Positions 1 to 64,000 of a stretch of 64,000 nucleotides of DNA are shown piece after piece (the first letter of the stretch is position 1; each line of letters opens with the position of its first letter). This DNA is from an uncultured Prevotellaceae bacterium. Lineage in GTDB: Bacteria; Bacteroidota; Bacteroidia; Bacteroidales; Bacteroidaceae. Where the stretch lies: contig CACYPF010000003.1 of the NCBI GenBank assembly GCA_902776195.1, positions 124,001-188,000 on the forward strand, in the 5' to 3' direction. A model generated the notes under the pieces. That model was given only the letters and a program-made list of their open reading frames with translations. It searched no databases and was not told where the DNA came from. The position numbers were made by a program, and so were the translations under genes.

Positions 1-1083
1 GACGGTACGATGGAGAAGACGAAGATCAAGGAACTGCATACCTTCGACGGTATGGGACATGTGCGCACCGAACAGGTAGACTGTGGTGACATCTGTGCCG
101 TCATCGGCTTGGAGAAATTCGAGATCGGCGACACGATCTGTGATGTGGAGAATCCGGAACCGCTGCCTCCTATCGCCATCGACGAGCCGACGATGTCGAT
201 GCTCTTCACCATCAACGACTCCCCCTTCTTCGGCAAGGAGGGTAAGTTCGTCACCAGCCGTCATATCAACGACCGCCTGGAGAAGGAGTTGGAGAAGAAC
301 CTCGCCCTGCGTGTAGAGCCCTTCGAGGACGCTACCGACCGCTGGGTGGTCAGCGGACGTGGCGTGCTGCACCTCTCCGTACTCATCGAGACCATGCGCC
401 GTGAGGGCTATGAGTTGCAGGTGGGACAGCCGCAGGTAATCTATAAGGAGATTGACGGGGTGAAGTGTGAGCCTATCGAGGAACTCACCATCAACGTACC
501 TGAGGAGTTCGCCTCTAAGATGATTGATATGGTGACACGCCGTAAGGGTGAGATGACCTCCATGGAGAGTCAGGGGGAACGTACGAACATCGAGTTCGAC
601 ATCCCTTCCCGTGGTATCATCGGACTGCGTACCAATGTGCTGACGGCATCACAGGGTGAGGCTATCATGGCACACCGCTTCAAGGAGTACCAGCCTTATA
701 AGGGTGACATCGAGCGTCGTGTCAATGGTTCGATGATTGCCCTGGAGACAGGTACCGCCTTCGCCTATTCCATCGATAAGTTGCAAGACCGTGGTAAGTT
801 CTTCATCGACCCGGGTGAGGAGGTATATATGGGACAGGTTGTCGGTGAGCATGTGCATGACAACGACCTCGTGGTGAATGTCGCCAAGGCAAAACAGCTT
901 ACTAACGTCCGTGCCTCCGGTACTGACGACAAGGCACGCATCATCCCCAAGACCGTCATGTCACTGGAAGAGTGTCTGGAGTATATCAAGGAAGATGAGC
1001 TGGTGGAGGTCACTCCCAAGTCAATGCGTATGCGCAAGATCATCCTTGACCATGACCAGCGTAAGAAAGCTAATAAGCAATAA
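1..1083 (+). CDS. bipA: BipA/TypA ribosome-associated GTPase, C-terminal part (cut by window start)
   Basis: Translational GTPase of the EF-G/LepA superfamily that binds 70S ribosomes and assists ribosome assembly and stress adaptation. The frame is open from base 1, so the gene starts upstream; the ATG at position 10 is internal. About 360 residues are present: the end of the EF-Tu-like domain II (GHVRTEQVDCGD, EIGDTICD), the EF-G III-like domain, the EF-G V-like domain (EEFASKMIDMVTRRKGEM) and the BipA-specific C-terminal domain (SRGIIGLRTNVLTASQGEAI). The N-terminal G domain is outside the window. Conservation of the visible part is strong and uninterrupted, so the identification is secure. 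Confidence 0.97.
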   Translation, partial: DGTMEKTKIKELHTFDGMGHVRTEQVDCGDICAVIGLEKFEIGDTICDVENPEPLPPIAIDEPTMSMLFTINDSPFFGKEGKFVTSRHINDRLEKELEKNLALRVEPFEDATDRWVVSGRGVLHLSVLIETMRREGYELQVGQPQVIYKEIDGVKCEPIEELTINVPEEFASKMIDMVTRRKGEMTSMESQGERTNIEFDIPSRGIIGLRTNVLTASQGEAIMAHRFKEYQPYKGDIERRVNGSMIALETGTAFAYSIDKLQDRGKFFIDPGEEVYMGQVVGEHVHDNDLVVNVAKAKQLTNVRASGTDDKARIIPKTVMSLEECLEYIKEDELVEVTPKSMRMRKIILDHDQRKKANKQ

Positions 1084-1115
1084 ACGTGAACAGATAATAT
1101 ATCTATATTGTCAAT

Positions 1116-1865
1116 ATGCAGAAAATAAAGTTATGGGTGATGATTGCCGTGATGATATGCGGCGTCAGCTCTTGTGTGAAAAAAATGGCACAGGACGTGT
1201 CCCTTGAGGATAACAGTCAGTTTGTGAATATCACTGACGTGATACCTGACGTGATCCTGGAAATTAGGTATTTCGGTACCTATAATTTTGTGGGGACACG
1301 CATTGACGGCTATGAGGCACCCACGGCTCTGTTGACCAGACAGGCTGCCGACAGTCTGAAGGCTGTCAGTGATGATCTGAAGCGGATGGGGTTCCGGCTG
1401 AAGATTTATGATGCCTACCGTCCCCAGAAGGCCGTTGACCACTTCGTGCGATGGGCAAAGGATGTGAACGACACGGTGATGAAGCGTTATTTCTATCCTG
1501 ACCTTACCAAAGACGTGCTTTTCCCTCAGGAATATATCATAGAGCGTAGCGGACATACCCGTGGCTCCACGCTGGACCTGACGCTCTTTGACATGGATAA
1601 GGAGAAAGAGGCTGACATGGGTGGTACGTTCGACTGGTTCGGCAAAGAGAGTCATCCCGACTTCTGCGGCAACCCTGATACGTTCGAGTATCACCCCAGT
1701 GACAGTCTGACGGCGGAGCAGTTTAACAACCGTATGATCCTGCGCCGTGCGATGATGCGCCACGGTTTCAAACCCCTGCATACGGAGTGGTGGCATTTCA
1801 CGCTGGAAAACGAACCTTTCCCAGATACCTATTTTACCTTCCCGGTGGCACCGATTAAGCGATAA
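1116..1865 (+). CDS. VanX-type D-alanyl-D-alanine dipeptidase (M15D), lipoprotein
   Basis: Zinc dipeptidase family that cleaves D-Ala-D-Ala, here probably for recycling cell-wall dipeptides rather than vancomycin resistance, since no vanH/vanA genes are near. The 249-residue product has a short hydrophobic N-terminus ending in a lipobox-like Cys20, then the family motifs: YRP at 101-103 (catalytic Arg), SGHTRGSTLD at 145-154 (zinc ligands His147 and Asp154) and EWWHF at 224-228 (general base Glu, zinc ligand His227). The gene lies 32 bp after bipA and 13 bp before the next start, so co-transcription is likely. The family call rests on the complete zinc site; physiological role is inference. 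Confidence 0.9.
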   Translation: MQKIKLWVMIAVMICGVSSCVKKMAQDVSLEDNSQFVNITDVIPDVILEIRYFGTYNFVGTRIDGYEAPTALLTRQAADSLKAVSDDLKRMGFRLKIYDAYRPQKAVDHFVRWAKDVNDTVMKRYFYPDLTKDVLFPQEYIIERSGHTRGSTLDLTLFDMDKEKEADMGGTFDWFGKESHPDFCGNPDTFEYHPSDSLTAEQFNNRMILRRAMMRHGFKPLHTEWWHFTLENEPFPDTYFTFPVAPIKR

Positions 1866-1878
1866 TATCTATTATGTG

Positions 1879-2544
1879 ATGGGAAAGATGTCGAAATTCT
1901 GGATGCTGACCTTCGTGCTGATGATGTGTGGCATCATGAGTGCAGAGGCACAGATTTCTGCGGAAGTGTCAGAACTGCTGAAGAAGGTAGCGGCTAAAAT
2001 GGATCATCCTTCAGGTACGGAGGTTGACATGAACGTACGTGCCAAGATGTTTATTATCTCTGTCAATATGAAGATGACAGTCTTTTCCAAGGGTGACAAG
2101 CAGCGCATGAAAGGTACGATGAAAATCCTAGGGAAAACGGCTCATATAGAGTCGGGTTTCGACGGACAGCAGGAATGGAAATATAAGCATCTGGATGTGA
2201 AAAAGGAGAATAAGAAGGATACTCTTTACATCAAGAAGGTGACCAAGAAATCTAAGGCTGACTATGATGTCGATTTCGATTTGGATAAGTCGTATCGCAA
2301 AGCCACCATCAAGTTGAAAGACAAATATCATGTCATTACCTTCACGAATCCTGTCAGCAAGGACGACCCGAAGAAGGTGACGATGAAAATCGACAAGGAC
2401 AATGAGGTTCTGCGTGAGGTGTCTGTCAAGGAGGGTGGCGCCACGATGACCCTTACCTTCAATCGTATTAAATACGGTGTCAACGACAACGTCTTCGTAC
2501 TGGATACCTCGAAATATCCCGGTGCAGTCATCGTGAGAAAGTAG
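1879..2544 (+). CDS. Secreted LolA-like protein, function unknown
   Basis: About 221 residues with a cleavable signal peptide (hydrophobic run ending ...GIMSAEA) and a lysine-rich mature part built of alternating beta-strand segments. The fold pattern (RAKMFIISVNMKMTVF, QRMKGTMKI, an internal DGQQEWKY) resembles the LolA/LppX-like families of periplasmic lipid or lipoprotein carriers found in Bacteroidota, but no diagnostic motif proves it. The start could be GTG 1876, ATG 1879 or ATG 1888; I chose 1879. It follows the VanX-like gene closely and probably shares its transcript. Confidence 0.7.
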   Translation: MGKMSKFWMLTFVLMMCGIMSAEAQISAEVSELLKKVAAKMDHPSGTEVDMNVRAKMFIISVNMKMTVFSKGDKQRMKGTMKILGKTAHIESGFDGQQEWKYKHLDVKKENKKDTLYIKKVTKKSKADYDVDFDLDKSYRKATIKLKDKYHVITFTNPVSKDDPKKVTMKIDKDNEVLREVSVKEGGATMTLTFNRIKYGVNDNVFVLDTSKYPGAVIVRK

Positions 2545-2585
2545 CCTATAGCTCCTTACGTAAAAAGATAAATTACTATAAGGTA

Positions 2586-2621
2586 TAGCAAGAAATGCGG
2601 GCTTTCCTGCATTTCTTGCTA
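2586..2621. terminator. Hairpin between convergent genes
   Basis: Inverted repeat with 13-bp arms (TAGCAAGAAATGC and its complement) and a 10-nt loop, between the convergent genes ending at 2544 and 2649. There is no good T-run on either side, so termination activity is likely but unproven. Confidence 0.5.
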
Positions 2622-2648
2622 TGTTGCAGATAGTCAAGCGCTTGCTGA

Positions 2649-4673
2649 TTATTTTCCTGCACCTGAAGTTGCACCTTGTGATTTCATCCCCAGATAATAA
2701 CCATGGGTTCCGTTCAGAGACCCTTCTGGGAAATGCTGACGGTGCAGGGCGCGTCCCAGTTTCCCAAGGGTAGGTACGTCAGCGGTGAGCAGATGCTGGC
2801 GGAGCAGTTGTTGGATAGTCGTCGCTGTCATGAAGTTCTCTTTGGTTTTAGGGGCAGGTTTAAGCAGGTCACAAATCATATCCTCGACAGAACAGCGGAG
2901 TTGGTAGGGACGGTTGTGCTCCATAATCTCACGCTCGTCATCATGGTCAAACCAATATTGCTCGTCATGCGCAATCTCCCAGACCGCCTGTGCATACATC
3001 TGTTGATAGTTGATGGTGCCCGACATGTCTGCCTCGCCGGTCATCTCCACACAGAGATAGCGACGGGAACCCGTAGGGTCGGTCAATGGCTGACGGTCGT
3101 TCGTGGTGGCGATGAAAGAGCACAGGCGGGAAGTCATCGTATACTGGTCAGAGCGCATCTTTCGTATCTGTACGTCCTTCTCTGTGAGGAGTCGCTTGAT
3201 CTTCGCCTGCTCACGTTCCGTTTTGGCATTATACTCATCGATATTCACCAGCCACATCCTTCCTAAGACGCGTTCCACTTGTTCGGCATTGTCCATCTTG
3301 AGGTCGTCCATGTAGTATTCCCTGAGGGAGTAGGGGAGGATATTCTTGCAGAATGTCGACTTTTTCATTGCCTGTGTGCCAATCAGCATCGGTACCATCG
3401 AGTTGCCGAAGTCACGACTTTTGTTCATTGCCTGTGCCACCATGGCGAGGAACCAACGATGGAAGAAGCGTTGCCACTGCTCATAGTCGGTCTTCAGTCT
3501 CTGGGCATATTCCCCGATATAGTCTTTTTGCTGGTCCCATTGTCCCACCCCTCCCAAAAACTCATGGATGGGATTATAGCGAGGAATGAGCGAGGAGTGC
3601 ACATACAAGTCGATGTCAATCTGCCACCCATGTCCACCCTCCAGCATCTCCTCGAAGGCGATACGCTTCAAGTCACGTTCTCCCAAGGGCTGCCATTGGG
3701 GAAATGTCTGGTCGTTGGGACGGAACTCCACCAACTGCTTGACCTCATTATAACGCAGTTGATAGCGACGCTCGAAGAAATCTCTGATGGTATAGGCGAT
3801 ACGCTCTTTCTGATTCATCTGCGATACCGCTTTCCCTCGGAACTTCTTCATATAGGCGGTACGGAATATCTTCCTGACGATGTCCTCGTCCTCGTGGAAA
3901 CGCCATTGCCATAGCGTATGCCTTACACATGCCTCCTCTTCCAAGCGTGCCTTCTGACAATAGCCGGCAAGTGTTGCCAGCACCTGCTCTTCTTCCTCAG
4001 CGTCTGGAAAATCCTCCAAGGCTCGCTGAAGACAGGCGTAGTATTCTTTCCTGAGACGCTTGCGCTCCTCATGGTCGGGATAGTATTGCACGCTGCCGTC
4101 CGTGTCCACTTTCGTGTCTTGGTATTTGACGAGTATTCCCTCTTCCTTCATGACGACAGGAAATGCTTGTGCGTCAGGGTGATAGAAGACTTGTGGGTCG
4201 TAACTCATCGGGACACCTGACAGAAGGGTGAGTTCCTTCTTCTGTAACGTGCAGTCTGCGAGGGCAAGATAGACGGGGGCGACCTGTTGCTGTGCCTGCC
4301 GGAGCATCCGCAGGTATTCCTTGCTGTCCTTTGCCTCATGACCGTCAGCGAAGCCGACACGAATCACTACATGCAGCAGGTGGCGGCAATCGCTTCGGAA
4401 GGCAACTGCCGTGTAGGGTACCTGTCCTACCTTTTGCAGCCATTCACTGACGGTCTGCTCATGGTCTGACTCGGCGGTCATCATCAGCAGACCTGTCATG
4501 CGTGTCACATCGTCATACCCTTTTCGTCCGAAAGTGGCGCTGAACAGCAGTTGCGGCTTCTCCTCTTTGAAGAGGGTTCTCTTGTCTCTCATACGCTCAA
4601 CGACGGTGCTGAGGTCTGTCGTGACAGCCCCTCTCATCATACCGTCTTTCATTATTACTTTTGAAATTTTCAT
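2649..4673 (-). CDS. VapE/VirE-type primase-helicase-like protein with BT4734-type N-terminus
   Basis: About 674 residues. The N-terminal ~150 residues resemble the BT4734-like primase-polymerase domain, but the usual acidic catalytic motif is not obvious (GLLMMTAESDHE). The C-terminal half is a VapE/DUF3874 P-loop ATPase: Walker A-like GTQAMKKST (about 432-440), Walker B WLVNIDEY (474-481), sensor IATTND (521-526) and TGSRRY arginine finger (534-539). The Walker A lacks the second and third glycines of GxxGxGKST that the second copy at 51966-53165 keeps. The family occurs in phages, satellites and integrated elements. The chosen start is ATG 4673, because the longer frame would begin with TTG next to the -7 box. 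No integrase or phage structural genes are nearby. Confidence 0.85.
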   Translation of the reverse strand: MKISKVIMKDGMMRGAVTTDLSTVVERMRDKRTLFKEEKPQLLFSATFGRKGYDDVTRMTGLLMMTAESDHEQTVSEWLQKVGQVPYTAVAFRSDCRHLLHVVIRVGFADGHEAKDSKEYLRMLRQAQQQVAPVYLALADCTLQKKELTLLSGVPMSYDPQVFYHPDAQAFPVVMKEEGILVKYQDTKVDTDGSVQYYPDHEERKRLRKEYYACLQRALEDFPDAEEEEQVLATLAGYCQKARLEEEACVRHTLWQWRFHEDEDIVRKIFRTAYMKKFRGKAVSQMNQKERIAYTIRDFFERRYQLRYNEVKQLVEFRPNDQTFPQWQPLGERDLKRIAFEEMLEGGHGWQIDIDLYVHSSLIPRYNPIHEFLGGVGQWDQQKDYIGEYAQRLKTDYEQWQRFFHRWFLAMVAQAMNKSRDFGNSMVPMLIGTQAMKKSTFCKNILPYSLREYYMDDLKMDNAEQVERVLGRMWLVNIDEYNAKTEREQAKIKRLLTEKDVQIRKMRSDQYTMTSRLCSFIATTNDRQPLTDPTGSRRYLCVEMTGEADMSGTINYQQMYAQAVWEIAHDEQYWFDHDDEREIMEHNRPYQLRCSVEDMICDLLKPAPKTKENFMTATTIQQLLRQHLLTADVPTLGKLGRALHRQHFPEGSLNGTHGYYLGMKSQGATSGAGK

Positions 4674-4700
4674 GAATGATAAATGTTGATTAAACTGCTG

Positions 4701-4708
4701 CAAAGATA
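4701..4708 (-). promoter_or_regulatory. -7 box of the vapE-like gene
   Basis: TATCTTTG on the minus strand matches the Bacteroidota housekeeping -7 consensus TAnnTTTG, 27 nt upstream of the ATG at 4673. Confidence 0.65.
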
Positions 4709-4910
4709 CAATAAAATGCCTCGCATTGCAAGTACTGGTATGTGGTACACCGTGTTCAAATAGGTGGTATTTAATGTACGTGTACCAGGAACAGAATATA
4801 CGACATACCGGGACAAGTTGTACGAGGTATTTGGACTACCAGTACCAAGAATCCGTACAAATCTTGGGACTATGGTTAAATAGTCTAAAATAGCCTTAAC
4901 ACAAGAAAGA
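4709..4910. other. Gene-free region with nested short inverted repeats
   Basis: No open frame of note. It holds several short inverted repeats: AGTACTGGTA (4731-4740) against TACCAGTAC (4837-4845), GGTACAC (4744-4750) against GTGTACC (4780-4786), and CCAAGA (4845-4850) against TCTTGG (4862-4867). The motif GTAC recurs many times. This sits directly upstream of the VapE-type gene, so it may be an operator or a remnant origin. Confidence 0.5.
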
Positions 4911-4945
4911 AAAGAGACACTTAGGTGCAGGAAGTGTCTCTTTTT
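4911..4945. terminator. Bidirectional intrinsic terminator
   Basis: Perfect 12-bp stem AAAGAGACACTT / AAGTGTCTCTTT with a 9-nt loop, T-run on the plus side and T-rich on the minus side. It lies just downstream of the minus-strand gene ending at 5009. Confidence 0.8.
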
Positions 4946-5008
4946 AGGTTATGCAACTGTCTGATAACCAGACGAGGTGCAGGTTTGCAGGATATTCTTA
5001 GCTTTCTC

Positions 5009-5461
5009 TTAGGCAAAGGTGTAAGCCATGACCTCATGGTCGAATGCCAGGTTTTCGGTATACCCTGTCCTCCGGAAGAAGTCGATAATCCACTTTTGCT
5101 GTTGAGGATTCAGCAAGCGCTCCCCATTATGGTAGCGGTAGTAGTTACTGTGTCCTCCCAGATACTGCTTGAGAGTGGTACGTAAGTGTTTGATGTGCTT
5201 GTGCTTGACCTCAGAGAAGAGGGTGTTGAATCCCCATGCCATGACTTGAGGCTCCCCTTTTTCAAGGAAACGGCACCCCTTCTCCGTCATCTTCATGTTT
5301 GGATAGACGGCAGGCCCCCAGTCCCGTTCCTCAGGTAGTTCCTTGCCAGCAAGAAATCTCAGACACTCGTCCTTCTTGACGCACTCTTTGTTAAAACAAA
5401 GTTGGTACCCTTTGGGTACATTCCGAAAGTCGGCTTTGATGGTTTGATCTTTTGTTTTCAT
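5009..5461 (-). CDS. DUF6078-like protein, unknown function
   Basis: 150 residues, soluble, without signal peptide. The N-terminal part carries spaced cysteines (C22, C27, C33 and a later CRF) in the context PKGYQLCFNKECVKKDECLR, which suggests a small metal-binding module. I associate this pattern with the Bacteroidales family DUF6078, from memory only. The C-terminal half (LKQYLGGHSNYYRYHNGERLLNPQQQKWI) looks helical and basic. The gene has its own promoter (5524-5531) and terminator (4911-4945), so it is monocistronic. Its place beside the VapE-type gene suggests accessory origin; function unknown. Confidence 0.75.
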   Translation of the reverse strand: MKTKDQTIKADFRNVPKGYQLCFNKECVKKDECLRFLAGKELPEERDWGPAVYPNMKMTEKGCRFLEKGEPQVMAWGFNTLFSEVKHKHIKHLRTTLKQYLGGHSNYYRYHNGERLLNPQQQKWIIDFFRRTGYTENLAFDHEVMAYTFA

Positions 5462-5523
5462 TAATAGTTACGAAATTGATGGTTTTTATGATGTTGATAA
5501 TATCATAGTTGACATATCGACTA

Positions 5524-5531
5524 CAAAGGTA
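5524..5531 (-). promoter_or_regulatory. -7 box of the DUF6078-like gene
   Basis: TACCTTTG on the minus strand, about 62 nt upstream of the ATG at 5461. Confidence 0.6.
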
Positions 5532-5613
5532 CAACTTTTTCTCTCAAATCCCTCACAACTCCCTCCATTTTTTTCATAAGAAAGGAGAGGTGGAATAGCA
5601 AAACGGGACCCAT

Positions 5614-5642
5614 ACGGGAGTAGTTGTCGCAACTACTCCCGT
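5614..5642. repeat. Perfect 13-bp-arm palindrome
   Basis: ACGGGAGTAGTTG and its exact complement flank a 3-nt loop (TCG). It is downstream of the minus-strand gene ending at 5710 and could act as its terminator, though no clear T-run follows. It could also be a dispersed extragenic palindrome. The rest of the 5462-5709 gap shows no gene. Confidence 0.6.
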
Positions 5643-5709
5643 CCCCAAACACCCTGTACATCAGTGTTTCACGAGAAAACGGGAGGAGGGGACTAGTTTT
5701 TGCAAATGA

Positions 5710-6777
5710 TCACCAATTCTCCACCAAGAGTTGGAAGAGGGACTGGAGGGCGTGGGCGTAGTTCTTTTCGGACGAGCCATCACCGATTTCCTCGGCGTTG
5801 CTCTTTCTCTCGATGCAGGTGCCAACCTCATTGAAATAGTAACGCCACTCAAGGACCTCTCCTTCTTCCGCACCTCTGTCATAGGAGAAAATAAGGTTGT
5901 AGGTAGCAGGGTCGTAAAGGAATTCTTTGTAGTTGTCGAAACTCATGGTGGTACGGTGGGTCGTTGCCAAGAAACACTTGGTGTCCGACGTAGCATCATT
6001 GTTGCTCTTCTCTCCAAAAAGACAGATGACATCCGTCACAGGAGGACAGTCACCTTCCTCTTGGTTGTGGATAGTGATGGTGACATCACAGGGGTAGAAA
6101 GTCTCGACTTTCTTTCCTGACTTGTCCTTGGCAAGGGCATACTGTGTGCGGATATGTTTCAACTGGTCAGCCTTCGAGCGCTGGGTGCCTTGGAACTTCA
6201 CGGCAGGAGCTGTCGCTGCGTCTTCGATGGCTAACTTGAAAATCTGGTGATATAGCTCGGCGAGTTTCTTCTCTGAGTCACCTGTTCCCCAATCGTCACT
6301 CTCGGTGCTGTTCTTCGTCTCGATGAGTTTCCCTGCGGCATCGTAATAGTAGCGGTGCTCGATGGTCATTCCCGCATCGGTGATCCAGCGTACGAAAGCG
6401 AAGGCGAGAACCCCCGTTTTGCGGTCGTACATCTGTTCACGAAAGCACTCATGTCCATGAATGGTATTATAATAGCTGATGAAGTAGGGCTGTTCATAGG
6501 CGTTGAACGAGCCGTCACTCACATTGACTTTACGTTGCTCGTCGAAATAGATATCGAGTGATCCCTCATTATAGATGTCGTGCTCGATGCTGACTATCTC
6601 GTTGAAGGTGATTTTCATGTCCTTGGCAGGGTTGCCGTCTTTTCCATTATTGGCAATCTGTGCCTTTGCCTCAGCATACATCTTGCGGATCTCTTTGATA
6701 CGCTCGCTCTTGTTCTGTGCCTGTGCGGAACTGAGTCCCAGCAGGAAGATCATCGTGAAAAGAATAATTCTGGTCAT
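5710..6777 (-). CDS. Exported protein of unknown function
   Basis: 355 residues from ATG 6777, with a typical signal peptide (MTRIILFTMIFLLGLSSAQAQ). The upstream in-frame ATG at 6837 would put 20 non-signal residues in front and lies upstream of the -7 box, so it was rejected. The mature protein looks like two related halves, each with a sequence of the type KxxxIRxxYAxAK followed by beta-rich segments that describe a hydrophilic surface (DIYNEGSLDIYFDEQ in the first, VTITIHNQEEGDCPP in the second). This suggests an internal duplication. No catalytic motif seen. It has its own promoter at 6803-6810. Confidence 0.75.
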   Translation of the reverse strand: MTRIILFTMIFLLGLSSAQAQNKSERIKEIRKMYAEAKAQIANNGKDGNPAKDMKITFNEIVSIEHDIYNEGSLDIYFDEQRKVNVSDGSFNAYEQPYFISYYNTIHGHECFREQMYDRKTGVLAFAFVRWITDAGMTIEHRYYYDAAGKLIETKNSTESDDWGTGDSEKKLAELYHQIFKLAIEDAATAPAVKFQGTQRSKADQLKHIRTQYALAKDKSGKKVETFYPCDVTITIHNQEEGDCPPVTDVICLFGEKSNNDATSDTKCFLATTHRTTMSFDNYKEFLYDPATYNLIFSYDRGAEEGEVLEWRYYFNEVGTCIERKSNAEEIGDGSSEKNYAHALQSLFQLLVENW

Positions 6778-6802
6778 TGTCTTTGGTTTGAGTTTCTGTT
6801 TG

Positions 6803-6810
6803 CAAAGATA
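6803..6810 (-). promoter_or_regulatory. -7 box of the exported protein gene
   Basis: TATCTTTG on the minus strand, 25 nt upstream of ATG 6777. Confidence 0.65.
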
Positions 6811-6862
6811 TAAAACTTTTATAAAAAAAGGAATCATTTCTGGGAAATTTCATAATTTTGAC

Positions 6863-6870
6863 TATCTTTG
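6863..6870 (+). promoter_or_regulatory. -7 box of dnaG, almost touching the start codon
   Basis: TATCTTTG ends only 5 nt before the ATG at 6876. Transcripts normally start a few bases after this box, so the mRNA is probably leaderless. Confidence 0.65.
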
Positions 6871-6875
6871 CACAC

Positions 6876-8795
6876 ATGATTGACAGGGCGACGATAGACA
6901 AAATCATGGATGCCACTAATATCGTGGATGTGGTGGGCGAGTTCGTGAGCCTCCGCAAGGCGGGGGTGAACTACAAGGGACTATGTCCTTTCCATGATGA
7001 CAAGACCCCGTCGTTCATGGTGTCACCCTCGAAACAGATCTGTCACTGTTTTGCCTGTGGGGAGGGAGGTAATGCCGTCAACTTCCTCATGAAGCACGAG
7101 CAGATCACCTACCCGGAGGCATTGCGCTGGCTGGCGAAGAAATACAATATCGAGATAGAGGAGCGTGAGCTCTCTGACGAGGAGAAGAGAGAACAGTCCG
7201 ACCGTGAGTCGATGTTCATTGTCAACGAGTGGGCATGTCAGTATTTCCATGACATCCTGAATAACGACGTGGACGGACAGGCTATCGGCAAACAGTATTT
7301 CCGCAGTCGTGGCATCCGCGACGATATCATCAAGAAGTTCCAGTTGGGTTTTGCACTCACCAAGCGTGACGCCCTGGTCAACGAGGCACATCGGAAAGGC
7401 TATAAGGACGAGTTCTTGGTGAAGACTGGACTGTGCATCGAGAATGAGCGCGGCATCTATGACCGCTTCGCCGGTCGTGCCATCTTCCCCTGGTTGAATG
7501 TCAGCGGCAAGGTCGTGGCGTTCGGCGGTCGTAAACTCGATGCGGCAACGAAGGGCGTGCAGCAGAAATACGTCAACTCACCCGACTCAGAGATCTATCA
7601 TAAGGAACGGGAGCTCTATGGTATCTACCAGGCGAAGAAGGCCGTTGTGAAGGAGGACCGTGTCTATATGGTCGAGGGCTATACCGATGTTATCGCCATG
7701 CATCAGTGCGGACTGGAGAACGTGGTGGCGAACTCCGGTACGGCACTCTCTGTCTACCAGATTCGTCTGCTGCGCCGTTTCACCCAGAATATCACGTTGC
7801 TGTACGATGGTGACGAGGCAGGTATCCATGCTGCCATGCGAGGTACCGACATGCTGTTGCAGGAGGGAATGAAGGTGATGGTGCTGCTGTTGCCTGACGG
7901 TGACGACCCCGACTCCTTCTCCCGCAAGCATACCGCCACCGAGTTCAAGGAGTATATCGAGAAGAACCAGACCGACTTCATCCAGTTTAAGACCGACCTG
8001 ATGCTGAAAGGAGTCAAGGACCCCATCAAGCGTGCTGAAGCTATCAACTCCATCGTTCGCTCGGTGAGTGTCATCCCCGACCCTGTGGAGCGGCAGCTGT
8101 TCCTCAAGGACACTGCCCAGCGTCTGAACATGGACGAGAAGACACTGATATCACAAGCCAATAAGTATATAGCCGGTGACAAGGATGAGCAGCAGAAAGA
8201 GGCGGAGCGGGAGGCTCGTCAGCAAGAGAACAGCCCTGCCCTGCAAGAGCCTATCGGTCTGCATACTCCTCAGGAGCAGGCTAACGAGGTGGAGCGTCTG
8301 CTCATCCAGCAGATTATCCGCTATGGTGAGGTGGTGATTGTCGATGAGGATACCGTAGACGACGGACATGTGAAGATGAATGTCATCCAGTATCTTGCCA
8401 ACGACTTCGCGGAAGATGACCTCTCTTTCAGCAACGACCTCTTTAACCGCATCCTGCAAGAGGCGGCAGACCATGTGTCAGACCCAGGTTTCAAGGCAGA
8501 GACCTATTTCACCCAGCATCCCGATGTGGAGGTCAGTCAACTGGCCCATCGCCTTGCCGTGGACAACTACCAGCTGGGACGCAGTTTCAAGAAAGAACCG
8601 TCTTCCAAGGAGTTACGCAACCAGGTGGAACACCTGGAACTCGACTTCCGTTATATGATTGTGACGGGCAGGCAGAAGGAGATCATGAATGAGATGAAGA
8701 CGGAGAAAGACATGGGTCGTATGAAGGAACTCATGACCGAGTACCAGTCTGTGTCCCAACTCTGTCAGCAGATAGGGAAGATGTTAGGACGTTAA
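6876..8795 (+). CDS. dnaG: DNA primase DnaG
   Basis: Makes RNA primers for DNA replication. The 639-residue protein has the N-terminal CHC2 zinc finger (Cys37, His40, Cys58, Cys61 within LCPFH...CHCFACG), the RNA polymerase core with the TOPRIM fold (VEGYTDVIA with Glu267, then LYDGDEAG about 309-316) and a C-terminal DnaB-interaction region. I chose ATG 6876 (MIDRATIDKIMDATNIVDVV) because family members start there; the upstream in-frame ATG 6858 lies before the -7 box. A cardiolipin synthase gene follows after 13 bp, so the two are probably co-transcribed. Full length, no oddities apart from the very short leader. Confidence 0.97.
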   Translation: MIDRATIDKIMDATNIVDVVGEFVSLRKAGVNYKGLCPFHDDKTPSFMVSPSKQICHCFACGEGGNAVNFLMKHEQITYPEALRWLAKKYNIEIEERELSDEEKREQSDRESMFIVNEWACQYFHDILNNDVDGQAIGKQYFRSRGIRDDIIKKFQLGFALTKRDALVNEAHRKGYKDEFLVKTGLCIENERGIYDRFAGRAIFPWLNVSGKVVAFGGRKLDAATKGVQQKYVNSPDSEIYHKERELYGIYQAKKAVVKEDRVYMVEGYTDVIAMHQCGLENVVANSGTALSVYQIRLLRRFTQNITLLYDGDEAGIHAAMRGTDMLLQEGMKVMVLLLPDGDDPDSFSRKHTATEFKEYIEKNQTDFIQFKTDLMLKGVKDPIKRAEAINSIVRSVSVIPDPVERQLFLKDTAQRLNMDEKTLISQANKYIAGDKDEQQKEAEREARQQENSPALQEPIGLHTPQEQANEVERLLIQQIIRYGEVVIVDEDTVDDGHVKMNVIQYLANDFAEDDLSFSNDLFNRILQEAADHVSDPGFKAETYFTQHPDVEVSQLAHRLAVDNYQLGRSFKKEPSSKELRNQVEHLELDFRYMIVTGRQKEIMNEMKTEKDMGRMKELMTEYQSVSQLCQQIGKMLGR

Positions 8796-8808
8796 CATTC
8801 GTAGTGCG

Positions 8809-10248
8809 ATGCATTCATTACTATATATAACAGGGATGACCCTCCTGTGGATGATTATCGCTGTCGCCGTCATCCACGTGCTGATGGATAACCGCCAGCC
8901 AGCCAAGACCATGGCATGGGCGCTGGTGATTATCTTCGTACCCGTCATCGGACTCGTTTTCTATCTTTTCTTCGGTATCAACCATCGTAAGGAACGCATG
9001 GTCAGCCAGCGCTCCCTCGACCAGTTGACGAAACGCTCGATGCTGGGATTTGTGGAACAGAAGAACCTGCGGGTACCGGAGCGGCATAAACAACTTGTCG
9101 ACCTCTTTGTCAATCAGTCGTTCTCCCTACCTTTCAAAGACAACCAGATAGACATCATGACTGACGGCTATTCCTTCTTCCCGGAACTGCTGAAGGATAT
9201 TGCCCAGGCAAAGCACCATATCCACCTCGACATGTATATCTTCGAGGATGATGCCTTGGGACGGCTGGTAGCCGATGCCCTTATCAGTAAGGCACGAGAG
9301 GGGGTGATGGTGCGTGTCATCTATGATGATGTGGGTTGTTGGAATGTGCGGCATGACTTCTACGAGGAAATGCGGGAGGGCGGTATTGAGGTTGCCGCTT
9401 ACCTCCCTGTGCGATTCCCCTCGTTTACAAGTAAGGTGAACTATCGCAACCACCGTAAACTCATCGTTATCGATGGTGTGACGGGTTATATCGGTGGTAT
9501 GAATATCGCCTTGCGCTATGTGAAAGGAACAGGAGCACAGGCTTGGCGTGACACGATGTTACGTATTACTGGAGGTGCTGTTTATGGTTTGCAGCGTGCC
9601 TTCCTCATCGACTGGTATTTCGTCGACCGCACCCTGATTACCAATCGTGACTACTACCCGGCACTCGCCACTCACCCCTTACCTCTCCCCACAAATAACT
9701 GTCTTGCCCAGATAGTCACCAGCGGACCCACCAATCCCTATCCGGAGATTATGCAGGGTTACGTGCGTATCATCTTGGCGGCACGGCGTTACATATATAT
9801 TGAGACACCTTATTTCCTGCCCAACGAACCTGTACTGTTCGCTATCAAGACAGCGGCAAAGGCAGGTGTTGACGTGCGTGTTCTCTGTCCTCTCCGCTCT
9901 GACGCCCGTTTTACGGACTGGGCTTCCCGCTCTTATCTTCGTGAGGTCCATGAGGCAGGAGCACAGGTGTTACTCTATCAGGCGGGATTCCTGCATTCCA
10001 AGATGATGGTTTGCGACGACTCTGTCGTCACCTGTGGCTCTACCAATGTCGACTTCCGTTCCTTCGAGAACAACTTCGAGGCGAATGCCTTTATCTATGA
10101 TGAAGGAACGGCATTACGTATGAAGACGGTGTTCCTGCATGACCAAGAGCGGTCAGTCCTATTAAGCGACCTGCCTCATAGGATTCATCCGAAATTCATT
10201 AAGCGGTTGTGGGAGAGTGTCACCCGACTGTTGTCACCGTTGCTTTAA
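8809..10248 (+). CDS. cls: Cardiolipin synthase (phospholipase D family)
   Basis: Joins two phosphatidylglycerol molecules into cardiolipin in the inner membrane. The 479-residue protein has two N-terminal transmembrane helices (about 5-24 and 36-55, PLDc_N type) and two HKD phospholipase D motifs: HRKLIVID (His215, Lys217, Asp222) and HSKMMVCDD (His396, Lys398, Asp403). Length fits the ClsA/ClsB bacterial family. Its 3' end overlaps the convergent rsmD by 29 bp. A proline-rich stretch near 285-296 (THPLPLPTNN) is encoded by a C-rich tract that looks like an insertion relative to typical family members. Confidence 0.93.
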   Translation: MHSLLYITGMTLLWMIIAVAVIHVLMDNRQPAKTMAWALVIIFVPVIGLVFYLFFGINHRKERMVSQRSLDQLTKRSMLGFVEQKNLRVPERHKQLVDLFVNQSFSLPFKDNQIDIMTDGYSFFPELLKDIAQAKHHIHLDMYIFEDDALGRLVADALISKAREGVMVRVIYDDVGCWNVRHDFYEEMREGGIEVAAYLPVRFPSFTSKVNYRNHRKLIVIDGVTGYIGGMNIALRYVKGTGAQAWRDTMLRITGGAVYGLQRAFLIDWYFVDRTLITNRDYYPALATHPLPLPTNNCLAQIVTSGPTNPYPEIMQGYVRIILAARRYIYIETPYFLPNEPVLFAIKTAAKAGVDVRVLCPLRSDARFTDWASRSYLREVHEAGAQVLLYQAGFLHSKMMVCDDSVVTCGSTNVDFRSFENNFEANAFIYDEGTALRMKTVFLHDQERSVLLSDLPHRIHPKFIKRLWESVTRLLSPLL

Positions 10249-10774
10249 ACAACGAGAAATTCACACTGCCATACGCACGGTGTTCCACGAAGTGGGGATG
10301 CTGTGAGAAATCATAGTCTTTGCCATGCTCAAAGACAAAGATGCCATCCTGCTTCAACAGGTCTTTCTCGAAAATCAAGTCGGGAATCTGGGGCAGTTCT
10401 TTCAAAGCGTATGGCGGGTCGGCAAAGATAAAGTCGAACTGCTGCTTACAAGACTTGATGAAACGGAAGACATCTCCGCGGATGGGAATGGCGGAATTGT
10501 CGGTAGAGAGTTTTTTGAGACATTCCTGTATGAAGCGGTGGTGGTCACGGTCTGACTCGATGCTGACGACCTGACTGCATCCGCGGGACAGGAGTTCGAG
10601 AGTGATACTGCCCGTACCAGAGAAGAGGTCGAGGGCGGCGGCATCCTCGAAATCGATATAGCCGTTGAGCACGTTGAAGATATTCTCCTTCGCAAAGTCG
10701 GTCGTCGGGCGAGCCTTGAACGAACGGGGTATCTCGAAGTGTCTCCCTTTGTATTTTCCAGTGATTATTCTCAT
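10220..10774 (-). CDS. rsmD: 16S rRNA (guanine(966)-N2)-methyltransferase RsmD
   Basis: Methylates G966 of 16S rRNA using S-adenosylmethionine. The 184-residue protein shows the SAM-binding motif LDLFSGTGSITLELLSRG (48-65), the acidic SIESD and the catalytic DPPY at 119-122. The conserved N-terminus MRIITGKYKGR is typical of the family. It starts 4 bp inside the end of the upstream DUF3822 gene, a pairing common in Bacteroidota, and overlaps the 3' end of cls on the other strand by 29 bp, so antisense interference between the two is possible. Confidence 0.95.
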   Translation of the reverse strand: MRIITGKYKGRHFEIPRSFKARPTTDFAKENIFNVLNGYIDFEDAAALDLFSGTGSITLELLSRGCSQVVSIESDRDHHRFIQECLKKLSTDNSAIPIRGDVFRFIKSCKQQFDFIFADPPYALKELPQIPDLIFEKDLLKQDGIFVFEHGKDYDFSQHPHFVEHRAYGSVNFSLFKATVTTVG

Positions 10775-11577
10775 CTTCCCTTTACGAATAAGGTCATCAA
10801 GTCGTAGGGCATCCCTTCTATCTGTGTGACGGCAGAGCGGTTGAAGTCACCGGCTGGGTTGATGGTATATACCCTTTTGATATATTTCTGTATTTCCGTC
10901 GTCAACCAGTCCTGCTCAGGGATGTCACCAACCAAGTGTATCTCATCACGGTCAGCCTGCAAACCGATTTGTTTCCAAGTATATAAGAGGTAGTACAAGG
11001 CATCGTGGGCATCATGCGCATCGAAGGTGTTACAGAACTTAAAACGGTTTTGCCCGAAGCTGAACACCTCCATGTGGCGTTCGTGGAAATAGGCATAGAC
11101 CTTATCCCTGCCCCCCATGTAGCTGCGCTGGTGCAGGTAACGCCATACAGGGGCGATGGCGGCGATAAAGGTAATCTGTGTGAAATGGTCGTCCAATACA
11201 AGTCTCAAGTCACGATTGATGGAGAATACCGCCACGCAGTTTAAGTCCGGCAATACGGTATGGGCTATCTCATCCTGCTCATGACCTTCGTAGGCATGGA
11301 GATACAAGGTACGCTGCTCCTCCTCATGAAACAGTTCGATGGGTGTCATAAGGGTAGGGCTGTCAATCATCACCAGCACACGACCATACGCAGTCTGAAG
11401 CATCGGTTGTGTGCGGAAAGCCTCCCGCATGTTGGCTGCCATGGAGATACCCGGGTTCAGGAGATAAGGCTCAAAGTCGATCTGCCCGTTTCCCTCGCTT
11501 TTGACGGTGGCAAAGGATAGGCTGTTGCGACTGATGCGGATGACGAGTCGCTGGTTGGTCATGTTGGCATACTGCAT
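10771..11577 (-). CDS. DUF3822 family protein
   Basis: About 268 residues, cytoplasmic. I recognise it as the DUF3822 family, which in Bacteroidota sits directly upstream of rsmD. The sequence has an actin-like/acetate-kinase-like look (LVIRISRNSLSFATV at the N-terminus, VLVMIDSPTLMTPIELF, then INRDLRLVLDDHF), so an ASKHA-type fold is plausible, but no function is established. Start chosen at ATG 11577; ATG 11562 and a GTG at 11586 are alternatives. Only 11 bp separate it from the upstream 30-codon gene, and it overlaps rsmD by 4 bp. Confidence 0.85.
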   Translation of the reverse strand: MQYANMTNQRLVIRISRNSLSFATVKSEGNGQIDFEPYLLNPGISMAANMREAFRTQPMLQTAYGRVLVMIDSPTLMTPIELFHEEEQRTLYLHAYEGHEQDEIAHTVLPDLNCVAVFSINRDLRLVLDDHFTQITFIAAIAPVWRYLHQRSYMGGRDKVYAYFHERHMEVFSFGQNRFKFCNTFDAHDAHDALYYLLYTWKQIGLQADRDEIHLVGDIPEQDWLTTEIQKYIKRVYTINPAGDFNRSAVTQIEGMPYDLMTLFVKGR

Positions 11578-11588
11578 GTTCGTCACAA

Positions 11589-11681
11589 TTAGTGTTGGAT
11601 GATGCTCAGCACACAGAGCACGGCGAGAATGCCTGCCATGAGGGCGAGAATCATGTTAGTCATGCGATTTGAGATCTTCAT
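11589..11681 (-). CDS. 30-residue hydrophobic peptide (single membrane helix)
   Basis: A short frame encoding MKISNRMTNM followed by one hydrophobic helix (ILALMAGILAVLCVLSII) and QH. It has a -7 box 8 nt upstream of its ATG and ends 11 bp before the DUF3822 gene, so it is the first cistron of the DUF3822-rsmD unit. The promoter, the basic-then-hydrophobic pattern and the spacing support a real membrane peptide. It could also be a leader frame whose translation affects the downstream genes. Confidence 0.6.
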   Translation of the reverse strand: MKISNRMTNMILALMAGILAVLCVLSIIQH

Positions 11682-11689
11682 ATCGTTTG

Positions 11690-11697
11690 CAAAATTA
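11690..11697 (-). promoter_or_regulatory. -7 box of the 30-codon gene/DUF3822/rsmD unit
   Basis: TAATTTTG on the minus strand, 8 nt before ATG 11681. It is divergent from the helicase promoter at 11730. Confidence 0.6.
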
Positions 11698-11729
11698 CGA
11701 ATAAGTGAGAAGAAAACCAAATTATTTTG

Positions 11730-11737
11730 TAATTTTG
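11730..11737 (+). promoter_or_regulatory. -7 box of the helicase gene
   Basis: TAATTTTG, 9 nt before ATG 11747, implying a very short or absent leader. Confidence 0.6.
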
Positions 11738-11746
11738 CAACAAATT

Positions 11747-13180
11747 ATGATTACTGACGAACTGAAGTATCGCATCCGTGAGGCTTTCCTCCATGTGCCG
11801 ACGGCAGAGCAGGAGCACGCCATCGACGTGTTCTCTTTGTTTATGACAGACCGTCACGACCATGCCGTGATGATTATGCGTGGCTCTGCCGGTACGGGAA
11901 AGACAACCCTTGCAGCCGCTGTCGTCAAGGCAATGGCATCTCTGAAACAGAAGATGGTGCTGCTGGCTCCTACCGGACGTGCCGCCAAGGTCTTTTCGCT
12001 TTATGCCGGTCATCCTGCCTATACTATCCATCGTCGCATCTATCGTCAGAAATCGTTGGAAGGCGTTTTCGATCTTAACTATAACAATACGCAGGATACC
12101 TTATATATTATAGATGAGGCTTCGATGATAGCCAATGCCTCTCATTATGGTGACACTCCTTTCGCACAGGGGCAGTTGCTGGACGACCTGATACAGTTTG
12201 TGTATAATGGCCGTAACTGTCGTATGCTCCTTATTGGCGACCGTGCACAGTTGCCCCCGGTGGGTGAAGAGGAAAGTCCTGCCCTGATGGGTGAGGTGTT
12301 GCGGAGTTACGGACTGCATGTCCATGAGTGCGATCTCAACGAGGTGTTGCGACAGAGTCAGGAGTCTGGCATCTTATGGAATGCGACAGTTATTAGGAAC
12401 CTCACCCCTGACCCCTCTCCAGGAGGCGAAGGGAATATCTTATTACCGAAGATACGTTTTGTAGGTTTCGAGGATATCCATGTCGTGCCGGGGGATGAGT
12501 TGATTGAGTCGCTGGCAAGCAGCTACTCGAAGGTGGGACTCGATGAGACGATGGTGGTTACCCGCAGTAATAAACGGGCGAATATTTATAATCAGGGAAT
12601 CCGTAACATGGTGCTGGGGCGTGAGGACCAGCTCACCACAGGTGACCAACTCATGATAGTGAAGAATAATTATTATTGGGCGACGGCGGACTCTCAACTT
12701 TCATTCATCGCCAATGGCGACCGTGCTGTGGTGCGGAGAGTACGGAATGTCCATGAGTTATATGGTTTTCATTTCGCTGAGGTCACCATGACCTTTCCCG
12801 ACTATGACGACTATGAGTTGACGGCAATGGTCATTCTTGATACCCTGACTTCAGAGGCACCTGCCCTGACCCGTGAGCAACAGAAACAGCTCTATCAGGC
12901 AGTGATGGGGGACTATGCCGATATCCCTTTGAAACAAGACCGGCTGAAGAAACTCAAAGAGGATAAATACTATAATGCCCTACAGGTGAAATTCGCCTAT
13001 GCTGCCACCTGTCACAAGGCACAGGGCGGACAGTGGGCACATGTATATGTCGACCAGGGTTATATGACAGACGAGATGCTGACACCGGACTATATCCACT
13101 GGCTCTATACCGCATTCACCCGTGCCACCGAACAGCTATACCTTGTCAACTGGCCGAAGACACAGACTTGTAATGAATAG
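11747..13180 (+). CDS. RecD-like superfamily 1B DNA helicase/ATPase
   Basis: 477 residues. Superfamily 1B helicase motifs are present in order: Walker A GSAGTGKTT (46-54), motif Ia APTGRAA, motif II YIIDEASMI, motif III LLIGDRAQLPPVG, and near the C-terminus ATCHKAQGGQW (UvrD_C_2/motif V-like) and YTAFTRA (motif VI). It lacks the N-terminal domains of true RecD and resembles the stand-alone RecD-like exonuclease V family of Bacteroidota. Start at ATG 11747 is set by the -7 box 9 nt upstream; the GTG at 11705 would lie before it. A 12-residue proline/glycine-rich insert (LTPDPSPGGEG) is encoded by a repeat-like DNA tract at 12401-12433. Confidence 0.9.
   Translation: MITDELKYRIREAFLHVPTAEQEHAIDVFSLFMTDRHDHAVMIMRGSAGTGKTTLAAAVVKAMASLKQKMVLLAPTGRAAKVFSLYAGHPAYTIHRRIYRQKSLEGVFDLNYNNTQDTLYIIDEASMIANASHYGDTPFAQGQLLDDLIQFVYNGRNCRMLLIGDRAQLPPVGEEESPALMGEVLRSYGLHVHECDLNEVLRQSQESGILWNATVIRNLTPDPSPGGEGNILLPKIRFVGFEDIHVVPGDELIESLASSYSKVGLDETMVVTRSNKRANIYNQGIRNMVLGREDQLTTGDQLMIVKNNYYWATADSQLSFIANGDRAVVRRVRNVHELYGFHFAEVTMTFPDYDDYELTAMVILDTLTSEAPALTREQQKQLYQAVMGDYADIPLKQDRLKKLKEDKYYNALQVKFAYAATCHKAQGGQWAHVYVDQGYMTDEMLTPDYIHWLYTAFTRATEQLYLVNWPKTQTCNE
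12401..12433 (+). repeat. C-rich repeat-like tract inside the helicase gene
   Basis: The tract reads in frame as LTPDPSPGGEG and falls between SGILWNATVIRN and the next conserved strand, where helicases of this type need no such segment. The DNA word CTCACCCCTGACCCCTCTCC is of a type I recall as dispersed repeats in Bacteroidota and other genomes, so this looks like an in-frame insertion. Confidence 0.5.
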
Positions 13181-13203
13181 ATAAATATTATAGAGGTGAT
13201 GGA

Positions 13204-13896
13204 TCAGCCATTGTTGACCGCCTCGTTGAAACGGTCGAGGAGCCATTGCTTCTGTTCGGGAATCGTCATGTGGCTGTTGTCAAGTTCGATGGCATCGTCA
13301 GCCTTGCGGAGAGGAGATACCTCACGGTGGGAGTCGATATAGTCGCGCTCCTGTACGTTTTTCAGAATCTCGTCGAAGTCAGCTTCCATACCTTTCGTCT
13401 TCAACTCGTCATAGCGACGCTGGGCACGAACCTCTGCAGAGGCAGTGACGTAGATCTTCAGCTCTGCGTCGGGGAATACTGTAGTACCAATGTCACGACC
13501 GTCCATCACAACACCCTTGTCCTTGCCCATCTGCTGTTGCTGTGCCACCATTGCCTCACGCACAAAACCGAGGGCGGCGATGGGGCTCACGTGGTTGCTG
13601 ACCTCCATAGTGCGGATGTCCTGCTCGACGAGTTCCCCATTCAGGTACGTGTCAGGGCGACCTGTCTCCGCATTGAACTTAAACGAGATATGGATCTCAG
13701 GCATACGGCGGCGTAGCTCGTCCTCGTTGATGCCATCAGCAGTGAAGAGCCCGTTGCGGAGGGCAAAGAGTGTGACACTGCGATACATGGCACCCGTGTC
13801 GACATAAACATATCCGACTTCGCGAGCCAAGTCTTTTGCCATCGTACTTTTGCCACATGATGAGTGGCCGTCAATTGCTATCGTAATCTTTTTCAT
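13204..13896 (-). CDS. cmk: Cytidylate kinase
   Basis: Phosphorylates CMP/dCMP to the diphosphate with ATP in pyrimidine nucleotide metabolism. 230 residues, normal family length. P-loop GHSSCGKST (10-18) follows ITIAID; the substrate-binding [10 protein letters not shown] and the conserved [16 protein letters not shown] are both intact, as is the C-terminal QERDYIDS. The ATG overlaps the last codon of porQ by 4 bp, so cmk is translationally coupled behind porQ. Convergent with the helicase gene. Confidence 0.97.
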
Positions 13897-14837
13897 AAGC
13901 TATAGGTTGCGTTAATCAGTATCGACGAGGCAGACACATGGTATTTGGCATAGGCGGCACTGAGCTTGAAATGCTTGAGTGTCAGACCTGCACCGACCGA
14001 CAGTCCTGCCCCATGACTGCTGCTGCCGTCACCCTCACTGATCTTCATCTCGTCACGGCGACGGAAGTTATAGCCACCGGCGATATAGATGCTCTCACCG
14101 ATGAACACATCAACACCCAAGGCGACATGCTGGATGAAACTGGTGTCCCAGCGGTTGAGGCGCGAGAGGGTGGCGGAGAAACGTAATGGTGCCGCGGCAA
14201 GGCGTTTGGAGACACCCAACAGCAGGTCGATAGGTATCTTCTCGTATTCGTCATGATATGCCTTCACCTGTCCACCGAGGTTCTTGGCGACAGCCGATAT
14301 TGACCAGCCATGCTCATCGTCAAAATAGTTCAGTCCTAAGTCAGAGGCGATACCGATGGAGTTATATCCTGCTATCGACGAGGAGATGAAGCGCAGGGTG
14401 ACACCACCGCTCCAACGGTCACTGAGCAGATAGGCAAAGGTTCCTGCCACTGCGATATCCTTCGGGGAGAACGAGCCCTGCTCAATATTGTCGATAGTCA
14501 TCTCCTTTATACTGCCATAGTTCATATACTGGGCGCTGACAGCCCATGTCGCACGCTCGCCCCATCCCTTGACAAAGGAGGCGGAAGCCGTCTTGGCACC
14601 CTCCATGTAAGTCATGAAGTTGAGGTTGATACTCTTGTCCGACGTGTTACAGATAAGGGCGGGGTTATGGAAGACAACGGTGGGGTCATCATCGTCGAGT
14701 GTGATATTATCGCCACCCAGTGCTGCCACGTGGGCACTGACAGGCAGTCGCAAAAAGCTAAATACCTCCTGACTCTCCTGGGCATGAACCTGGAGGGCGG
14801 AAAGGATGGTTATCAGGACAAAAACGATTTTTCTCAT
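13893..14837 (-). CDS. porQ: Type IX secretion system protein PorQ
   Basis: Outer-membrane beta-barrel protein that works with PorU/PorV/PorZ in the attachment complex of the type IX secretion system (established for Porphyromonas). 314 residues with signal peptide [20 protein letters not shown], then the conserved start of the mature part ([20 protein letters not shown]), FHNPALI and many alternating beta-strands ending in an aromatic strand ([11 protein letters not shown]). Promoter at 14861-14868 gives a 23-nt leader. With the PorE-like protein at 29383-31407 it indicates a type IX system in this organism. Confidence 0.88.
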
Positions 14838-14860
14838 CTGTCTTCTTTCAAATTTTCATG

Positions 14861-14868
14861 CAAAGATA
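14861..14868 (-). promoter_or_regulatory. -7 box of porQ-cmk
   Basis: TATCTTTG on the minus strand, 23 nt before the porQ ATG. Confidence 0.65.
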
Positions 14869-14873
14869 CATAA

Positions 14874-14908
14874 TTATTCCTAATTTCTAATTCCTAATTT
14901 CTAATTTC
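14874..14908. repeat. 7-bp tandem repeat between porQ and tonB promoters
   Basis: Four perfect-length heptads TAATTTC, TAATTCC, TAATTTC, TAATTTC (14881-14908) plus a partial copy (14874-14880). The array ends 4 bp before the tonB -7 box, so copy-number change would move the -33 region. Confidence 0.75.
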
Positions 14909-14912
14909 TTCG

Positions 14913-14920
14913 TAACTTTG
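14913..14920 (+). promoter_or_regulatory. -7 box of the tonB operon
   Basis: TAACTTTG, 40 nt before ATG 14961. Confidence 0.65.
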
Positions 14921-14960
14921 CAAACTAATAACGCACGACAATTGTTTTTATTGCCAAGGC

Positions 14961-15683
14961 ATGGAAGAAAAGAAAACCCCACAGGCTGATCTCGACCAGC
15001 AGCGCACCACAGGATTCCTGTTAGGACTGGTGCTGGTGCTTGCCATGTTTTTCGTCGCACTGGAATGGAATAGTGTGGAGTCATCGGATGTTGATGAGGC
15101 GACACTCGACTTGGACGAACTGGTGCATGAGGACGAGATGATTCCCATGTCAATAGAGGAGCAGGTCGCCCAACTGGAACCTGATAAGTCGCAACCCAAG
15201 GAGGCTGAGCAACTGCGCATCGTGGATGATAACGTGGAGCTGCAGCCTCAGGAGGAACAGGTGGCTGAGGACGAGGGTGACGGCGAGGACGAGGTACTGT
15301 TGAAGGAACTGCAGGGTGAGGAGGAACCTAAAGCGATAGCCCCCATGGGTATCGACCCCGAGGACAATCCCTTGAAGTTCCGCTTGGTGGAAGACCTCCC
15401 GCAGTATCCTGGTGGTGCCGTGGAGTTTATGAAATGGCTGACTAAGAACCTGCGCTATCCTAAGATGGCGCAAGTGAAAAAGACCGAAGGTAAGGTGATC
15501 GCCCATTTCTATGTGGAGAAAGACGGACGTATCACTGGACTGAAAATCGTGCAGTCGCTATCCCGGGAGTGTGACAGAGAGGCGTTACGGGTGCTGAGGA
15601 TGATGCCTGACTGGCAACCGGGTGTGCAGAACGGTCAGCCTTGTCGTACGAAAGTGAGTATTCCTATTGTATTTAAATTGTAG
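14961..15683 (+). CDS. TonB-family energy transducer
   Basis: 240 residues. A cytoplasmic start, one transmembrane helix (about 19-37, FLLGLVLVLAMFFVALEW), a long acidic periplasmic spacer (35-135, rich in Glu, Asp and Gln rather than the Pro-Lys of enteric TonB), and a C-terminal TonB domain (PQYPGGAVEFMKWLTKNLRY ... GKVIAHFYVEKDGRI). TonB proteins couple the inner-membrane proton gradient to outer-membrane receptors. The gene is 4 bp from the polyprenyl synthase start, so the two are co-transcribed. Several TonB paralogues are usual in Bacteroidota; the receptor partner is unknown. Confidence 0.9.
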   Translation: MEEKKTPQADLDQQRTTGFLLGLVLVLAMFFVALEWNSVESSDVDEATLDLDELVHEDEMIPMSIEEQVAQLEPDKSQPKEAEQLRIVDDNVELQPQEEQVAEDEGDGEDEVLLKELQGEEEPKAIAPMGIDPEDNPLKFRLVEDLPQYPGGAVEFMKWLTKNLRYPKMAQVKKTEGKVIAHFYVEKDGRITGLKIVQSLSRECDREALRVLRMMPDWQPGVQNGQPCRTKVSIPIVFKL

Positions 15684-15687
15684 TATT

Positions 15688-16665
15688 ATGATAAAGACAT
15701 CCAATGAAATCCTGAAGTCTGTCAACGACTTCTTAGACCAGCTCCCTTATGAGCGGAAACCCCAGTCGCTGTATGACCCTATCCGTTATGTGCTCTCTAT
15801 TGGTGGCAAGCGCATACGCCCAGTACTGATGCTGATGGCGTACAACCTATATAAAGACCAACCAGAGGATATCCTCATGCCTGCCTGTGGTCTGGAGACT
15901 TATCATAACTATACCTTGCTGCATGACGACCTGATGGATAATGCCGACCTGCGGCGTGGACATGAGACGGTGCATAAGCGCTGGGATGCCAATACGGCGA
16001 TCCTGTCGGGTGACTCGATGCTGGTTCTTGCCTATCAGCGGATGGCTCAGGTGCCTATGGATAAGTTGGCACCGGTACTTGACTGTTTTACGGAGACGGC
16101 ACTGGAGATAGGCGAGGGACAGGAGTATGACATGGATTTCGAGACCCGTAGTGATGTCAAGGAGGAGGAGTATATCGAGATGATTCGTCTGAAAACTTCC
16201 GTACTGCTTGCCTGTGCGACGAAGATTGGTGCTATCCTTGCTGATGCCCCTGAGGAGGATGTGAAATATCTGTATAAGTTTGGCGAGCAGTTGGGACTTG
16301 CCTTCCAGTTGCAGGACGACCTGCTTGATGTCTATGGCGACCCGAAGGTGTTCGGCAAGGCAATAGGTGGTGATATCACCTCTAATAAGAAGACCTATAT
16401 GCTCATCAATGCCTATAACCGTGCGGATGAGAAACAGCGTGCAGAACTGGTCCGTTGGATAGAGGCTCCGACCTTCAACCGTGACGTGAAGGTGGCTGCT
16501 GTTACCCGACTGTATGACGAGATTGGCATTCGTCAGCTCTGTGAGGAGAAAATCAACTACTATTTCGACCAGGCTGCCCAGTATCTGACAAAGGTCGGTG
16601 TGGCAGAAGAGCGTAAACAGTCCCTCCGTCAGTATATGGACGAGTTGCTGCATCGTAACAAGTAA
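15688..16665 (+). CDS. Polyprenyl diphosphate synthase (farnesyl/geranyl type)
   Basis: Trans-isoprenyl diphosphate synthase of about 325 residues that condenses IPP with allylic diphosphates. Both aspartate-rich motifs are present: LLHDDLMDNADLRRG (first, DDxxD) and QLQDDLLDVYGD (second), together with GGKRIRP near the N-terminus and the GDITSNKKT loop. Chain length cannot be fixed from sequence alone. Start ATG 15688 lies 4 bp after the tonB stop; the longer frame from 15667 overlaps tonB and was rejected. TatD follows after 9 bp. Confidence 0.93.
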   Translation: MIKTSNEILKSVNDFLDQLPYERKPQSLYDPIRYVLSIGGKRIRPVLMLMAYNLYKDQPEDILMPACGLETYHNYTLLHDDLMDNADLRRGHETVHKRWDANTAILSGDSMLVLAYQRMAQVPMDKLAPVLDCFTETALEIGEGQEYDMDFETRSDVKEEEYIEMIRLKTSVLLACATKIGAILADAPEEDVKYLYKFGEQLGLAFQLQDDLLDVYGDPKVFGKAIGGDITSNKKTYMLINAYNRADEKQRAELVRWIEAPTFNRDVKVAAVTRLYDEIGIRQLCEEKINYYFDQAAQYLTKVGVAEERKQSLRQYMDELLHRNK

Positions 16666-16674
16666 CTTTTTACT

Positions 16675-17454
16675 ATGAATTATATCGACACCCATTGTCA
16701 TCTGGACGGTGAGGAGTTCCGTGACGACATTGACGAGGTTGTGCAACGTGCCAAGGACGCTGGTTGTGCCAAGATCTTCGTACCAGCCATCGACCTCCCC
16801 TCCTGTCAGACCGTCATGACAGTCAGTCAACGTTATCCTGACTATGCCTATCCCATGCTTGGTCTGCACCCGGAAGAGGTGCGTGCCGACTGGCGTGAGG
16901 TGCTCACAAATATCAGACAACAGCTCGGCACTCTCAGCTGTATAGCTATCGGTGAGGTGGGTCTCGATTACTATTGGAGCCGTGAGTTTGAGCAAGAGCA
17001 GCGGGAGGCTTTTGAGGAACAGGTACGCTGGTCGGTAGAGACCCGTCTGCCCTTGATGATACACTGCAGAAAGGCACAGAACGAGATGGTCGCTATATTA
17101 AAAAGGTACGCGCAAGAATTGCCCGGTGGTGTGTTCCATTGTTTTACGGGTAATGAACAGGAGGCACGTCAACTCTTGGAATTCGACCGTTTCGTGTTGG
17201 GTATCGGTGGTGTGTTGACGTTCAAGAAGAGTCATCTGCCAGAAGTACTACCAGCATGTGTTCCCTTAGACCGTATTGTATTGGAGACCGATGCCCCCTA
17301 TATGGCTCCCGTCCCCATGCGTGGCAAACGTAACGAACCCGCCTTCATCCGTCATGTCATCACCCGTATGGCAGAGGCTTACGGGGTGAGTGAAGAAGAT
17401 ATTTGCCGACAGACGAACGAGAATGTAGGAAAAGTTTTTGGTATTTACCTTTGA
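16675..17454 (+). CDS. TatD-family metal-dependent DNase
   Basis: 259 residues, full-length TatD. Metal ligands are visible: DTHCHL (N-terminal HxH), GEVGLDYYW (Glu), MIHCRKA (His), FHCFTG (His) and LETDAPYMAP (Asp). TatD proteins act as 3'-5' exonucleases or D-aminoacyl-tRNA deacylase-like enzymes. Third gene of the tonB-polyprenyl synthase unit, 9 bp after its neighbour. Confidence 0.94.
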   Translation: MNYIDTHCHLDGEEFRDDIDEVVQRAKDAGCAKIFVPAIDLPSCQTVMTVSQRYPDYAYPMLGLHPEEVRADWREVLTNIRQQLGTLSCIAIGEVGLDYYWSREFEQEQREAFEEQVRWSVETRLPLMIHCRKAQNEMVAILKRYAQELPGGVFHCFTGNEQEARQLLEFDRFVLGIGGVLTFKKSHLPEVLPACVPLDRIVLETDAPYMAPVPMRGKRNEPAFIRHVITRMAEAYGVSEEDICRQTNENVGKVFGIYL

Positions 17455-17520
17455 CTCCGTCGAAGTTACTTTCGTTTGAAAATAAAATCAATTTTATTTT
17501 GTATTTTGCTTACTTATTCG

Positions 17521-17528
17521 TAACTTTG
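17521..17528 (+). promoter_or_regulatory. -7 box of tRNA-Ser
   Basis: TAACTTTG, 13 nt before the mature 5' end of the tRNA. Confidence 0.6.
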
Positions 17529-17541
17529 CAGCCGCAAACAA

Positions 17542-17629
17542 GGAGAGGTGCTCGAGTGGTTGAAGAGGCACGCCTGGAAAGCGTGTAACCGGCAAAACCG
17601 GTTCGCAGGTTCGAATCCTGTTCTCTCCG
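17542..17629 (+). tRNA. tRNA-Ser (GGA)
   Basis: 88 nt. Acceptor GGAGAGG pairs with TCTCTCC (one G-T pair), discriminator G at 17629, CCA not encoded. Anticodon stem CACGC/GCGTG encloses loop CTGGAAA with anticodon GGA at 17576-17578. A long class-II variable arm (ACCGG..CCGGT) and a T-arm CAGG-TTCGAAT-CCTG are present. Decodes UCC and UCU. Confidence 0.95.
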
Positions 17630-17650
17630 CTAAACCCTCGGGGCTTTGTC

Positions 17651-17661
17651 GTTCTCTCCGC
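17651..17661 (+). repeat. Direct copy of the tRNA-Ser 3' end
   Basis: GTTCTCTCCGC at 17620-17630 (tRNA 3' end) recurs at 17651-17661. Short 3'-end copies beside a tRNA can mark old integration or excision. Here the copies are 31 bp apart, so at most a remnant. Confidence 0.4.
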
Positions 17662-17688
17662 AGGATGAACAGGTTCAAAAATTTCTCA

Positions 17689-17982
17689 TCACGTCCAGAA
17701 TTCCTTTTCTCCAGTACCTTCCATTTCTCCCTGACACTTCGGACAGGTGTGCATATCCCAAATCCTGATATTATCGCTGCCACATTGCAAACACAAACGG
17801 CCAGCCTCACTTCGATATGAGGGGGCGACATCTGCTATGATACCACCCACGACTATATTTTGGATGGTCTTGCAGTCAGGGCAAGACATAGGGGTAATCT
17901 GTTGACGGAACAATCCACGTCCCTCATACATCTCTGCCTCATATCCGCAGATCTTACAGCGATATTTCAGTTTCCAAGCCAT
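17689..17982 (-). CDS. Small zinc-ribbon protein
   Basis: 97 residues with four CxxC knuckles (CKIC, CPDC, CLQC, CPKC), i.e. two predicted zinc ribbons separated by a hydrophobic strand (NIVVGGIIADVAPS). No catalytic domain. It overlaps the DUF1294 gene by 16 bp and is last in a three-gene leftward unit with a YqiA-like hydrolase. Function unknown; nucleic-acid or protein binding is a guess from the fold. Confidence 0.75.
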   Translation of the reverse strand: MAWKLKYRCKICGYEAEMYEGRGLFRQQITPMSCPDCKTIQNIVVGGIIADVAPSYRSEAGRLCLQCGSDNIRIWDMHTCPKCQGEMEGTGEKEFWT

Positions 17983-18299
17983 CGTTTCAATAAATAACCA
18001 ATTAATGTAAGTTGAACAATGATGATAGCTGGTACACCATACTTGAACTTTTTATGCAGCGTCTTGTGATGCCAAATCTTCATTCCTGACCATGCACCTA
18101 TGCTTCCGCCTAAAACAGCCAAACCCAATAATGTCGTCTCTCTTATGCGCAACTTGGACATCTTGGTTTTCTTACGTCCCGTTGGTAGCAAGCGACCAGA
18201 GGTCGAGCGCCGCTTGTCGATACCGTACATGAAGAAAGTCACCACGTTGATGACAGCGAGGTAGGCAAGGATGATGTGTAGGAGGCTCTGTTCTTTCAT
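17967..18299 (-). CDS. DUF1294 membrane protein
   Basis: 110 residues with helices at about 6-25, 57-72 and 87-105. The DUF1294 signature is clear: FMYGIDKRR, then RIRETTLLGLAVLGGSIGAW and HHKTLHKKFKYG. A basic insert between DKRR and RIRE (TSGRLLPTGRKKTKMSK) is longer than in typical members. Its stop overlaps the zinc-ribbon start and its start overlaps the hydrolase stop by 4 bp, so translation is coupled. Function of the family is unknown. Confidence 0.85.
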   Translation of the reverse strand: MKEQSLLHIILAYLAVINVVTFFMYGIDKRRSTSGRLLPTGRKKTKMSKLRIRETTLLGLAVLGGSIGAWSGMKIWHHKTLHKKFKYGVPAIIIVQLTLIGYLLKRWLGN

Positions 18300-18898
18300 T
18301 TACTATCCAAATTGGTTCTAAGCAGCTTCTCTGCCAGAGGTACATACCAGTTACGGACTTCATCTGCTGTCGGAGTGTGACCTCCTGGGAAATGGTACGA
18401 CTTTTCGTAATGTTTCAAGAAGGTTGGTTCAAAGTGTGCCAACGTATCTCTTTCGCCGAACAATCCCCAGATTCGGTCTTTGAAGTCGGGATTGCAGTTG
18501 TCGAATTGAATAGCCTCCATTTCTGCAAACTCTTCAATCAAGGTCTCATCAATGACAAAGTCCTGTTTGCCGTCCTTTCGAGGTGACTTGTATTGGTGCT
18601 CACCAATACGCTGTTTGAGAAACTCTGTCATCTGGAAGTGAGGATTACCGAGTAAAGCAGGAACCCCCATGACAGGAGCCACCATCTGGGCATAGAAGGA
18701 ACCACAACTGTTGCCAATCAAGAGGTCAGGCTTCTCACTGTCAATCAGTCCACGAATAAAACTGACAGCTTCTTTCGGGTGCATCGGCAAGTCAGGCGTG
18801 ATAACATCCGCTTCACCCTCAAAAGCCTCTTTCAATGCAACAGCTGGTACGCACTGGCCACTGGCATAGAAACCGTGAAGGAACAGAATCTTCTTCAT
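18296..18898 (-). CDS. YqiA-like alpha/beta-hydrolase (esterase)
   Basis: 200 residues. Begins KKILFLHGFYASG (oxyanion HG), nucleophile elbow GNSCGS (GxSxG variant with Cys as the inner residue), acidic residue in FGERDTL and catalytic His in FPGGHTPT. This matches the UPF0227/YqiA esterases. Start taken at ATG 18898; ATG 18910 (MNEF) is equally possible, while 18943 falls inside the -7 box. First gene of a leftward unit with DUF1294 and the zinc-ribbon gene. Confidence 0.8.
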   Translation of the reverse strand: MKKILFLHGFYASGQCVPAVALKEAFEGEADVITPDLPMHPKEAVSFIRGLIDSEKPDLLIGNSCGSFYAQMVAPVMGVPALLGNPHFQMTEFLKQRIGEHQYKSPRKDGKQDFVIDETLIEEFAEMEAIQFDNCNPDFKDRIWGLFGERDTLAHFEPTFLKHYEKSYHFPGGHTPTADEVRNWYVPLAEKLLRTNLDSK

Positions 18899-18940
18899 AA
18901 ATTCGTTCATCGTTTCTCTTAAACTTTGTTTAATTGAGGA

Positions 18941-18948
18941 CAAAGTTA
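18941..18948 (-). promoter_or_regulatory. -7 box of the hydrolase-DUF1294-zinc ribbon unit
   Basis: TAACTTTG on the minus strand, 30-42 nt before the candidate start codons. Confidence 0.6.
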
Positions 18949-18970
18949 CTTATTTCTGCCCGATTTTGAC

Positions 18971-18978
18971 TACTTTTG
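18971..18978 (+). promoter_or_regulatory. -7 box of the YjbQ gene
   Basis: TACTTTTG, 33 nt before ATG 19012; divergent from the box at 18941. Confidence 0.6.
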
Positions 18979-19011
18979 CGTCAACAATTAGGAACATTTA
19001 TCAAAAAGCGA

Positions 19012-19425
19012 ATGATTCAGCAAGTAGAAATAACACTTATTCCCAAGTCAAGAGGCTTTCATCTGGTAACGAGCGAGATAATGCGTCAGTTGCCAGAACT
19101 GCCTAAGACTGGTATCCTCAACATATTCTGTAAGCATACGAGTTGTGGACTGAGCATCAATGAGAACGCTGACCCTGATGTTCGTGTAGACATGGAAACC
19201 ATCTTCAACCATCTTGTTCCAGAAAATCGTCCTGAGTACGAGCATACTCTGGAGGGTGCTGATGATATGCCAGCACATGCAAAGTCAACCCTGAGTGGTG
19301 TAAGCCTGACTATCCCTATTACCGACGGTCACCTGAACATGGGGACATGGCAGGGAATCTATTTCTGTGAATACCGCAATTATGGGGGGGCAAGAAAACT
19401 AGTAGTAACGATAATAGGAGAATAA
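19012..19425 (+). CDS. YjbQ/UPF0047 family protein
   Basis: 137 residues. Strong family signature HTSCGLSINENADPDVR and the C-terminal PITDGHLNMGTWQGIYFCEYR. Members rescue thiamine auxotrophs by a side activity (secondary thiamine-phosphate synthase) but the main role is not known. Start at ATG 19012 (MIQQVEITL); the frame from 18976 overlaps the promoter. Confidence 0.9.
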   Translation: MIQQVEITLIPKSRGFHLVTSEIMRQLPELPKTGILNIFCKHTSCGLSINENADPDVRVDMETIFNHLVPENRPEYEHTLEGADDMPAHAKSTLSGVSLTIPITDGHLNMGTWQGIYFCEYRNYGGARKLVVTIIGE

Positions 19426-19426
19426 T

Positions 19427-19486
19427 ATGAACCTTTTAGAGCTTATTAAGGAGAGATATAGTTGCGGAGTACAAGACTTTGGATAA
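19427..19486 (+). pseudogene. Nitroreductase stub (first 19 codons only)
   Basis: The frame MNLLELIKERYSCGVQDFG is like the start of NfsA/FRP-type nitroreductases (typically NLLELIKERYSxRxY) but stops after 19 codons. The bases after it run into the next convergent gene with no nitroreductase sequence left. It lies one base after the YjbQ stop. I read it as a deletion remnant. Confidence 0.65.
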
Positions 19487-19517
19487 TGGTTTGATGATGC
19501 CCCCCTGGTGAGCTTCT

Positions 19518-20702
19518 TTATTTGTCTGACTCTACGCTACGGATACAACTCAACGCATTGAGCGTACGGGGATAGCCGATGAAGGGAAGGTTGGATGAGA
19601 TGACAGCAATGAGTATGTCTTTATCGTTGCCTACGTGGAAGTTGCCTGCAATGTGCCCTTTCAACTGTGGCTCACAACCACCTTGGGCGGCAAGGAAACA
19701 GAAGGTAATCAGTTCACGCATTTTCAGATTGAGCCCCGTGCGAGTATAGTAGTCGCCAAAGCAGTTGTCGGCAAGCCATTTATTGATATGTCGGCTATCC
19801 TCGGGACCAGACTTCCAGAAGTCGCGCATCCCATCACCGAAGCAACCGACCTGGACCTTGGTGCCAGCCTCACGGCGGGTTTCCTTCGTGGTAGTCTGTT
19901 GCGAAGCCAATGGCAGGGCGATGCCGTGAGCAGTCAGAATCTCGTTGGTGGCTGTCAGGAACGGGCGGACACGCCCCATGCCCAGATATGCCGTAGCCTG
20001 ATAGACGATTTCCTTCACTTCAATAGGTGTCACGCCTTTGACGAGTGCTTCGGGCAGCAGTTCGCGGTATTCGTCGATGCCCTGACATCCTAAGAGCGTG
20101 GCAAGGTAGCAGATATAGCGGGTGTGGTCATCGAGGTGCGTCTTCACCTGTTCCACCACCTCATCGAAGGCAAAGTCATCGAAACGCTGCATGTATTCAG
20201 CATCGGTCACACTGAGAAGGGTATTGCTGGCAGGCAGTTTATCATACTCTGCATCCGTGACAGGCTCCAGCCATTCGTTCGACGCACCTTCTTCAACCTT
20301 TGTCATATAGGTGATATGTTGCATCCATGAGTCTTTGGCAGCTCCGTGCCAGTGTTTCGCCTCGGCGGGGATGGCTACAACTACACCAGGATGCAGTGCT
20401 ACAGGCTTCTTGCCTTCCTCAACATACCAGCCGTGTCCAGCCACACACACGAGTACCTGCACCGACTTATGATGGATGTGCCAGTTGTTGCGGCATCGTG
20501 GTTCGAAGGTGACGTTCACTGGACCACCGTTCTCGGCATCGAGCGGAGCCAGATAACTATTACCGATGAAATACTTGGCGTAGGCGGTGTTCAGTTCGCC
20601 TTTCGGCCATACGTTAAAATCGACATTCTCTTTCATATTCTCTTGTGCGTTAATGTTCGACACTGCCAAGAGCAGTGCGATAATAGTGGTGATAATTCTC
20701 AT
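19518..20702 (-). CDS. Exported cupin plus carboxymuconolactone decarboxylase-like protein
   Basis: 394 residues with signal peptide (MRIITTIIALLLAVSNINAQ). A cupin domain follows (about 55-125: WHIHHKSVQVLVCVAGHGWYV, then AIPAEAKHWHGA), carrying the His ligands of a metal site. Two carboxymuconolactone decarboxylase/AhpD-like helical domains come after it (about 185-250 and 310-380, the second with ELITFCFLAAQGGCEPQLKGHI). Such cupin-CMD proteins may act on quinone or gamma-lactone-like substrates; substrate unknown. It overlaps the disrupted amidohydrolase gene by 4 bp and was probably part of a redox cluster with it and the aldo/keto reductase. Confidence 0.85.
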   Translation of the reverse strand: MRIITTIIALLLAVSNINAQENMKENVDFNVWPKGELNTAYAKYFIGNSYLAPLDAENGGPVNVTFEPRCRNNWHIHHKSVQVLVCVAGHGWYVEEGKKPVALHPGVVVAIPAEAKHWHGAAKDSWMQHITYMTKVEEGASNEWLEPVTDAEYDKLPASNTLLSVTDAEYMQRFDDFAFDEVVEQVKTHLDDHTRYICYLATLLGCQGIDEYRELLPEALVKGVTPIEVKEIVYQATAYLGMGRVRPFLTATNEILTAHGIALPLASQQTTTKETRREAGTKVQVGCFGDGMRDFWKSGPEDSRHINKWLADNCFGDYYTRTGLNLKMRELITFCFLAAQGGCEPQLKGHIAGNFHVGNDKDILIAVISSNLPFIGYPRTLNALSCIRSVESDK

Positions 20703-21174
20703 TGTCTTGTCTGAAATAATAGTTGGGCATTCTTGCATAGGATCATTTCGCGGAATGGCGCAAGGTCCGTCTCAGTCGTGAGATACTGCTTCATGTGCTG
20801 GAGACTTTGTGTCAGCACTTGAGGAGCCACGTAGGGATAGTCTGAGCCATAAAGCAGATGGTCGGGCGTGGTGATGGTGAGCAGCATGCGGATAATCATG
20901 GGAGAGTGAGAACCGGCAAGGTCATAATAAAGGGCTGCGGAGCCGCCAATGTCAATACCGATGTCTGAACTCCTGCTTCGTCCATCCACTTCAGATGCCC
21001 CTCAGCATCGTACTTGGGTAAAGGAAAACCCTCGTCCATCAACCTGCCCTCACTTTCGAGAGTCGACAAGAACTCAGGGGTGATGAGGTGGCTATGCACA
21101 TCTATCACGCCCTGAGCCTCTATTTCAGTTGCAACCATCATAGACAGCAACAATAGCGGTAGTAAATTCTTCAT
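20699..21174 (-). pseudogene. Amidohydrolase (ACMSD-like), internal deletion and frameshift
   Basis: Two frames together give the ends of an exported amidohydrolase. The upstream frame (20896-21174) has a signal peptide, the metal motif DVHSHL and GVQTSVLTLAAPQP. The downstream frame (20699-20989) has YYDLAGSHSP and HLLYGSDYPYVA, the C-terminal metal motif. The roughly 150 residues that normally separate them are missing, and the join at about 20930-20950 is out of frame. The product would lack the central catalytic part, so the gene is dead unless the frames are read as separate peptides. Confidence 0.8.
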
Positions 21175-21187
21175 TCTTTACTTCCAA

Positions 21188-22123
21188 TTACTCCATCGAG
21201 TGTTCCCAGCCACCACGGGTGTCAATACCAGTAGCATCAGCGAGTTGTTCTAAACGTGCCACCTCCTCGGCTGTCAATTGAATCTTCTCTGCCTCGGCAG
21301 CCTCGATGACGTGACGCTCCTTTGTGGCTCCGATAATGGGCATTGTACCTTTGGCGATAGCCCATGCGATACCTATCTGCGAACAGCTCGCACCGTATTT
21401 CTTGCCGATGGCAGTCATCTCGTTGGTGAGTGCCTCCAGCTGTGGCAGTACGGGGTTGTACTTCTGTCCTCGGTCACTCTCCTCGGGCAGTGGGTTCTCC
21501 TTATTATATTTACCAGAGAGTGCACCCTGCTCCAGCACCATATATGCCCAGAACTCAATACCGTTCTCCTTGCAGTAATCCAGCACACCACCTTTTTCTG
21601 ATGAACGGTATAACAATGAGAAATGATTCTGTACGGCAGAGATCTTGAAGCCAGCCTCACCCAGAATCTCGTTGGCACGCTGAATCTCCTTGATGTTATG
21701 GTTTGACACACCTACACGCTTCACCTTGCCCGACTTGAGCAGGGGAATCAACCCGGGGGTCCAACGTTCTACGTCCATCGGATTGTGAATCCAGTAGATG
21801 TCAATATATGTACAGCCCATGCGCTCGATTGAGGCATCAGCCATCTTCTCCACATTATCATCGTAGAACTCCGCAATTTGTGGCGTGAATTTCGTTGAGA
21901 TCTGTACGTCCCCACGTTTATATTCTTTCGCCAGAGAACCGAGAATTTTCTCCGACTCGCCCATACCGTATGCCGTAGCGGTATCCCACAGGCTCAGCCC
22001 AGCCCTCATTGCCGCATCGAATACGGGCTTCAAGTTCTCCACATCGGTCTTGCTGCCGAATACCTTGTCTCCGCCAAATGCTCCTGCGCCCCATGCCCAA
22101 GTACCTAATGCAATTTTTGCCAT
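21188..22123 (-). CDS. Aldo/keto reductase
   Basis: NADPH-dependent oxidoreductase of 311 residues with TIM-barrel. Catalytic tetrad residues are visible: Asp in LWDTATAYG, Tyr in the same motif, Lys in ISTKF and His in YWIHNP. The NADP-binding C-terminal segment is PIIGATKERHVIEAAE. Resembles bacterial AKR5/AKR11-like proteins; substrate unknown. It sits upstream of the damaged amidohydrolase and the cupin gene, all leftward, with promoter 22152-22159. Confidence 0.93.
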   Translation of the reverse strand: MAKIALGTWAWGAGAFGGDKVFGSKTDVENLKPVFDAAMRAGLSLWDTATAYGMGESEKILGSLAKEYKRGDVQISTKFTPQIAEFYDDNVEKMADASIERMGCTYIDIYWIHNPMDVERWTPGLIPLLKSGKVKRVGVSNHNIKEIQRANEILGEAGFKISAVQNHFSLLYRSSEKGGVLDYCKENGIEFWAYMVLEQGALSGKYNKENPLPEESDRGQKYNPVLPQLEALTNEMTAIGKKYGASCSQIGIAWAIAKGTMPIIGATKERHVIEAAEAEKIQLTAEEVARLEQLADATGIDTRGGWEHSME

Positions 22124-22151
22124 AATTTCTTTTATTTTATTTTAGATGGTG

Positions 22152-22159
22152 CAAAATTA
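22152..22159 (-). promoter_or_regulatory. -7 box of the aldo/keto reductase unit
   Basis: TAATTTTG on the minus strand, 28 nt before ATG 22123. Confidence 0.6.
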
Positions 22160-22309
22160 CAAAGAAACAGTAGAAGAGCCCCTATGCGTTTTACTGATAA
22201 AATGACCAAAATTACGGATTCTCGATTTTTATTGCTCATGGTTTATTGGTTATGTTGCAATTTTAAATAAAATAATTGTAATGACCGGGTATTTTCCGAT
22301 TTTTATGCT

Positions 22310-22317
22310 TACCTTTG
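22310..22317 (+). promoter_or_regulatory. -7 box of the exbB operon
   Basis: TACCTTTG, 21 nt before ATG 22339. It overlaps the in-frame TTG at 22315, which argues against that codon as start. Confidence 0.65.
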
Positions 22318-22338
22318 CATCAAATTGAAAGAAAAAGG

Positions 22339-23160
22339 ATGAAAAAGTTAATAGTTTTTCTTGTCATGGTTTGTCTGACTGTATGTCTTCAGTCGGCAAT
22401 GGCACAACCCAAGCAGCCTGCAGACTCTGTGGAATTAGTGGTAAATGACACGCTGGCAGCAGATTCTGCGATGGCATTGGTGGATGCAGACCTGAACGGT
22501 ATGGATGTCACAGAGGGCGGGGGACTGCATAAATTGTTGAAATCTAAGTTTATCGAAGGCTCTGCGGGCTTTATGTCCCTGGTGGCTCTCGCCCTGGTCA
22601 TCGGTCTTGCTTTCTGTATTGAGCGTATTATTTATCTGACGCTGTCGGAGATAAACGCCAAGAAACTGATGCAGGACATCGATGCCAAGTTGATGGAGAA
22701 TGACGTGGAGGGTGCCAAAGACCTCTGTCGTCAGACCCGTGGTCCTGTGGCAAGTATCTGTTATCAGGGCTTGTTGCATATCAAGGAACCCTTGGACCAG
22801 ATAGACCGTCAGCTGACGAATTATGGTACCGTGCAGATTTCCAACATGGAAAAGGGGTGTTCGTGGATTAAGTTGTTCATCGCTGTCGCTCCCTCTTTAG
22901 GATTCTTAGGTACAGTCATCGGAATGGTGATGGCTTTCGACCAGATACAGACAGCAGGGGATATCAGTCCTACGATAGTCGCCTCAGGTATGAAGGTGGC
23001 ACTGATTACTACCATCTTTGGTATTATCGTTGCTTTGATCTTGCAGTTCTTCTATAACTATATTCTCTCAAAGATAGAACATCTGACCTCTCAGATGGAG
23101 GAGAGTGCGATTACTTTGATGGACTCTGTCACCAAGTATAAAGGAGCGAAGAATGGCTAA
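22339..23160 (+). CDS. exbB: MotA/TolQ/ExbB proton channel protein
   Basis: 273 residues, inner-membrane part of a proton-driven motor that powers a TonB or Tol-like transducer. It has an N-terminal signal-like helix, one helix at about 78-98, and the characteristic pair near the C-terminus (SLGFLGTVIGMVMAF and MKVALITTIFGIIVALIL). Followed by an 8-bp overlap with the next gene. The cluster exbB-X-exbD-exbD is a usual Bacteroidota arrangement. Confidence 0.92.
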   Translation: MKKLIVFLVMVCLTVCLQSAMAQPKQPADSVELVVNDTLAADSAMALVDADLNGMDVTEGGGLHKLLKSKFIEGSAGFMSLVALALVIGLAFCIERIIYLTLSEINAKKLMQDIDAKLMENDVEGAKDLCRQTRGPVASICYQGLLHIKEPLDQIDRQLTNYGTVQISNMEKGCSWIKLFIAVAPSLGFLGTVIGMVMAFDQIQTAGDISPTIVASGMKVALITTIFGIIVALILQFFYNYILSKIEHLTSQMEESAITLMDSVTKYKGAKNG

Positions 23161-23533
23161 TATGGGTGGTTACATCTTGGCGGAAGTCATGCTATGGTTG
23201 ATGTATGCCATACTGCTTTTGGCATTGATAGCCGTTGTTGCATCGGCAGTACATTCCCTACGCCATCGCTATGACAGTATAGCAGCCAGCAATCGTGTAC
23301 CTCGTAAGACTATCGCTTGGGGAGTGGCAGGGCTTACCGTCCTCTTGTTGTTAGTTGCATGCTTGGCTGGCTCCTCACAGCCATTACTGATCAATGGCAT
23401 CAGTTATACCGACCGTTTCTGGTTGAAAGCAACTGACGGACTGATTGTATCGTCTCTTGTCTTGATTGTGATTGCCGCTTGTTTTGTTGTTTATGGCATG
23501 TCGGGTATCAATAGAAAACTAAAAGGTAAATAA
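23153..23533 (+). CDS. Small membrane protein of the exb cluster
   Basis: 126 residues with three predicted helices (about 8-30, 51-70 and 96-115) and short polar ends. No motif I can name. It overlaps exbB by 8 bp and precedes the first exbD by 1 bp, so it is translated with them. Similar small membrane proteins lie between exbB and exbD in related genomes; a role as accessory subunit is inference. Confidence 0.75.
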   Translation: MANMGGYILAEVMLWLMYAILLLALIAVVASAVHSLRHRYDSIAASNRVPRKTIAWGVAGLTVLLLLVACLAGSSQPLLINGISYTDRFWLKATDGLIVSSLVLIVIAACFVVYGMSGINRKLKGK

Positions 23534-23534
23534 T

Positions 23535-24053
23535 ATGTTCTTCCGTCGTCGTCAGAGAGAGATTCCAGAACTCAACACTACATCAACAGCCGACATCTCG
23601 TTCATGCTGTTGGTGTTCTTCTTGGTGACTTCCTCGATGGATACGGACAAAGGACTGTCACGTCAATTACCGCCGGTGGATGACCAGCCACAGAAGGAGA
23701 TAGATATCAGTCGCAGTAATGTGATGCAAATACGACTTGACAAGAACGACTCTTTGTGGATTGACGACAAAGCTGTGTCGTTCGCAGTCTTACAACAGCA
23801 GGTGGAATCGTTTGTCGCCAGTCGGCAGACAGAGCAGTATGTGGTGGGTGTCCAGACCGACCGTTCCACCAGTTATGCTGCCTATTTTGAGATGCAGAAT
23901 ACGATTGTCGCTGCTTTTCATGCCATGAGAGAGAAGATGGCATTACAACGCTATGGACATGATTTCTCGCAGTGTACGCCAGAGGAGCGTGAGGTCATTG
24001 TTCGGCGTTTCCCTTTACGTATCAGTGAGGCACGACCAACCGTAGAAGAATGA
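23535..24053 (+). CDS. exbD: ExbD/TolR biopolymer transport protein
   Basis: 172 residues. Typical ExbD: short basic N-terminus (FFRRRQREIPELNTTS), one helix with the proton-carrying aspartate (TADISFMLLVFFLVTSSM) and a periplasmic domain. It forms the stator pore with ExbB. The second ExbD follows after 13 bp and differs in length and sequence, so the motor may use a hetero-ExbD pair. Confidence 0.92.
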   Translation: MFFRRRQREIPELNTTSTADISFMLLVFFLVTSSMDTDKGLSRQLPPVDDQPQKEIDISRSNVMQIRLDKNDSLWIDDKAVSFAVLQQQVESFVASRQTEQYVVGVQTDRSTSYAAYFEMQNTIVAAFHAMREKMALQRYGHDFSQCTPEEREVIVRRFPLRISEARPTVEE

Positions 24054-24066
24054 GAGGATTGAAGTT

Positions 24067-24543
24067 ATGAGTCGTTTCCGTCGTCGATATAATCATGAAA
24101 TGCCTGGATTGAATCTTGCCTCAATGCCTGATTTGATCTTCACGGTTCTGTTTTTCTTTATGATAGTGACCCATATGCGTCAGACAGAGTTGAAAGTGCG
24201 TTATGTGGTACCTCAAGGTACGGAGTTGGAGAAAACAGGTTATAAAGGCAGTGTAGTGTATCTGTATATCGGACACCCTGTGGACGAGCAAGGGAGAGTG
24301 ATATCTGACGAGATACGCATCCAGGTGAACGACCATATCGTGTCAGTCCATGAGATACCGGGAGCTATTGCTGAGGCTCGTGACCGTATGTCAAGTGAGG
24401 ACAGGATGCGTATGACGGTCAGTGTCCATGTCGACCGTGATACGGACATGGGTGTTGTCAACGACGTGAAGCAGGCTTTGCGACAGGCAGGAGCCTTACA
24501 CATCAATTACTCAGCGACAAATAAAGAGACAATAAAAAAGTAA
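24067..24543 (+). CDS. Second ExbD/TolR protein
   Basis: 158 residues with the same plan as its neighbour: basic start (SRFRRRYNHEMPGLNLAS), helix with aspartate (MPDLIFTVLFFFMIVTHM) and periplasmic domain. Two ExbD copies in a row are common in Bacteroidota. Last motor gene before the Lrp regulator, 12 bp downstream. Confidence 0.9.
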   Translation: MSRFRRRYNHEMPGLNLASMPDLIFTVLFFFMIVTHMRQTELKVRYVVPQGTELEKTGYKGSVVYLYIGHPVDEQGRVISDEIRIQVNDHIVSVHEIPGAIAEARDRMSSEDRMRMTVSVHVDRDTDMGVVNDVKQALRQAGALHINYSATNKETIKK

Positions 24544-24555
24544 AATATAAATATT

Positions 24556-25035
24556 ATGGCAGTACAGAAACTTGATCATTTAGATAAGAAGATTCTTCGT
24601 ATGATAGCAGATGATGCCCGTGTGCCCTTCTTGGAAGTGGCACGTGCCTGCAATGTCAGTGGGGCGGCGATTCATCAGCGTATCCAGAAGTTGACGAACC
24701 AGGGAATATTAAAGGGATCGCAGTTCGTGATTGATCCGGAGAAGATAGGCTATGAGACCTGTGCCTATATTGGACTGAACCTGAAGAACCCTGAAGATTT
24801 CGACAAGGTGGTTGCTGAGCTGCAGAAGATTCCTGAAGTGACGGAGTGCCATTACACCACTGGTAACTTCGATATGTTCATCAAGATCTATGCGATGAAC
24901 AACCATCACCTGTTGAATATCATCCATGACAAATTGCAACCGCTTGGTCTTTCCAGCAGTGAGACACTGATATCCTTCCACTCTGCCTTCAACAGGCAGT
25001 TGCCCGTGGTGGACGCTCCTATCTTGGAGGATTAG
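24556..25035 (+). CDS. Lrp/AsnC family transcriptional regulator
   Basis: 159 residues: N-terminal winged helix (LDKKILRMIADDARVPFLEVARACNVSGAAIHQRIQKL) and C-terminal RAM/AsnC ligand domain (CAYIGLNL, VTECHYTTGNFDMFIKI). Members sense amino acids or other small ligands and form octamers. It lies 12 bp after the second exbD, probably on the same mRNA. Its 3' end is 3 bp from the convergent folA stop. Target genes unknown. Confidence 0.94.
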   Translation: MAVQKLDHLDKKILRMIADDARVPFLEVARACNVSGAAIHQRIQKLTNQGILKGSQFVIDPEKIGYETCAYIGLNLKNPEDFDKVVAELQKIPEVTECHYTTGNFDMFIKIYAMNNHHLLNIIHDKLQPLGLSSSETLISFHSAFNRQLPVVDAPILED

Positions 25036-25038
25036 CCG

Positions 25039-25515
25039 TTAGCGGACGTAGTCGACAAAGGCGTATTCGAAAGCATGCTTCTCATCTTTCGGATGTGCCT
25101 CTTTCGTTTCCACCTTCCAGTCACTATAGTCAGGGAAGAAAGCATCAGCCTCCCTGGGCGTGTCGTCAATCTCCGTCAGACAGAGACGGTCGGCAAACTT
25201 AATAGCCTGCTCGTAGACCCGTGCCCCACCTATTATATATATGTCCTCGTCAGACCGGCAACTCAGGAGTGCCTCCTCCAGTGTCGGGAATACCTCACAG
25301 CCAGGCAGTTCCTTGGTGGTACGGCTCAGCACCACATTCCTGCGGTTAGGCAGTGCTCCCTTGGGCAGACTCTCAAAGGTGTTACGCCCCATGATGATGG
25401 TATGTCCCGTTGTCAACGCCTTGAAACGCTTCAGGTCGTTGGGCAACCAATACAATAGCTTATTCTCAAAACCGATGGCACGATTTTTTGCCACCGCTGC
25501 AATAATAGTAATCAT
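25039..25515 (-). CDS. folA: Dihydrofolate reductase
   Basis: Reduces dihydrofolate to tetrahydrofolate with NADPH, restoring the cofactor oxidised by ThyA. 158 residues, normal length: ITIIAAVAKNRAIGFENKLLYWLPNDLKRFK, GRNTFESLP, VVLSRT and IYIIGGARVYEQAI are all canonical. It is third in the rsmF-thyA-folA unit. The gap to thyA consists almost entirely of a 7-bp repeat array (25516-25543). Confidence 0.97.
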   Translation of the reverse strand: MITIIAAVAKNRAIGFENKLLYWLPNDLKRFKALTTGHTIIMGRNTFESLPKGALPNRRNVVLSRTTKELPGCEVFPTLEEALLSCRSDEDIYIIGGARVYEQAIKFADRLCLTEIDDTPREADAFFPDYSDWKVETKEAHPKDEKHAFEYAFVDYVR

Positions 25516-25543
25516 AACTATGAACTAAGAACTATGAACTAAA
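25516..25543. repeat. 7-bp tandem repeat at the thyA-folA junction
   Basis: AACTATG, AACTAAG, AACTATG, AACTAAA: four heptads in a row that fill the gap and include the thyA stop codon (25539-25541). Copy-number change would alter the spacing between the two cistrons. Confidence 0.75.
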
Positions 25544-26329
25544 CACTTACCTCCGCTTTAATATGTGGCCATGGGTCATAGCCCTCCAACTCAAAGTCCT
25601 CGAACTGGAAATCAAAAATATCCTTGACATCAGGATTGATCTTCATCGTAGGCAGTGGGCGAGGCTCACGGGTGAGCTGCAGCTTCGCCTGCTCGATATG
25701 GTTCAGGTAGAGATGCGTGTCACCAGTGGTATGGATGAAGTCACCTGCCTTCAGTCCTGTCACCTGTGCCATCATCTGCAACAGCAGGGCATACGATGCG
25801 ATGTTGAAGGGAACACCCAGGAAGGTGTCTGCCGACCGCTGGTAGAGTTGGAGCGATAAACGTCCGTCGGCAACATAGAACTGGAAGATGGTATGACAGG
25901 GGGGCAGTGCCATTTTGTTGACCTCAGCGACATTCCATGCCGACACGATCATACGGCGGGAGTCTGGATTCGTCTTCAACTGGTCGACCACATATTTGAT
26001 CTGGTCGATGGTGCCACCGTCATAGTCAGGCCATGAGCGCCACTGATGTCCATAGACAGGACCCAGGTCGCCGTTCTCGTCAGCCCACTCGTCCCAGATA
26101 CTCACCTTATGGTCCTTGAGGTACTTGATGTTCGTGTCACCACGCAGGAACCAAAGCAGTTCGTAGATGATAGATTTCAAGTGCAGTTTCTTGGTCGTCA
26201 GTAGCGGAAAACCGTCTTCTAAGTTATAACGTGACTGTGTTCCGAAGATGCTGATGGTACCAGTACCTGTGCGGTCACCCTTTTGGGTGCCCTCCGTCAG
26301 GATGCGGTTCAGTATGTCTAAATATTGTT

Positions 26330-26333
<4 letters not shown>
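25539..26333 (-). CDS. thyA: Thymidylate synthase
   Basis: Converts dUMP to dTMP with methylenetetrahydrofolate. 264 residues, full length. Catalytic Cys in [10 protein letters not shown]; dUMP-binding [26 protein letters not shown] and [12 protein letters not shown] also intact. Its start overlaps the end of rsmF by 4 bp, so its translation is coupled to a gene carrying slippable repeats. Confidence 0.98.
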
Positions 26334-27565
<1,232 letters not shown>

Positions 27566-27573
27566 ATTGTTTG

Positions 27574-27581
27574 CAAAGATA
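27574..27581 (-). promoter_or_regulatory. -7 box of the rsmF-thyA-folA operon
   Basis: TATCTTTG on the minus strand, only 8 nt before ATG 27565, so the leader is absent or minimal. Confidence 0.65.
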
Positions 27582-27595
27582 CAAACTTTTTTTCG

Positions 27596-27603
27596 TACTT
27601 TTG
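27596..27603 (+). promoter_or_regulatory. -7 box of the DUF6249-PspC-sigma unit
   Basis: TACTTTTG, 54 nt before ATG 27658; divergent from the rsmF promoter. Confidence 0.6.
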
Positions 27604-27657
27604 CAACTAAATGTAATTAAGTATCGTCTAACGAGTAAACAAAATATTAAAATACAA

Positions 27658-28338
27658 ATGAACATGAAACAAGGATTAATCGTTTTGACGGTGTTGATGG
27701 CACTCTCAGTGAGTGTACCCACTTTGGCACAGAAGCACCGACATACCCCGCAGGATACGGAATTGGTGGATACCACGAATAATAGCTCTGCTGTGGATGC
27801 GTTCTCAGATACCACTGCGGTAGATACTGCTGTTGGCAGCAACTCCCGCACGTTCCATTATGAGTGGGACAGTGATAACGATGAGGATGTGGAGAAATTG
27901 TTAGGTTGGGTGGACTCCACCGTCGAGAAACATACATGGGCAGCATGGACCATTGCCATCATCGTTATCATCTTTGTCTTCCTGCTGTTACTCTCCCCCA
28001 TCATCTTCCTCGTCCTGCTCATCTGGCTGGTAAGCAGAAATCGCAAGCAAAAGGTACAGATGGCACAGATGGCAATGGAAAACGGACAGCCTATCCCTAA
28101 CCAGGTATTGCAGCAGCCTAAGGGCGAAATCAATGACGAGTATCAGAAGGGCCTCCGGCAGTGCTTCGTAGGTATCGGTCTTGCTATATTCCTCGGATTG
28201 GTGGCTGAAGAGATAGGTTTTGGTATTGGTGCCCTTGTCTTCTTCATCGGCTTGGGTAAGGTCATTGCTGCCAAGACGGCAGAGAAGAATGCGCAGAGAG
28301 AGAAAGAACTGAATAATAATAACCCTTTAAATTCGTAA
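27658..28338 (+). CDS. DUF6249-like membrane protein
   Basis: About 226 residues. Signal peptide (QGLIVLTVLMALSVSVPTLAQ), an acidic Ser/Thr/Asp-rich periplasmic stretch, then helices at about 98-125 (TIAIIVIIFVFLLLLSPIIF) and a pair at 170-205 (GIGLAIFLGLVAEEIGFGIG). I associate it with DUF6249, common in Bacteroidota beside PspC and ECF sigma genes; this name is from memory. It precedes the PspC gene by 1 bp. Start ATG 27658; the longer frame from 27550 runs through the promoter. Confidence 0.7.
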   Translation: MNMKQGLIVLTVLMALSVSVPTLAQKHRHTPQDTELVDTTNNSSAVDAFSDTTAVDTAVGSNSRTFHYEWDSDNDEDVEKLLGWVDSTVEKHTWAAWTIAIIVIIFVFLLLLSPIIFLVLLIWLVSRNRKQKVQMAQMAMENGQPIPNQVLQQPKGEINDEYQKGLRQCFVGIGLAIFLGLVAEEIGFGIGALVFFIGLGKVIAAKTAEKNAQREKELNNNNPLNS

Positions 28339-28339
28339 G

Positions 28340-28546
28340 ATGATGACTAAGAGATTGTATCGTTCCGACGACCGTGTGATAGCAGGTGTCTGTTCAGGTA
28401 TTGCAGAGTATTTGGATTTTGACCCCGTTGCCGTGCGCTTAGCCTATGCTTTCCTGACACTGGCTACATGCTTCTCAGGAGTGCTGTTCTATATTGTGGC
28501 ATGGATCGTGATGCCGGAAAAGAATAGAATCCTACCGCAACAGTAA
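28340..28546 (+). CDS. PspC-domain membrane protein
   Basis: 68 residues. The single PspC domain is complete: KRLYRSDDRVIAGVCSGIAEYLDFDPVAVRLAYAF followed by the helix FSGVLFYIVAWIVMPE. PspC-type proteins respond to envelope stress. Its stop TAA is followed directly by the sigma-factor ATG, so the two are coupled. Confidence 0.92.
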   Translation: MMTKRLYRSDDRVIAGVCSGIAEYLDFDPVAVRLAYAFLTLATCFSGVLFYIVAWIVMPEKNRILPQQ

Positions 28547-29074
28547 ATGATAACCCCGACTGACATCTCTCTTGTAGCGCAGGTGGCTGTGTTAGGCAAT
28601 AAAAGGGCTTTCGATGAGCTCGTACGCCGATACCAGTCACCGGTGCGCCGTTTCTTTTTGCATCAGACGCTGGGAGATGAGCAGTTGAGTGACGACTTGG
28701 CACAAGATACTTTTATCAAGGCTTATACGAATATCGGTAAGTTCCGTGGTTTGGCTTCTTTCCAGACGTGGTTGATGCGAATAGCCTATAACGTGTTTTA
28801 TGACTATACCAGGTCGAAAAAGCAGACCGACGATATTGACGGTATTCAACAACCTTCGCTACAGACGAGTACTGTGGTCGGTATGGATGTCTATGAAGCG
28901 TTGCGATTGTTGAAGTCTGAAGAGCGAACGTGTATCACTCTTCAGTTGATTGATGGATATGATATTGTTGGAATCGCGAAAATTACAGGGATGAAGGAGG
29001 GTACCGTGAAGTCGCACCTCTCCAGAGGAAAGGAAAAACTGGCAAACTATCTGAAACAGAATGGATATGGATAA
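28547..29074 (+). CDS. ECF-type RNA polymerase sigma factor
   Basis: 175 residues. Region 2 (DDLAQDTFIKAYTNIGKFRG, FQTWLMRIAYNVFYDYTRSK) and region 4 (CITLQLIDGYDIVGIAKITGMKEGTVKSHLSRGKEKL) are intact. The downstream overlapping gene (14 bp) encodes a small one- or two-helix membrane protein that looks like its anti-sigma partner. Together with PspC this forms an envelope-stress-like module; targets unknown. A role in type IX secretion like SigP is possible but unsupported by this sequence. Confidence 0.93.
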   Translation: MITPTDISLVAQVAVLGNKRAFDELVRRYQSPVRRFFLHQTLGDEQLSDDLAQDTFIKAYTNIGKFRGLASFQTWLMRIAYNVFYDYTRSKKQTDDIDGIQQPSLQTSTVVGMDVYEALRLLKSEERTCITLQLIDGYDIVGIAKITGMKEGTVKSHLSRGKEKLANYLKQNGYG

Positions 29075-29408
29075 ACAGAATGAGCAGTTGCTGCAACAGT
29101 TCTTCAGTGAGGCAGCACAACAGACGATCGCTGACAACGGGTTCACGGAACGGGTGATGAGCCGCTTGCCGGTGCGTAACATGAAATTGTTCACCCGCAT
29201 CTGGACGGCATGCTGCATCCTGATAGCCGCAGTCCTCTTCACTCTGTTCCATGGCTGGGAACTGCTGTTCATGCAGGTGGAGGTGCTGGTACGCACCACG
29301 TTTGCCGAGCCCCCACAGGTCAGTCCGCTGATGGTGGTCTTTGCCCTCTTCAGTCTGTTGATGATTGGTGCTTACGAGGTGTTCAGTTACGCACGGTTGA
29401 TTCGATGA
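29061..29408 (+). CDS. Small membrane protein, probable anti-sigma partner (DUF5056-like)
   Basis: 115 residues. N-terminal soluble part (NEQLLQQFFSEAAQQTIADNGFTERVMSRLP) and two helices (about 45-63 and 86-108). The N-terminal pattern matches DUF5056 proteins that follow ECF sigma genes in Bacteroidota, from memory. It overlaps the sigma gene by 14 bp and converges with the PorE-like gene, overlapping its 3' end by 26 bp. Confidence 0.75.
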   Translation: MDMDKQNEQLLQQFFSEAAQQTIADNGFTERVMSRLPVRNMKLFTRIWTACCILIAAVLFTLFHGWELLFMQVEVLVRTTFAEPPQVSPLMVVFALFSLLMIGAYEVFSYARLIR

Positions 29409-31407
29409 GGCGACCCTCCTTGTCGAACATACCGTAGGTGGTGCTGGTCACCCTGAACTCGGTACGGCGGTTCAGCTGGTTGCATATCTCCTGTTCCTCG
29501 GGTGTGAACGTTCTGACATAATCCTCTGTCAGAACGTCGTTTTCTTTCAGGAACGTATATTTCTCGGTCAGTTTCTTGCGGATCTTCTTTGGACTGCCCT
29601 TGCCATAGCCTTTCGCTTTCAGTCGTGCCTTGGCGATTCCTTTCTTTATCAGGTAGTTGATGACAGACTCCGCACGGCGTTGGGAGAGTCGTATGTTATA
29701 CTCCTCACCACCCTTATAGTCGCAGTGGGCGGCAAGCTCAATGGCAACGTGCGGGTTCTCGTTGAGCAGCACCACCAGTTTGTCCAGCGCTTCGGTGGAC
29801 TCCGGACGCAGCGTCGCCTTGTCGAAGTCGTAGAAAATATTGTCTATCAGCACCGGTGCCGTGATACTTGCCAATGGGAACTGCAGCACGTATTCCTCGG
29901 AGTCCTCTGCCGGCTCTACCCGCAGCTCCTCCTTATGGTTCAGATATCCCACACAGGTACCCAGCAGCACATAGTCGACATTCGGTTTGATTTGCTGGGT
30001 AAACGAGCCGTCACCCTTGACACTCAGTTTCAGGTTGGTACCGTCGTTGCCCACCAGATAGACGATAGCCTGTGGCAGTTCATAGCCCTCCTGCTCATAC
30101 ACCCATCCCTTCACGGTCTGGATGATCTCAGGGTTCTCGAACGAGTAGATATGGTCCCATCCATGGGCATCGCCACGGTTAGAGGAGAAGAAACCCTTGT
30201 TCAGCATTCCCTCGAAGGTCATGCCGAAATCGTCACCTTGTGAGTTCAAAGGAAATCCTGGGTGTTCCAACTGCCATCCGAAGGCATTTGGTTTGGCGAT
30301 AAAGATATCCAGACCACCCATTCCCTCATGTCCATTGCTGGAGAAATAAAGGTCTCCGTTAGGACGGAAGGTGGGGAACAGCTCGTCACCGGGGGTGTTG
30401 ACAGGAGCTCCTAAGTTCTCCACGCCACCCATGCTGGTCTCTGAGAGCCGCACACGCCAGATGTCCTTGCCACCCTCTCCCCCAGGCATGTCACTCACGA
30501 AATAGAGCCACTTACCGTCGGGACTGACGGCAGGGTGGGCGAAGAGCGATAGCGTGTCACGTGTCAGCTCCACCTCCTGCGCCTTTGTCCATGTGGCATC
30601 CGAGCGTCTGGATGAGGCTATCTTCGCATAGCGTGGGTAGTTATTATCCGTCCTGCAGACTGTCAGGTACATTGTATGTCCGTCAGGTGTCAGACAACAG
30701 GCGCCCTCATCGTCGGCACTGTTTAGTTCGGAGTCAATGACTTGCGGACGTTGCCATTTGCCTTGCTCATCTTTTTGGGCTACGAAAATATCACCATTCT
30801 TGGTACCGGTAATACCACTTAACTCGTCTCCGGTAGCTTCATTGCGTGTGGAGGTGAAATATAAACGGTCGTTGGCATCTCCTCCTAAAACAGGGGAGTA
30901 TTCTGAACGGCGGGAGTTAAAGATGTTCTCTCTCTTGACAGTATATCGTGAGCCTTCCTTCTTCCAGTCCGGAGCTTGTCGGGCAGAGCGCATCCCGCTC
31001 TGTGCAAGAATCTTGACGAAAGCAGGACTCTGGGCGGCAACAGAGTCGATGAGCATGTCGCCATACACCTTTGTCGCTTCCTTGTAGCTGCCAGCCTTCA
31101 ACAGTTGTTGTCCTAAGTACAATTGTGTCAGAGAGTCCTGTTGCCCATAGCGCAGAGCATTACGGTAGGCGGCAATGGCACGTTGGGTATAATTGATGTG
31201 ACGGTAACAGTCTGCCAACTTCAGGGCACGTTGTCCTCTGAGCTTCTTTTCCTTGACAGGAGTCTGGGCATACGCTCTCTTGTATTGTGTCGCAGCGTCG
31301 AAATACTCGCCGAGAGCATAATACTTATCACCTTTCTTCATCGCATGCTCCGCACTGCATCCCATGAGGATGAGGCTTGCCAATAGTAAATACAGATATT
31401 TGCGCAT
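29383..31407 (-). CDS. porE: PorE-like lipoprotein (TPR, beta-propeller, OmpA domains)
   Basis: 674 residues. Lipoprotein signal with Cys17 (LASLILMGCSAEHA). Domains in order: TPR repeats (about 25-130), PD40/WD40-like propeller (165-420; blades such as PAVSPDGKWLYFVSDMPGG and PTFRPNGDLYFSSNGHEG), a carboxypeptidase-regulatory-like domain (about 430-510), and a C-terminal OmpA domain that binds peptidoglycan (IFYDFDKATLRPES, ELAAHCDYKGGEEYNIRLSQRRAESV). This exact order defines PorE of the type IX secretion system in Porphyromonas; other OmpA-PD40 proteins exist, so the symbol is probable rather than certain. Confidence 0.8.
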   Translation of the reverse strand: MRKYLYLLLASLILMGCSAEHAMKKGDKYYALGEYFDAATQYKRAYAQTPVKEKKLRGQRALKLADCYRHINYTQRAIAAYRNALRYGQQDSLTQLYLGQQLLKAGSYKEATKVYGDMLIDSVAAQSPAFVKILAQSGMRSARQAPDWKKEGSRYTVKRENIFNSRRSEYSPVLGGDANDRLYFTSTRNEATGDELSGITGTKNGDIFVAQKDEQGKWQRPQVIDSELNSADDEGACCLTPDGHTMYLTVCRTDNNYPRYAKIASSRRSDATWTKAQEVELTRDTLSLFAHPAVSPDGKWLYFVSDMPGGEGGKDIWRVRLSETSMGGVENLGAPVNTPGDELFPTFRPNGDLYFSSNGHEGMGGLDIFIAKPNAFGWQLEHPGFPLNSQGDDFGMTFEGMLNKGFFSSNRGDAHGWDHIYSFENPEIIQTVKGWVYEQEGYELPQAIVYLVGNDGTNLKLSVKGDGSFTQQIKPNVDYVLLGTCVGYLNHKEELRVEPAEDSEEYVLQFPLASITAPVLIDNIFYDFDKATLRPESTEALDKLVVLLNENPHVAIELAAHCDYKGGEEYNIRLSQRRAESVINYLIKKGIAKARLKAKGYGKGSPKKIRKKLTEKYTFLKENDVLTEDYVRTFTPEEQEICNQLNRRTEFRVTSTTYGMFDKEGRLIESTVRN

Positions 31408-31437
31408 ACCTATATGATAACGAAAGTGACCTGTGAT

Positions 31438-33309
31438 TTATTGTTTTTTCTTTCCTTTCTTCTTCTCCTCCTCAGGAGGCATCACGGTGATGCGGCGGTT
31501 GGTAGGGTCCCGCATGACATCGGTGACAATGGCTGTTACCTGGTCTTTCAGTTCCTGGATGAACTGTCCTGCGTCATATTTCTTGTGCTCGATGTCACGC
31601 AGTTTCTTTTCCCAGATACCAGTGAGCTCACAACTCTTCAATAGCTCTTCACGGATAAGGTCGATAAGTTCGATACCTGTCGGGGTGGCAACAAGGCGTT
31701 TGCGCTCTCGTCTGATATAATGACGTTTGAAAAGGGTCTCTATGATACTCGCCCGACTGGAGGGACGACCGATACCGTTCTCTTTCATAGCGGCACGGAG
31801 TGTCTCGTCCTCTACAAACTTACCTGCCGTCTCCATGGCGCGGAGCAGGGATGCCTCATTATAATAAGGTGGGGGCGTGGTCCATTTCTCCGTCAGTGTA
31901 GGCTGGTGATTACCACTTTCTCCCTTGACGAAGGTGGGCAGTGTGCGTTCCTCGTCCTCTTTTTTCTCAGCGGACTCCGTGTTCTCGGGGGACTCCGATG
32001 TCTTCTCCCTCACGACACGCCAGCCGGGTTCCAGAATCTCCTTACCAGTCACTTTGAACTCGATCTCATTAACTTCGCCTAATACGGTGGTGGTGGAGAA
32101 CTTACAGTCTGGCAGGAAAACACCGATAAAGCGGCGTGCCACCAAATCGAAAACTTTCTGTTCGGCATCACTCAGATTTTGAGGGATGACTCCTGTTGGG
32201 ATGATGGCATGGTGGTCAGTGACTTTAGAGGTGTCAAACACACGCTTGGATTTCTTTAATGCCTTACCGCCAATCGGTTTGATATACTCAGCATAGGGTG
32301 CTTTCCCTGCAAATTTTGTCTGGTAGAGACCATTCAGCGTCTGTGGACATTTCGGATAGATGTCATCCGAGAGGTATTGGGTGTCTACACGCGGGTAGGT
32401 GGTGTATTTCTTCTCGTAGAGTGACTGAATGAGATTGAGTGTCATTTCCGCCGAGAACCCGAACTTACGATTACAGTCTACCTGCAGGGAGGTGAGGTCG
32501 TAGAGCTGCGGCGGCTGCTCCTTTCCCTCCTTCTTCTCCACCTTTGTCACCACGAAAGGTTTGCCCTCAATGGTGGAGAATGCCTCTTCTCCTTCTTCCT
32601 TGGAGGTGAACTTCCCCTTGGTGGCGGTGAATACCGTGTCGCGATAGACGGTAGCAAGTACCCAATAGGGCTCTGGCTTGAAGTTCTCAATCTCCTTTTG
32701 GCGGTTGACAATCAGTGCGAGGGTGGGTGTCTGGACACGTCCGATACTCAATACCTGACGGTTCTGTCCATACCTGAGCGTATAAAGACGGGTACAGTTC
32801 ATTCCTAACAGCCAGTCACCAATGGCACGTGACAGTCCCGCCATGTATAATGGCTGGTAGTCTGCCTGGTCTTTGAGTTGGGTGAATCCCTCGCTGATTG
32901 CCTCGTCTGTCATTGAGGAGATCCAGAGGCGGCTGACGGGACATTTGGCACCAGCCTTCTGCATCACCCAGCGTTGTATGAGCTCTCCCTCTTGTCCGGC
33001 ATCTCCGCAGTTGACGATACGGTCAGCCTTCTGCATCAGACTCTCAATGATGGCAAACTGCTTCTTAATGCTTGGTTGGTCAATCAGTTTGATACCAAAA
33101 CGCTCGGGGATCATTGGCAGTGATGTCAGATTCCACGACTTCCACATCGGAGTGTAGTCGTGAGGCTCTTTCAGCGTACACAGATGACCAAAAGTCCAAG
33201 TCACCTGATAGCCATTACCTTCCATGTAACCATCGTGTGAGGATGTCGCCCCGATGATGCGTGCAATATCCTTTGCCACACTGGGTTTCTCTGCAATACA
33301 AACTATCAT
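31438..33309 (-). CDS. topB: DNA topoisomerase III
   Basis: Type IA topoisomerase that resolves linked or recombining DNA. 623 residues from ATG 33309. TOPRIM start MIVCIAEKPSVAKDIARII, acidic NCGDAGQEGELIQRW, catalytic Tyr in TTYPRVDTQYLSD, and RVQTPTLALIV. The C-terminus ends in a basic tail. The frame continues upstream to 33465 but the -7 box at 33318-33325 and family alignment place the start at 33309. Bacteroidota often carry several TopB copies on mobile elements; this one sits in core context. Confidence 0.94.
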   Translation of the reverse strand: MIVCIAEKPSVAKDIARIIGATSSHDGYMEGNGYQVTWTFGHLCTLKEPHDYTPMWKSWNLTSLPMIPERFGIKLIDQPSIKKQFAIIESLMQKADRIVNCGDAGQEGELIQRWVMQKAGAKCPVSRLWISSMTDEAISEGFTQLKDQADYQPLYMAGLSRAIGDWLLGMNCTRLYTLRYGQNRQVLSIGRVQTPTLALIVNRQKEIENFKPEPYWVLATVYRDTVFTATKGKFTSKEEGEEAFSTIEGKPFVVTKVEKKEGKEQPPQLYDLTSLQVDCNRKFGFSAEMTLNLIQSLYEKKYTTYPRVDTQYLSDDIYPKCPQTLNGLYQTKFAGKAPYAEYIKPIGGKALKKSKRVFDTSKVTDHHAIIPTGVIPQNLSDAEQKVFDLVARRFIGVFLPDCKFSTTTVLGEVNEIEFKVTGKEILEPGWRVVREKTSESPENTESAEKKEDEERTLPTFVKGESGNHQPTLTEKWTTPPPYYNEASLLRAMETAGKFVEDETLRAAMKENGIGRPSSRASIIETLFKRHYIRRERKRLVATPTGIELIDLIREELLKSCELTGIWEKKLRDIEHKKYDAGQFIQELKDQVTAIVTDVMRDPTNRRITVMPPEEEKKKGKKKQ

Positions 33310-33317
33310 TTGGTCGG

Positions 33318-33325
33318 CAAAATTA
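33318..33325 (-). promoter_or_regulatory. -7 box of topB
   Basis: TAATTTTG on the minus strand, 8 nt before ATG 33309, implying almost no leader. Confidence 0.6.
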
Positions 33326-33461
33326 CAAAAAAAGAGGGAAATACAAGAAGAAAGCATCGTTTTCTTTTCCACCATCTTATTTCTGACGGACACGAGATGC
33401 GGTTGGAGATGAGCAGGAACGGGATGGAGAAACTGGTGGGGACGATGGGGACATAAATTTC

Positions 33462-34016
33462 TCACCCGACGACAGAATAGACATAGCCACGCTCGGTGTT
33501 GACAACTGTCTCTATCCTCTCCCGTCCTGTCAGGACGGTCTTCATGTCATTGCGGAGTCCCTCTCCTGACAGTTTCAGCACGGCTTCTTTCATCGTCCAC
33601 AACCGTGTAAATGTCTCTTCAGGACGGGGTGACTGGGTGATGAGTGCAATCTCAGCCTCGTTCATCGTGTAACGGACAAGACTGTCTTTGTATTCCCGGA
33701 TGCTCTCGACATCCACTCCTACCGGGCGGTTGCTGATGACACAGACAGCCGCCTCGCGACAATGACTCATATTGAAATGAATTTCGGGATGTCCGATCAT
33801 AAAGGGCTTGCCGTGCTTCCCATACTCGAAGACAGGTTTCTCGGTGATACCGTATTCCTTCCGCAAACCCTCACACAGCAACAGATAGGCAGCCGCACAG
33901 GTCTTCCGTCCCTGTTCGTGCTTGAACTTCAATGCCTGCTCCCTGCGCTGTTCCGACAACAGGGGCAGTGCCGCCTCGAAGTCGAAACCAGCAATGTCGT
34001 CATTCAGGTAAAGCAT
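33462..34016 (-). CDS. 4'-phosphopantetheinyl transferase (Sfp-like)
   Basis: About 184 residues. Attaches the phosphopantetheine arm from CoA to carrier proteins. Motifs present: RPVGVDVESIRE (P1, metal-binding D and E) and TRLWTMKEAVLKLSGEG (W/KEA motif), with NMSHCREAAVCVI in between. ATG 34016 is chosen because homologues start at MLYLNDD; the longer frame from 34175 lies fully over rmuC. It overlaps the end of rmuC by 17 bp and shares its transcript. Confidence 0.88.
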   Translation of the reverse strand: MLYLNDDIAGFDFEAALPLLSEQRREQALKFKHEQGRKTCAAAYLLLCEGLRKEYGITEKPVFEYGKHGKPFMIGHPEIHFNMSHCREAAVCVISNRPVGVDVESIREYKDSLVRYTMNEAEIALITQSPRPEETFTRLWTMKEAVLKLSGEGLRNDMKTVLTGRERIETVVNTERGYVYSVVG

Positions 34017-35340
34017 CCAGTTCCTCCTGTGTTTTGGGTATACGGCGGTTAGGATTCTCCTTGGCACCGAGGTCAACGAGTTCACGGCCTTTCTGCACCA
34101 CGCTCTGTCTGCCCGTAAACAACTTGTTACCAGCCGACTCGAAAGCGCGGTGTGCCTGATCCAGTTGTTCCCCAATCTTGTTATACCGCTGGATGAAGTC
34201 GCCTAAGCGGTCGAGTAACTGTTCGGCAATCCCGAACACCTTCTCCTGGTTCTCCGCCTGCTGGTTCTGCACCCAGGCAATGTGTATCATATGGAGGATG
34301 CCCAACAGGTTTTGCTCACCCGTGATAAACACCTTCCGTTCGAAAGCCTCACGCCACAACGTCGGGTCGTTGGCAAGTGCCAACTGCAGGGAGCTCTCGA
34401 AAGGGACGAACATAATGACGAAGTCGACAGCCTCCCGGGGTGCCTTGACATATTTTGAATAGTCCTTACGAGCCAGTTCCGTGACATGGCTGCGAATCGA
34501 CTTGATATGGTCCTGCAGGGCACGCTCTTTCTCCTCAGGGTCGTCGGCATTGACATAGCGCTGATAGGCGACCAGCGATACCTTCGAGTCGATAATGGCA
34601 TCCTGACCTTGCGGATAGTGCAGGATGACATCGGGCTGCATCTCCTTACCCGTATCGTCGTTCTTCAGGGGGCGACCCTGTTCGTCACGCAGACGAGCCT
34701 GCACCTCGTAATGGATACCCTCCGTCAGTCCCTGTGAAGCGAGGAGGTCGCCAAGGATGATCTCCCCCATGTTACCACTCACCTTATTGTCACGGCGCAG
34801 CACATTGGCGAGTGACTCCGCTTTCTCACCGATCTCACGGTTCGACTCCATCATCAGCCGCAACTGCTCCTTCAGCGAGGCGTTCTGAGCCGTATGGTCC
34901 TTGGTGTTGTCGGAAATCGCCTTACGCATCTCACTGATGGCGTCTTTCAGCGGCTGGGTGATAGTACCCATATTCTCCTTGTTCTCCTCCTTCAACCGCT
35001 GTGCCTGTGCATCCATCAACTGCTGTGCCATCACGCGGAGCTGTTCTTTGGTGGTCTTCAGCTGTTCGTCAAATTGCTCCCGGGCAGCCTTCAACTGCTC
35101 CGCCGACTGCTCCCGCTGTGCCCGCAACTGGTCGGCTGCCTGTTCCCGCTGACTGCGCATCTGCTCTGCGAAACGCTCCTCACTCTGCCGCTGTTCCTCA
35201 CTGCGCTGTTGCGAGAGCATCTGCATCTCCGTCTCTTTCTTGGCAAGCTCAACATGCAGTCGTCCCACTTTCTGGTTCATCACCAGATAGAGGACGACTG
35301 CACCGACGGCTATTCCGATGACAATATACAATGCTATCAT
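34000..35340 (-). CDS. rmuC: RmuC-family DNA recombination protein
   Basis: 446 residues from ATG 35340. One N-terminal membrane helix (IALYIVIGIAVGAVVLYLV), a long charged coiled coil (about 25-175, rich in Gln, Glu and Arg with repeated REQ.AEQL words), and the conserved RmuC nuclease-like domain (SGNMGEIILGDLLASQGL, QPDVILHYPQGQDAIIDSKVSLVAY, FVIMFVPFES). RmuC limits inversions at short inverted repeats in E. coli. The gene starts 14 bp after the guaA stop. Confidence 0.93.
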   Translation of the reverse strand: MIALYIVIGIAVGAVVLYLVMNQKVGRLHVELAKKETEMQMLSQQRSEEQRQSEERFAEQMRSQREQAADQLRAQREQSAEQLKAAREQFDEQLKTTKEQLRVMAQQLMDAQAQRLKEENKENMGTITQPLKDAISEMRKAISDNTKDHTAQNASLKEQLRLMMESNREIGEKAESLANVLRRDNKVSGNMGEIILGDLLASQGLTEGIHYEVQARLRDEQGRPLKNDDTGKEMQPDVILHYPQGQDAIIDSKVSLVAYQRYVNADDPEEKERALQDHIKSIRSHVTELARKDYSKYVKAPREAVDFVIMFVPFESSLQLALANDPTLWREAFERKVFITGEQNLLGILHMIHIAWVQNQQAENQEKVFGIAEQLLDRLGDFIQRYNKIGEQLDQAHRAFESAGNKLFTGRQSVVQKGRELVDLGAKENPNRRIPKTQEELDALPE

Positions 35341-35354
35341 CGTCACAGCCTGTA

Positions 35355-36338
35355 TTACTCCCACTCAATGGTTCCCGTAGGTTTCGGGGTCAGGTCATAC
35401 AATACCCTGTTCACGCCAGGCACCTCCGTGATGATACGCTGGGTGATATGATGCAGCAACGCATAAGGGATCTCCTCGATGGTGGCGGTCATGGCATCAC
35501 GGGTGTTGACGGCACGGATGATGACGGGCCAGTCCCAGCTGCGCTTGTTGTCCTTTACACCTGTTGACTTATAGTCGGGCACAATGGTGAAATACTGCCA
35601 TACCTTACCCTCCAGTCCGTTCTTGGCAAACTCCTCACGGAGGATGGCATCACTCTCACGCAGTGCCTCCAAGCGGTCACGGGTTATGGCTCCTGTGCAT
35701 CGTACACCGAGTCCGGGACCTGGGAACGGCTGACGGAACACCATATTGTCGGGCAATCCCAGCTCCTTACCTACCACACGTACCTCATCCTTGAACAACA
35801 GTTTGATGGGCTCTACCAACTCAAACTGCATATCCTCGGGCAGACCACCCACGTTATGGTGTGACTTCACAGGACCAGACTCCACGATGTCGGGATAGAT
35901 GGTACCTTGTGCCAGGAAACTGATTCCCTCCAGCTTTCGTGCCTCCTCCTCGAACACACGGATAAATTCCGCACCGATGATCTTACGCTTCTGCTCGGGA
36001 TCGGCAACACCTGCCAGCTTGTCCAGGAAACGGTCGGTAGCATCAACATACACCAAGTTGGCATTCAGCTCGTCACGGAACACACGCACCACCTGCTCTG
36101 GCTCTCCCTTGCGCAGCAGACCGTGGTTCACATGTACTGACACCAGCTGCTTGCCCACTGCCTTAATCAGCAGGGCAGCCACCACCGATGAGTCTACACC
36201 ACCAGAAAGTGCCAGCAGCACCTTCTTGTCACCAATCTGAGCTCGCAGCTCCTTCACCTGTTCCTCAATGTATTTCTGGGCTAACTCGGGAGTCGTTATA
36301 CGCTCCATATCAGCCGGTCTCACATTACCTGTACTCAT
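35355..36338 (-). CDS. guaA: GMP synthase ATP-pyrophosphatase subunit (no glutaminase domain)
   Basis: Converts XMP to GMP. 327 residues only: PP-loop ATPase domain with SGGVDSS (45-51) and the C-terminal dimerisation domain ([19 protein letters not shown] to the terminal KPTGTIEWE). The N-terminal class-I glutamine amidotransferase found in usual 500-residue bacterial GuaA is missing. The start [17 protein letters not shown] lies behind a normal promoter (36370-36377), so this is not a truncation at the window scale. The arrangement equals the two-subunit archaeal type; the partner glutaminase must be elsewhere, or free ammonia is used. Confidence 0.93.
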
Positions 36339-36369
36339 ATTTTCTCAAATTTAAAAGTTAATACTCCTG

Positions 36370-36377
36370 CAAAGATA
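36370..36377 (-). promoter_or_regulatory. -7 box of guaA-rmuC unit
   Basis: TATCTTTG on the minus strand, 31 nt before the guaA ATG. Confidence 0.65.
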
Positions 36378-36497
36378 CGAAAAAGTGAGTAAAATACAAA
36401 AGGAAAATGAATATTTCTTTTGCATTGTTGAACGAGTGGCAGATAAATGTTAAATGTTTTTGTTTGTTTAAAATGTTGTTTATTCGATTATTTTGTT

Positions 36498-36505
36498 TAA
36501 CTTTG
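36498..36505 (+). promoter_or_regulatory. -7 box of the cytidylate-kinase-like gene
   Basis: TAACTTTG, 39 nt before ATG 36545; divergent from guaA. The remaining 36378-36497 stretch is AT-rich and holds no gene. Confidence 0.65.
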
Positions 36506-36544
36506 CAGCGAATGTTGAAGTAATTAATAACAAAGATCTTAAAA

Positions 36545-37195
36545 ATGAACAAGAACGAGCAATTTGTAATTACGATTAATCGAGAACTGGGTTCTGGCGG
36601 TCGTACCGTCGGAGAAAAACTGGCAGCTAAATTAGGGGTGGCATTTTATGACAAGGCACTCGTCAAGGCTTTGCAGGAAAAATATCATCTTACTGTTGAG
36701 GAAATAGAGACTCTCAAAGGCAGGAAACATAATTGGTGGTCAGACTTTTCGCGTGTCGTTTCTCTCGGTGAGACAGTGCGTGCATCATATTATAAGGTGG
36801 AAATGGGTAAAGAGCCGAAATTGGTTACCACTGAGTCTATCTTCAAAGTGGAGCAGGAGATCTTGAAGGGAATTGCCGATAGTGGCTCTTGCGTCATTAC
36901 AGGCCGCAGTGGATTCTTCGTGTTACGTAATTATCCGAACCATTTGCGGATATATATACATGCTTCAAAAGAAACACGTATACAGCGTGTGATGAAAAAG
37001 CAGAATGTCTCTCATGAGGAAGCTGAGAAGATAATCTCCAAGATAGATAAGATGCGCGATAACTATGTGACCAGGTATACTGGTCAGTCGCGCTATAATG
37101 TCCGTAATTATGACTTAACCATCAATATGGATCATATGACTGAGGATGATGCGGTTAAAGTCATTATGGGCTATATGGACAGCGTACAGGAATAA
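36545..37195 (+). CDS. Cytidylate kinase-like family protein
   Basis: 216 residues. Belongs to the cytidylate-kinase-2-like family: INRELGSGGRTVGEKLAAKLG supplies a modified P-loop (GSGGRTVG, about 17-24), followed by FYDKALV and the late CVITGRSGFFVLRNYPNHLRIYIHAS. These proteins are common in Bacteroidota but their substrate is not known. A true cmk is at 13204-13896, so this is not the main CMP kinase. Confidence 0.85.
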   Translation: MNKNEQFVITINRELGSGGRTVGEKLAAKLGVAFYDKALVKALQEKYHLTVEEIETLKGRKHNWWSDFSRVVSLGETVRASYYKVEMGKEPKLVTTESIFKVEQEILKGIADSGSCVITGRSGFFVLRNYPNHLRIYIHASKETRIQRVMKKQNVSHEEAEKIISKIDKMRDNYVTRYTGQSRYNVRNYDLTINMDHMTEDDAVKVIMGYMDSVQE

Positions 37196-37212
37196 ACCAA
37201 AATTAGCATAAG

Positions 37213-38085
37213 ATGAGATTAGACGGAAGACGAGAAAGCTCGAACGTGGAAGACCGCCGTGGTATGGGTGGCGGAGCGAAGGCCGGTCTGGGTATCGGTG
37301 GTATTATCATGGTGGCACTCTTTGCATGGCTCTCTGGTGGCGACCCTGTGGCTGCCGTGATGCAGCAGGTGCAGCAGAATACCTTCGGTGGCAATACGGA
37401 GGTCACAGAGGGACAGCCCCAGTTTACGGAGGAGGAACAGCAGTTGGCAACGTTCTCCACTCAGATTCTTGCCGGAACGGAGGATGTGTGGACGGAGATC
37501 TTCAAGCAGAATGGGGCACAGTATCAGGTCCCTAAGATGGTGCTCTATACTGGTGGTGTCCAGACAGCTTGCGGACAGGGCTCCGCACAGATGGGACCGT
37601 TCTATTGCTCTGGTGACCAGAAACTGTATATCGACCTGTCGTTCTTCACCACGATGAAGCAACAGCTGGGTGCCGAGGGTGATTTCGCCTATGCCTATGT
37701 GATTGCTCATGAGGTGGGTCACCATGTGGAGTACCTGACTGGTACGCTTGCCAAGGTGCATGAGCAGATGGCACGACTCCCAGAGGCTGAGGCTAACAAG
37801 CTCAGTGTGCGTCTGGAACTGCTTGCCGACTTCTATGCCGGTGTATGGGCGCATCATGACAACAAGCGTTTCGGATCACTGGAGGATGGTGACATCGAGG
37901 AGGCTATCCGTTGTGCTCAGGTCATTGGTGACGACTACCTGCAGAAGAAAGCACGTGGCTATGCCGTTCCTGAGTCGTTTAACCACGGTACCAGCAAACA
38001 GCGTATGAAGTGGTTCAAATTAGGACTGGAGACCGGTGACATCTCAAAGGGCACCACTTTCCAGTGCTCTGATGCAGAACTTTAA
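37213..38085 (+). CDS. YpfJ-family neutral zinc metallopeptidase
   Basis: 290 residues. N-terminal basic segment, one membrane helix (about 26-41), a Gln-rich linker and the peptidase domain with HEVGHH at 166-171 (zinc ligands, catalytic Glu) and a later Glu in ELLADFYAGVW. Conserved TACGQGSAQMGPFYC precedes it. Function of the family (YpfJ) is not settled. dinB starts inside its last codons (14-bp overlap). Confidence 0.92.
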   Translation: MRLDGRRESSNVEDRRGMGGGAKAGLGIGGIIMVALFAWLSGGDPVAAVMQQVQQNTFGGNTEVTEGQPQFTEEEQQLATFSTQILAGTEDVWTEIFKQNGAQYQVPKMVLYTGGVQTACGQGSAQMGPFYCSGDQKLYIDLSFFTTMKQQLGAEGDFAYAYVIAHEVGHHVEYLTGTLAKVHEQMARLPEAEANKLSVRLELLADFYAGVWAHHDNKRFGSLEDGDIEEAIRCAQVIGDDYLQKKARGYAVPESFNHGTSKQRMKWFKLGLETGDISKGTTFQCSDAEL

Positions 38086-39169
38086 TCGGAAAATCATACA
38101 TGTCGACATGGACGCCTTCTTTGCCTCGGTGGAGCAGCGCGACCATCCGGAACTGCGGGGCATCCCCCTGGCAGTAGGTTATGACGGTCCTCGTGGGGTG
38201 GTTGCCACCGCTTCGTATGAGGCACGCCGTTATGGCATCCACTCCGCTATGCCGATGATGCGGGCGAAACGGCTCTGTCCGCATCTCACGATCGTACCGG
38301 GCAGCTATTCCCGTTATAAGGAAGTGTCCAGTCAGGTGCATGCCATTTTCCATGACTATACCGATCTCATTGAACCCATCTCATTGGATGAGGCTTTCCT
38401 CGATGTGACGGAGAACAAGAAGGATATCCCCCTTGCCGTGAATATCGCCCGTGAGATACGGCAGCGTATCCGTGACGAGGTTCACCTGACGGCATCGGCG
38501 GGGATCTCCTATAATAAGTTATTGGCGAAAATCGCCTCTGACTGGCGGAAGCCTGACGGTATGACGACCATCCATCCTGACCGTGCCCTCGACTTCATCG
38601 CACAGTTGCGGGTCGAGAAACTATGGGGCGTGGGACCCCGTACTGCGGAGAAGATGCACTATATGGGTATCTTCAAAGGCGGGGATTTGCGGGAGGTGTC
38701 ATTGCAGCATCTGATAGAGGTCTTTGGTAAGATGGGAAAGGTCTATTATGACTTTGCGAGGGGCATCGACAACCGTCCTGTGGAGACGGAGTGGATCCGT
38801 AAGTCGGTAGGGTGTGAGCGTACTTTTCTGGAGGATATCTATAAGCCATCGGCAGTCCTTGTCGAGCTGTATCATGCCACGGGGGAACTGGTGCGACGCA
38901 TTGCCAAGAGTGATTTCGTGGGACATACTCTGACACTCAAGGTGAAATTCTCCGACTTCACACAGATTACCCGTTCCCTCACCGTGCAGCACTCCCTCTT
39001 GGATAAAGACGGCATCCTGCCCGTGGCAAAGCGGCTGCTGCAGGAAGTCGACTACAGCGCAGACCGTCCCATCCGTCTCCTCGGTCTCTCTGTCAACAAT
39101 CCCACCATTGAGGCGGAGGCTCACCGCGTCGAGTGGGTGGAGGGCTTTCTGGAGTTTGAGGATGAGTAA
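38072..39169 (+). CDS. dinB: DNA polymerase IV (Y family)
   Basis: Translesion polymerase, 365 residues from ATG 38072. Catalytic acids in HVDMDAFFASVEQRD and SLDEAFLDV; steric-gate region ASYEARRYGIHSAMPM; thumb helix-hairpin-helix KLWGVGPRTAEKMHYMGI; little-finger domain at the end. The usual C-terminal beta-clamp peptide is not obvious. The start overlaps the peptidase gene by 14 bp, so the two are coupled. No LexA-like box is visible. Confidence 0.95.
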   Translation: MQNFNRKIIHVDMDAFFASVEQRDHPELRGIPLAVGYDGPRGVVATASYEARRYGIHSAMPMMRAKRLCPHLTIVPGSYSRYKEVSSQVHAIFHDYTDLIEPISLDEAFLDVTENKKDIPLAVNIAREIRQRIRDEVHLTASAGISYNKLLAKIASDWRKPDGMTTIHPDRALDFIAQLRVEKLWGVGPRTAEKMHYMGIFKGGDLREVSLQHLIEVFGKMGKVYYDFARGIDNRPVETEWIRKSVGCERTFLEDIYKPSAVLVELYHATGELVRRIAKSDFVGHTLTLKVKFSDFTQITRSLTVQHSLLDKDGILPVAKRLLQEVDYSADRPIRLLGLSVNNPTIEAEAHRVEWVEGFLEFEDE

Positions 39170-39412
39170 CTCGTCAATTTTGACCTTTACACTGAAACCT
39201 GAATCCAGCCCCCTCCCCTCTTTCCGATAACACTTTACACTGCTTCCGATAATATTTTTACCCCCTAAACCTTTATCGGAGTCGGTGCAAAACCACGGTG
39301 CAGGAATGCGGAAAGAAGCCATGTACCGTGGGAGGGTGATGCTCTGTCTGTAAGTATGATAATTTTTTAGGCAAGATTCTTGCTCGTTTGGAATTTAATG
39401 CGTATCTTTGTC
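39170..39412 (+). other. Noncoding stretch before frr
   Basis: No gene. It contains a near-direct repeat of TTCCGATAA (about 39220 and 39245) and an inverted repeat CCACGGT / ACCGTGG (about 39292-39332) that could form a hairpin with a long loop. No known riboswitch was recognised. Confidence 0.4.
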
Positions 39413-39420
39413 GGAAGAAC
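39413..39420 (+). promoter_or_regulatory. -7 box of frr
   Basis: TATCTTTG, 17 nt before ATG 39438, with TTTG at 39387-39390 about where the -33 element should be. Confidence 0.65.
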
Positions 39421-39437
39421 GGTAAAACAGATAAGTT

Positions 39438-39998
39438 ATGATAGACGTAAAACAGACATTAGCCTCGGCAGAAGAACGCATGGAGATGGCTGCGATGTTC
39501 CTGGAAGAGGAGCTGAACCGCATCCGTGCCGGTCGTGCCAACGTCGCTATCCTTGATGGCGTGCGTGTAGAGTCCTACGGTTCAAAAGTACCTTTGAACC
39601 AAGTTGCTAACATCTCAACACCGGATGCCCGTACCATCGCCATCAAGCCCTGGGACAAGAAACAGATCCGTGACATCGAGAAGGCAATCATGGACTCTGA
39701 TGTGGGTATCACCCCGGAGAACAATGGTGAGATCATCCGTCTGGGTATCCCACAGCCTACGGAGGAGCGCCGCCGTGACCTGGTGAAGCAATGCAATAAG
39801 ATTGCGGAGAAGGCAAAGGTAGAGGTGCGCAACGTCCGTGCCGACATCAAGGACAAACTGAAGAAAGCCATCAAGGACGGTCTCTCGGAGGATAACGAGA
39901 AGGATGCTGAACTGGAGCTGCAGAAGGTGCACGACAAGTTCATCAAGAAGCTCGATGACCTGATGGAGGCGAAGAACAAGGAAATCATGACCGTTTGA
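39438..39998 (+). CDS. frr: Ribosome recycling factor
   Basis: Splits post-termination ribosomes together with EF-G. 186 residues, standard length. Conserved LNRIRAGRANVAILDGVRVESYGSKVPLNQVANIS and RRRDLVKQCNKIAEKAKVEVRNVR are present. The stop codon is followed 12 bp later by rsgA, so the two ribosome-factor genes are co-transcribed. Confidence 0.97.
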   Translation: MIDVKQTLASAEERMEMAAMFLEEELNRIRAGRANVAILDGVRVESYGSKVPLNQVANISTPDARTIAIKPWDKKQIRDIEKAIMDSDVGITPENNGEIIRLGIPQPTEERRRDLVKQCNKIAEKAKVEVRNVRADIKDKLKKAIKDGLSEDNEKDAELELQKVHDKFIKKLDDLMEAKNKEIMTV

Positions 39999-40010
39999 TT
40001 GGATGGACAA

Positions 40011-40957
<947 letters not shown>

Positions 40958-40979
<22 letters not shown>

Positions 40980-41002
40980 ACTTCGCGATATTTGTTTTAT
41001 TT
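40958..41002. terminator. Bidirectional terminator overlapping the rsgA 3' end
   Basis: Perfect 14-bp stem CAAATATCGCGAAG / CTTCGCGATATTTG with a 9-nt loop that contains the rsgA stop; TTTTATTT follows on the plus strand. The convergent gene ends at 40997, so the hairpin overlaps its last codon. Confidence 0.85.
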
Positions 41003-41470
41003 GATTCTCTTCAAGGTCGCCTTCATGTCACTGTCATCCACAGATAGGAGATTCCCATTATCACTGAGTACCATCCTCGACCCGTTGTTCTCGATCTTGA
41101 CGATACCGTTATTCACGGTGTAACGCGACTTGTAGTTGTAGAATTTCGTCTTGAACACAAGGTCTGCCTGCCATAGCTTGCGGTTAGCCCAGCTGACACC
41201 CAGTTCCTTGGCACGTTCCTTGTCCATGACGATTTTCATCTTCATCCGCATGTCGTGACTGTTGAGGAACTCGATAGTGACGGTCATGGTGAAAATCTCG
41301 TTCATCACAGTCTCACGCTCCTTATGCTGCTCTGCAGTCTCATTCTCTTTCTGTGCGAGCAGGTGGGACACACTCATGTTACCATTGAAATAGATGCGTC
41401 CCTTCATTTCCTGTGCCTCACTGCTCAGACAAAGGAGTAGGCTGAGGCATATCAATAAAAATTTTTTCAT
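40997..41470 (-). CDS. Small exported protein, unknown function
   Basis: 157 residues with signal peptide (KKFLLICLSLLLCLSSEAQ). The mature part is a charged beta-rich domain that begins MKGRIYFNGNMSVSH and ends with NNGSRMVLSDNGNLLSVDDSD; the pattern suggests a lipocalin- or LolA-like sheet protein, without a diagnostic motif. It is 5 bp downstream of the aldose-epimerase-like gene and shares its transcript and terminator. Confidence 0.7.
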   Translation of the reverse strand: MKKFLLICLSLLLCLSSEAQEMKGRIYFNGNMSVSHLLAQKENETAEQHKERETVMNEIFTMTVTIEFLNSHDMRMKMKIVMDKERAKELGVSWANRKLWQADLVFKTKFYNYKSRYTVNNGIVKIENNGSRMVLSDNGNLLSVDDSDMKATLKRIK

Positions 41471-41475
41471 ACCGT

Positions 41476-42336
41476 TTATCCTATAGTGATTGTATATTTA
41501 CTCATGAAGGAGGCTCCTGGCTGTAGGTGGTTCATCAGGGGCTTGTCCTTGAACTCACCCTGGTAGCCACGAGGGTCGCCAATACCATACCAAGGTTCAA
41601 TACACACGAAAGGTGCCTGCTTGCCAAAAGGACTCCAGAAGGCTACGACGGGCGTATTGAAACTGACCGTCACTTCTGGCTCTCCAGCCTTATTCAGAAG
41701 CTCAGCTTGATGCAGCTGGCTCTTATGAATCTTGATGGAGTCATTACGCCATGTGTTCTCTGAAAATTCGATGATGCCACCCTCGGCCTCGCTGAAAGGC
41801 ACCTCGTCCATCGAATGCGAACTGTCGGGATAGCTGTGCAGAGCGTCCATCGGATCTGCGTTGTCAAGACGGATGATGCCACTGGTCTTTCCTTCGGGTA
41901 CGTTGAAAGCAGGATGACCGCCTATCTGGAAATGAATCTCTTCCTTATCCGTGTTGTGAACGTGCCAGATGACACCTATCTGATTTCCATCAAGCACGTA
42001 GCTGATGCTGAGAGTGAAGTCGTACGGATAGACTTTCTTTGTCTCTTCGGAGGATTCAAGGGCGAAAGTAACCTTCCTGTCGTTTTGAGCGATCAGTTTG
42101 AACTCTGCATCACGGGCGAAACCATGACGGGGCAGATGATACTCCTTTCCATCTACTCGATAAGTCTCACCGTTGACGGAGCATACGATAGGGAAAAGTA
42201 TTGGTGAGTGACGTCCCCAGAATTTGGGGTCGGCCTGCCAGAGGTATTCCTTGCCGCTGGCATCCTTAATACTCTGGAGCTCGGCTCCTTTCTCCGAAAC
42301 GACGATCGAGAGTTGTTCGTTCTTTAATTCTACCAT
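41476..42336 (-). CDS. Aldose 1-epimerase-like protein (LacX type)
   Basis: 286 residues, galactose mutarotase-like beta-sandwich. Conserved blocks: KGAELQSIKDASGKEYLW, HSPILFPIVCSVNG, HLPRHGFARD (catalytic His of the family) and IGGHPAFNVPEG. Acts on sugar anomers; substrate unknown. It lies 5 bp after the DUF1648 gene and 5 bp before the exported protein gene, in one leftward operon with the SPFH genes. Confidence 0.9.
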   Translation of the reverse strand: MVELKNEQLSIVVSEKGAELQSIKDASGKEYLWQADPKFWGRHSPILFPIVCSVNGETYRVDGKEYHLPRHGFARDAEFKLIAQNDRKVTFALESSEETKKVYPYDFTLSISYVLDGNQIGVIWHVHNTDKEEIHFQIGGHPAFNVPEGKTSGIIRLDNADPMDALHSYPDSSHSMDEVPFSEAEGGIIEFSENTWRNDSIKIHKSQLHQAELLNKAGEPEVTVSFNTPVVAFWSPFGKQAPFVCIEPWYGIGDPRGYQGEFKDKPLMNHLQPGASFMSKYTITIG

Positions 42337-42341
42337 AGTTT

Positions 42342-42827
42342 TTATTTTGCTTTATAGATGAGTATTGAGAATACAATGATTTCGAGGAAGAGCAGACCGA
42401 TGGTCGCCAAAATGGGGATGGGTGAGGGTGTCGGCATACCCAGCATTGTATAGCCCGTAGCCAGTGCCAATAGCAAAAGGGTAATAGCTGCTATACGAGT
42501 GCTGCGGATAGTCAACTCTACCTGATGGATATTGGTAATCTTAACAGGCATGTTGATGAAACGGGGAAAGTAGGCCAGCACCATCAGTCCGACACCTGCT
42601 ATTGTCATGATGATGCAAGGAATGGTGATACCTACTGGCGACCCGTAGGCATTTGGCTTGCCTGAGGCATCGAAATGGGTGGGCACAATGTCTGGAGCCT
42701 GATGTATCATCCAGATGATGATGCCCCAGACAATAATGGCTGTCAAAACGAACACCACCTCTAAGATCATTGCCTCTGTGGTGCGATGCACCTTGACCGT
42801 TTTTATATTGAATTTTTCTTCCATCAT
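42342..42827 (-). CDS. DUF1648 membrane protein
   Basis: 161 residues with four predicted helices; DUF1648 signature HFDASGKPNAYGS after the first helix. The start ATG overlaps the stop of the Arc-like gene (ATGA overlap), which fixes the start at 42827 rather than 42884. DUF1648 proteins are often in operons with small regulators. Function unknown. Confidence 0.85.
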   Translation of the reverse strand: MMEEKFNIKTVKVHRTTEAMILEVVFVLTAIIVWGIIIWMIHQAPDIVPTHFDASGKPNAYGSPVGITIPCIIMTIAGVGLMVLAYFPRFINMPVKITNIHQVELTIRSTRIAAITLLLLALATGYTMLGMPTPSPIPILATIGLLFLEIIVFSILIYKAK

Positions 42828-42997
42828 TCTTTTTTCTTTTTGGGCAGGCGCTTCTCTTTGCGCAATGCTTCGGTGATGATCCACTGCAACTGACCATTGG
42901 TACTGCGGAACTCGTCAGCAGCCCAGGCCTCTATCGCATTCATGGTGTCAGCATCAACGCGCAGAATAAAACTCTTGGTGTTACTCTTTTCTGCCAT
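42824..42997 (-). CDS. Arc-type ribbon-helix-helix protein, 57 residues
   Basis: A short frame encoding MAEKSNTKSFILRVDADTMN..., with the RHH pattern: beta-strand SFILRVDAD, first helix NAIEAWAADEF, then RSTNGQLQWIITEALRKEKR, and a lysine-rich tail. The RSxNGQ turn is characteristic of Arc-like DNA-binding proteins. It overlaps the SPFH stop by one base (TAATG) and the DUF1648 start (ATGA), so all three are translationally coupled. It is a good candidate for binding the palindrome at 43964-43982. Confidence 0.85.
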   Translation of the reverse strand: MAEKSNTKSFILRVDADTMNAIEAWAADEFRSTNGQLQWIITEALRKEKRLPKKKKE

Positions 42998-43755
42998 TAA
43001 TGATTCAACGTGCCTGTATTTACCACGGGCTGTGCATTATCATCACCACAGAGTACGACGAGCAGGTTGCTCACCATAGCAGCCTTCTTGTCATCGTCCA
43101 ACTCTACAATTTCCTCGTCGGAGAGCTTGTTGAGCGCCATCTTCACCATCGAAACGGCACCTTCCACAATCTTTTCACGAGCCTGGATGATGGCATCGGC
43201 TTGCTGGCGGCGCAACATAACAGCAGCAATCTCAGGAGCATAGGCCAAGTAGTTGATACGAGCCTCAACAACCTCGATACCTGCCAGGGCCAGACGCTCG
43301 TCGAGTTTCTGTTCCAACTGCTCGTTGATTTCATCGGCATTCGAACGCAGTGTCGGCTCATTATTATCATTGTCGTATGCATATTGACCAGCGACTTGAC
43401 GAAGAGCTGCATCGCCCTGCACACGGACAAAACGCTCCAAGGCATTCATCAATCCCTTGGTGTCACTGCCTACCGTATTGGGGTTAGCTGCCATGGTCTG
43501 GGTGTCAACCTCAAACAGTGCCTTATAGGTGTCTTTCATTTTCCAAACCAGCACCAGACCTATCATGATGGGATTACCCGTTTTGTCATTTACCTTAATT
43601 GGTTCAGCATCCAGATTACGGGCACGCAGACTTACTTTCTTCGTTCCATAGAAAGGATTGATCCAGTAGAAGCCCGTTTCGGAAAAAGTACCACTGTATT
43701 TACCAAACCAAGTGATAACGCGAGCCTCATTGGGTTCCAACTGAATGAAGCTCAC
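42997..43755 (-). CDS. SPFH/band-7 domain protein, soluble part (GTG start)
   Basis: 252 residues. The band-7 domain starts QLEPNEARVITWFGKYSGTFSETGFYWINPF and runs through RARNLDAEPIKVNDKTGNPI to a helical coil. Related proteins usually form one polypeptide with N-terminal membrane helices. Here the helices are in the next upstream frame (43752-43946), which ends 4 bp inside this gene. The GTG at 43755 is a weak start, so either it is re-initiated after the upstream stop or this is a -1 frameshifted gene. Confidence 0.8.
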   Translation of the reverse strand: MSFIQLEPNEARVITWFGKYSGTFSETGFYWINPFYGTKKVSLRARNLDAEPIKVNDKTGNPIMIGLVLVWKMKDTYKALFEVDTQTMAANPNTVGSDTKGLMNALERFVRVQGDAALRQVAGQYAYDNDNNEPTLRSNADEINEQLEQKLDERLALAGIEVVEARINYLAYAPEIAAVMLRRQQADAIIQAREKIVEGAVSMVKMALNKLSDEEIVELDDDKKAAMVSNLLVVLCGDDNAQPVVNTGTLNH

Positions 43756-43946
43756 ATACAGATAATATCAATAAGCAAAAGCAGGATGCTACCTCCAAGT
43801 AGCCATCCTCCACAGGTTCCCCCTGATGCATCCATGTCAATAATTGCAAAGACAACGCCTACGATAGCGGCAATCAAAAGCACCATTGTAACAAACAGCA
43901 TCAAGAAGCCGTTCAGTACCATTCCGTTGAATTTAGTTTCTTTCAT
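43752..43946 (-). CDS. Membrane-anchor half of the SPFH protein
   Basis: 64 residues: MKETKFNGMVLNG then two helices (FLMLFVTMVLLIAAIVGVVF and GWLLGGSILLLLIDIIC). This equals the N-terminal anchor that precedes PNEARV in single-chain SPFH proteins. The stop TGA overlaps the GTG of the band-7 part. The operon start is defined by the -7 box at 43983-43990. Confidence 0.8.
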   Translation of the reverse strand: MKETKFNGMVLNGFLMLFVTMVLLIAAIVGVVFAIIDMDASGGTCGGWLLGGSILLLLIDIICM

Positions 43947-43963
43947 AAAAGTCGCATCTTAAA

Positions 43964-43982
43964 TGATATCAATTTGATATCA
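43964..43982. promoter_or_regulatory. 19-bp perfect palindrome, probable operator
   Basis: TGATATCAATTTGATATCA is perfectly symmetric about one central T. It lies immediately downstream of the SPFH operon -7 box (43983-43990), covering the transcription start region, an ideal repressor site. The Arc-like protein of the same operon is one candidate; a GntR/PadR-type regulator is another. Confidence 0.7.
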
Positions 43983-43990
43983 CAAAGATA
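43983..43990 (-). promoter_or_regulatory. -7 box of the SPFH operon
   Basis: TATCTTTG on the minus strand, 36 nt before ATG 43946. Confidence 0.65.
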
Positions 43991-44044
43991 TGTGTTCTTT
44001 TTGAAATAACAATGGATTTATTTGTGTATTTAATAATATTTAAG

Positions 44045-44052
44045 TAATTTTG
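44045..44052 (+). promoter_or_regulatory. -7 box of mnmA
   Basis: TAATTTTG ends 4 nt before ATG 44057: the shortest spacing in the window, implying a leaderless mRNA. Confidence 0.65.
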
Positions 44053-44056
44053 CAGC

Positions 44057-45136
44057 ATGAATTTGAAAGACAAGCATATTGCCGTGTTACTCTCGGGTGG
44101 GGTGGACAGCTCTGTGGTACTGTATGAATTGGTACGACAGGGACTGCGTCCTGATTGTTTTTATATCAAGATTGGACCTGACGAGGACGAGAAATGGGAC
44201 TGCTCTTCAGAGGAAGACCTGGAAATGGCAACAGCTGTCAGTCATAAGTATGGATGTAAGTTGGAGGTCATAGACTGCCATCAGGAATATTGGGACCAGG
44301 TAACCAGGTACACGATGGAAAAGGTGAAGGCAGGACTGACCCCTAATCCTGACGTGATGTGCAACCGCTTGATCAAGTTCGGTGCCTTTGATGAGAAACG
44401 GGGACATGACTACGACCTCATCGCTACGGGGCACTACGCCCAGACAGAGATAGACGAACAGGGTGGAAAATGGTTGTGTACCAGTCCAGATCCTGTGAAG
44501 GACCAGACAGACTTCCTGGCTCAGATCTATGACTGGCAGCTAAGAAAGGCACTCTTTCCCATCGGACACATGATGAAGGAGGAGGTGCGTGAGATTGCCG
44601 ACCGTGAGCACTTGGTGAATGCCAAGCGCAAAGACTCGCAGGGTATCTGCTTTTTAGGGAAAATCAACTACAACGATTATATCCGCCGCTACTTAGGAGA
44701 GAACCCCGGTGACGTGTTGGAATTGGAGACAGGAAAGCGGATAGGACAGCATAAGGGCTTGTGGTTCCACACCATCGGACAACGTCATGGACTGGGCTTC
44801 GGTGGTGGTCCGTGGTTCGTGGTGAAGAAAGACATGCAGCAAAACATTCTGTACGTCAGCAAAGGCTATGATCCTAAGACAGCCTATAAACAGGAGTTTA
44901 AAGTCAAGGACTTCCATAGTCTGATCCCTGACGGATCTGCCCTTCCTTCTCTTCATGTCACTTTCAAGATCCGTCATACTCCTGAGTTTCATCACGCTAT
45001 CTGTGAGACATTAGACAACGGAGAGATTGTCATACACGCTGATTCTCCTATACATGGTGTGGCTCCTGGTCAGTTCTGTGTGCTTTATGACGAGTCTCAT
45101 CATCGATGCTTGGGATCCGCAGAAATCACACTTTAA
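44057..45136 (+). CDS. mnmA: tRNA 2-thiouridylase MnmA
   Basis: Thiolates U34 in tRNAs for Glu, Gln and Lys. 359 residues. PP-loop SGGVDSS near residue 14; first catalytic Cys in LTPNPDVMCNRLIKF, second in SQGICFLGK; tRNA-binding GQHKGLWFHTIGQRHGLG. Substitutions at the N-terminus are minor and length is typical. Monocistronic with a -7 box just before the ATG. Confidence 0.96.
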   Translation: MNLKDKHIAVLLSGGVDSSVVLYELVRQGLRPDCFYIKIGPDEDEKWDCSSEEDLEMATAVSHKYGCKLEVIDCHQEYWDQVTRYTMEKVKAGLTPNPDVMCNRLIKFGAFDEKRGHDYDLIATGHYAQTEIDEQGGKWLCTSPDPVKDQTDFLAQIYDWQLRKALFPIGHMMKEEVREIADREHLVNAKRKDSQGICFLGKINYNDYIRRYLGENPGDVLELETGKRIGQHKGLWFHTIGQRHGLGFGGGPWFVVKKDMQQNILYVSKGYDPKTAYKQEFKVKDFHSLIPDGSALPSLHVTFKIRHTPEFHHAICETLDNGEIVIHADSPIHGVAPGQFCVLYDESHHRCLGSAEITL

Positions 45137-45179
45137 TACTTTTTAGCACAAAATTATCCTGAATTTCCGATTTATTGTT

Positions 45180-45187
45180 TATATTTG
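45180..45187 (+). promoter_or_regulatory. -7 box of the 35-codon gene
   Basis: TATATTTG, 48 nt upstream of ATG 45236. Confidence 0.55.
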
Positions 45188-45235
45188 CAACGAATAATCA
45201 TCTGATTGACTAACTAAATATTGGAGGAAAAGCCT

Positions 45236-45343
45236 ATGCCAACCAAAAAGATGCACGACGAAGAGTCTTATGAACTCGACAATGTCTACAATGAGGACGA
45301 CCGTTTCTATACACGGGGAGATTCCTCAATCTGGTACAATTAA
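45236..45343 (+). CDS. 35-residue acidic, tyrosine-rich protein
   Basis: Starts MPTKKMHDEESYELDN and is rich in Asp, Glu and Tyr, ending GDSSIWYN. It has its own -7 box and a strong GGAGG ribosome-binding site (about 45223-45227), rare in this window, and stops before the next promoter. Promoter, RBS and clean ends together make a real small gene likely. I do not recognise the family. Confidence 0.65.
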   Translation: MPTKKMHDEESYELDNVYNEDDRFYTRGDSSIWYN

Positions 45344-45355
45344 TCGACGAAAAAA

Positions 45356-45387
45356 TTTGGAGATTCGCTTAATTTGCACTAACTTTG
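45356..45387 (+). promoter_or_regulatory. Promoter of the DUF6621-like gene
   Basis: TTTG at 45356-45359 (-33) and TAACTTTG at 45380-45387 (-7), spaced 20 bp, a near-consensus Bacteroidota promoter. ATG 45394 follows after 6 nt. Confidence 0.7.
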
Positions 45388-45393
45388 TACCCT

Positions 45394-45984
45394 ATGACAG
45401 AAGAATGGCTGAATAGGGCGGAATGGAAAGAAAACGTGATCCTTGTCGACGCTGACTACGTCGACAAGGTTGTGTTTAATCTGATAGTAAACTTCGAACG
45501 TATGATAGGTCGTCGAATCCCTCAGGCTGACATGGCAAAATGGCTAGAGTGCGTGGCTCTTGACGGGGGAATAAGGGAAGGTAATCATCAGACTCAGGTA
45601 GTCTTGCTGCACCAGAAGGAGCAGATGGACAATTTCCTGCCTGGTGCTTTCGCCGATTTGGACGGCAAAGCTTTCAGCGGTCCTCTGGGAGAGTTCCTCA
45701 TCAGTTGTGTCCCTGTCGAGGAGATGGTGACAGCAGAGGACTTGTTTATAGACTCCATGCAGATTATTTGCAATAGTGGGGATGTGAAGCGGGTGATGGT
45801 GATACCTGATGCTGAGCATATATATAATAAGGTGCGTGAGGGACTCCGCCATGTGGATGATGAGAAACGGATTATGGTGTTCAGTATGCAGCCCATGGAG
45901 GGTGGCAGCTACCGACAGGAGATTCTGGGGTATTCCCTGATGGCTGCACTGGGTATCCGTAGTGATGAGATAAAAAATAAATAA
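45394..45984 (+). CDS. DUF6621-like protein
   Basis: 196 residues, soluble. Sequence features: EWKENVILVDADYVDKVVFNLIVNFERMIGRRIPQADMAKWL at the start, and PDAEHIYNKVREGL in the centre. I associate it with Bacteroidales DUF6621 proteins that precede the carboxynorspermidine synthase gene; this family name is from memory. The neighbour starts 7 bp downstream, so co-transcription and a role in the same pathway are plausible. Confidence 0.7.
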   Translation: MTEEWLNRAEWKENVILVDADYVDKVVFNLIVNFERMIGRRIPQADMAKWLECVALDGGIREGNHQTQVVLLHQKEQMDNFLPGAFADLDGKAFSGPLGEFLISCVPVEEMVTAEDLFIDSMQIICNSGDVKRVMVIPDAEHIYNKVREGLRHVDDEKRIMVFSMQPMEGGSYRQEILGYSLMAALGIRSDEIKNK

Positions 45985-45991
45985 TAGTGAT

Positions 45992-47230
45992 ATGGCAAAA
46001 GTATTAATGATTGGAGCAGGTGGAGTTGCCACCGTGGCAGCGTTTAAGATTGCACAGAACGCTGACGTGTTTACTGATTTCATGATAGCCTCTCGCAGGA
46101 AAGCGAAATGCGACGCTATTGTAGAGGCAATCCATCAGAAAGGTTATGACATGCCCATTCAGACAGCACAGGTAGATGCCGATGATGTGGAGCAGCTGAA
46201 GACCTTGTTCAATAGTTATAAACCAGAATTGGTCATCAATTTGGCATTACCCTATCAAGACCTGACGATTATGGAGGCGTGTCTTGCCTGTGGTTGCAGC
46301 TATCTGGACACAGCGAACTATGAGCCGAAAGACGAGGCACATTTCGAGTATTCATGGCAGTGGGCTTACCGCGAGAAGTTCGAGAAAGCAGGTTTGACGG
46401 CTATACTCGGCTGTGGTTTCGACCCGGGTGTGACGAGTATCTATACCGCTTATGCCGCAAAGCATCATTTCAAGGAGATGCAGTATCTGGATATTGTCGA
46501 CTGTAACGCAGGTGACCACCATAAGGCATTCGCCACCAACTTCAACCCGGAGATTAATATCCGTGAGATTACCCAGAAGGGACTCTACTGGGAAGACGGA
46601 AAATGGGTAGAGACAGAACCACTGGAGATTCACAAGGACCTGACCTATCCGAATATCGGACCACGTGACAGTTACCTGTTGCACCATGAGGAGATAGAGT
46701 CGCTGGTCATCAACTACCCGACCATCAAACGTGCCCGCTTTTGGATGACTTTCGGACAGCAGTACCTGAAACATCTGGAGGTAATACAGAACATCGGAAT
46801 GAGCCGCATTGATGAGGTGGAGTACGAAGCGCCACTTGCTGATGGCAGTGGGGTAGCAAAGGTGAAAATCGTACCCTTGCAGTTCTTAAAGGCAGTACTT
46901 CCCAATCCTCAGGACCTAGGTGAGAACTACGAGGGTGAGACCTCTATCGGATGCCGCATCCGTGGTATCGGAAAGGATGGTAACGAGCATACCTATTATG
47001 TCTACAACAACTGTTCACACCGTACAGCCTATGAGGAGACGGGAATGCAAGGAGTCAGCTACACGACTGGCGTTCCTGCCATGATAGGTGCCATGATGTT
47101 CTGCAAAGGCATCTGGAAGAAACCGGGTGTTCACAATGTCGAGGAATTTGACCCCGATCCATTTATGGAGCAGCTTAATAAACAGGGGCTGCCATGGCAT
47201 GAGATTCATGATGGTGACTTGGAACTTTAA
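45992..47230 (+). CDS. Saccharopine dehydrogenase-like carboxynorspermidine synthase
   Basis: 412 residues. Rossmann start VLMIGAGGVATVAAFKIAQ and family-specific YLDTANYEPKDEAHFEYSWQWAY, CGFDPGVTSIYTAYAAKHHF and VDCNAGDHHKAFATNFNPEINIRE identify a carboxynorspermidine/carboxyspermidine dehydrogenase. It reductively joins aspartate semialdehyde to a diamine in the alternative spermidine pathway. No nspC decarboxylase is in the window. Transcribed with the DUF6621-like gene. Confidence 0.88.
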   Translation: MAKVLMIGAGGVATVAAFKIAQNADVFTDFMIASRRKAKCDAIVEAIHQKGYDMPIQTAQVDADDVEQLKTLFNSYKPELVINLALPYQDLTIMEACLACGCSYLDTANYEPKDEAHFEYSWQWAYREKFEKAGLTAILGCGFDPGVTSIYTAYAAKHHFKEMQYLDIVDCNAGDHHKAFATNFNPEINIREITQKGLYWEDGKWVETEPLEIHKDLTYPNIGPRDSYLLHHEEIESLVINYPTIKRARFWMTFGQQYLKHLEVIQNIGMSRIDEVEYEAPLADGSGVAKVKIVPLQFLKAVLPNPQDLGENYEGETSIGCRIRGIGKDGNEHTYYVYNNCSHRTAYEETGMQGVSYTTGVPAMIGAMMFCKGIWKKPGVHNVEEFDPDPFMEQLNKQGLPWHEIHDGDLEL

Positions 47231-47255
47231 TCAAAACTAAAATATTAGCACAACT

Positions 47256-48287
47256 ATGGCAAAAAAAGAAATGGATGAGGGCGCAGCCATGAGCCCTCAA
47301 CAGGAGAAGATGAAAGCTCTGCAAGCTGCCATGTCGAAAATCGAGAAGGATTTTGGCAAGGGCAGTATCATGCGGATGGGAGATGAGCAGATTGAGAATG
47401 TTGAGGTGATTCCCACTGGCAGCATCGGACTGAATGCGGCACTTGGTGTGGGAGGTTATCCGAAAGGACGTATCATTGAGATATATGGTCCAGAGTCCTC
47501 TGGTAAGACAACACTGGCGATCCATGCCATGGCTGAGGCTCAGAAGGCTGGTGGTATCGCTGCCTTCATCGATGCGGAGCATGCCTTCGACCGCTTCTAT
47601 GCCCAGAAACTGGGCGTGGATATTGATAATCTGTGGATATCACAACCAGATAATGGTGAGCAGGCTTTGGAAATCGCTGACCAGTTGATTCGCTCCAGTG
47701 CGATAGACATTCTGGTAGTTGACTCTGTTGCCGCACTGACTCCCAAGAAGGAGATAGAGGGTGATATGGGCGACTCCGCCGTTGGTCTGCACGCCCGTCT
47801 GATGAGTCAGGCACTGCGTAAACTTACTGCAACCATCGCAAAAACCAATACCACTTGTATCTTCATTAACCAGTTGCGTGAGAAGATTGGCGTGATGTTC
47901 GGTAATCCTGAGACGACAACGGGCGGTAATGCCCTGAAGTTCTATGCCTCCGTACGACTGGACATCCGTCGTGTCACTGCTATCAAGGATGGTGATCAGG
48001 TAATCGGCAACCAGGTGCGTGTGAAGGTGGTGAAGAACAAGGTGGCTCCTCCCTTCCGTAAGGCTGAGTTTGAGATTACCTTCGGTGAGGGTATCTCAAA
48101 GATTGGCGAGATTATCGATCTTGGTGTGGAGTATGGTATTATCCAGAAGAGCGGTTCCTGGTTCTCGTATGACGGTTCTAAACTGGCACAGGGACGTGAC
48201 GCTACCAAGCAGTTGCTCAGGGATAACCCAGAGCTCTGTGAGGAACTTGAGGCTAAGATCATGCAGACAATAGCTGACAAGGCATAA
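47256..48287 (+). CDS. recA: Recombinase RecA
   Basis: 343 residues. Walker [13 protein letters not shown]-binding loop L1 with [10 protein letters not shown]2 with [32 protein letters not shown]. The order and length are standard. Terminator follows at 48297-48333. No LexA-type operator was seen, in line with other Bacteroidota. Confidence 0.98.
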
Positions 48288-48296
48288 AGAAGCAAA

Positions 48297-48333
48297 AAAG
48301 AAAGGCACCCTGTTTCGAGTGCCTTTCTTTTTT
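48297..48333. terminator. recA terminator, bidirectional
   Basis: 12-bp stem AAAGAAAGGCAC / GTGCCTTTCTTT with a 10-nt loop and a run of T on the plus strand; A-rich on the other side so it also serves the convergent gene ending at 48337. Confidence 0.85.
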
Positions 48334-48336
48334 GCT

Positions 48337-49686
48337 TTATTTCTTTGCCTTGGTGGCTGTCGTCCTACGTGGGGTGCGGATACCTACCACCTTACCGCTC
48401 TTGCTGAACTGAATGATCAGCCAACTCTTGGTACGCTTGTAGGTCCATTCGTAACGACCGTCATTGATGTCTGCCTTACTGTCAGGCTCACCGACTGCCA
48501 TCTCTACCTCTTCCTCTGTCATACCCATGCCGACACGTCCCTCACGGATCATGGTACGGGTAGCAGCATTGGTATTCCTCAACTTACCCTCACCGAAGCC
48601 GAACAGATAGCCGAAGTAGTCTTCCTTCTGTCCGTCAATGTCACCCACAACACTCTCGTTGACGAAGGTAACGTCCTTAGAATAGACACGTCCTGTCTCT
48701 GTCTCTGACAATGTCAAAGTGACATAGTTGGTGTTGCGGACAGGTGTCATGCCGTCAATGCGGAAAGCCATCAGTTTAGGTACTTTCACAACACGGTTGT
48801 CCTTACCACCACCTTTGGTCGTCATACTGGTAGCGTATTTCGTGTAGATGGTCTTACCCATATACTGAGCATAGTCGGTAGACACCTTGGTCTCTCCTGA
48901 CATCAAGTCAAAAGAACCATAGAACGTGAATTTTTCGTTGTCCACGATAAACTCGTCGTCACGCATACCACTATTGGTCTTACTGATGGCAACGTTCTGG
49001 TAGAACTCGTTACCTTTCTTGTCGGCAACGATGATCTTCACAGGGAAGGAACGGGTACCCACACCAACGGCAACCACCTTTACCTCCATATTCTTCTCTA
49101 CTTTGACATCATTATAACTGTCACTGTCGTAGTCCACATCTACACGATAGTCTGTGGTACGAGTCACAAGCGTCTGGTTCATCAGTTTCTCACGGGCGAT
49201 ATCCACATCACCCAGATAGGCGAGGGTGGGGACACCTGTCTTGCCATAGCAATAGTCCTCGAACTCTCCGTTTGGCAACTCGAAATAGTATTTCTTGTTG
49301 TCATCCTGACAGGTGAAGTTCATGCGGGAACGACCATTCTGACCAACAGAGTGGTTGTTGTAAATCATAATCTTACGACGCAACTTACCACTGGGTATTT
49401 CCTTGCCAGTACCAGCGTCACGGAAAGTGTTTACGACTAAATCATACTTCTCTGGCAACACCATAAACTTCATGCCGTCTTTCCAGTCGCACAGACTATA
49501 ATAGCGGAAATTCTGGCTGACAAAGTCAGTGCCAGTGGGTTCTTCCTCGCCGTTAGTCTTCTTCTTGACGACATTCGCCTCTGTCTTCTTCACTCCCTTT
49601 GTCTTGACGATGTAGGAGTCGGCACTCTGAGCCATTGCAACCGTCGTAGCAAGGGCAAGTCCCGTCAGAATAATCAGTTTTTTCAT
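48337..49686 (-). CDS. Exported protein with BamE-like C-terminal motif
   Basis: 449 residues. Signal peptide (KKLIILTGLALATTVAMAQS) and a beta-rich mature chain. Near the C-terminus REGRVGMGMTEEEVEMAVGEPDSKADINDGRYEWTYKR follows the SmpA/BamE-like pattern in which a glycine-rich turn and Gly-Glu-Pro start the helix-hairpin; such motifs occur in envelope proteins. Start at ATG 49686 fits the signal peptide; 49725 is upstream. Function unknown. Confidence 0.75.
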   Translation of the reverse strand: MKKLIILTGLALATTVAMAQSADSYIVKTKGVKKTEANVVKKKTNGEEEPTGTDFVSQNFRYYSLCDWKDGMKFMVLPEKYDLVVNTFRDAGTGKEIPSGKLRRKIMIYNNHSVGQNGRSRMNFTCQDDNKKYYFELPNGEFEDYCYGKTGVPTLAYLGDVDIAREKLMNQTLVTRTTDYRVDVDYDSDSYNDVKVEKNMEVKVVAVGVGTRSFPVKIIVADKKGNEFYQNVAISKTNSGMRDDEFIVDNEKFTFYGSFDLMSGETKVSTDYAQYMGKTIYTKYATSMTTKGGGKDNRVVKVPKLMAFRIDGMTPVRNTNYVTLTLSETETGRVYSKDVTFVNESVVGDIDGQKEDYFGYLFGFGEGKLRNTNAATRTMIREGRVGMGMTEEEVEMAVGEPDSKADINDGRYEWTYKRTKSWLIIQFSKSGKVVGIRTPRRTTATKAKK

Positions 49687-49722
49687 AGATATATCTATTG
49701 ATGTTATTACGTAATATTGCTG

Positions 49723-49730
49723 CAAAGATA
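49723..49730 (-). promoter_or_regulatory. -7 box of the BamE-like exported protein gene
   Basis: TATCTTTG on the minus strand, 36 nt before ATG 49686. Confidence 0.6.
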
Positions 49731-49798
49731 TAAATTATTTTTGATACTTGTGCCAAAATGACGTGACAATCAGTCATTTTTATTGAATTTTTTTGTTT

Positions 49799-49815
49799 TT
49801 GGCACATGCTTTGCT
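49799..49815 (+). promoter_or_regulatory. Sigma-54-type promoter upstream of dnaK
   Basis: TTGGCACATGCTTTGCT has GG and GC exactly 10 bp apart, matching the -24/-12 consensus TGGCAC-N5-TTGCW at nearly all positions. No TAnnTTTG box fits as well here. It would start transcription about 38 nt before ATG 49865. The upstream half also forms a 10-bp inverted repeat with TGTGCCAAAA at 49749-49758. Confidence 0.6.
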
Positions 49816-49864
49816 ATGAAATCAGTGACAATTTAGCATATTAATAAATAAAAATAATACAATT

Positions 49865-51793
49865 ATGGGAAAAATTATTGGAATTGACTTAGGAACAACC
49901 AACAGCTGCGTTGCCGTTTTCGAGGGTAACGAGCCAGTGGTTATCGCTAACAGCGAAGGTAAGCGTACGACACCCTCTGTCGTAGGTTTTGTTGAGAATG
50001 GTGAGCGTAAGATTGGTGACCCTGCCAAGCGTCAGGCTATTACCAACCCAAAGAAAACCGTTTACTCTATCAAACGTTTCATGGGTGAGAACTGGCAGCA
50101 GACAGAGAAGGAAATTTCGCGCGTACCTTATACTGTTGTCAACGAGGGTGGCTATCCTCGTGTGGACATTGACGGTCGTAAGTACACTCCACAGGAGATC
50201 TCCGCTATGATTCTGCAGAAGATGAAGAAAACTGCTGAGGACTACCTCGGACAGGAGGTGACGGATGCCGTTATCACTGTACCTGCTTACTTCTCAGACT
50301 CTCAGCGTCAGGCTACCAAGGAGGCTGGTCAGATTGCCGGTCTGAATGTACGCCGTATCGTCAACGAGCCAACGGCTGCCGCACTTGCTTATGGTGTCGA
50401 CAAAGCTAACAAGGATATGAAGATTGCTGTCTTCGACCTCGGTGGTGGTACGTTTGATATCTCTATCTTGGAGTTCGGTGGCGGCGTGTTTGAGGTGCTC
50501 TCTACCAATGGTGATACTCACCTGGGTGGTGATGACTTCGACCAGGTTATCATCGACTGGCTGGTACAGGAGTTCAAGAATGACGAGGGTGCCGACCTGA
50601 AGGCTGACCCCATGGCCATGCAGCGTCTGAAGGAGGCTGCCGAGAAGGCTAAGATTGAGTTGTCTTCTTCTACCAGCACAGAGATCAACTTACCGTATAT
50701 CATGCCTGTAGGCGGTGTACCTAAGCACTTGGTAAAGACTCTGACACGTGCTAAATTCGAGCAACTGGCACACGGACTGATTCAGGCTTGTCTGGCTCCA
50801 TGTCAGAAGGCTATCGCTGATGCCAAGCTGAACACTTCCGATATCGACGAGGTTATCCTCGTAGGTGGTTCCAGCCGTATTCCTGCTGTGCAGGAACTCG
50901 TGAAGAACTACTTCGGCAAGGAGCCTTCAAAGGGTGTGAACCCTGATGAGGTGGTTGCCGTTGGTGCCTCTATCCAGGGTGCTATCCTGAACAAAGAGGG
51001 TGGCGTAGGTGACATCGTGCTGCTTGACGTTACACCATTGACACTGGGTATCGAGACGATGGGTGGTGTGATGACCAAACTGATTGAGGCTAACACGACC
51101 ATTCCTTGCAAGAAGAGTGAGGTGTTCTCTACTGCTGCCGACAATCAGACAGAAGTGACTATCCATGTTCTGCAGGGTGAGCGCCCGATGGCCGCACAGA
51201 ACAAGTCTATCGGTCAGTTCAATCTGACAGGTATCGCTCCCGCACGTCGTGGTATTCCTCAGATTGAGGTAACCTTCGACATCGATGCCAACGGTATCCT
51301 GAAGGTTAGTGCCAAGGATAAGGCTACCGGTAAGGAGCAGGCTATCCGCATCGAGGCTTCCTCTGGTCTGTCACAGGATGAGATCAACCGCATGAAGGCT
51401 GAGGCTGAGCAGAATGCCGAGAACGATAAGAAGGAGCGTGAGCGTGTTGACAAGATGAACCAGGCTGACTCTATGATTTTCCAGACAGAGAATCAGTTGA
51501 AGGAGATTGGCGACAAGATTCCTGCCGATCAGAAGCCTGCCATTGAGAATGCCCTCCAGCAGTTGAAGGACGCTCATAAGGCTGGTGACATCGCCGCTAT
51601 CGACACTGCCATTGCTGCTCTTAACAACGCATGGCAGACTGCCTCACAGCAGATGTATCAGGGTGCCCAGGCTGGTCCTCAGCCAGGTGCTGACCAGCAG
51701 CAAGGTCCGTTCTACAACCAGCAGGCTAATAGCCAGCAGCAAGCTCCCAAGGATGACAACATCCAGGATGCAGACTTCGAGGAGGTGAAATAA
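49865..51793 (+). CDS. dnaK: Chaperone DnaK (Hsp70)
   Basis: ATP-dependent folding chaperone, 642 residues. ATPase signature [26 protein letters not shown] and [11 protein letters not shown]; substrate-binding domain and lid; C-terminus with Gln-rich stretch and [10 protein letters not shown]. Monocistronic here: no grpE or dnaJ beside it. Own terminator at 51814-51851. Confidence 0.98.
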
Positions 51794-51813
51794 TACTATT
51801 TGCAACAATATGA

Positions 51814-51851
51814 ATATGGGCGTAACCACTCGTGTTACGCCCATATTTTTT
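51814..51851 (+). terminator. dnaK terminator
   Basis: Perfect 13-bp stem ATATGGGCGTAAC / GTTACGCCCATAT with a 7-nt loop and T6 tail. Confidence 0.9.
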
Positions 51852-51862
51852 ATCATTCTTGC

Positions 51863-51963
51863 AAAAACATATAACCTTATAACATGATGGGGCTCTAATG
51901 CCGATGTACAAAGGGATTGACGTATGTTATATGTTGCCCAAACATGTAACATACATATAACAT
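51863..51963. repeat. Left 101-bp inverted repeat around the second vapE-like gene
   Basis: Nearly identical (about 97 of 101 positions) to the reverse complement of 53336-53436. It starts 12 bp after the dnaK terminator T-run and ends 2 bp from the vapE-like stop codon. It contains an internal imperfect palindrome (ATGTTATATGTT ... AACATGTAACAT). Confidence 0.95.
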
Positions 51964-51965
51964 CC

Positions 51966-53165
51966 TTATGCACTCTTGAGAGGGACTACCAGATAGTGGG
52001 GGCGGTTGTTGTATAATAGGTGCTCGATGCCCAGGTCCTTCATGGCAAGTCCCAGATGTATCTTGGTACTTCTATCACTCTTGACGGACGGGTATTCTTG
52101 TTGGATGAACTCCAGAATCTGTCTGCTGTCGAGTTTCTTGGCATTTTCACCTTCCTTGGGTTTCCTGAAGCATACCTGAATCATCTCGGAAATGTCTTTC
52201 TGCTCCATGTAGTTGAGGTTCAGATCTTGGATACGAGCCACTTCCACATTGTTAAACCAATAGGGTACCTTCAACTCCCTGATCTCATAAAGGACCTGCG
52301 CATACAACTGCTCATAGTCAATATCACCCTCGTTATGGATGAGTTGTCCTTTGGGTATCGTCAGACAGATGTATCGGCGTGAGCCAGTGGCATCCGTCAG
52401 CGGATGGGGATTGTTGGTGGTGGCGACGAAGGAGGCAAACCTTGGACGGTCTTCTTGCGAGCAGCCGAAGATAGGACGACCGTTGACCTTCGACTTCGAC
52501 AGGGTCTGTTTCAGATGGGCATGCTGACTGGGACGGATTGCCTCCAACTCGTCGAGGTTCACCAGCAGGTTGTTGGTTAGTGCCATCTCCTTGTCGAACT
52601 TGTTCGAGAGGTTCAGGTGGTCGAGGAAGTACTCTCGCAGATGGGGTGGGAGCAGTCGGGTGACGAAGGTTGTCTTACCACATCCCTGTGCTCCTATTAA
52701 AGTAGGTACGCACTCGTTACCATGGATGGTGTCCATCTGCAACCAGTGGGCGACCGTCGAGCGGAGCCATACGGCAAGGAACCCATGCTGCTCTGTCGAG
52801 ATACCAGGTAGTCTGCCGAACAACTTTGCCACATGGTTCTGTCCATCCCATTGGGGTAGGTGCTCCAAGAAATCCTGAATCGGATTGAACGTTGGAACAG
52901 CCTCAGAATGAATCAGTTCCAGAATGTCCGTCTTAGGTTTTCCATCACAGATGTCCTCCTTTTTGGCATGGATGATGATACTGTTCAGAGCCTCCTGTGT
53001 CAGTGTCCGATAGACGGGCACCTCAGCAGGAAGGGTAGCAAACTCAATCTTCCCATTCAGCATGTTGCGACGGAAAAGATAATTGTCTTGGAGGAACAAC
53101 TCTGCTTCCAGAGCAGCCTCCAGCGAAGGCGCAATAGCCTCGCCATGAATGGTTAATTCTTGCAT
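51966..53165 (-). CDS. VapE/VirE-type P-loop ATPase (no primase domain)
   Basis: 399 residues, VapE/DUF3874 helicase-like ATPase. Walker A GAQGCGKTT (158-166), Walker B LLVNLDE, sensor VATTNN (247-252), TGSRR (260-264), and a DUF3874-like C-terminus. The N-terminal primase-like domain of the first copy (2649-4673) is missing. The two proteins share order and spacing of motifs but differ much in sequence, so they are not a recent duplication. It is the only gene between the two 101-bp inverted repeats. Promoter TACCTTTG at 53226-53233. Confidence 0.88.
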   Translation of the reverse strand: MQELTIHGEAIAPSLEAALEAELFLQDNYLFRRNMLNGKIEFATLPAEVPVYRTLTQEALNSIIIHAKKEDICDGKPKTDILELIHSEAVPTFNPIQDFLEHLPQWDGQNHVAKLFGRLPGISTEQHGFLAVWLRSTVAHWLQMDTIHGNECVPTLIGAQGCGKTTFVTRLLPPHLREYFLDHLNLSNKFDKEMALTNNLLVNLDELEAIRPSQHAHLKQTLSKSKVNGRPIFGCSQEDRPRFASFVATTNNPHPLTDATGSRRYICLTIPKGQLIHNEGDIDYEQLYAQVLYEIRELKVPYWFNNVEVARIQDLNLNYMEQKDISEMIQVCFRKPKEGENAKKLDSRQILEFIQQEYPSVKSDRSTKIHLGLAMKDLGIEHLLYNNRPHYLVVPLKSA

Positions 53166-53225
53166 AAGATTTGATTAGAGGTTAATACTAGTTGACGTAT
53201 CAGTTAGCCTGACAACAATCATCTG

Positions 53226-53233
53226 CAAAGGTA
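53226..53233 (-). promoter_or_regulatory. -7 box of the second vapE-like gene
   Basis: TACCTTTG on the minus strand, about 60 nt before ATG 53165, with TTGACA upstream (about 53250). Confidence 0.6.
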
Positions 53234-53335
53234 ATACATTTAACACGCCTTGTCAATAGTTTTGGCAAAAAATCGTGCAAAAATCTGTTAACAAAAAGGC
53301 GGTTAATAGTTAATAAATCCAAAATGCATAGAAGT

Positions 53336-53436
53336 ATGTTATATGTATGTTATATGTTTGAGCAACATATAACATACGTCAATCCCTCTGTACATCGGCA
53401 TTAGAGCCCCATCATGTTATATGGTTATATGTTTTT
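53336..53436. repeat. Right 101-bp inverted repeat
   Basis: Reverse-complement partner of 51863-51963. It lies 170 bp upstream of the vapE-like gene. No target-site duplication is visible outside the two repeats. Confidence 0.95.
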
Positions 53437-53455
53437 CGAAAATACATAAAAATCT

Positions 53456-53536
53456 GTTACCGACTAACCTCTGTTTTGTTACCGACTGAGGTCTCCTTTC
53501 CTACCGACTAACCCCTGTTTTCCTACCGACTAAAGG
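53456..53536. repeat. Iteron-like array of four 22-23-bp units
   Basis: Units start at 53456, 53478, 53501 and 53523; each has the core TACCGACT, most followed by AACC and a CTGTTTT tail. Spacing is near two helical turns. No spacers, so not CRISPR. A short direct repeat CAATTAAAGCC (two copies, about 53550 and 53571) follows. Confidence 0.8.
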
Positions 53537-53616
53537 CTTTATTCAATTCAATTAAAGCCCTTAATCGGGTCAATTAAAGCCTCCATTTGCTTAAGATATC
53601 GTTCATCACTTGTTCC

Positions 53617-53719
53617 GATACCTTCTATGGGGGTATTAAGATACCTCCCATGAGTGTTGGGAAGCATCCCCAAGGGGGTATAGAAGGCATCTCCAAGACC
53701 CTTGGGGATTATCCCCAAG
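53617..53719. other. Strongly structured intergenic region (three-way-junction-like fold)
   Basis: Outer stem GATACCTTCTAT (53617-53628) with ATAGAAGGCATC (53680-53691); inside it hairpins GGGGGTAT/ATACCTCC (53629-53636/53641-53648) and TTGGG/CCCAA (53657-53661/53669-53673). A separate perfect hairpin CTTGGGG-CCCCAAG lies at 53701-53719. The whole 53437-53795 stretch between the inverted repeat and the Fic gene contains no gene. Possible structured RNA, origin-like DNA or transposon debris. Confidence 0.6.
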
Positions 53720-53795
53720 CCACACGGAGCCCGTACCTTCACCCTTCGGAGGCGGCACCTTCGTCCCTTGGAGCCTAAGGTTGATAAAGATGCTA

Positions 53796-54917
53796 CTAAT
53801 CTTCAACGATTTCCCAATAGCCATTTCTTTTACCATTCACTCTACGTAGAATGTTCTTCTCTTGTAACGCTATGGTAATTGATTTGACTGTCCGCTCAGA
53901 TTTTCCAATTTCAGCAGCAATCTCTTTTTGGGTAGCAGATGGATTCTTTTGCACTATGCGAAGTAGAGCGACTTCTTCCAAAGTGCAATTTTTGCACTTT
54001 GGGGGTAATTCTTTGCCAGCTTTTGCACTTTGAACTTCGTGATTTGCACTTTGGGATATAGTTTCGTCCTCAACTTTGTTCCAATCAACGTGCATAATCC
54101 TGTTCCTAAGGTCATGTTCTTCTCCAAGCAACATACTGCGAAAGAATCTCTCCAAGTACTCTGTCGTTTCTGTGATGCCATTTGTCAAATCACTATAGTT
54201 GGCACGAACGAGCGCATTTCGGAAATACCATGAGTTCTCAGCAAAGACATCATTGACCACATTGAATCCCAATGTGCGTAAATACTTGATCATAAATACG
54301 GCAGTCGTTCGTGTGTTACCTTCGCAGAATGCGTGAACTTGCCATAGATTAGCGCAGAAACGAGTTAGGTGACGGATAGCATCATCAATATTCATGTTTG
54401 CATAACTGAATTCACGTTCCTGCCCCATATCGTATGCCAGCGTGTCGCTGATAGTGTCGGCACTGGCATAATATACCGTTTTGCCCCCAAGCACCCACTC
54501 GTTCTTCGTAATATTATAGTCACGAATGCGACCAGCTAACTTATAGATGCCGTCAAACAAGCGACGATGTATAGAAATCAACTGAGCAGGAGTAAACGAA
54601 AAGGTTTTTTCCTCTATCAGTTCAGTTATACGTGCAGCCACCTTGTCCGCCTCTTCTGTTCGGTCATCCTCTATAACCTTTCGTCCAGATGCAGACTTGT
54701 AGTATGAGTCAATAAGTTGCTTTGCCTCAGTGATACTGATGTCCCCCTCGATATGTCGTTTGGCAGTATCAAGCAGATATTCAGAAGTCTGGAGCCTATC
54801 AACCTGTTGAAGCCCTATAGCAACCTTCCAAGCTTCGCTACGCTCACGCTTCTGTGGTTCGCCTTGGCGTATGTATTCATTCAAGCCAAGAATTGTATAT
54901 TTCTGTTCGTCGCTCAT
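53796..54917 (-). CDS. Fic-family protein with C-terminal winged helix
   Basis: 373 residues. The Fic core motif is VHAFCEGNTRTT (His195 to Arg203), matching HxFxxGNGR with Thr in place of the second Gly. Fic proteins AMPylate targets. The C-terminal 60 residues form a winged helix (ATQKEIAAEIGKSERTVKSITIAL), typical of Fic proteins that also regulate. A clear inhibitory (S/T)xxxE(G/N) helix is not visible; SASGRKVIEDD near 75-85 is a weak candidate. It lies downstream of the DUF262 gene across a 38-codon stub, same strand. AT-rich relative to the core. Confidence 0.9.
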   Translation of the reverse strand: MSDEQKYTILGLNEYIRQGEPQKRERSEAWKVAIGLQQVDRLQTSEYLLDTAKRHIEGDISITEAKQLIDSYYKSASGRKVIEDDRTEEADKVAARITELIEEKTFSFTPAQLISIHRRLFDGIYKLAGRIRDYNITKNEWVLGGKTVYYASADTISDTLAYDMGQEREFSYANMNIDDAIRHLTRFCANLWQVHAFCEGNTRTTAVFMIKYLRTLGFNVVNDVFAENSWYFRNALVRANYSDLTNGITETTEYLERFFRSMLLGEEHDLRNRIMHVDWNKVEDETISQSANHEVQSAKAGKELPPKCKNCTLEEVALLRIVQKNPSATQKEIAAEIGKSERTVKSITIALQEKNILRRVNGKRNGYWEIVED

Positions 54918-54940
54918 ATGTTGTTTTTATTAAATCATTA

Positions 54941-55057
54941 TTAGCACCTATTATATGAGTTTCGTAATTTTTTGCCATCAGCATCAACCTCTTTCAACTG
55001 CTCGAAAGGAGATTGGGGTTCATGGATATTGTTCGTATCTTGTTTTATAATAGCCAT
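54941..55057 (-). pseudogene. DinD/Bro-N-like stub, 38 codons
   Basis: Encodes MAIIKQDTNNIHEPQSPFEQ then LKEVDADGKKLRNSYNRC and stops. The segment SPFEQLKEVDADGKK resembles the start of DinD-type/antirepressor proteins (PFEEIKLINANGAEQW), but the following conserved part is gone. Probable deletion remnant between the DUF262 and fic genes. It could instead be a small live gene. Confidence 0.5.
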
Positions 55058-55072
55058 ACTTTTGTAAATTGA

Positions 55073-57103
55073 TTACTCCTCGTCTTCTCCCTCTTGATCA
55101 GAACGGAATTCAAAAACGAGTTCGGATGCAGGGATATTACACTCCTCAAACAATCCATGAAGAATATTAATCTTGGTGGCAGTACTGTTGTCAGTCCATA
55201 CGTACATACCTGGTGCAAGTTCGCGTCTCCACTCTTCTGGAGTCGCTGAGAAGCTGCACTTTTCGTTTGCACAAAGCCATTCAATAGTTGAGCGCTTCTC
55301 CAGTAGGATGTGCCCACAAACCTGAATAAGCATTTCTTTCCAAGTGTTAACCGTATATCTTACTCCATGAAGTATATATGCTTGCAGTTTCTTGCCTGTG
55401 AACTCATAGTCTTCATCATCAAGCGATGCAGATTCCGCTTCACGTCTCAATGGTTCAAAAGTCGTAGTCGGCATAGGCCAGAGTCGCATAAACACATCCT
55501 GCAATTCTTTTTGACGTGCTTTCAACTCTGTTTCTGTCCATTGCTCACATGATTTCACAGAGTTATTCAGACGGAATGCACTATCCTTAAAACCCTTCTC
55601 CATGTCTCTCTTCTCAACAAACGTAAGATTGCTATATTGAGAATTATAGCCTGTGAGAGTAAGGTTTGCCATCGTATGAAGATACTGTTCATGGATTCTT
55701 TCCCAATCTTCGCCTAACGCAGTTTTCCATTTGTCCGACAGAGTTTGTGGCATAATATGTTCTATGGTAATATTCTTCTCTGTCAGTTCCTTCACCACAT
55801 CGTGCCGCTCATTATTAATTTTATATACCTGACGAGTTTTAAAGTCACCCCTTACCTCTTCATCAGAAGGAAAGACAGAAGAACGCCCCTTCTTCAACAA
55901 GACATAAGTCAGCACATCAATATATGAAGGAGTATCATCACCAGCTTTGTTGACATGATTCAAAACATCCCTATGGAGCGTTGCAAACACCTTATTCAAA
56001 GCATTTGATGGGAGATTACAGATGATTCTGCGTGCCCAATATGCTTCTATCACATCAAGTACACGATAAATCTCGTTTTCCACCAATCCCACTTTTGATG
56101 CATAGTCGAAGAAAGCCATAAAGAATGGATAAGCAATAGTAGAATCCAGCGTTCTGAGCTGGTTCAACTTCCTATTCAGTTTATCTGTACCTATCGTTGC
56201 ACTATCTACTTGGCTATATATCTTGGCATAGTGATGCATATCTTCCAAGAGCGTAGCCCTGTCAATATTTATATTTTCGGCATACTCTTTAAAGATAAAG
56301 TATATCTTATCAATACGTCCTATCTTTCCTTGCTTCATGGTAAGGTAATCGCGTACAAAAGAAGACGGATCATACTTGGTAAACTCTTCTATAGGATTCC
56401 AGAATCGAGTATATAAGTCATCCTGCTCAACTGGTGCAAGTGACATCAACAGATAGTTACGTATCTTGTCAGCTTCACTCAGATCAAGACCTGTAGAGTT
56501 CAGACTCTCAAATATCAGTTGTGGATCATCATCTTCGTCAAGACGAATATTGATGACTTCCAGTTTCTTGATGGTCTCAAAAAGTTCGTCAATAGTCAAT
56601 CCGCAATGAAGAATCTTATCATAGAAGAAATCATAGTTGCGAGTAACATTCGATTCTTTGATATATTGCTCCTTGGGCTTATACAGCAAAGCATCAAAAG
56701 CCTGCATATCTTTCTTGATAGGTTTCAGTTTTACCTTTCGTTCGTCTTCCTGGTATTCATCCACCAGATAACGCTTGAAGATTTTCTCTACAAGTTTTGC
56801 ATCAGTCGCTTCTATCAGCCCTTCCTTCTTAGCATTAACCATCGCAATCAGTAGCAACGAAACAGTAGTAATTCGCTGTTGGCCATCAATGATGAATCTG
56901 TCTTCTGTTCCAGACTGGATACTTGACACGATACTACCAAAGAAGTGACTCCTGCGGTCGCTATTATGTAGTTTCATCAAGTCTTGAAACAACTGTTCGC
57001 AGTTCTCTTCTTTCCAGTCGTAGTTTCGCTGGTAAAGAGGAATGATGAATCGCTTGTCTGATCCATCAAAGAACTTTATTAATGGTTGAGCGTCACCTTT
57101 CAT
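55073..57103 (-). CDS. GmrSD-like DUF262/DUF1524 nuclease
   Basis: 676 residues. N-terminal DUF262 (ParB/sulfiredoxin-like) domain: FIIPLYQRNYDW (19-30), IIDGQQRITT (71-80; DGQQR is the NTP-binding motif) and FESLNSTGLDLSEADKIRNYLL (198-219). A helical middle follows, then the DUF1524 His-Me/HNH-type nuclease motif TIEHIMPQTLSDKW (about 446-459, His449) and MANLTLTGYNSQYSN. This is the GmrS-GmrD fusion arrangement of modification-dependent (type IV) restriction, whose founding member cleaves glucosylated hydroxymethylcytosine DNA. It starts 2 bp after the EVE-like gene, making them a likely pair. Confidence 0.88.
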   Translation of the reverse strand: MKGDAQPLIKFFDGSDKRFIIPLYQRNYDWKEENCEQLFQDLMKLHNSDRRSHFFGSIVSSIQSGTEDRFIIDGQQRITTVSLLLIAMVNAKKEGLIEATDAKLVEKIFKRYLVDEYQEDERKVKLKPIKKDMQAFDALLYKPKEQYIKESNVTRNYDFFYDKILHCGLTIDELFETIKKLEVINIRLDEDDDPQLIFESLNSTGLDLSEADKIRNYLLMSLAPVEQDDLYTRFWNPIEEFTKYDPSSFVRDYLTMKQGKIGRIDKIYFIFKEYAENINIDRATLLEDMHHYAKIYSQVDSATIGTDKLNRKLNQLRTLDSTIAYPFFMAFFDYASKVGLVENEIYRVLDVIEAYWARRIICNLPSNALNKVFATLHRDVLNHVNKAGDDTPSYIDVLTYVLLKKGRSSVFPSDEEVRGDFKTRQVYKINNERHDVVKELTEKNITIEHIMPQTLSDKWKTALGEDWERIHEQYLHTMANLTLTGYNSQYSNLTFVEKRDMEKGFKDSAFRLNNSVKSCEQWTETELKARQKELQDVFMRLWPMPTTTFEPLRREAESASLDDEDYEFTGKKLQAYILHGVRYTVNTWKEMLIQVCGHILLEKRSTIEWLCANEKCSFSATPEEWRRELAPGMYVWTDNSTATKINILHGLFEECNIPASELVFEFRSDQEGEDEE

Positions 57104-57105
57104 GA

Positions 57106-57495
57106 TTAGAATACGGATTTGATGTAATTGATTAATTCAACATTATTACAACTTGGAATCTCCAGCGCTCGACCTCCTTTGAAACCATGTTTACACAACT
57201 CTTGTTCAGAAAGATGAGCACCATCATACTCTTCGAGTAATTCAAGCTTGTAAGTAATATCATTTGGAGGCGTTTCCACCCAATATGCCTGATCTTCACG
57301 TTTGCAGTTTTCTGCAGTTACTACCATCTTGAAACGCACACATCGTTCATCAGACATAAACAGATACACAACATCTCCAATGGAGAAACGTGCTCTTCCC
57401 ATTCTCCAACTGATGAAACCAAGACTCAGGATTGCATCAGCATGACGACACCTTTTTCTATTGGCAAAGGCAAGCCAAGTACGATTGTGAGACAT
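57106..57495 (-). CDS. EVE/PUA-like domain protein, candidate modified-base reader
   Basis: 129 residues. The pattern TWLAFANRKRC...LGFISWRMGRARFSIGDVVYLFMSDERCVRFKMVV follows the EVE/PUA fold, in which an aromatic cage reads modified cytosine. It starts 9 bp after the ATPase gene and ends 2 bp before the DUF262 nuclease start. Start chosen at ATG 57495; a TTG lies at 57504. The assignment is by pattern only; I cannot prove the cage. Confidence 0.65.
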   Translation of the reverse strand: MSHNRTWLAFANRKRCRHADAILSLGFISWRMGRARFSIGDVVYLFMSDERCVRFKMVVTAENCKREDQAYWVETPPNDITYKLELLEEYDGAHLSEQELCKHGFKGGRALEIPSCNNVELINYIKSVF

Positions 57496-57504
57496 ATCAA
57501 CCAA

Positions 57505-59262
57505 TTAAAAATTAAAAACATTCATCAATTCATCTAACACGGTTTTGAATCCATCAAAAGCAGTATCAGGGAATGTATTATAGTTTTTCTCTATATAATC
57601 CTTTATTGCCGTCCCTTTATTTCCTATAGAGTTATTTCTAAAATCCTTATATTTCCTGGAATTAATCACTGGTGTGATAACAGATAAATATGCACTTTCA
57701 GAAAAAATATCTTCAACCATATAAGTCTTATCAGGTTTAATGGTTTTCTGACCGCCATTTGCAGCAGATATTAAGGCATCAGATGTTGGATAATTCACTG
57801 AAGGATAGCTGTCTTGGTAAAACATTGGAATAATTTTCAAACCTCCTCCAGAGATTGCATCAATCTTCTTCCATCCATCTTTCCAACCACCATCATCATA
57901 GTCAAATAGGAATACGATTTTCTCAATCTTAGCAATACACTTAGAAAGAATCTGATTATATATTACTTCTGCAGAACTAGCGCTATTAGCAGAGATAATA
58001 GCGACATCATTCAATTTGCTATATTTTGAATCTGATTTTTCAAAAATACTAATTGCTTTTCTCAGATATTTATCATCATATTTTCCTTCAACTACAAGTA
58101 TATATTTCGAACTCAGGATAAACGAGCCTTCAAAATAGTCGATTTCATTATCTGTTAGTTCTGCAAGATGCTTCAATGGCTCTGTATTCTCAATCTTTCC
58201 ATCATGCATATAAAAGATATTATTCTCATCAAAACCGTCCCATCGCTTGTTAAGGAACATTGGCGAATGAGTTGTCATGATGGTTTGGCCCTCAAACTCT
58301 GAAATAAGTTTGAGGAGATCTTTCTTCATTGCAATATGAGTATGAGCATCTGGCTCGTCAAGGAGAATAAGTGAGTTTTCGTCACCTAATACCTTTGTTA
58401 TACATTCAATAAGAATTAGTTTCTTCTCACCTTCGCTAAGATTGTCAAAATCAATCTTGTTACCTTCAACATTGACTGAAACTTTAATTTCATTTATTAG
58501 TTTATCAATCTTGTTTCGATCGTTTTTCTTTGGTTGCGATAACAAATAAAGAAAATTAAAGATATATTTAGACTTTTCACTTTCTAAAACCTGTTTGCCC
58601 TCAACAAAAATATCTGTTGTTGCAATAGTATTAAGGTTTATTCCTATAAGGCCTTCATGTGTGATACGGTTAAACCAACTCAATGCAGTATGTGTTTGGA
58701 ACGCTTCTTTTTTTGCGTCATCAATAGCAAATTCAAGCTCAACGTCTATAGGAGTGCTAATATTTAGAGTCTTTTTCAAGAAGCTCTTCACTTCTGGATT
58801 ATTAGAGCAAACGAGTGAAATCAAGGCAATTTTCCAGCAATATTTGTTGACATAAAGAAACCTTGGAGAAGAGTATGATCGCTTTACTGCCTCATTAAAA
58901 TAATCCATATGATAATTCTCAAAAGCAGCATGCCACAATCTTAGGTCTTCTCCACTATAACAAGCAATTACAGATGAAGGGAGTTCAAGTTCTTTTGCTT
59001 TGCACTTTTTCCCATCTTTCTTAGCTTGTCCCTTTTTTCGTGCATATATATGCCCATTCAACTCATACTCAATTTCATAATCGAAAGGAATTCCTGAGCC
59101 GTTCTTATTGACTATTCCATCAAAAACTATACTTATAGCTTCAAGCAAATTGCTCTTGCCTGAACCATTAAGGCCGATCATGGCTATATAGCCATTATTA
59201 TTGAAGGAATATAGACCTTTGAGATTTTTATAACTATCAATATCTAACGAACACAATTTCAT
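57505..59262 (-). CDS. OLD-like AAA ATPase with C-terminal TOPRIM domain
   Basis: 585 residues. ABC-type ATPase head: Walker A GLNGSGKS (30-37), signature LSEGEKKL (275-282), Walker B LILLDEPD (298-305), His-loop MTTHSP (His332). TOPRIM-like nuclease part: ILVVEGKYDDKY (Glu392) and FLFDYDDGG (Asp454, Asp456, Asp457). This is the class-2 OLD architecture as in GajA, but the usual UvrD-like partner (GajB) is absent. PrrC was considered and rejected because its C-terminus differs. It starts 2 bp after hsdS. The region is clearly AT-rich. Confidence 0.85.
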   Translation of the reverse strand: MKLCSLDIDSYKNLKGLYSFNNNGYIAMIGLNGSGKSNLLEAISIVFDGIVNKNGSGIPFDYEIEYELNGHIYARKKGQAKKDGKKCKAKELELPSSVIACYSGEDLRLWHAAFENYHMDYFNEAVKRSYSSPRFLYVNKYCWKIALISLVCSNNPEVKSFLKKTLNISTPIDVELEFAIDDAKKEAFQTHTALSWFNRITHEGLIGINLNTIATTDIFVEGKQVLESEKSKYIFNFLYLLSQPKKNDRNKIDKLINEIKVSVNVEGNKIDFDNLSEGEKKLILIECITKVLGDENSLILLDEPDAHTHIAMKKDLLKLISEFEGQTIMTTHSPMFLNKRWDGFDENNIFYMHDGKIENTEPLKHLAELTDNEIDYFEGSFILSSKYILVVEGKYDDKYLRKAISIFEKSDSKYSKLNDVAIISANSASSAEVIYNQILSKCIAKIEKIVFLFDYDDGGWKDGWKKIDAISGGGLKIIPMFYQDSYPSVNYPTSDALISAANGGQKTIKPDKTYMVEDIFSESAYLSVITPVINSRKYKDFRNNSIGNKGTAIKDYIEKNYNTFPDTAFDGFKTVLDELMNVFNF

Positions 59263-59264
59263 AA

Positions 59265-60623
59265 TTATCCAAATATCAATTGTTCAAATTTATGTTCAGC
59301 CTCATTTTTGGACTTCAATCCTTTCATTTTAACTTTTTCAGCATCATCATATATTTTCTGAACGTGATTAGCAATTTCTTTTTGAATATCTATAGGGGGA
59401 ACTGGAACTAATAGATTCTTCAAATAAGACAGTGGAACACGTTGTTGACCAGCAGATCCTGTAAAGTGTTTTGTTGCATCATTTAATAACGTTTCTAATC
59501 GAAGGAGACAATGAATATATCGCAAATCTATTTTTATAGTTAAATTGCGTATTACATAAAACTCCGTTGAACCGCAGCCTAAACCATTTGTTAGATTTTG
59601 AACTATTGCCGATTTCCCATTCTGCATACAAGGGGTGATTTTTGCCCAAAGAAGGTCACCATCTTTAAATTTTGTATACCCCTTGCTATTATATACAGAA
59701 CATTGGTCATTACCCATCCAGCAAGCAAACTCATCTGAAATGCTTTGCATCGGTATGAAAGAAATCATTTCTTCATTTTTCAAATGGCGAAAAGATGTTT
59801 GAGGATTAATAGCAACAATTTCACCTAACAATTTGTTTTCATACATAGTAGAATATAGTATGCCTTTTTTATAAGAACTGTTCACGCTCCATGATAGAAG
59901 TCTAGAAAAATGTTGAAATTTTATAAATCCATCATTCTTATTTTCAGATTCCTTTTGCGGTATAGACAAAGCAGAAAAAACATATCTCTCAACTATAGAC
60001 TTTGTTTTGTTTATCTCTATTTGAGACTTTCGGAATGCATCATAATTAGTATAATAATCTTTCAAAATTATTTCTTGTTCCTCTAAACTTGGCAATGGAA
60101 TCTGCTGATTGAGGAAAGCATCTTCTTGAAGATAATGTCTATTTGTTGTTCCGTTACTACTTTTTTCTGCAAAATCGAGAAACTGTTGAGTTTTTGTAAC
60201 TAACGTCAAAAACTGAGGATTTATTCTTTTATAATCAACATCGTAAGTCCAGAAATTACCTGTAATAATCGCACCTTCTGCTATCGCAGGAACGACACCA
60301 TAAGCTCCATTGCGAGCGTCGATTTTCGAAAGAAGAAATTGACCTTCATGTATAACGAATTGCTTTTTGGTACCAATCAATTTTCCATCCTTCTCATCTC
60401 TAATAGTGATGTTACCACCTTTTGTGCTTACTGTTACACGTTTATATATTATTCCGTCTTGAATAACTATAGCCTCTTTTCTGCGTGTAAGAAACGACCC
60501 AATCCTTGCCATTGGATATTTTCTTGTAAATCCCAGATCTTCTTCATCAGCATACTGGACACTCCAATTAGGAATGTCCTTATAGTTTGCAAGATGTAGA
60601 TACTTATATATCATATTTACCAT
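59265..60623 (-). CDS. hsdS: Type I restriction specificity subunit HsdS
   Basis: 452 residues with two target-recognition domains, each ending with the conserved pattern: SSNGTTNRHYLQEDAFLNQQIPLPSLEEQ (first) and GSAGQQRVPLSYLKNLLVPVPPIDIQKEI (second). Coiled-coil linkers follow each. Each domain reads one half of a bipartite target. It starts 6 bp after hsdM. Two repeats of similar type within one gene allow domain exchange; no second hsdS is seen in the window. Confidence 0.92.
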   Translation of the reverse strand: MVNMIYKYLHLANYKDIPNWSVQYADEEDLGFTRKYPMARIGSFLTRRKEAIVIQDGIIYKRVTVSTKGGNITIRDEKDGKLIGTKKQFVIHEGQFLLSKIDARNGAYGVVPAIAEGAIITGNFWTYDVDYKRINPQFLTLVTKTQQFLDFAEKSSNGTTNRHYLQEDAFLNQQIPLPSLEEQEIILKDYYTNYDAFRKSQIEINKTKSIVERYVFSALSIPQKESENKNDGFIKFQHFSRLLSWSVNSSYKKGILYSTMYENKLLGEIVAINPQTSFRHLKNEEMISFIPMQSISDEFACWMGNDQCSVYNSKGYTKFKDGDLLWAKITPCMQNGKSAIVQNLTNGLGCGSTEFYVIRNLTIKIDLRYIHCLLRLETLLNDATKHFTGSAGQQRVPLSYLKNLLVPVPPIDIQKEIANHVQKIYDDAEKVKMKGLKSKNEAEHKFEQLIFG

Positions 60624-60629
60624 GTCGTA

Positions 60630-62849
60630 CTAATCTTTACCATAAAACACCTCGGGTTCGCAGACTATACCATCGACCTCTTGTATACGGGTCATCTTGC
60701 CATCATTATATTGATATGATGTATTCGCATGTCGTTTATTCCAAAGATTATTTTCCTTGCGATATTTAGTAAACTCTTCTAATAGAGGTTCCAAATCGTT
60801 TTCTATCTTAATTCCAATAGAGTTGATGCCCGCACGTTTAATGTCGGCGATTGGAATCACATAATCAAAACGCTGCTTGACAAGTATTTTTGTTTCCTGA
60901 TCAATCGCTGCTTCAATTTCTTTTTTCCTTGCTCGAAGAGTCTTCTTCTCTGCAGCAGGCAATGCATCCTTTCCTCTTTTAGCCAAATCATTTTCTATCG
61001 AAGTTAATTCCTCGATATATTTGTCTTTAACTTCTGCGAATGCTTTGACTTTTATACCATTGTATTGTGCCTGTTCTTTTTCCGTAAAACGCTTGAAAAA
61101 CATGAGACTTGGTTTTACTGTTGCACCAGCTGCCATGAATACATCTTGTGGAATAGAAACTATCAGTAGAATCTTAGCTCTACCCTCAAAGTATTCTCGC
61201 ACATTCTGCAGATTGGTATTATTCAGCACACCTTCTGGCAAAACGATGCCTAAACGTCCGCCAGGCTTAAGCAAATTCAAACATCGATCTATAAACAGAA
61301 CCTCTGTAAGTCCACTCATCTTGCCAACTCCAAATTGGTCAAGAAGTGATTCGCCAATATGATCATTCACCTGCCTAAGAGCAGCAAGGTATTCTTCGCC
61401 ATATCGCTTAACATAAGCTTTGATTTTAGTTTCATCTGTAAACTTATCAGCTTCAGTGATTTTAATGTCTTTATCTACACGGGCACCAAATGGAGGATTA
61501 GTAAGAATTACATCAAAACGACCATCCCATATACCATTGACATTTAAAAGACCATCATGATGATGCACTCCACCATGCCCATCACCATGCATTATCATAT
61601 TCATCTTGGCTGTACGTGCCATACGTGGATTAGCATCGGTACCATAAATGCAATCAAAAGACAAGCTACGTAATCTACCTTTCGGATTATTGACATCGAC
61701 CTCGAAGTTCATTTTAGCAAAGGCATCAGATACTTTGGCATCAATAGCTTCTTGCTCTTTGGGTTTCAGATCATCATAATTTCCAGGAATGAGTTGCTTT
61801 TTTACCTCTTCTTTACGTTGTTCTAATTCGGATTCAATCTGCTCACGTACATACTCAAAAGCTCGAATCAAGAAGCCTCCACTGCCACAGCATGGGTCAC
61901 AAATATATTCACCCTCCTGAGGATCAAGGACTGACACCATAAACTCAACAATGGTTCGTGGCGTAAAAAATTGGCCCAATTCCCCACGGAATGTACGTCC
62001 TAAGAATTTCTCAAATGCAATACCCTTGACATCATCAGATGTTGTAGAAAGATTATAGACCTGAAGTTCCTCAACAATCTTTTCGAAACTTGTCTCTCGA
62101 ATTCGGATTGTTTCATTTGGATCGAACAGATTGTCTTTAGAAAAATCTTCCTTGGTTTTCTCAAACAAGAATTGATAAAACTCTGGAGCATCTTTTGACT
62201 TCATGCTGTTGTAAGCATCTTTAAGCTTTACAAATGCATCCTTTGAGAAAATTTGAGTGCCAGTATTGTCCCGCTCGTAACGAATCTTAATAAAGAGAAT
62301 TTTACTAATTTCGTCAAAAGCCGCTTCTGGAGATAGCTTGTCGTTATTTCTAATGATATTATGGCATTTATAAAGTAGGCGAGAGAATTCGTCTCTGGTA
62401 AATGCTTTCGTCTGATTCAACAATTCTTTCACCTTCTTCTCATCTGTCGCTATCTCTGCACTTGGAATATCTACTATCTCCTCAAGTTTCTTGGGAAGTT
62501 CACCTTTCACAACTTTGAAGACACGAGTTTCCTTGAGGTTGGTCGTAACAAAGAAATCCGCACCAGCCCATGCAGCATAGTTATAGCCTTGATAATAATC
62601 TTCCTTTCGGATAGTAACGCTTTCCGCTTTACATTCAACCACTATAAAGGCACTTTTACTGTCTGTTTTATCTTTAGCCGATTTCCAAATAACAATATCT
62701 AACTCCTGATCCATTTGCTTTAAGTCATAGCCATAGCTATCTACCAAGCGGCAAATATACCTTTGGCGTACCTCTTCTTCTGGTTTTACGACAAGCCACT
62801 TATCTTTAAGAGGAGCGTATATCTTGTTGTCTTTTATTTGTACTTCCAT
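60630..62849 (-). CDS. hsdM: HsdM-type N6-adenine methyltransferase fused to a PD-(D/E)xK-like nuclease domain
   Basis: 739 residues. Residues 1-110 resemble the HsdR N-terminal endonuclease domain: QELDIVIWKSAKD (Asp51) and FIVVECKAESV (Glu72-x-Lys74), a PD-(D/E)xK motif. The methyltransferase part has GQFFTPR (292-298), motif I DPCCGSGGF (318-326) and NPPF (451-454). The arrangement equals the A subunit of BcgI-like (type IIB) enzymes, which with a separate S subunit cut and modify without a motor subunit. It would explain why no HsdR is near. Lower GC than core genes. Confidence 0.9.
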   Translation of the reverse strand: MEVQIKDNKIYAPLKDKWLVVKPEEEVRQRYICRLVDSYGYDLKQMDQELDIVIWKSAKDKTDSKSAFIVVECKAESVTIRKEDYYQGYNYAAWAGADFFVTTNLKETRVFKVVKGELPKKLEEIVDIPSAEIATDEKKVKELLNQTKAFTRDEFSRLLYKCHNIIRNNDKLSPEAAFDEISKILFIKIRYERDNTGTQIFSKDAFVKLKDAYNSMKSKDAPEFYQFLFEKTKEDFSKDNLFDPNETIRIRETSFEKIVEELQVYNLSTTSDDVKGIAFEKFLGRTFRGELGQFFTPRTIVEFMVSVLDPQEGEYICDPCCGSGGFLIRAFEYVREQIESELEQRKEEVKKQLIPGNYDDLKPKEQEAIDAKVSDAFAKMNFEVDVNNPKGRLRSLSFDCIYGTDANPRMARTAKMNMIMHGDGHGGVHHHDGLLNVNGIWDGRFDVILTNPPFGARVDKDIKITEADKFTDETKIKAYVKRYGEEYLAALRQVNDHIGESLLDQFGVGKMSGLTEVLFIDRCLNLLKPGGRLGIVLPEGVLNNTNLQNVREYFEGRAKILLIVSIPQDVFMAAGATVKPSLMFFKRFTEKEQAQYNGIKVKAFAEVKDKYIEELTSIENDLAKRGKDALPAAEKKTLRARKKEIEAAIDQETKILVKQRFDYVIPIADIKRAGINSIGIKIENDLEPLLEEFTKYRKENNLWNKRHANTSYQYNDGKMTRIQEVDGIVCEPEVFYGKD

Positions 62850-62884
62850 ATTGTTATTTAGGCATTCGCCCTGTTTATTTGATT

Positions 62885-63526
62885 CTACTTCTTTGGCTTT
62901 TCTATCACCATATACTTAGCCCCACTTTTAACAAGTGTGCCCCAACCGTATGGGCAGTTATCACGCAGGTAGATGAATTGCTCGGTAATTGTTTTGTCAT
63001 TCTTATCATCGTATGACTCCGAGGCTACACTGACAAGAGTAATGTACTTGCTACCTTGTTCAGAATCTTCTACCCAGTAATTGTCTTCTTCACAGTCGAG
63101 CCATTTGTTTGTGATAATCTCCTTTTCAATTTGCTGTGCAAGTGCTAGTCTTTCTTCGGCATCGGGGAGCATCTCTGTCAACTTGCGATTATATTCCTTG
63201 CATAGTGCTTTCGTTTTTTTCTTATCCGTCAGTTGTCTGACTTCTGCATCGTATTGGTGCATCAAGCTTTTAGCCTCTTTGAGAAGGTTTCGAGAGATTG
63301 GCTTGAAGTTACAGAACTCACCATCAACAGCAACCATAGGGAATCGACGCTGAGCATTGAGACCACTTTCGTTAAGAGAGTACCATGTTACAATGCAGAA
63401 GTCTTTATCGCCAGGTCCCACTTCCACCTCGTTAACCTCCATGAAAACGAGAGGGTGCGGAGTGCTTTCTACAAAAGCATCGCCTTTCTTGAAATGTGGC
63501 ATTGGTTTTGATTCTATTTTATCCAT
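62885..63526 (-). CDS. Unknown protein at the head of the restriction operon
   Basis: About 213 residues from ATG 63526. N-terminal PHFKKGDAFVESTPHPLVFMEVNEV suggests a beta-rich start; the centre is a charged helix (KEAKSLMHQYDAEVRQLTDKKK), and the end is beta-rich again (YITLVSVASESYDDKN...). No motif I can name. It lies between the XRE regulator and hsdM, 35 bp from the latter. The frame continues upstream to 63691 but the shorter start avoids overlap with the XRE gene. Confidence 0.65.
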   Translation of the reverse strand: MDKIESKPMPHFKKGDAFVESTPHPLVFMEVNEVEVGPGDKDFCIVTWYSLNESGLNAQRRFPMVAVDGEFCNFKPISRNLLKEAKSLMHQYDAEVRQLTDKKKTKALCKEYNRKLTEMLPDAEERLALAQQIEKEIITNKWLDCEEDNYWVEDSEQGSKYITLVSVASESYDDKNDKTITEQFIYLRDNCPYGWGTLVKSGAKYMVIEKPKK

Positions 63527-63585
63527 GCTTGCTTTTCTTACAGTTTTACCACTTAAAGGTATACACCATCTACCCTTTAATACGA

Positions 63586-63786
63586 TTACTTGCTTTTCTC
63601 TATCCTCAACAGTTCGTTTATATCGACTTCGAGGAGTTCTGCAATCTTGACGAATGTCTCCATAGGTGGTTGGCTGGCATTGGTACACCATTTACTCACG
63701 GTAGTCGGTGCACACTCCAACTGCTCGGATAACCACTTATTTGTTCTCTTCTTATCCGCGAGAACTACTTTGATTCTATTTTCCAT
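63586..63786 (-). CDS. XRE-family helix-turn-helix regulator
   Basis: 66 residues, a single Cro/C1 domain: KRTNKWLSEQLECAPTTVSKWCTNASQPPMETFVKIAELLEVDINELL. Size and position match the controller (C) proteins of restriction systems, which delay nuclease expression. First gene of the leftward defence operon with promoter 63829-63836. Confidence 0.88.
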   Translation of the reverse strand: MENRIKVVLADKKRTNKWLSEQLECAPTTVSKWCTNASQPPMETFVKIAELLEVDINELLRIEKSK

Positions 63787-63828
63787 TCTTATTGTGCTGA
63801 GGTTGTACCTTATTATAATTTACGCATA

Positions 63829-63836
63829 CAAAATTA
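63829..63836 (-). promoter_or_regulatory. -7 box of the defence operon
   Basis: TAATTTTG on the minus strand, 42 nt before ATG 63786. Confidence 0.55.
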
Positions 63837-63894
63837 GCTAATTTCCCACGAAATAACGAAGGAAAATCATTTTTTCTGCAAAATACAATCACTT

Positions 63895-64000
63895 TTATGC
63901 CTTTTTCTTCACTTTTGTATCCTTTGGCTCCAAACTTGCAGCCTCTTCATCCAAGGTTGCAACCTTTGAACTGGAGGTTGCATCTTTTGCATCAATACTT
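63895..64000 (-). CDS. C-terminal tail of an unknown protein (cut by window end)
   Basis: An open minus-strand frame ends at TAA 63895-63897 and reads ...SSSKVATLDEEAASLEPKDTKVKKKA. It shows a rough 7-residue repeat (xAT/S-rich) and a lysine-rich end, as in low-complexity tails of some DNA-binding or ribosomal proteins. The gene continues beyond 64000 and cannot be identified. Confidence 0.5.
   Translation of the reverse strand, partial: SIDAKDATSSSKVATLDEEAASLEPKDTKVKKKA

Follow-up and report, generated by a model that had tools for sequence, protein, structure and literature searches.

In BREX and BREX-related systems, OLD-ABC-TOPRIM and GmrSD proteins have been proposed as backup or auxiliary effectors in the relevant passages of PMC12839542. 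A further effector, PrrC, is embedded in the type I operon of EcoprrI and acts when restriction is defeated, as has been shown for T4 (PMC3874165, in the part dealing with PrrC). Type IV enzymes of the EVE-HNH and EVE-GmrSD kinds are also known, EVE-GmrSD fusions being called rare in the corresponding part of PMC7641849. With regard to OLD nucleases, recognition of infection is partly open, and the trigger of class 3 (retron-linked) is termed elusive in the pertinent passages of PMC10568477.

Here, an operon is described in which three predicted kinds of DNA-cutting antiviral defence occur together, backup effectors of this type having already been described for BREX. It lies in a stretch of 64,000 nt (hereafter the window), positions 124,001-188,000 of the forward strand of contig CACYPF010000003.1 in assembly GCA_902776195.1, which is the draft genome (42 contigs) of an uncultured Prevotellaceae bacterium, a gut-type organism.

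Gene order and domain content

The initial annotation had claimed seven consecutive minus-strand genes at 55073-63786, and all of them were found in that order (Table 1). The gaps of 6, 2, 9 and 2 bp that it gave from hsdM onward proved exact; the two upstream gaps, between the XRE gene and the 213-aa gene and between the latter and the RM gene, are 59 and 35 bp. Its domain assignments agreed with Pfam (EVE kinship only via relatives), and the operon-like layout was likewise borne out. Missing from it was a Fic gene on the same strand, 155 bp beyond the GmrSD gene; its product, which carries Fic motifs, is 97% identical in L035, where it also lies downstream of the same operon. At the other end, XRE homologues are also present 5' of the RM genes in L006, L008, L027 and L061. 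The 213-aa protein, for which no significant family match was found in Pfam, NCBIfam or PHROGs, shows 69-87% identity in L005, L006 and L008, but only 28-29% in L035 and L036.

Table 1. Features of the operon in the window, with coordinates and basis of assignment
Feature	Position	Strand	Basis
XRE-family regulator, 66 aa	63586..63786	-	NCBIfam RstR-type repressor 3.8e-6, below cut-off; sequence reading
Unknown protein, 213 aa, upstream of RM gene	62885..63526	-	No family assignment
Nuclease-MTase RM subunit, 739 aa	60630..62849	-	HSDR_N_2 2.3e-21, N6_Mtase 5.8e-37 (Pfam)
HsdS specificity subunit, 452 aa	59265..60623	-	Methylase_S 5.1e-16 (Pfam)
OLD/PtuA-type ABC ATPase with C-terminal TOPRIM, 585 aa	57505..59262	-	AAA_21 3.2e-15, also AAA_15 (Pfam)
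EVE-like small protein, putative modified-base reader, 129 aa from ATG	57106..57495	-	Kinship via relatives' profile
GmrSD-type (DUF262 + DUF1524) nuclease, 676 aa	55073..57103	-	GmrSD_N 5.4e-36, GmrSD_C 2.2e-24 (Pfam)
Fic-HTH protein, possible further operon member	53796..54917	-	Fic 1.5e-11 (Pfam); PADLOC PDC-S72 3.8e-138

The RM-S core is laid out like a type IIB (BcgI-type) enzyme, whose activity is predicted from sequence. Nuclease and N6-MTase are fused in one 739-aa chain, as type IIB (BcgI-like) enzymes require, and the separate S subunit has two target domains, which is also a type IIB trait; between L008 and L035, DNA identity is 85-100% in the first half of HsdS and about 50% in the second, and target-domain halves are swapped among relatives. 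The window RM protein contains both an NPPF motif and the D-E-K residues of a PD-(D/E)xK triad. This triad is intact in 31 of the 33 RM homologues covering the site, suggesting that the nuclease is normally maintained. Second hsdS copies for phase variation were considered and rejected, since only one hsdS match is present in the window genome. In genome G315, the operon is split across two contig ends, with the break inside hsdS.

Among PADLOC profiles, the ATPase matched the PtuA type best (6e-40 over aa 1-337) and also mad3 at 6e-22, whereas its score with NCBIfam PtuA (28.1 bits) did not reach the 500-bit cut-off, and no PADLOC match to PtuB was found in the genes following it. The ABC motifs (Walker A/B, signature and H-loop) are conserved in the family, as are the E/DxD/E residues of TOPRIM, and the combination of ABC and TOPRIM in one chain is an OLD trait. 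A family profile built from 12 ATPases matched OLD (6p74), AriA and retron ATPases in the PDB; in Pfam, the OLD-like TOPRIM model was matched at E 0.01 by four of the 12 members but not by the window protein, and the AlphaFold model of the ATPase was poor (mean pLDDT 41) and lends no fold support. Three ATPases of relatives have no TOPRIM, and in each case a PtuB HNH gene comes next. Since the slot after hsdS can hold either a TOPRIM in cis or a PtuB in trans, effectors of the Septu and OLD types are connected through a shared RM core. The core of the ATPase itself, at about aa 267-387, is flanked by two variable cassettes (about aa 45-265 and 388-585).

For the 129-aa EVE-like protein there was no direct match in Pfam, but a profile of 17 relatives reached Pfam-EVE-matching proteins at 2e-14 to 7e-18, and the relatives in L125 (26.5 bits) and L130 (24.0 bits) exceeded the 23-bit Pfam EVE cut-off. 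PDB profile searches with the family returned no EVE chain, and the AlphaFold model was again poor (mean pLDDT 44, no fold support). Some relatives are fused to nucleases (HNH in L127 and GIY-YIG in L062), and the EVE-like gene adjoins GmrSD in L102, where RM genes are absent, and a split GmrSD in L125; 24 of the 27 EVE-like neighbourhoods listed lack a recognised GmrSD homologue. The GmrSD protein carries GmrSD_N and GmrSD_C in one chain, both above the Pfam cut-offs, which is a trait of GmrSD type IV enzymes, and is 88-98% identical in L006, L008 and L035. The two products are credible candidates for a modification-dependent nuclease pair. When the EVE-like gene was sought in 395 genomes of the phylum at 1e-5, only the window's own genome matched. 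A plasmid or phage home was dropped as an explanation: plasmids gave 0 EVE-like matches, viral contigs none that was confirmed, and a phage collection a single match with bacterial-looking neighbours.

Distribution among related RM loci

With the RM protein as query, 18 RM loci were found, including G000 (the window) and G792 and G793 (the genomes of L006 and L008), which were known beforehand; 15 remain without them. G792 and G793 were first found through the ATPase, and G793 is the centre of the sample. An ATPase or GmrSD gene is counted as absent here if it was not recognised by BLAST against the collected homologues, or in the gene list, and several genes (MutT and Dcm-like genes of L112 and L132, HsdM of L106, HsdR of L070) were named by eye rather than by a model. 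In 13/18 RM loci (10/15 without the three known), the gene immediately after hsdS, or after a fused RM-S frame in two of them, encodes an ABC ATPase; its TOPRIM is in cis, except that one locus has PtuB in trans instead. In the other five, no ATPase was recognised, implying that it is not essential to the RM core. The EVE-like gene occurs in 5/18 RM loci and also outside such loci, and the EVE-GmrSD pair in 4/18 (1/15 without G000, G792 and G793).

The earlier claim that the three added genes form one unit is not supported by these counts, as the ATPase tracks the RM core and the EVE-GmrSD pair is separable; a single conserved unit was rejected on the differing distribution together with a breakpoint near the EVE start (see below). 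The broader proposal, that an RM enzyme has gained additional layers of nuclease, was upheld, and the ATPase has intact TOPRIM motifs. As for an attack on modified phage DNA, the EVE-like and GmrSD proteins are a credible pair in view of the nuclease fusions and adjacency.

It may also be that the dynamics of a defence island brought independent genes together in one operon although they are not coupled mechanistically, the diversity of the ATPase then reflecting ordinary gene replacement between conserved flanks. The EVE-like and GmrSD genes without an RM core in L102 and L125, a post-hsdS slot that is varied or empty among the loci, and the dnaK-side location common to the window and L008 all agree with such an origin. 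It nevertheless appears unlikely, given the gaps of 2-9 bp, the ATPase at the same place in 13/18 loci (10/15), and the L008 ATPase, whose core is conserved between two exchanged cassettes, a pattern different from whole-gene replacement.

Mosaic relatives and in-frame deletions

The unexpected part is the mosaicism: in related bacteria, divergent versions have taken the place of HsdS and the ATPase, between surrounding genes that are much more alike. Among the window, L008 and L035, the RM, EVE and GmrSD proteins are 95-99% identical, whereas identity is 34-52% for the ATPases and 37-53% for HsdS; between the window and L035, the values are 99% for RM, 97% for EVE and 98% for GmrSD, against 37% for HsdS and 34% for the ATPase. 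Judging from protein identities, HsdS and the ATPase have evidently been exchanged independently of each other: L005 and L008 are 94% alike in HsdS and 54% in the ATPase, and the window and L005 90% in the ATPase and 37% in HsdS. An ATPase that must match its HsdS is disfavoured, as these two comparisons break the pairing in both directions. Around the EVE start, a stretch of some 40-80 nt is enough in all five pairs examined for identity to climb from about 50-68% to 90-100%, and exchange of the ATPase across this breakpoint separates its evolution from that of EVE-GmrSD. The RM gene of L006 is itself mosaic relative to the window (89-99% DNA identity over the first ~900 nt and 64-85% over the remainder), and the upstream 213-aa gene has been replaced in L035, so the frame genes recombine too. 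The description of the alleles as distinct is based on six frame-sharing operons and one broken operon in G315.

Compared with homologues, the window RM gene has a 42-bp in-frame deletion that removes 14 aa before the catalytic Asp and leaves the nuclease domain incomplete, this stretch being full-length in 19 of the 21 other homologues; similarly, the GmrSD gene has a 48-bp in-frame deletion before its HNH motif. Both were omitted from the initial annotation, which had held that inactivating substitutions at the TOPRIM and DUF1524 sites of homologues would speak against its reading. The TOPRIM residues E, DxD and E are kept in all 14 TOPRIM-bearing ATPases (window included), whereas the deletions may amount to such inactivation in part.

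The two deletions raise the possibility, which we consider somewhat improbable, that the operon is decaying in the window genome, with the RM nuclease and GmrSD partly disabled and mainly methylation and the ATPase left; this would be compatible with the other readings. Similar damage exists elsewhere: the EVE gene of L005 is truncated, with no GmrSD homologue in the stretch examined, and in G315 the GmrSD and Fic genes are broken and a stop lies in the ATPase frame. However, the reading frames in the window are open, RM and GmrSD are 98-99% identical to the L008 and L035 copies with dN far below dS, and strain mixing or misassembly in a 42-contig draft could account for the deletions.

Proposed mechanism and comparison with known systems

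Starting from the observed gene content, motifs, co-occurrence, mosaicism and breakpoints, we infer the biochemical activities, trigger, target nucleic acid, guard role and cassette role as follows. With somewhat less than even confidence, the locus is read as a multilayer restriction operon composed of an RM enzyme, a backup or guard ATPase-nuclease and a separable EVE-GmrSD pair. In the first layer, the RM-S pair would methylate DNA, and its intact counterparts in relatives are expected to cleave DNA lacking modification in the manner of BcgI-type (type IIB) enzymes. The ABC ATPase-TOPRIM, as the second layer, would be a backup or guard nuclease carried by the RM operon, and the examples of PARIS, Septu and PrrC suggest that it might be activated when a phage blocks restriction or sets it off in another way, so that the infection is aborted. 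The third layer, the EVE-like and GmrSD pair, may recognise and cut DNA with modified bases that the RM enzyme may not cut. In the window genome, the first and third layers may be weakened by the in-frame deletions.

The diversity of the two ATPase cassettes suggests that they could sense or resist fast-changing phage proteins, and homologous recombination within conserved sequence would have carried the cassettes from host to host, separately from the HsdS target domains. It is possible, though rather doubtful, that the ATPase-TOPRIM is an allelically diversified guard in which a conserved motor core lies between two interchangeable recognition cassettes that read phage proteins rather than DNA and are built and shuffled like HsdS target domains; if so, one operon would carry two independently evolving specificity genes. 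Natural operons with near-identical RM, EVE and GmrSD that differ mainly in ATPase cassettes and HsdS target domains should allow the trigger to be mapped by allele comparison.

The ATPase-TOPRIM might instead be the main effector of a methylation-guided (MADS- or BREX-like) system, in which self DNA is recognised by its methylation, targets are located by HsdS, DNA without the mark is destroyed by the ATPase-nuclease, and the N-terminal nuclease is auxiliary or dispensable. This is consistent with the likeness of the RM protein to MAD2 (NCBIfam, 5.1e-87), of HsdS, weakly, to MAD5 (NCBIfam) and of the ATPase to mad3. In L042 and L067, moreover, the RM catalytic Glu is lost and the ATPase-TOPRIM kept, so that a main effector fits there at least as well as a backup, and the window deletion affects the same domain. 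Such a role is nonetheless improbable, considering the conservation of the D-E-K triad, the five RM cores with no recognised ATPase, the MAD2 score of 292.7 bits, which does not reach the 720-bit cut-off, and the exchange of the ATPase independently of HsdS, which is not obviously expected of an HsdS-fitted subunit.

Compared with MADS, the operon has homologous methyltransferase, ATPase and S components (MAD2, MAD3 and MAD5), with matches below the NCBI cut-offs, but the MADS gene complement differs. Septu/retron PtuAB is similar in that the PtuA profile is the best for the ATPase and three operon relatives hold PtuA and PtuB in the same slot, whereas the window ATPase has TOPRIM in cis and is not followed by PtuB. 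Like BcgI and BsaXI, the operon has a nuclease-MTase fusion and a separate S subunit; however, the parts of PMC3874165 on those enzymes mention no ATPase, EVE or GmrSD partners, and the window nuclease domain is deleted in part. OLD classes 1-3, given as stand-alone, GajB-linked or retron-linked in the section of PMC10568477 concerned, do not accommodate an ATPase in an RM-S context. EcoprrI also places an effector inside an RM operon, but there the operon is of type I and the effector is the anticodon nuclease PrrC (PMC3874165, same part), whereas the window has an ABC-TOPRIM protein with a presumptive nucleic acid target, for which action on defeated restriction is only proposed. Unlike the EVE-GmrSD enzymes in the cited part of PMC7641849, EVE-like and GmrSD proteins are here encoded by separate genes, which lie within an RM operon and have a gap of 2 bp between them. 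A DUF262 gene within an RM locus is also found in the RloF-containing Campylobacter hsd loci cited in PMC4619093, which are type I with hsdR and for which the relevant passage mentions no OLD or EVE partner. Finally, BREX, as portrayed in those passages of PMC12839542, similarly combines a TOPRIM-linked OLD-type ABC ATPase, HNH-linked versions and GmrSD with a methylation-based defence operon. No PglZ- or BrxC-like gene occurs among the window operon genes with a family match, and the host operon differs from BREX in that it encodes a compact, type IIB-like RM-S enzyme and includes a gene of the EVE-like family.

Operon organization and RM core

The seven genes listed in the initial annotation (XRE, a 213-aa gene, RM subunit, HsdS, ATPase-TOPRIM, EVE-like, and GmrSD) were confirmed at their positions, all on one strand and separated, from the RM gene onward, by 6, 2, 9, and 2 bp. 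Pfam names were obtained for the RM subunit (HSDR_N_2 and N6_Mtase), HsdS, the ATPase (AAA_21/AAA_15), and the last gene (GmrSD_N/GmrSD_C). Beyond the operon, a Fic-HTH gene is followed by a VapE-like gene and then dnaK (named by eye). Homologues of the Fic-HTH gene were observed at L035 (97% identical, beside the same operon), L037 (broken), and L063 (51%, near RM genes). The dnaK and VapE-like genes also adjoin the operon at the homologous locus L008, which suggests an insertion hotspot common to the two genomes. The 213-aa gene is conserved in L005, L006, and L008, and a divergent version is present in L035 and L036.

Coordinates of the operon, its neighbors, and related genes at other loci
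Feature	Location	Positions	Remark
dnaK and VapE-like gene	window	49865-53165	adjoin operon
Fic-HTH gene	window	53796-54917	same strand as operon, 155 bp beyond it; PADLOC candidate PDC-S72
GmrSD gene	window	55073-57103	
EVE-like gene	window	57106-57495	129 aa
ATPase-TOPRIM gene	window	57505-59262	585 aa
RM gene	window	60630-62849	
213-aa gene	window	62885-63526	upstream of RM gene
dnaK and VapE-like gene	L008	14455-17529	adjoin operon
GIY-YIG (T5orf172) gene with EVE-like part	L062	12775-13629	ends 3 bp upstream of same RM core

The PD-(D/E)xK triad of the RM subunit was kept in 31 of 33 homologues covering the site and the NPPF motif in all 34, the window copy being included in both. An RM subunit of this kind paired with a separate S subunit is the arrangement known from BcgI-type enzymes (PMC3874165). 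The window RM copy lacks 14 aa (42 bp, in frame) immediately before the catalytic Asp. Of 21 other homologues, 19 have this stretch at full length, whereas L042 and L067 have a shortened one. In the latter two loci, the RM catalytic Glu is replaced by Ala, and an ATPase-TOPRIM gene follows directly. In addition, the window GmrSD lacks 16 aa (48 bp, in frame) just ahead of the HNH motif when compared with L006, L008, and L035; draft-genome misassembly might conceivably account for both deletions.

ATPase family and mosaicism

Walker A, signature, Walker B, and H-loop motifs were present in all 17 aligned ATPases, including that of the window, and the TOPRIM residues (E, DxD, E) in all 14 that have a TOPRIM part. 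In the other three loci (L023, L027, and L038), where the ATPase lacks TOPRIM, the next gene is PtuB (best PADLOC E-values 5.9e-45 to 5.6e-66). A 12-member ATPase profile matched solved structures of retron ATPases, AriA, and one OLD protein together with many other ABC proteins, and the Pfam OLD-like TOPRIM was matched by four of the 12 members. Together, these motifs and matches identify the window protein as a predicted OLD/PtuA-type ABC ATPase with TOPRIM.

Six operons (window, L005, L006, L008, L035, and L060) have a common frame. Between the window and the other five, identity was 86-99% for RM and 84-97% for EVE-like proteins, whereas it was 36-47% for HsdS and 31-90% for the ATPase; GmrSD was 88-98% identical in the three that carry one. 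The contrast was sharpest among window, L008, and L035 (RM 98-99%, EVE-like 95-97%, and GmrSD 98% versus ATPase 34-52% and HsdS 37-53%), and synonymous divergence between window and L035 was 0.30 for RM, 0.04 for EVE-like, 0.41 for GmrSD, and 2.6 for the ATPase. Around the EVE-like gene start, identity rises from ~50-68% to 90-100% over 40-80 nt in all five pairs examined (40-nt steps); three of these pairs also show a drop ~100-150 nt inside hsdS. L005 and L008 have HsdS proteins that are 94% identical with ATPases at only 54%, whereas the reverse holds for window and L005, with ATPases at 90% and HsdS proteins at only 37%, thus indicating that HsdS and ATPase were exchanged independently of each other.

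The L008 ATPase is itself mosaic: its core (~aa 267-387) has 85-100% DNA identity to window and L005, except for the first 40 nt (70-78%), and the flanks on either side only ~25-68%. Fourfold-site identity was higher in the core than in the arms (aa 46 on) for L005/L008 (27/38 versus 15/44, Fisher p = 0.001); for window/L008, the same tendency was weak (21/40 versus 14/43, p = 0.08). However, three observations run counter to a simple picture: the L006 ATPase (75%) fits ordinary divergence rather than a swap, the L006 RM gene is mosaic when set against the window copy (89-99% over the first ~900 nt and 64-85% beyond), and the upstream 213-aa gene has been replaced in L035 (28%). Between window and L008, the dnaK fragment beside the operon (223 codons, 79% DNA identity, dN 0.17) is far more divergent than the RM gene (dN 0.011), pointing to horizontal transfer.

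Distribution of the ATPase, EVE-like, and GmrSD genes

At a threshold of 1e-100, the RM protein matched nine of 393 genomes of the order; at 1e-150, it matched 11 of 399 genomes in the family to which G793 (the genome of L008) belongs. The window apparently comes from this family too, because one family member, G798, has its match at the same position as G327 from the window's genus. In the resulting 18 RM loci (leaving out G055, cut by a contig end, and the duplicate G798), an ABC ATPase directly follows hsdS in 13 (12 with TOPRIM and one PtuAB), and none was recognized in G128, G882, G891, G990, and G1029. An EVE-like gene occurs in five (G000, the window's genome; G221; G792, that of L006; G793; and G924), with GmrSD next in all except G924. 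As G000, G792, and G793 were known as ATPase carriers ahead of the search, the counts without them are 10/15 for ATPase, 2/15 for EVE-like, and 1/15 for EVE-GmrSD. Past the ATPase, L061 for example encodes a Schlafen AlbA_2 protein and L040 an SMC-like one. RM and S parts are in one frame in G368 and G971. In G315 (L036 and L037), the operon is split across two contig ends inside hsdS, a possible sign that hsdS sequence is repeated or shuffles; its ATPase frame has a stop, and GmrSD and Fic are broken.

At E 0.1, the window EVE-like protein matched nothing in Pfam, NCBIfam, PADLOC, or PHROGs, and an EVE model search of the window's genome gave zero matches. Its relatives are nonetheless widespread, with matches at 1e-3 in 32 of 399 genomes, including G792 and G793. 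A profile of 17 relatives, built excluding three rows known to match EVE, picked out L132, L130, L127, and L125 from 7,253 frames, with E-values of 7e-18 to 2e-14; L125 and L130 are above the Pfam EVE cut-off, L127 (an EVE-HNH protein) and L132 below it. Outside RM loci, EVE-like genes occur at 33 places, of which 31 regions were fetched and 27 neighborhoods examined (all but L104, L115, L119, and L124). A GmrSD homologue was recognized in three: adjoining the EVE-like gene in L102 (97% identical to that of L008, with no RM gene recognized), split and adjoining in L125, and within a type I operon together with the EVE-like gene in L106. None was recognized in the other 24, which tells against an obligatory EVE-GmrSD pair; rare EVE-GmrSD fusions are on record (PMC7641849). 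Besides, L070 (MT835483.1, named Bacteriophage sp.) contains HsdR, leucine-rich-repeat, EVE-like, and dehydrogenase look-alikes (named by eye) and could be of bacterial origin.

Possible function and relation to known systems

In PARIS, the ATPase AriA senses Ocr and switches on a TOPRIM nuclease, and for BREX, OLD-ABC-TOPRIM and GmrSD genes have been put forward as backup or auxiliary effectors (PMC12839542). PrrC is located in an RM operon and acts upon its defeat by T4 (PMC3874165), and tRNA cleavage is described for Septu (PMC13096335). The ATPase-TOPRIM of the operon may be a backup effector of this kind, its exchanged cassettes may reflect an arms race, and EVE-GmrSD would handle modified DNA. 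The main alternative would make the ATPase-TOPRIM the principal effector in a MADS-like system; this reading is favored by the loss of the RM catalytic Glu in L042 and L067 but is considered rather unlikely. In the open-access papers covered by the literature searches, neither this gene set nor cassette exchange in an OLD-type protein was found. The kind of arrangement is already known; its apparently new variants are the attachment of EVE-GmrSD to a type IIB-like core and the mosaicism in two cassettes.
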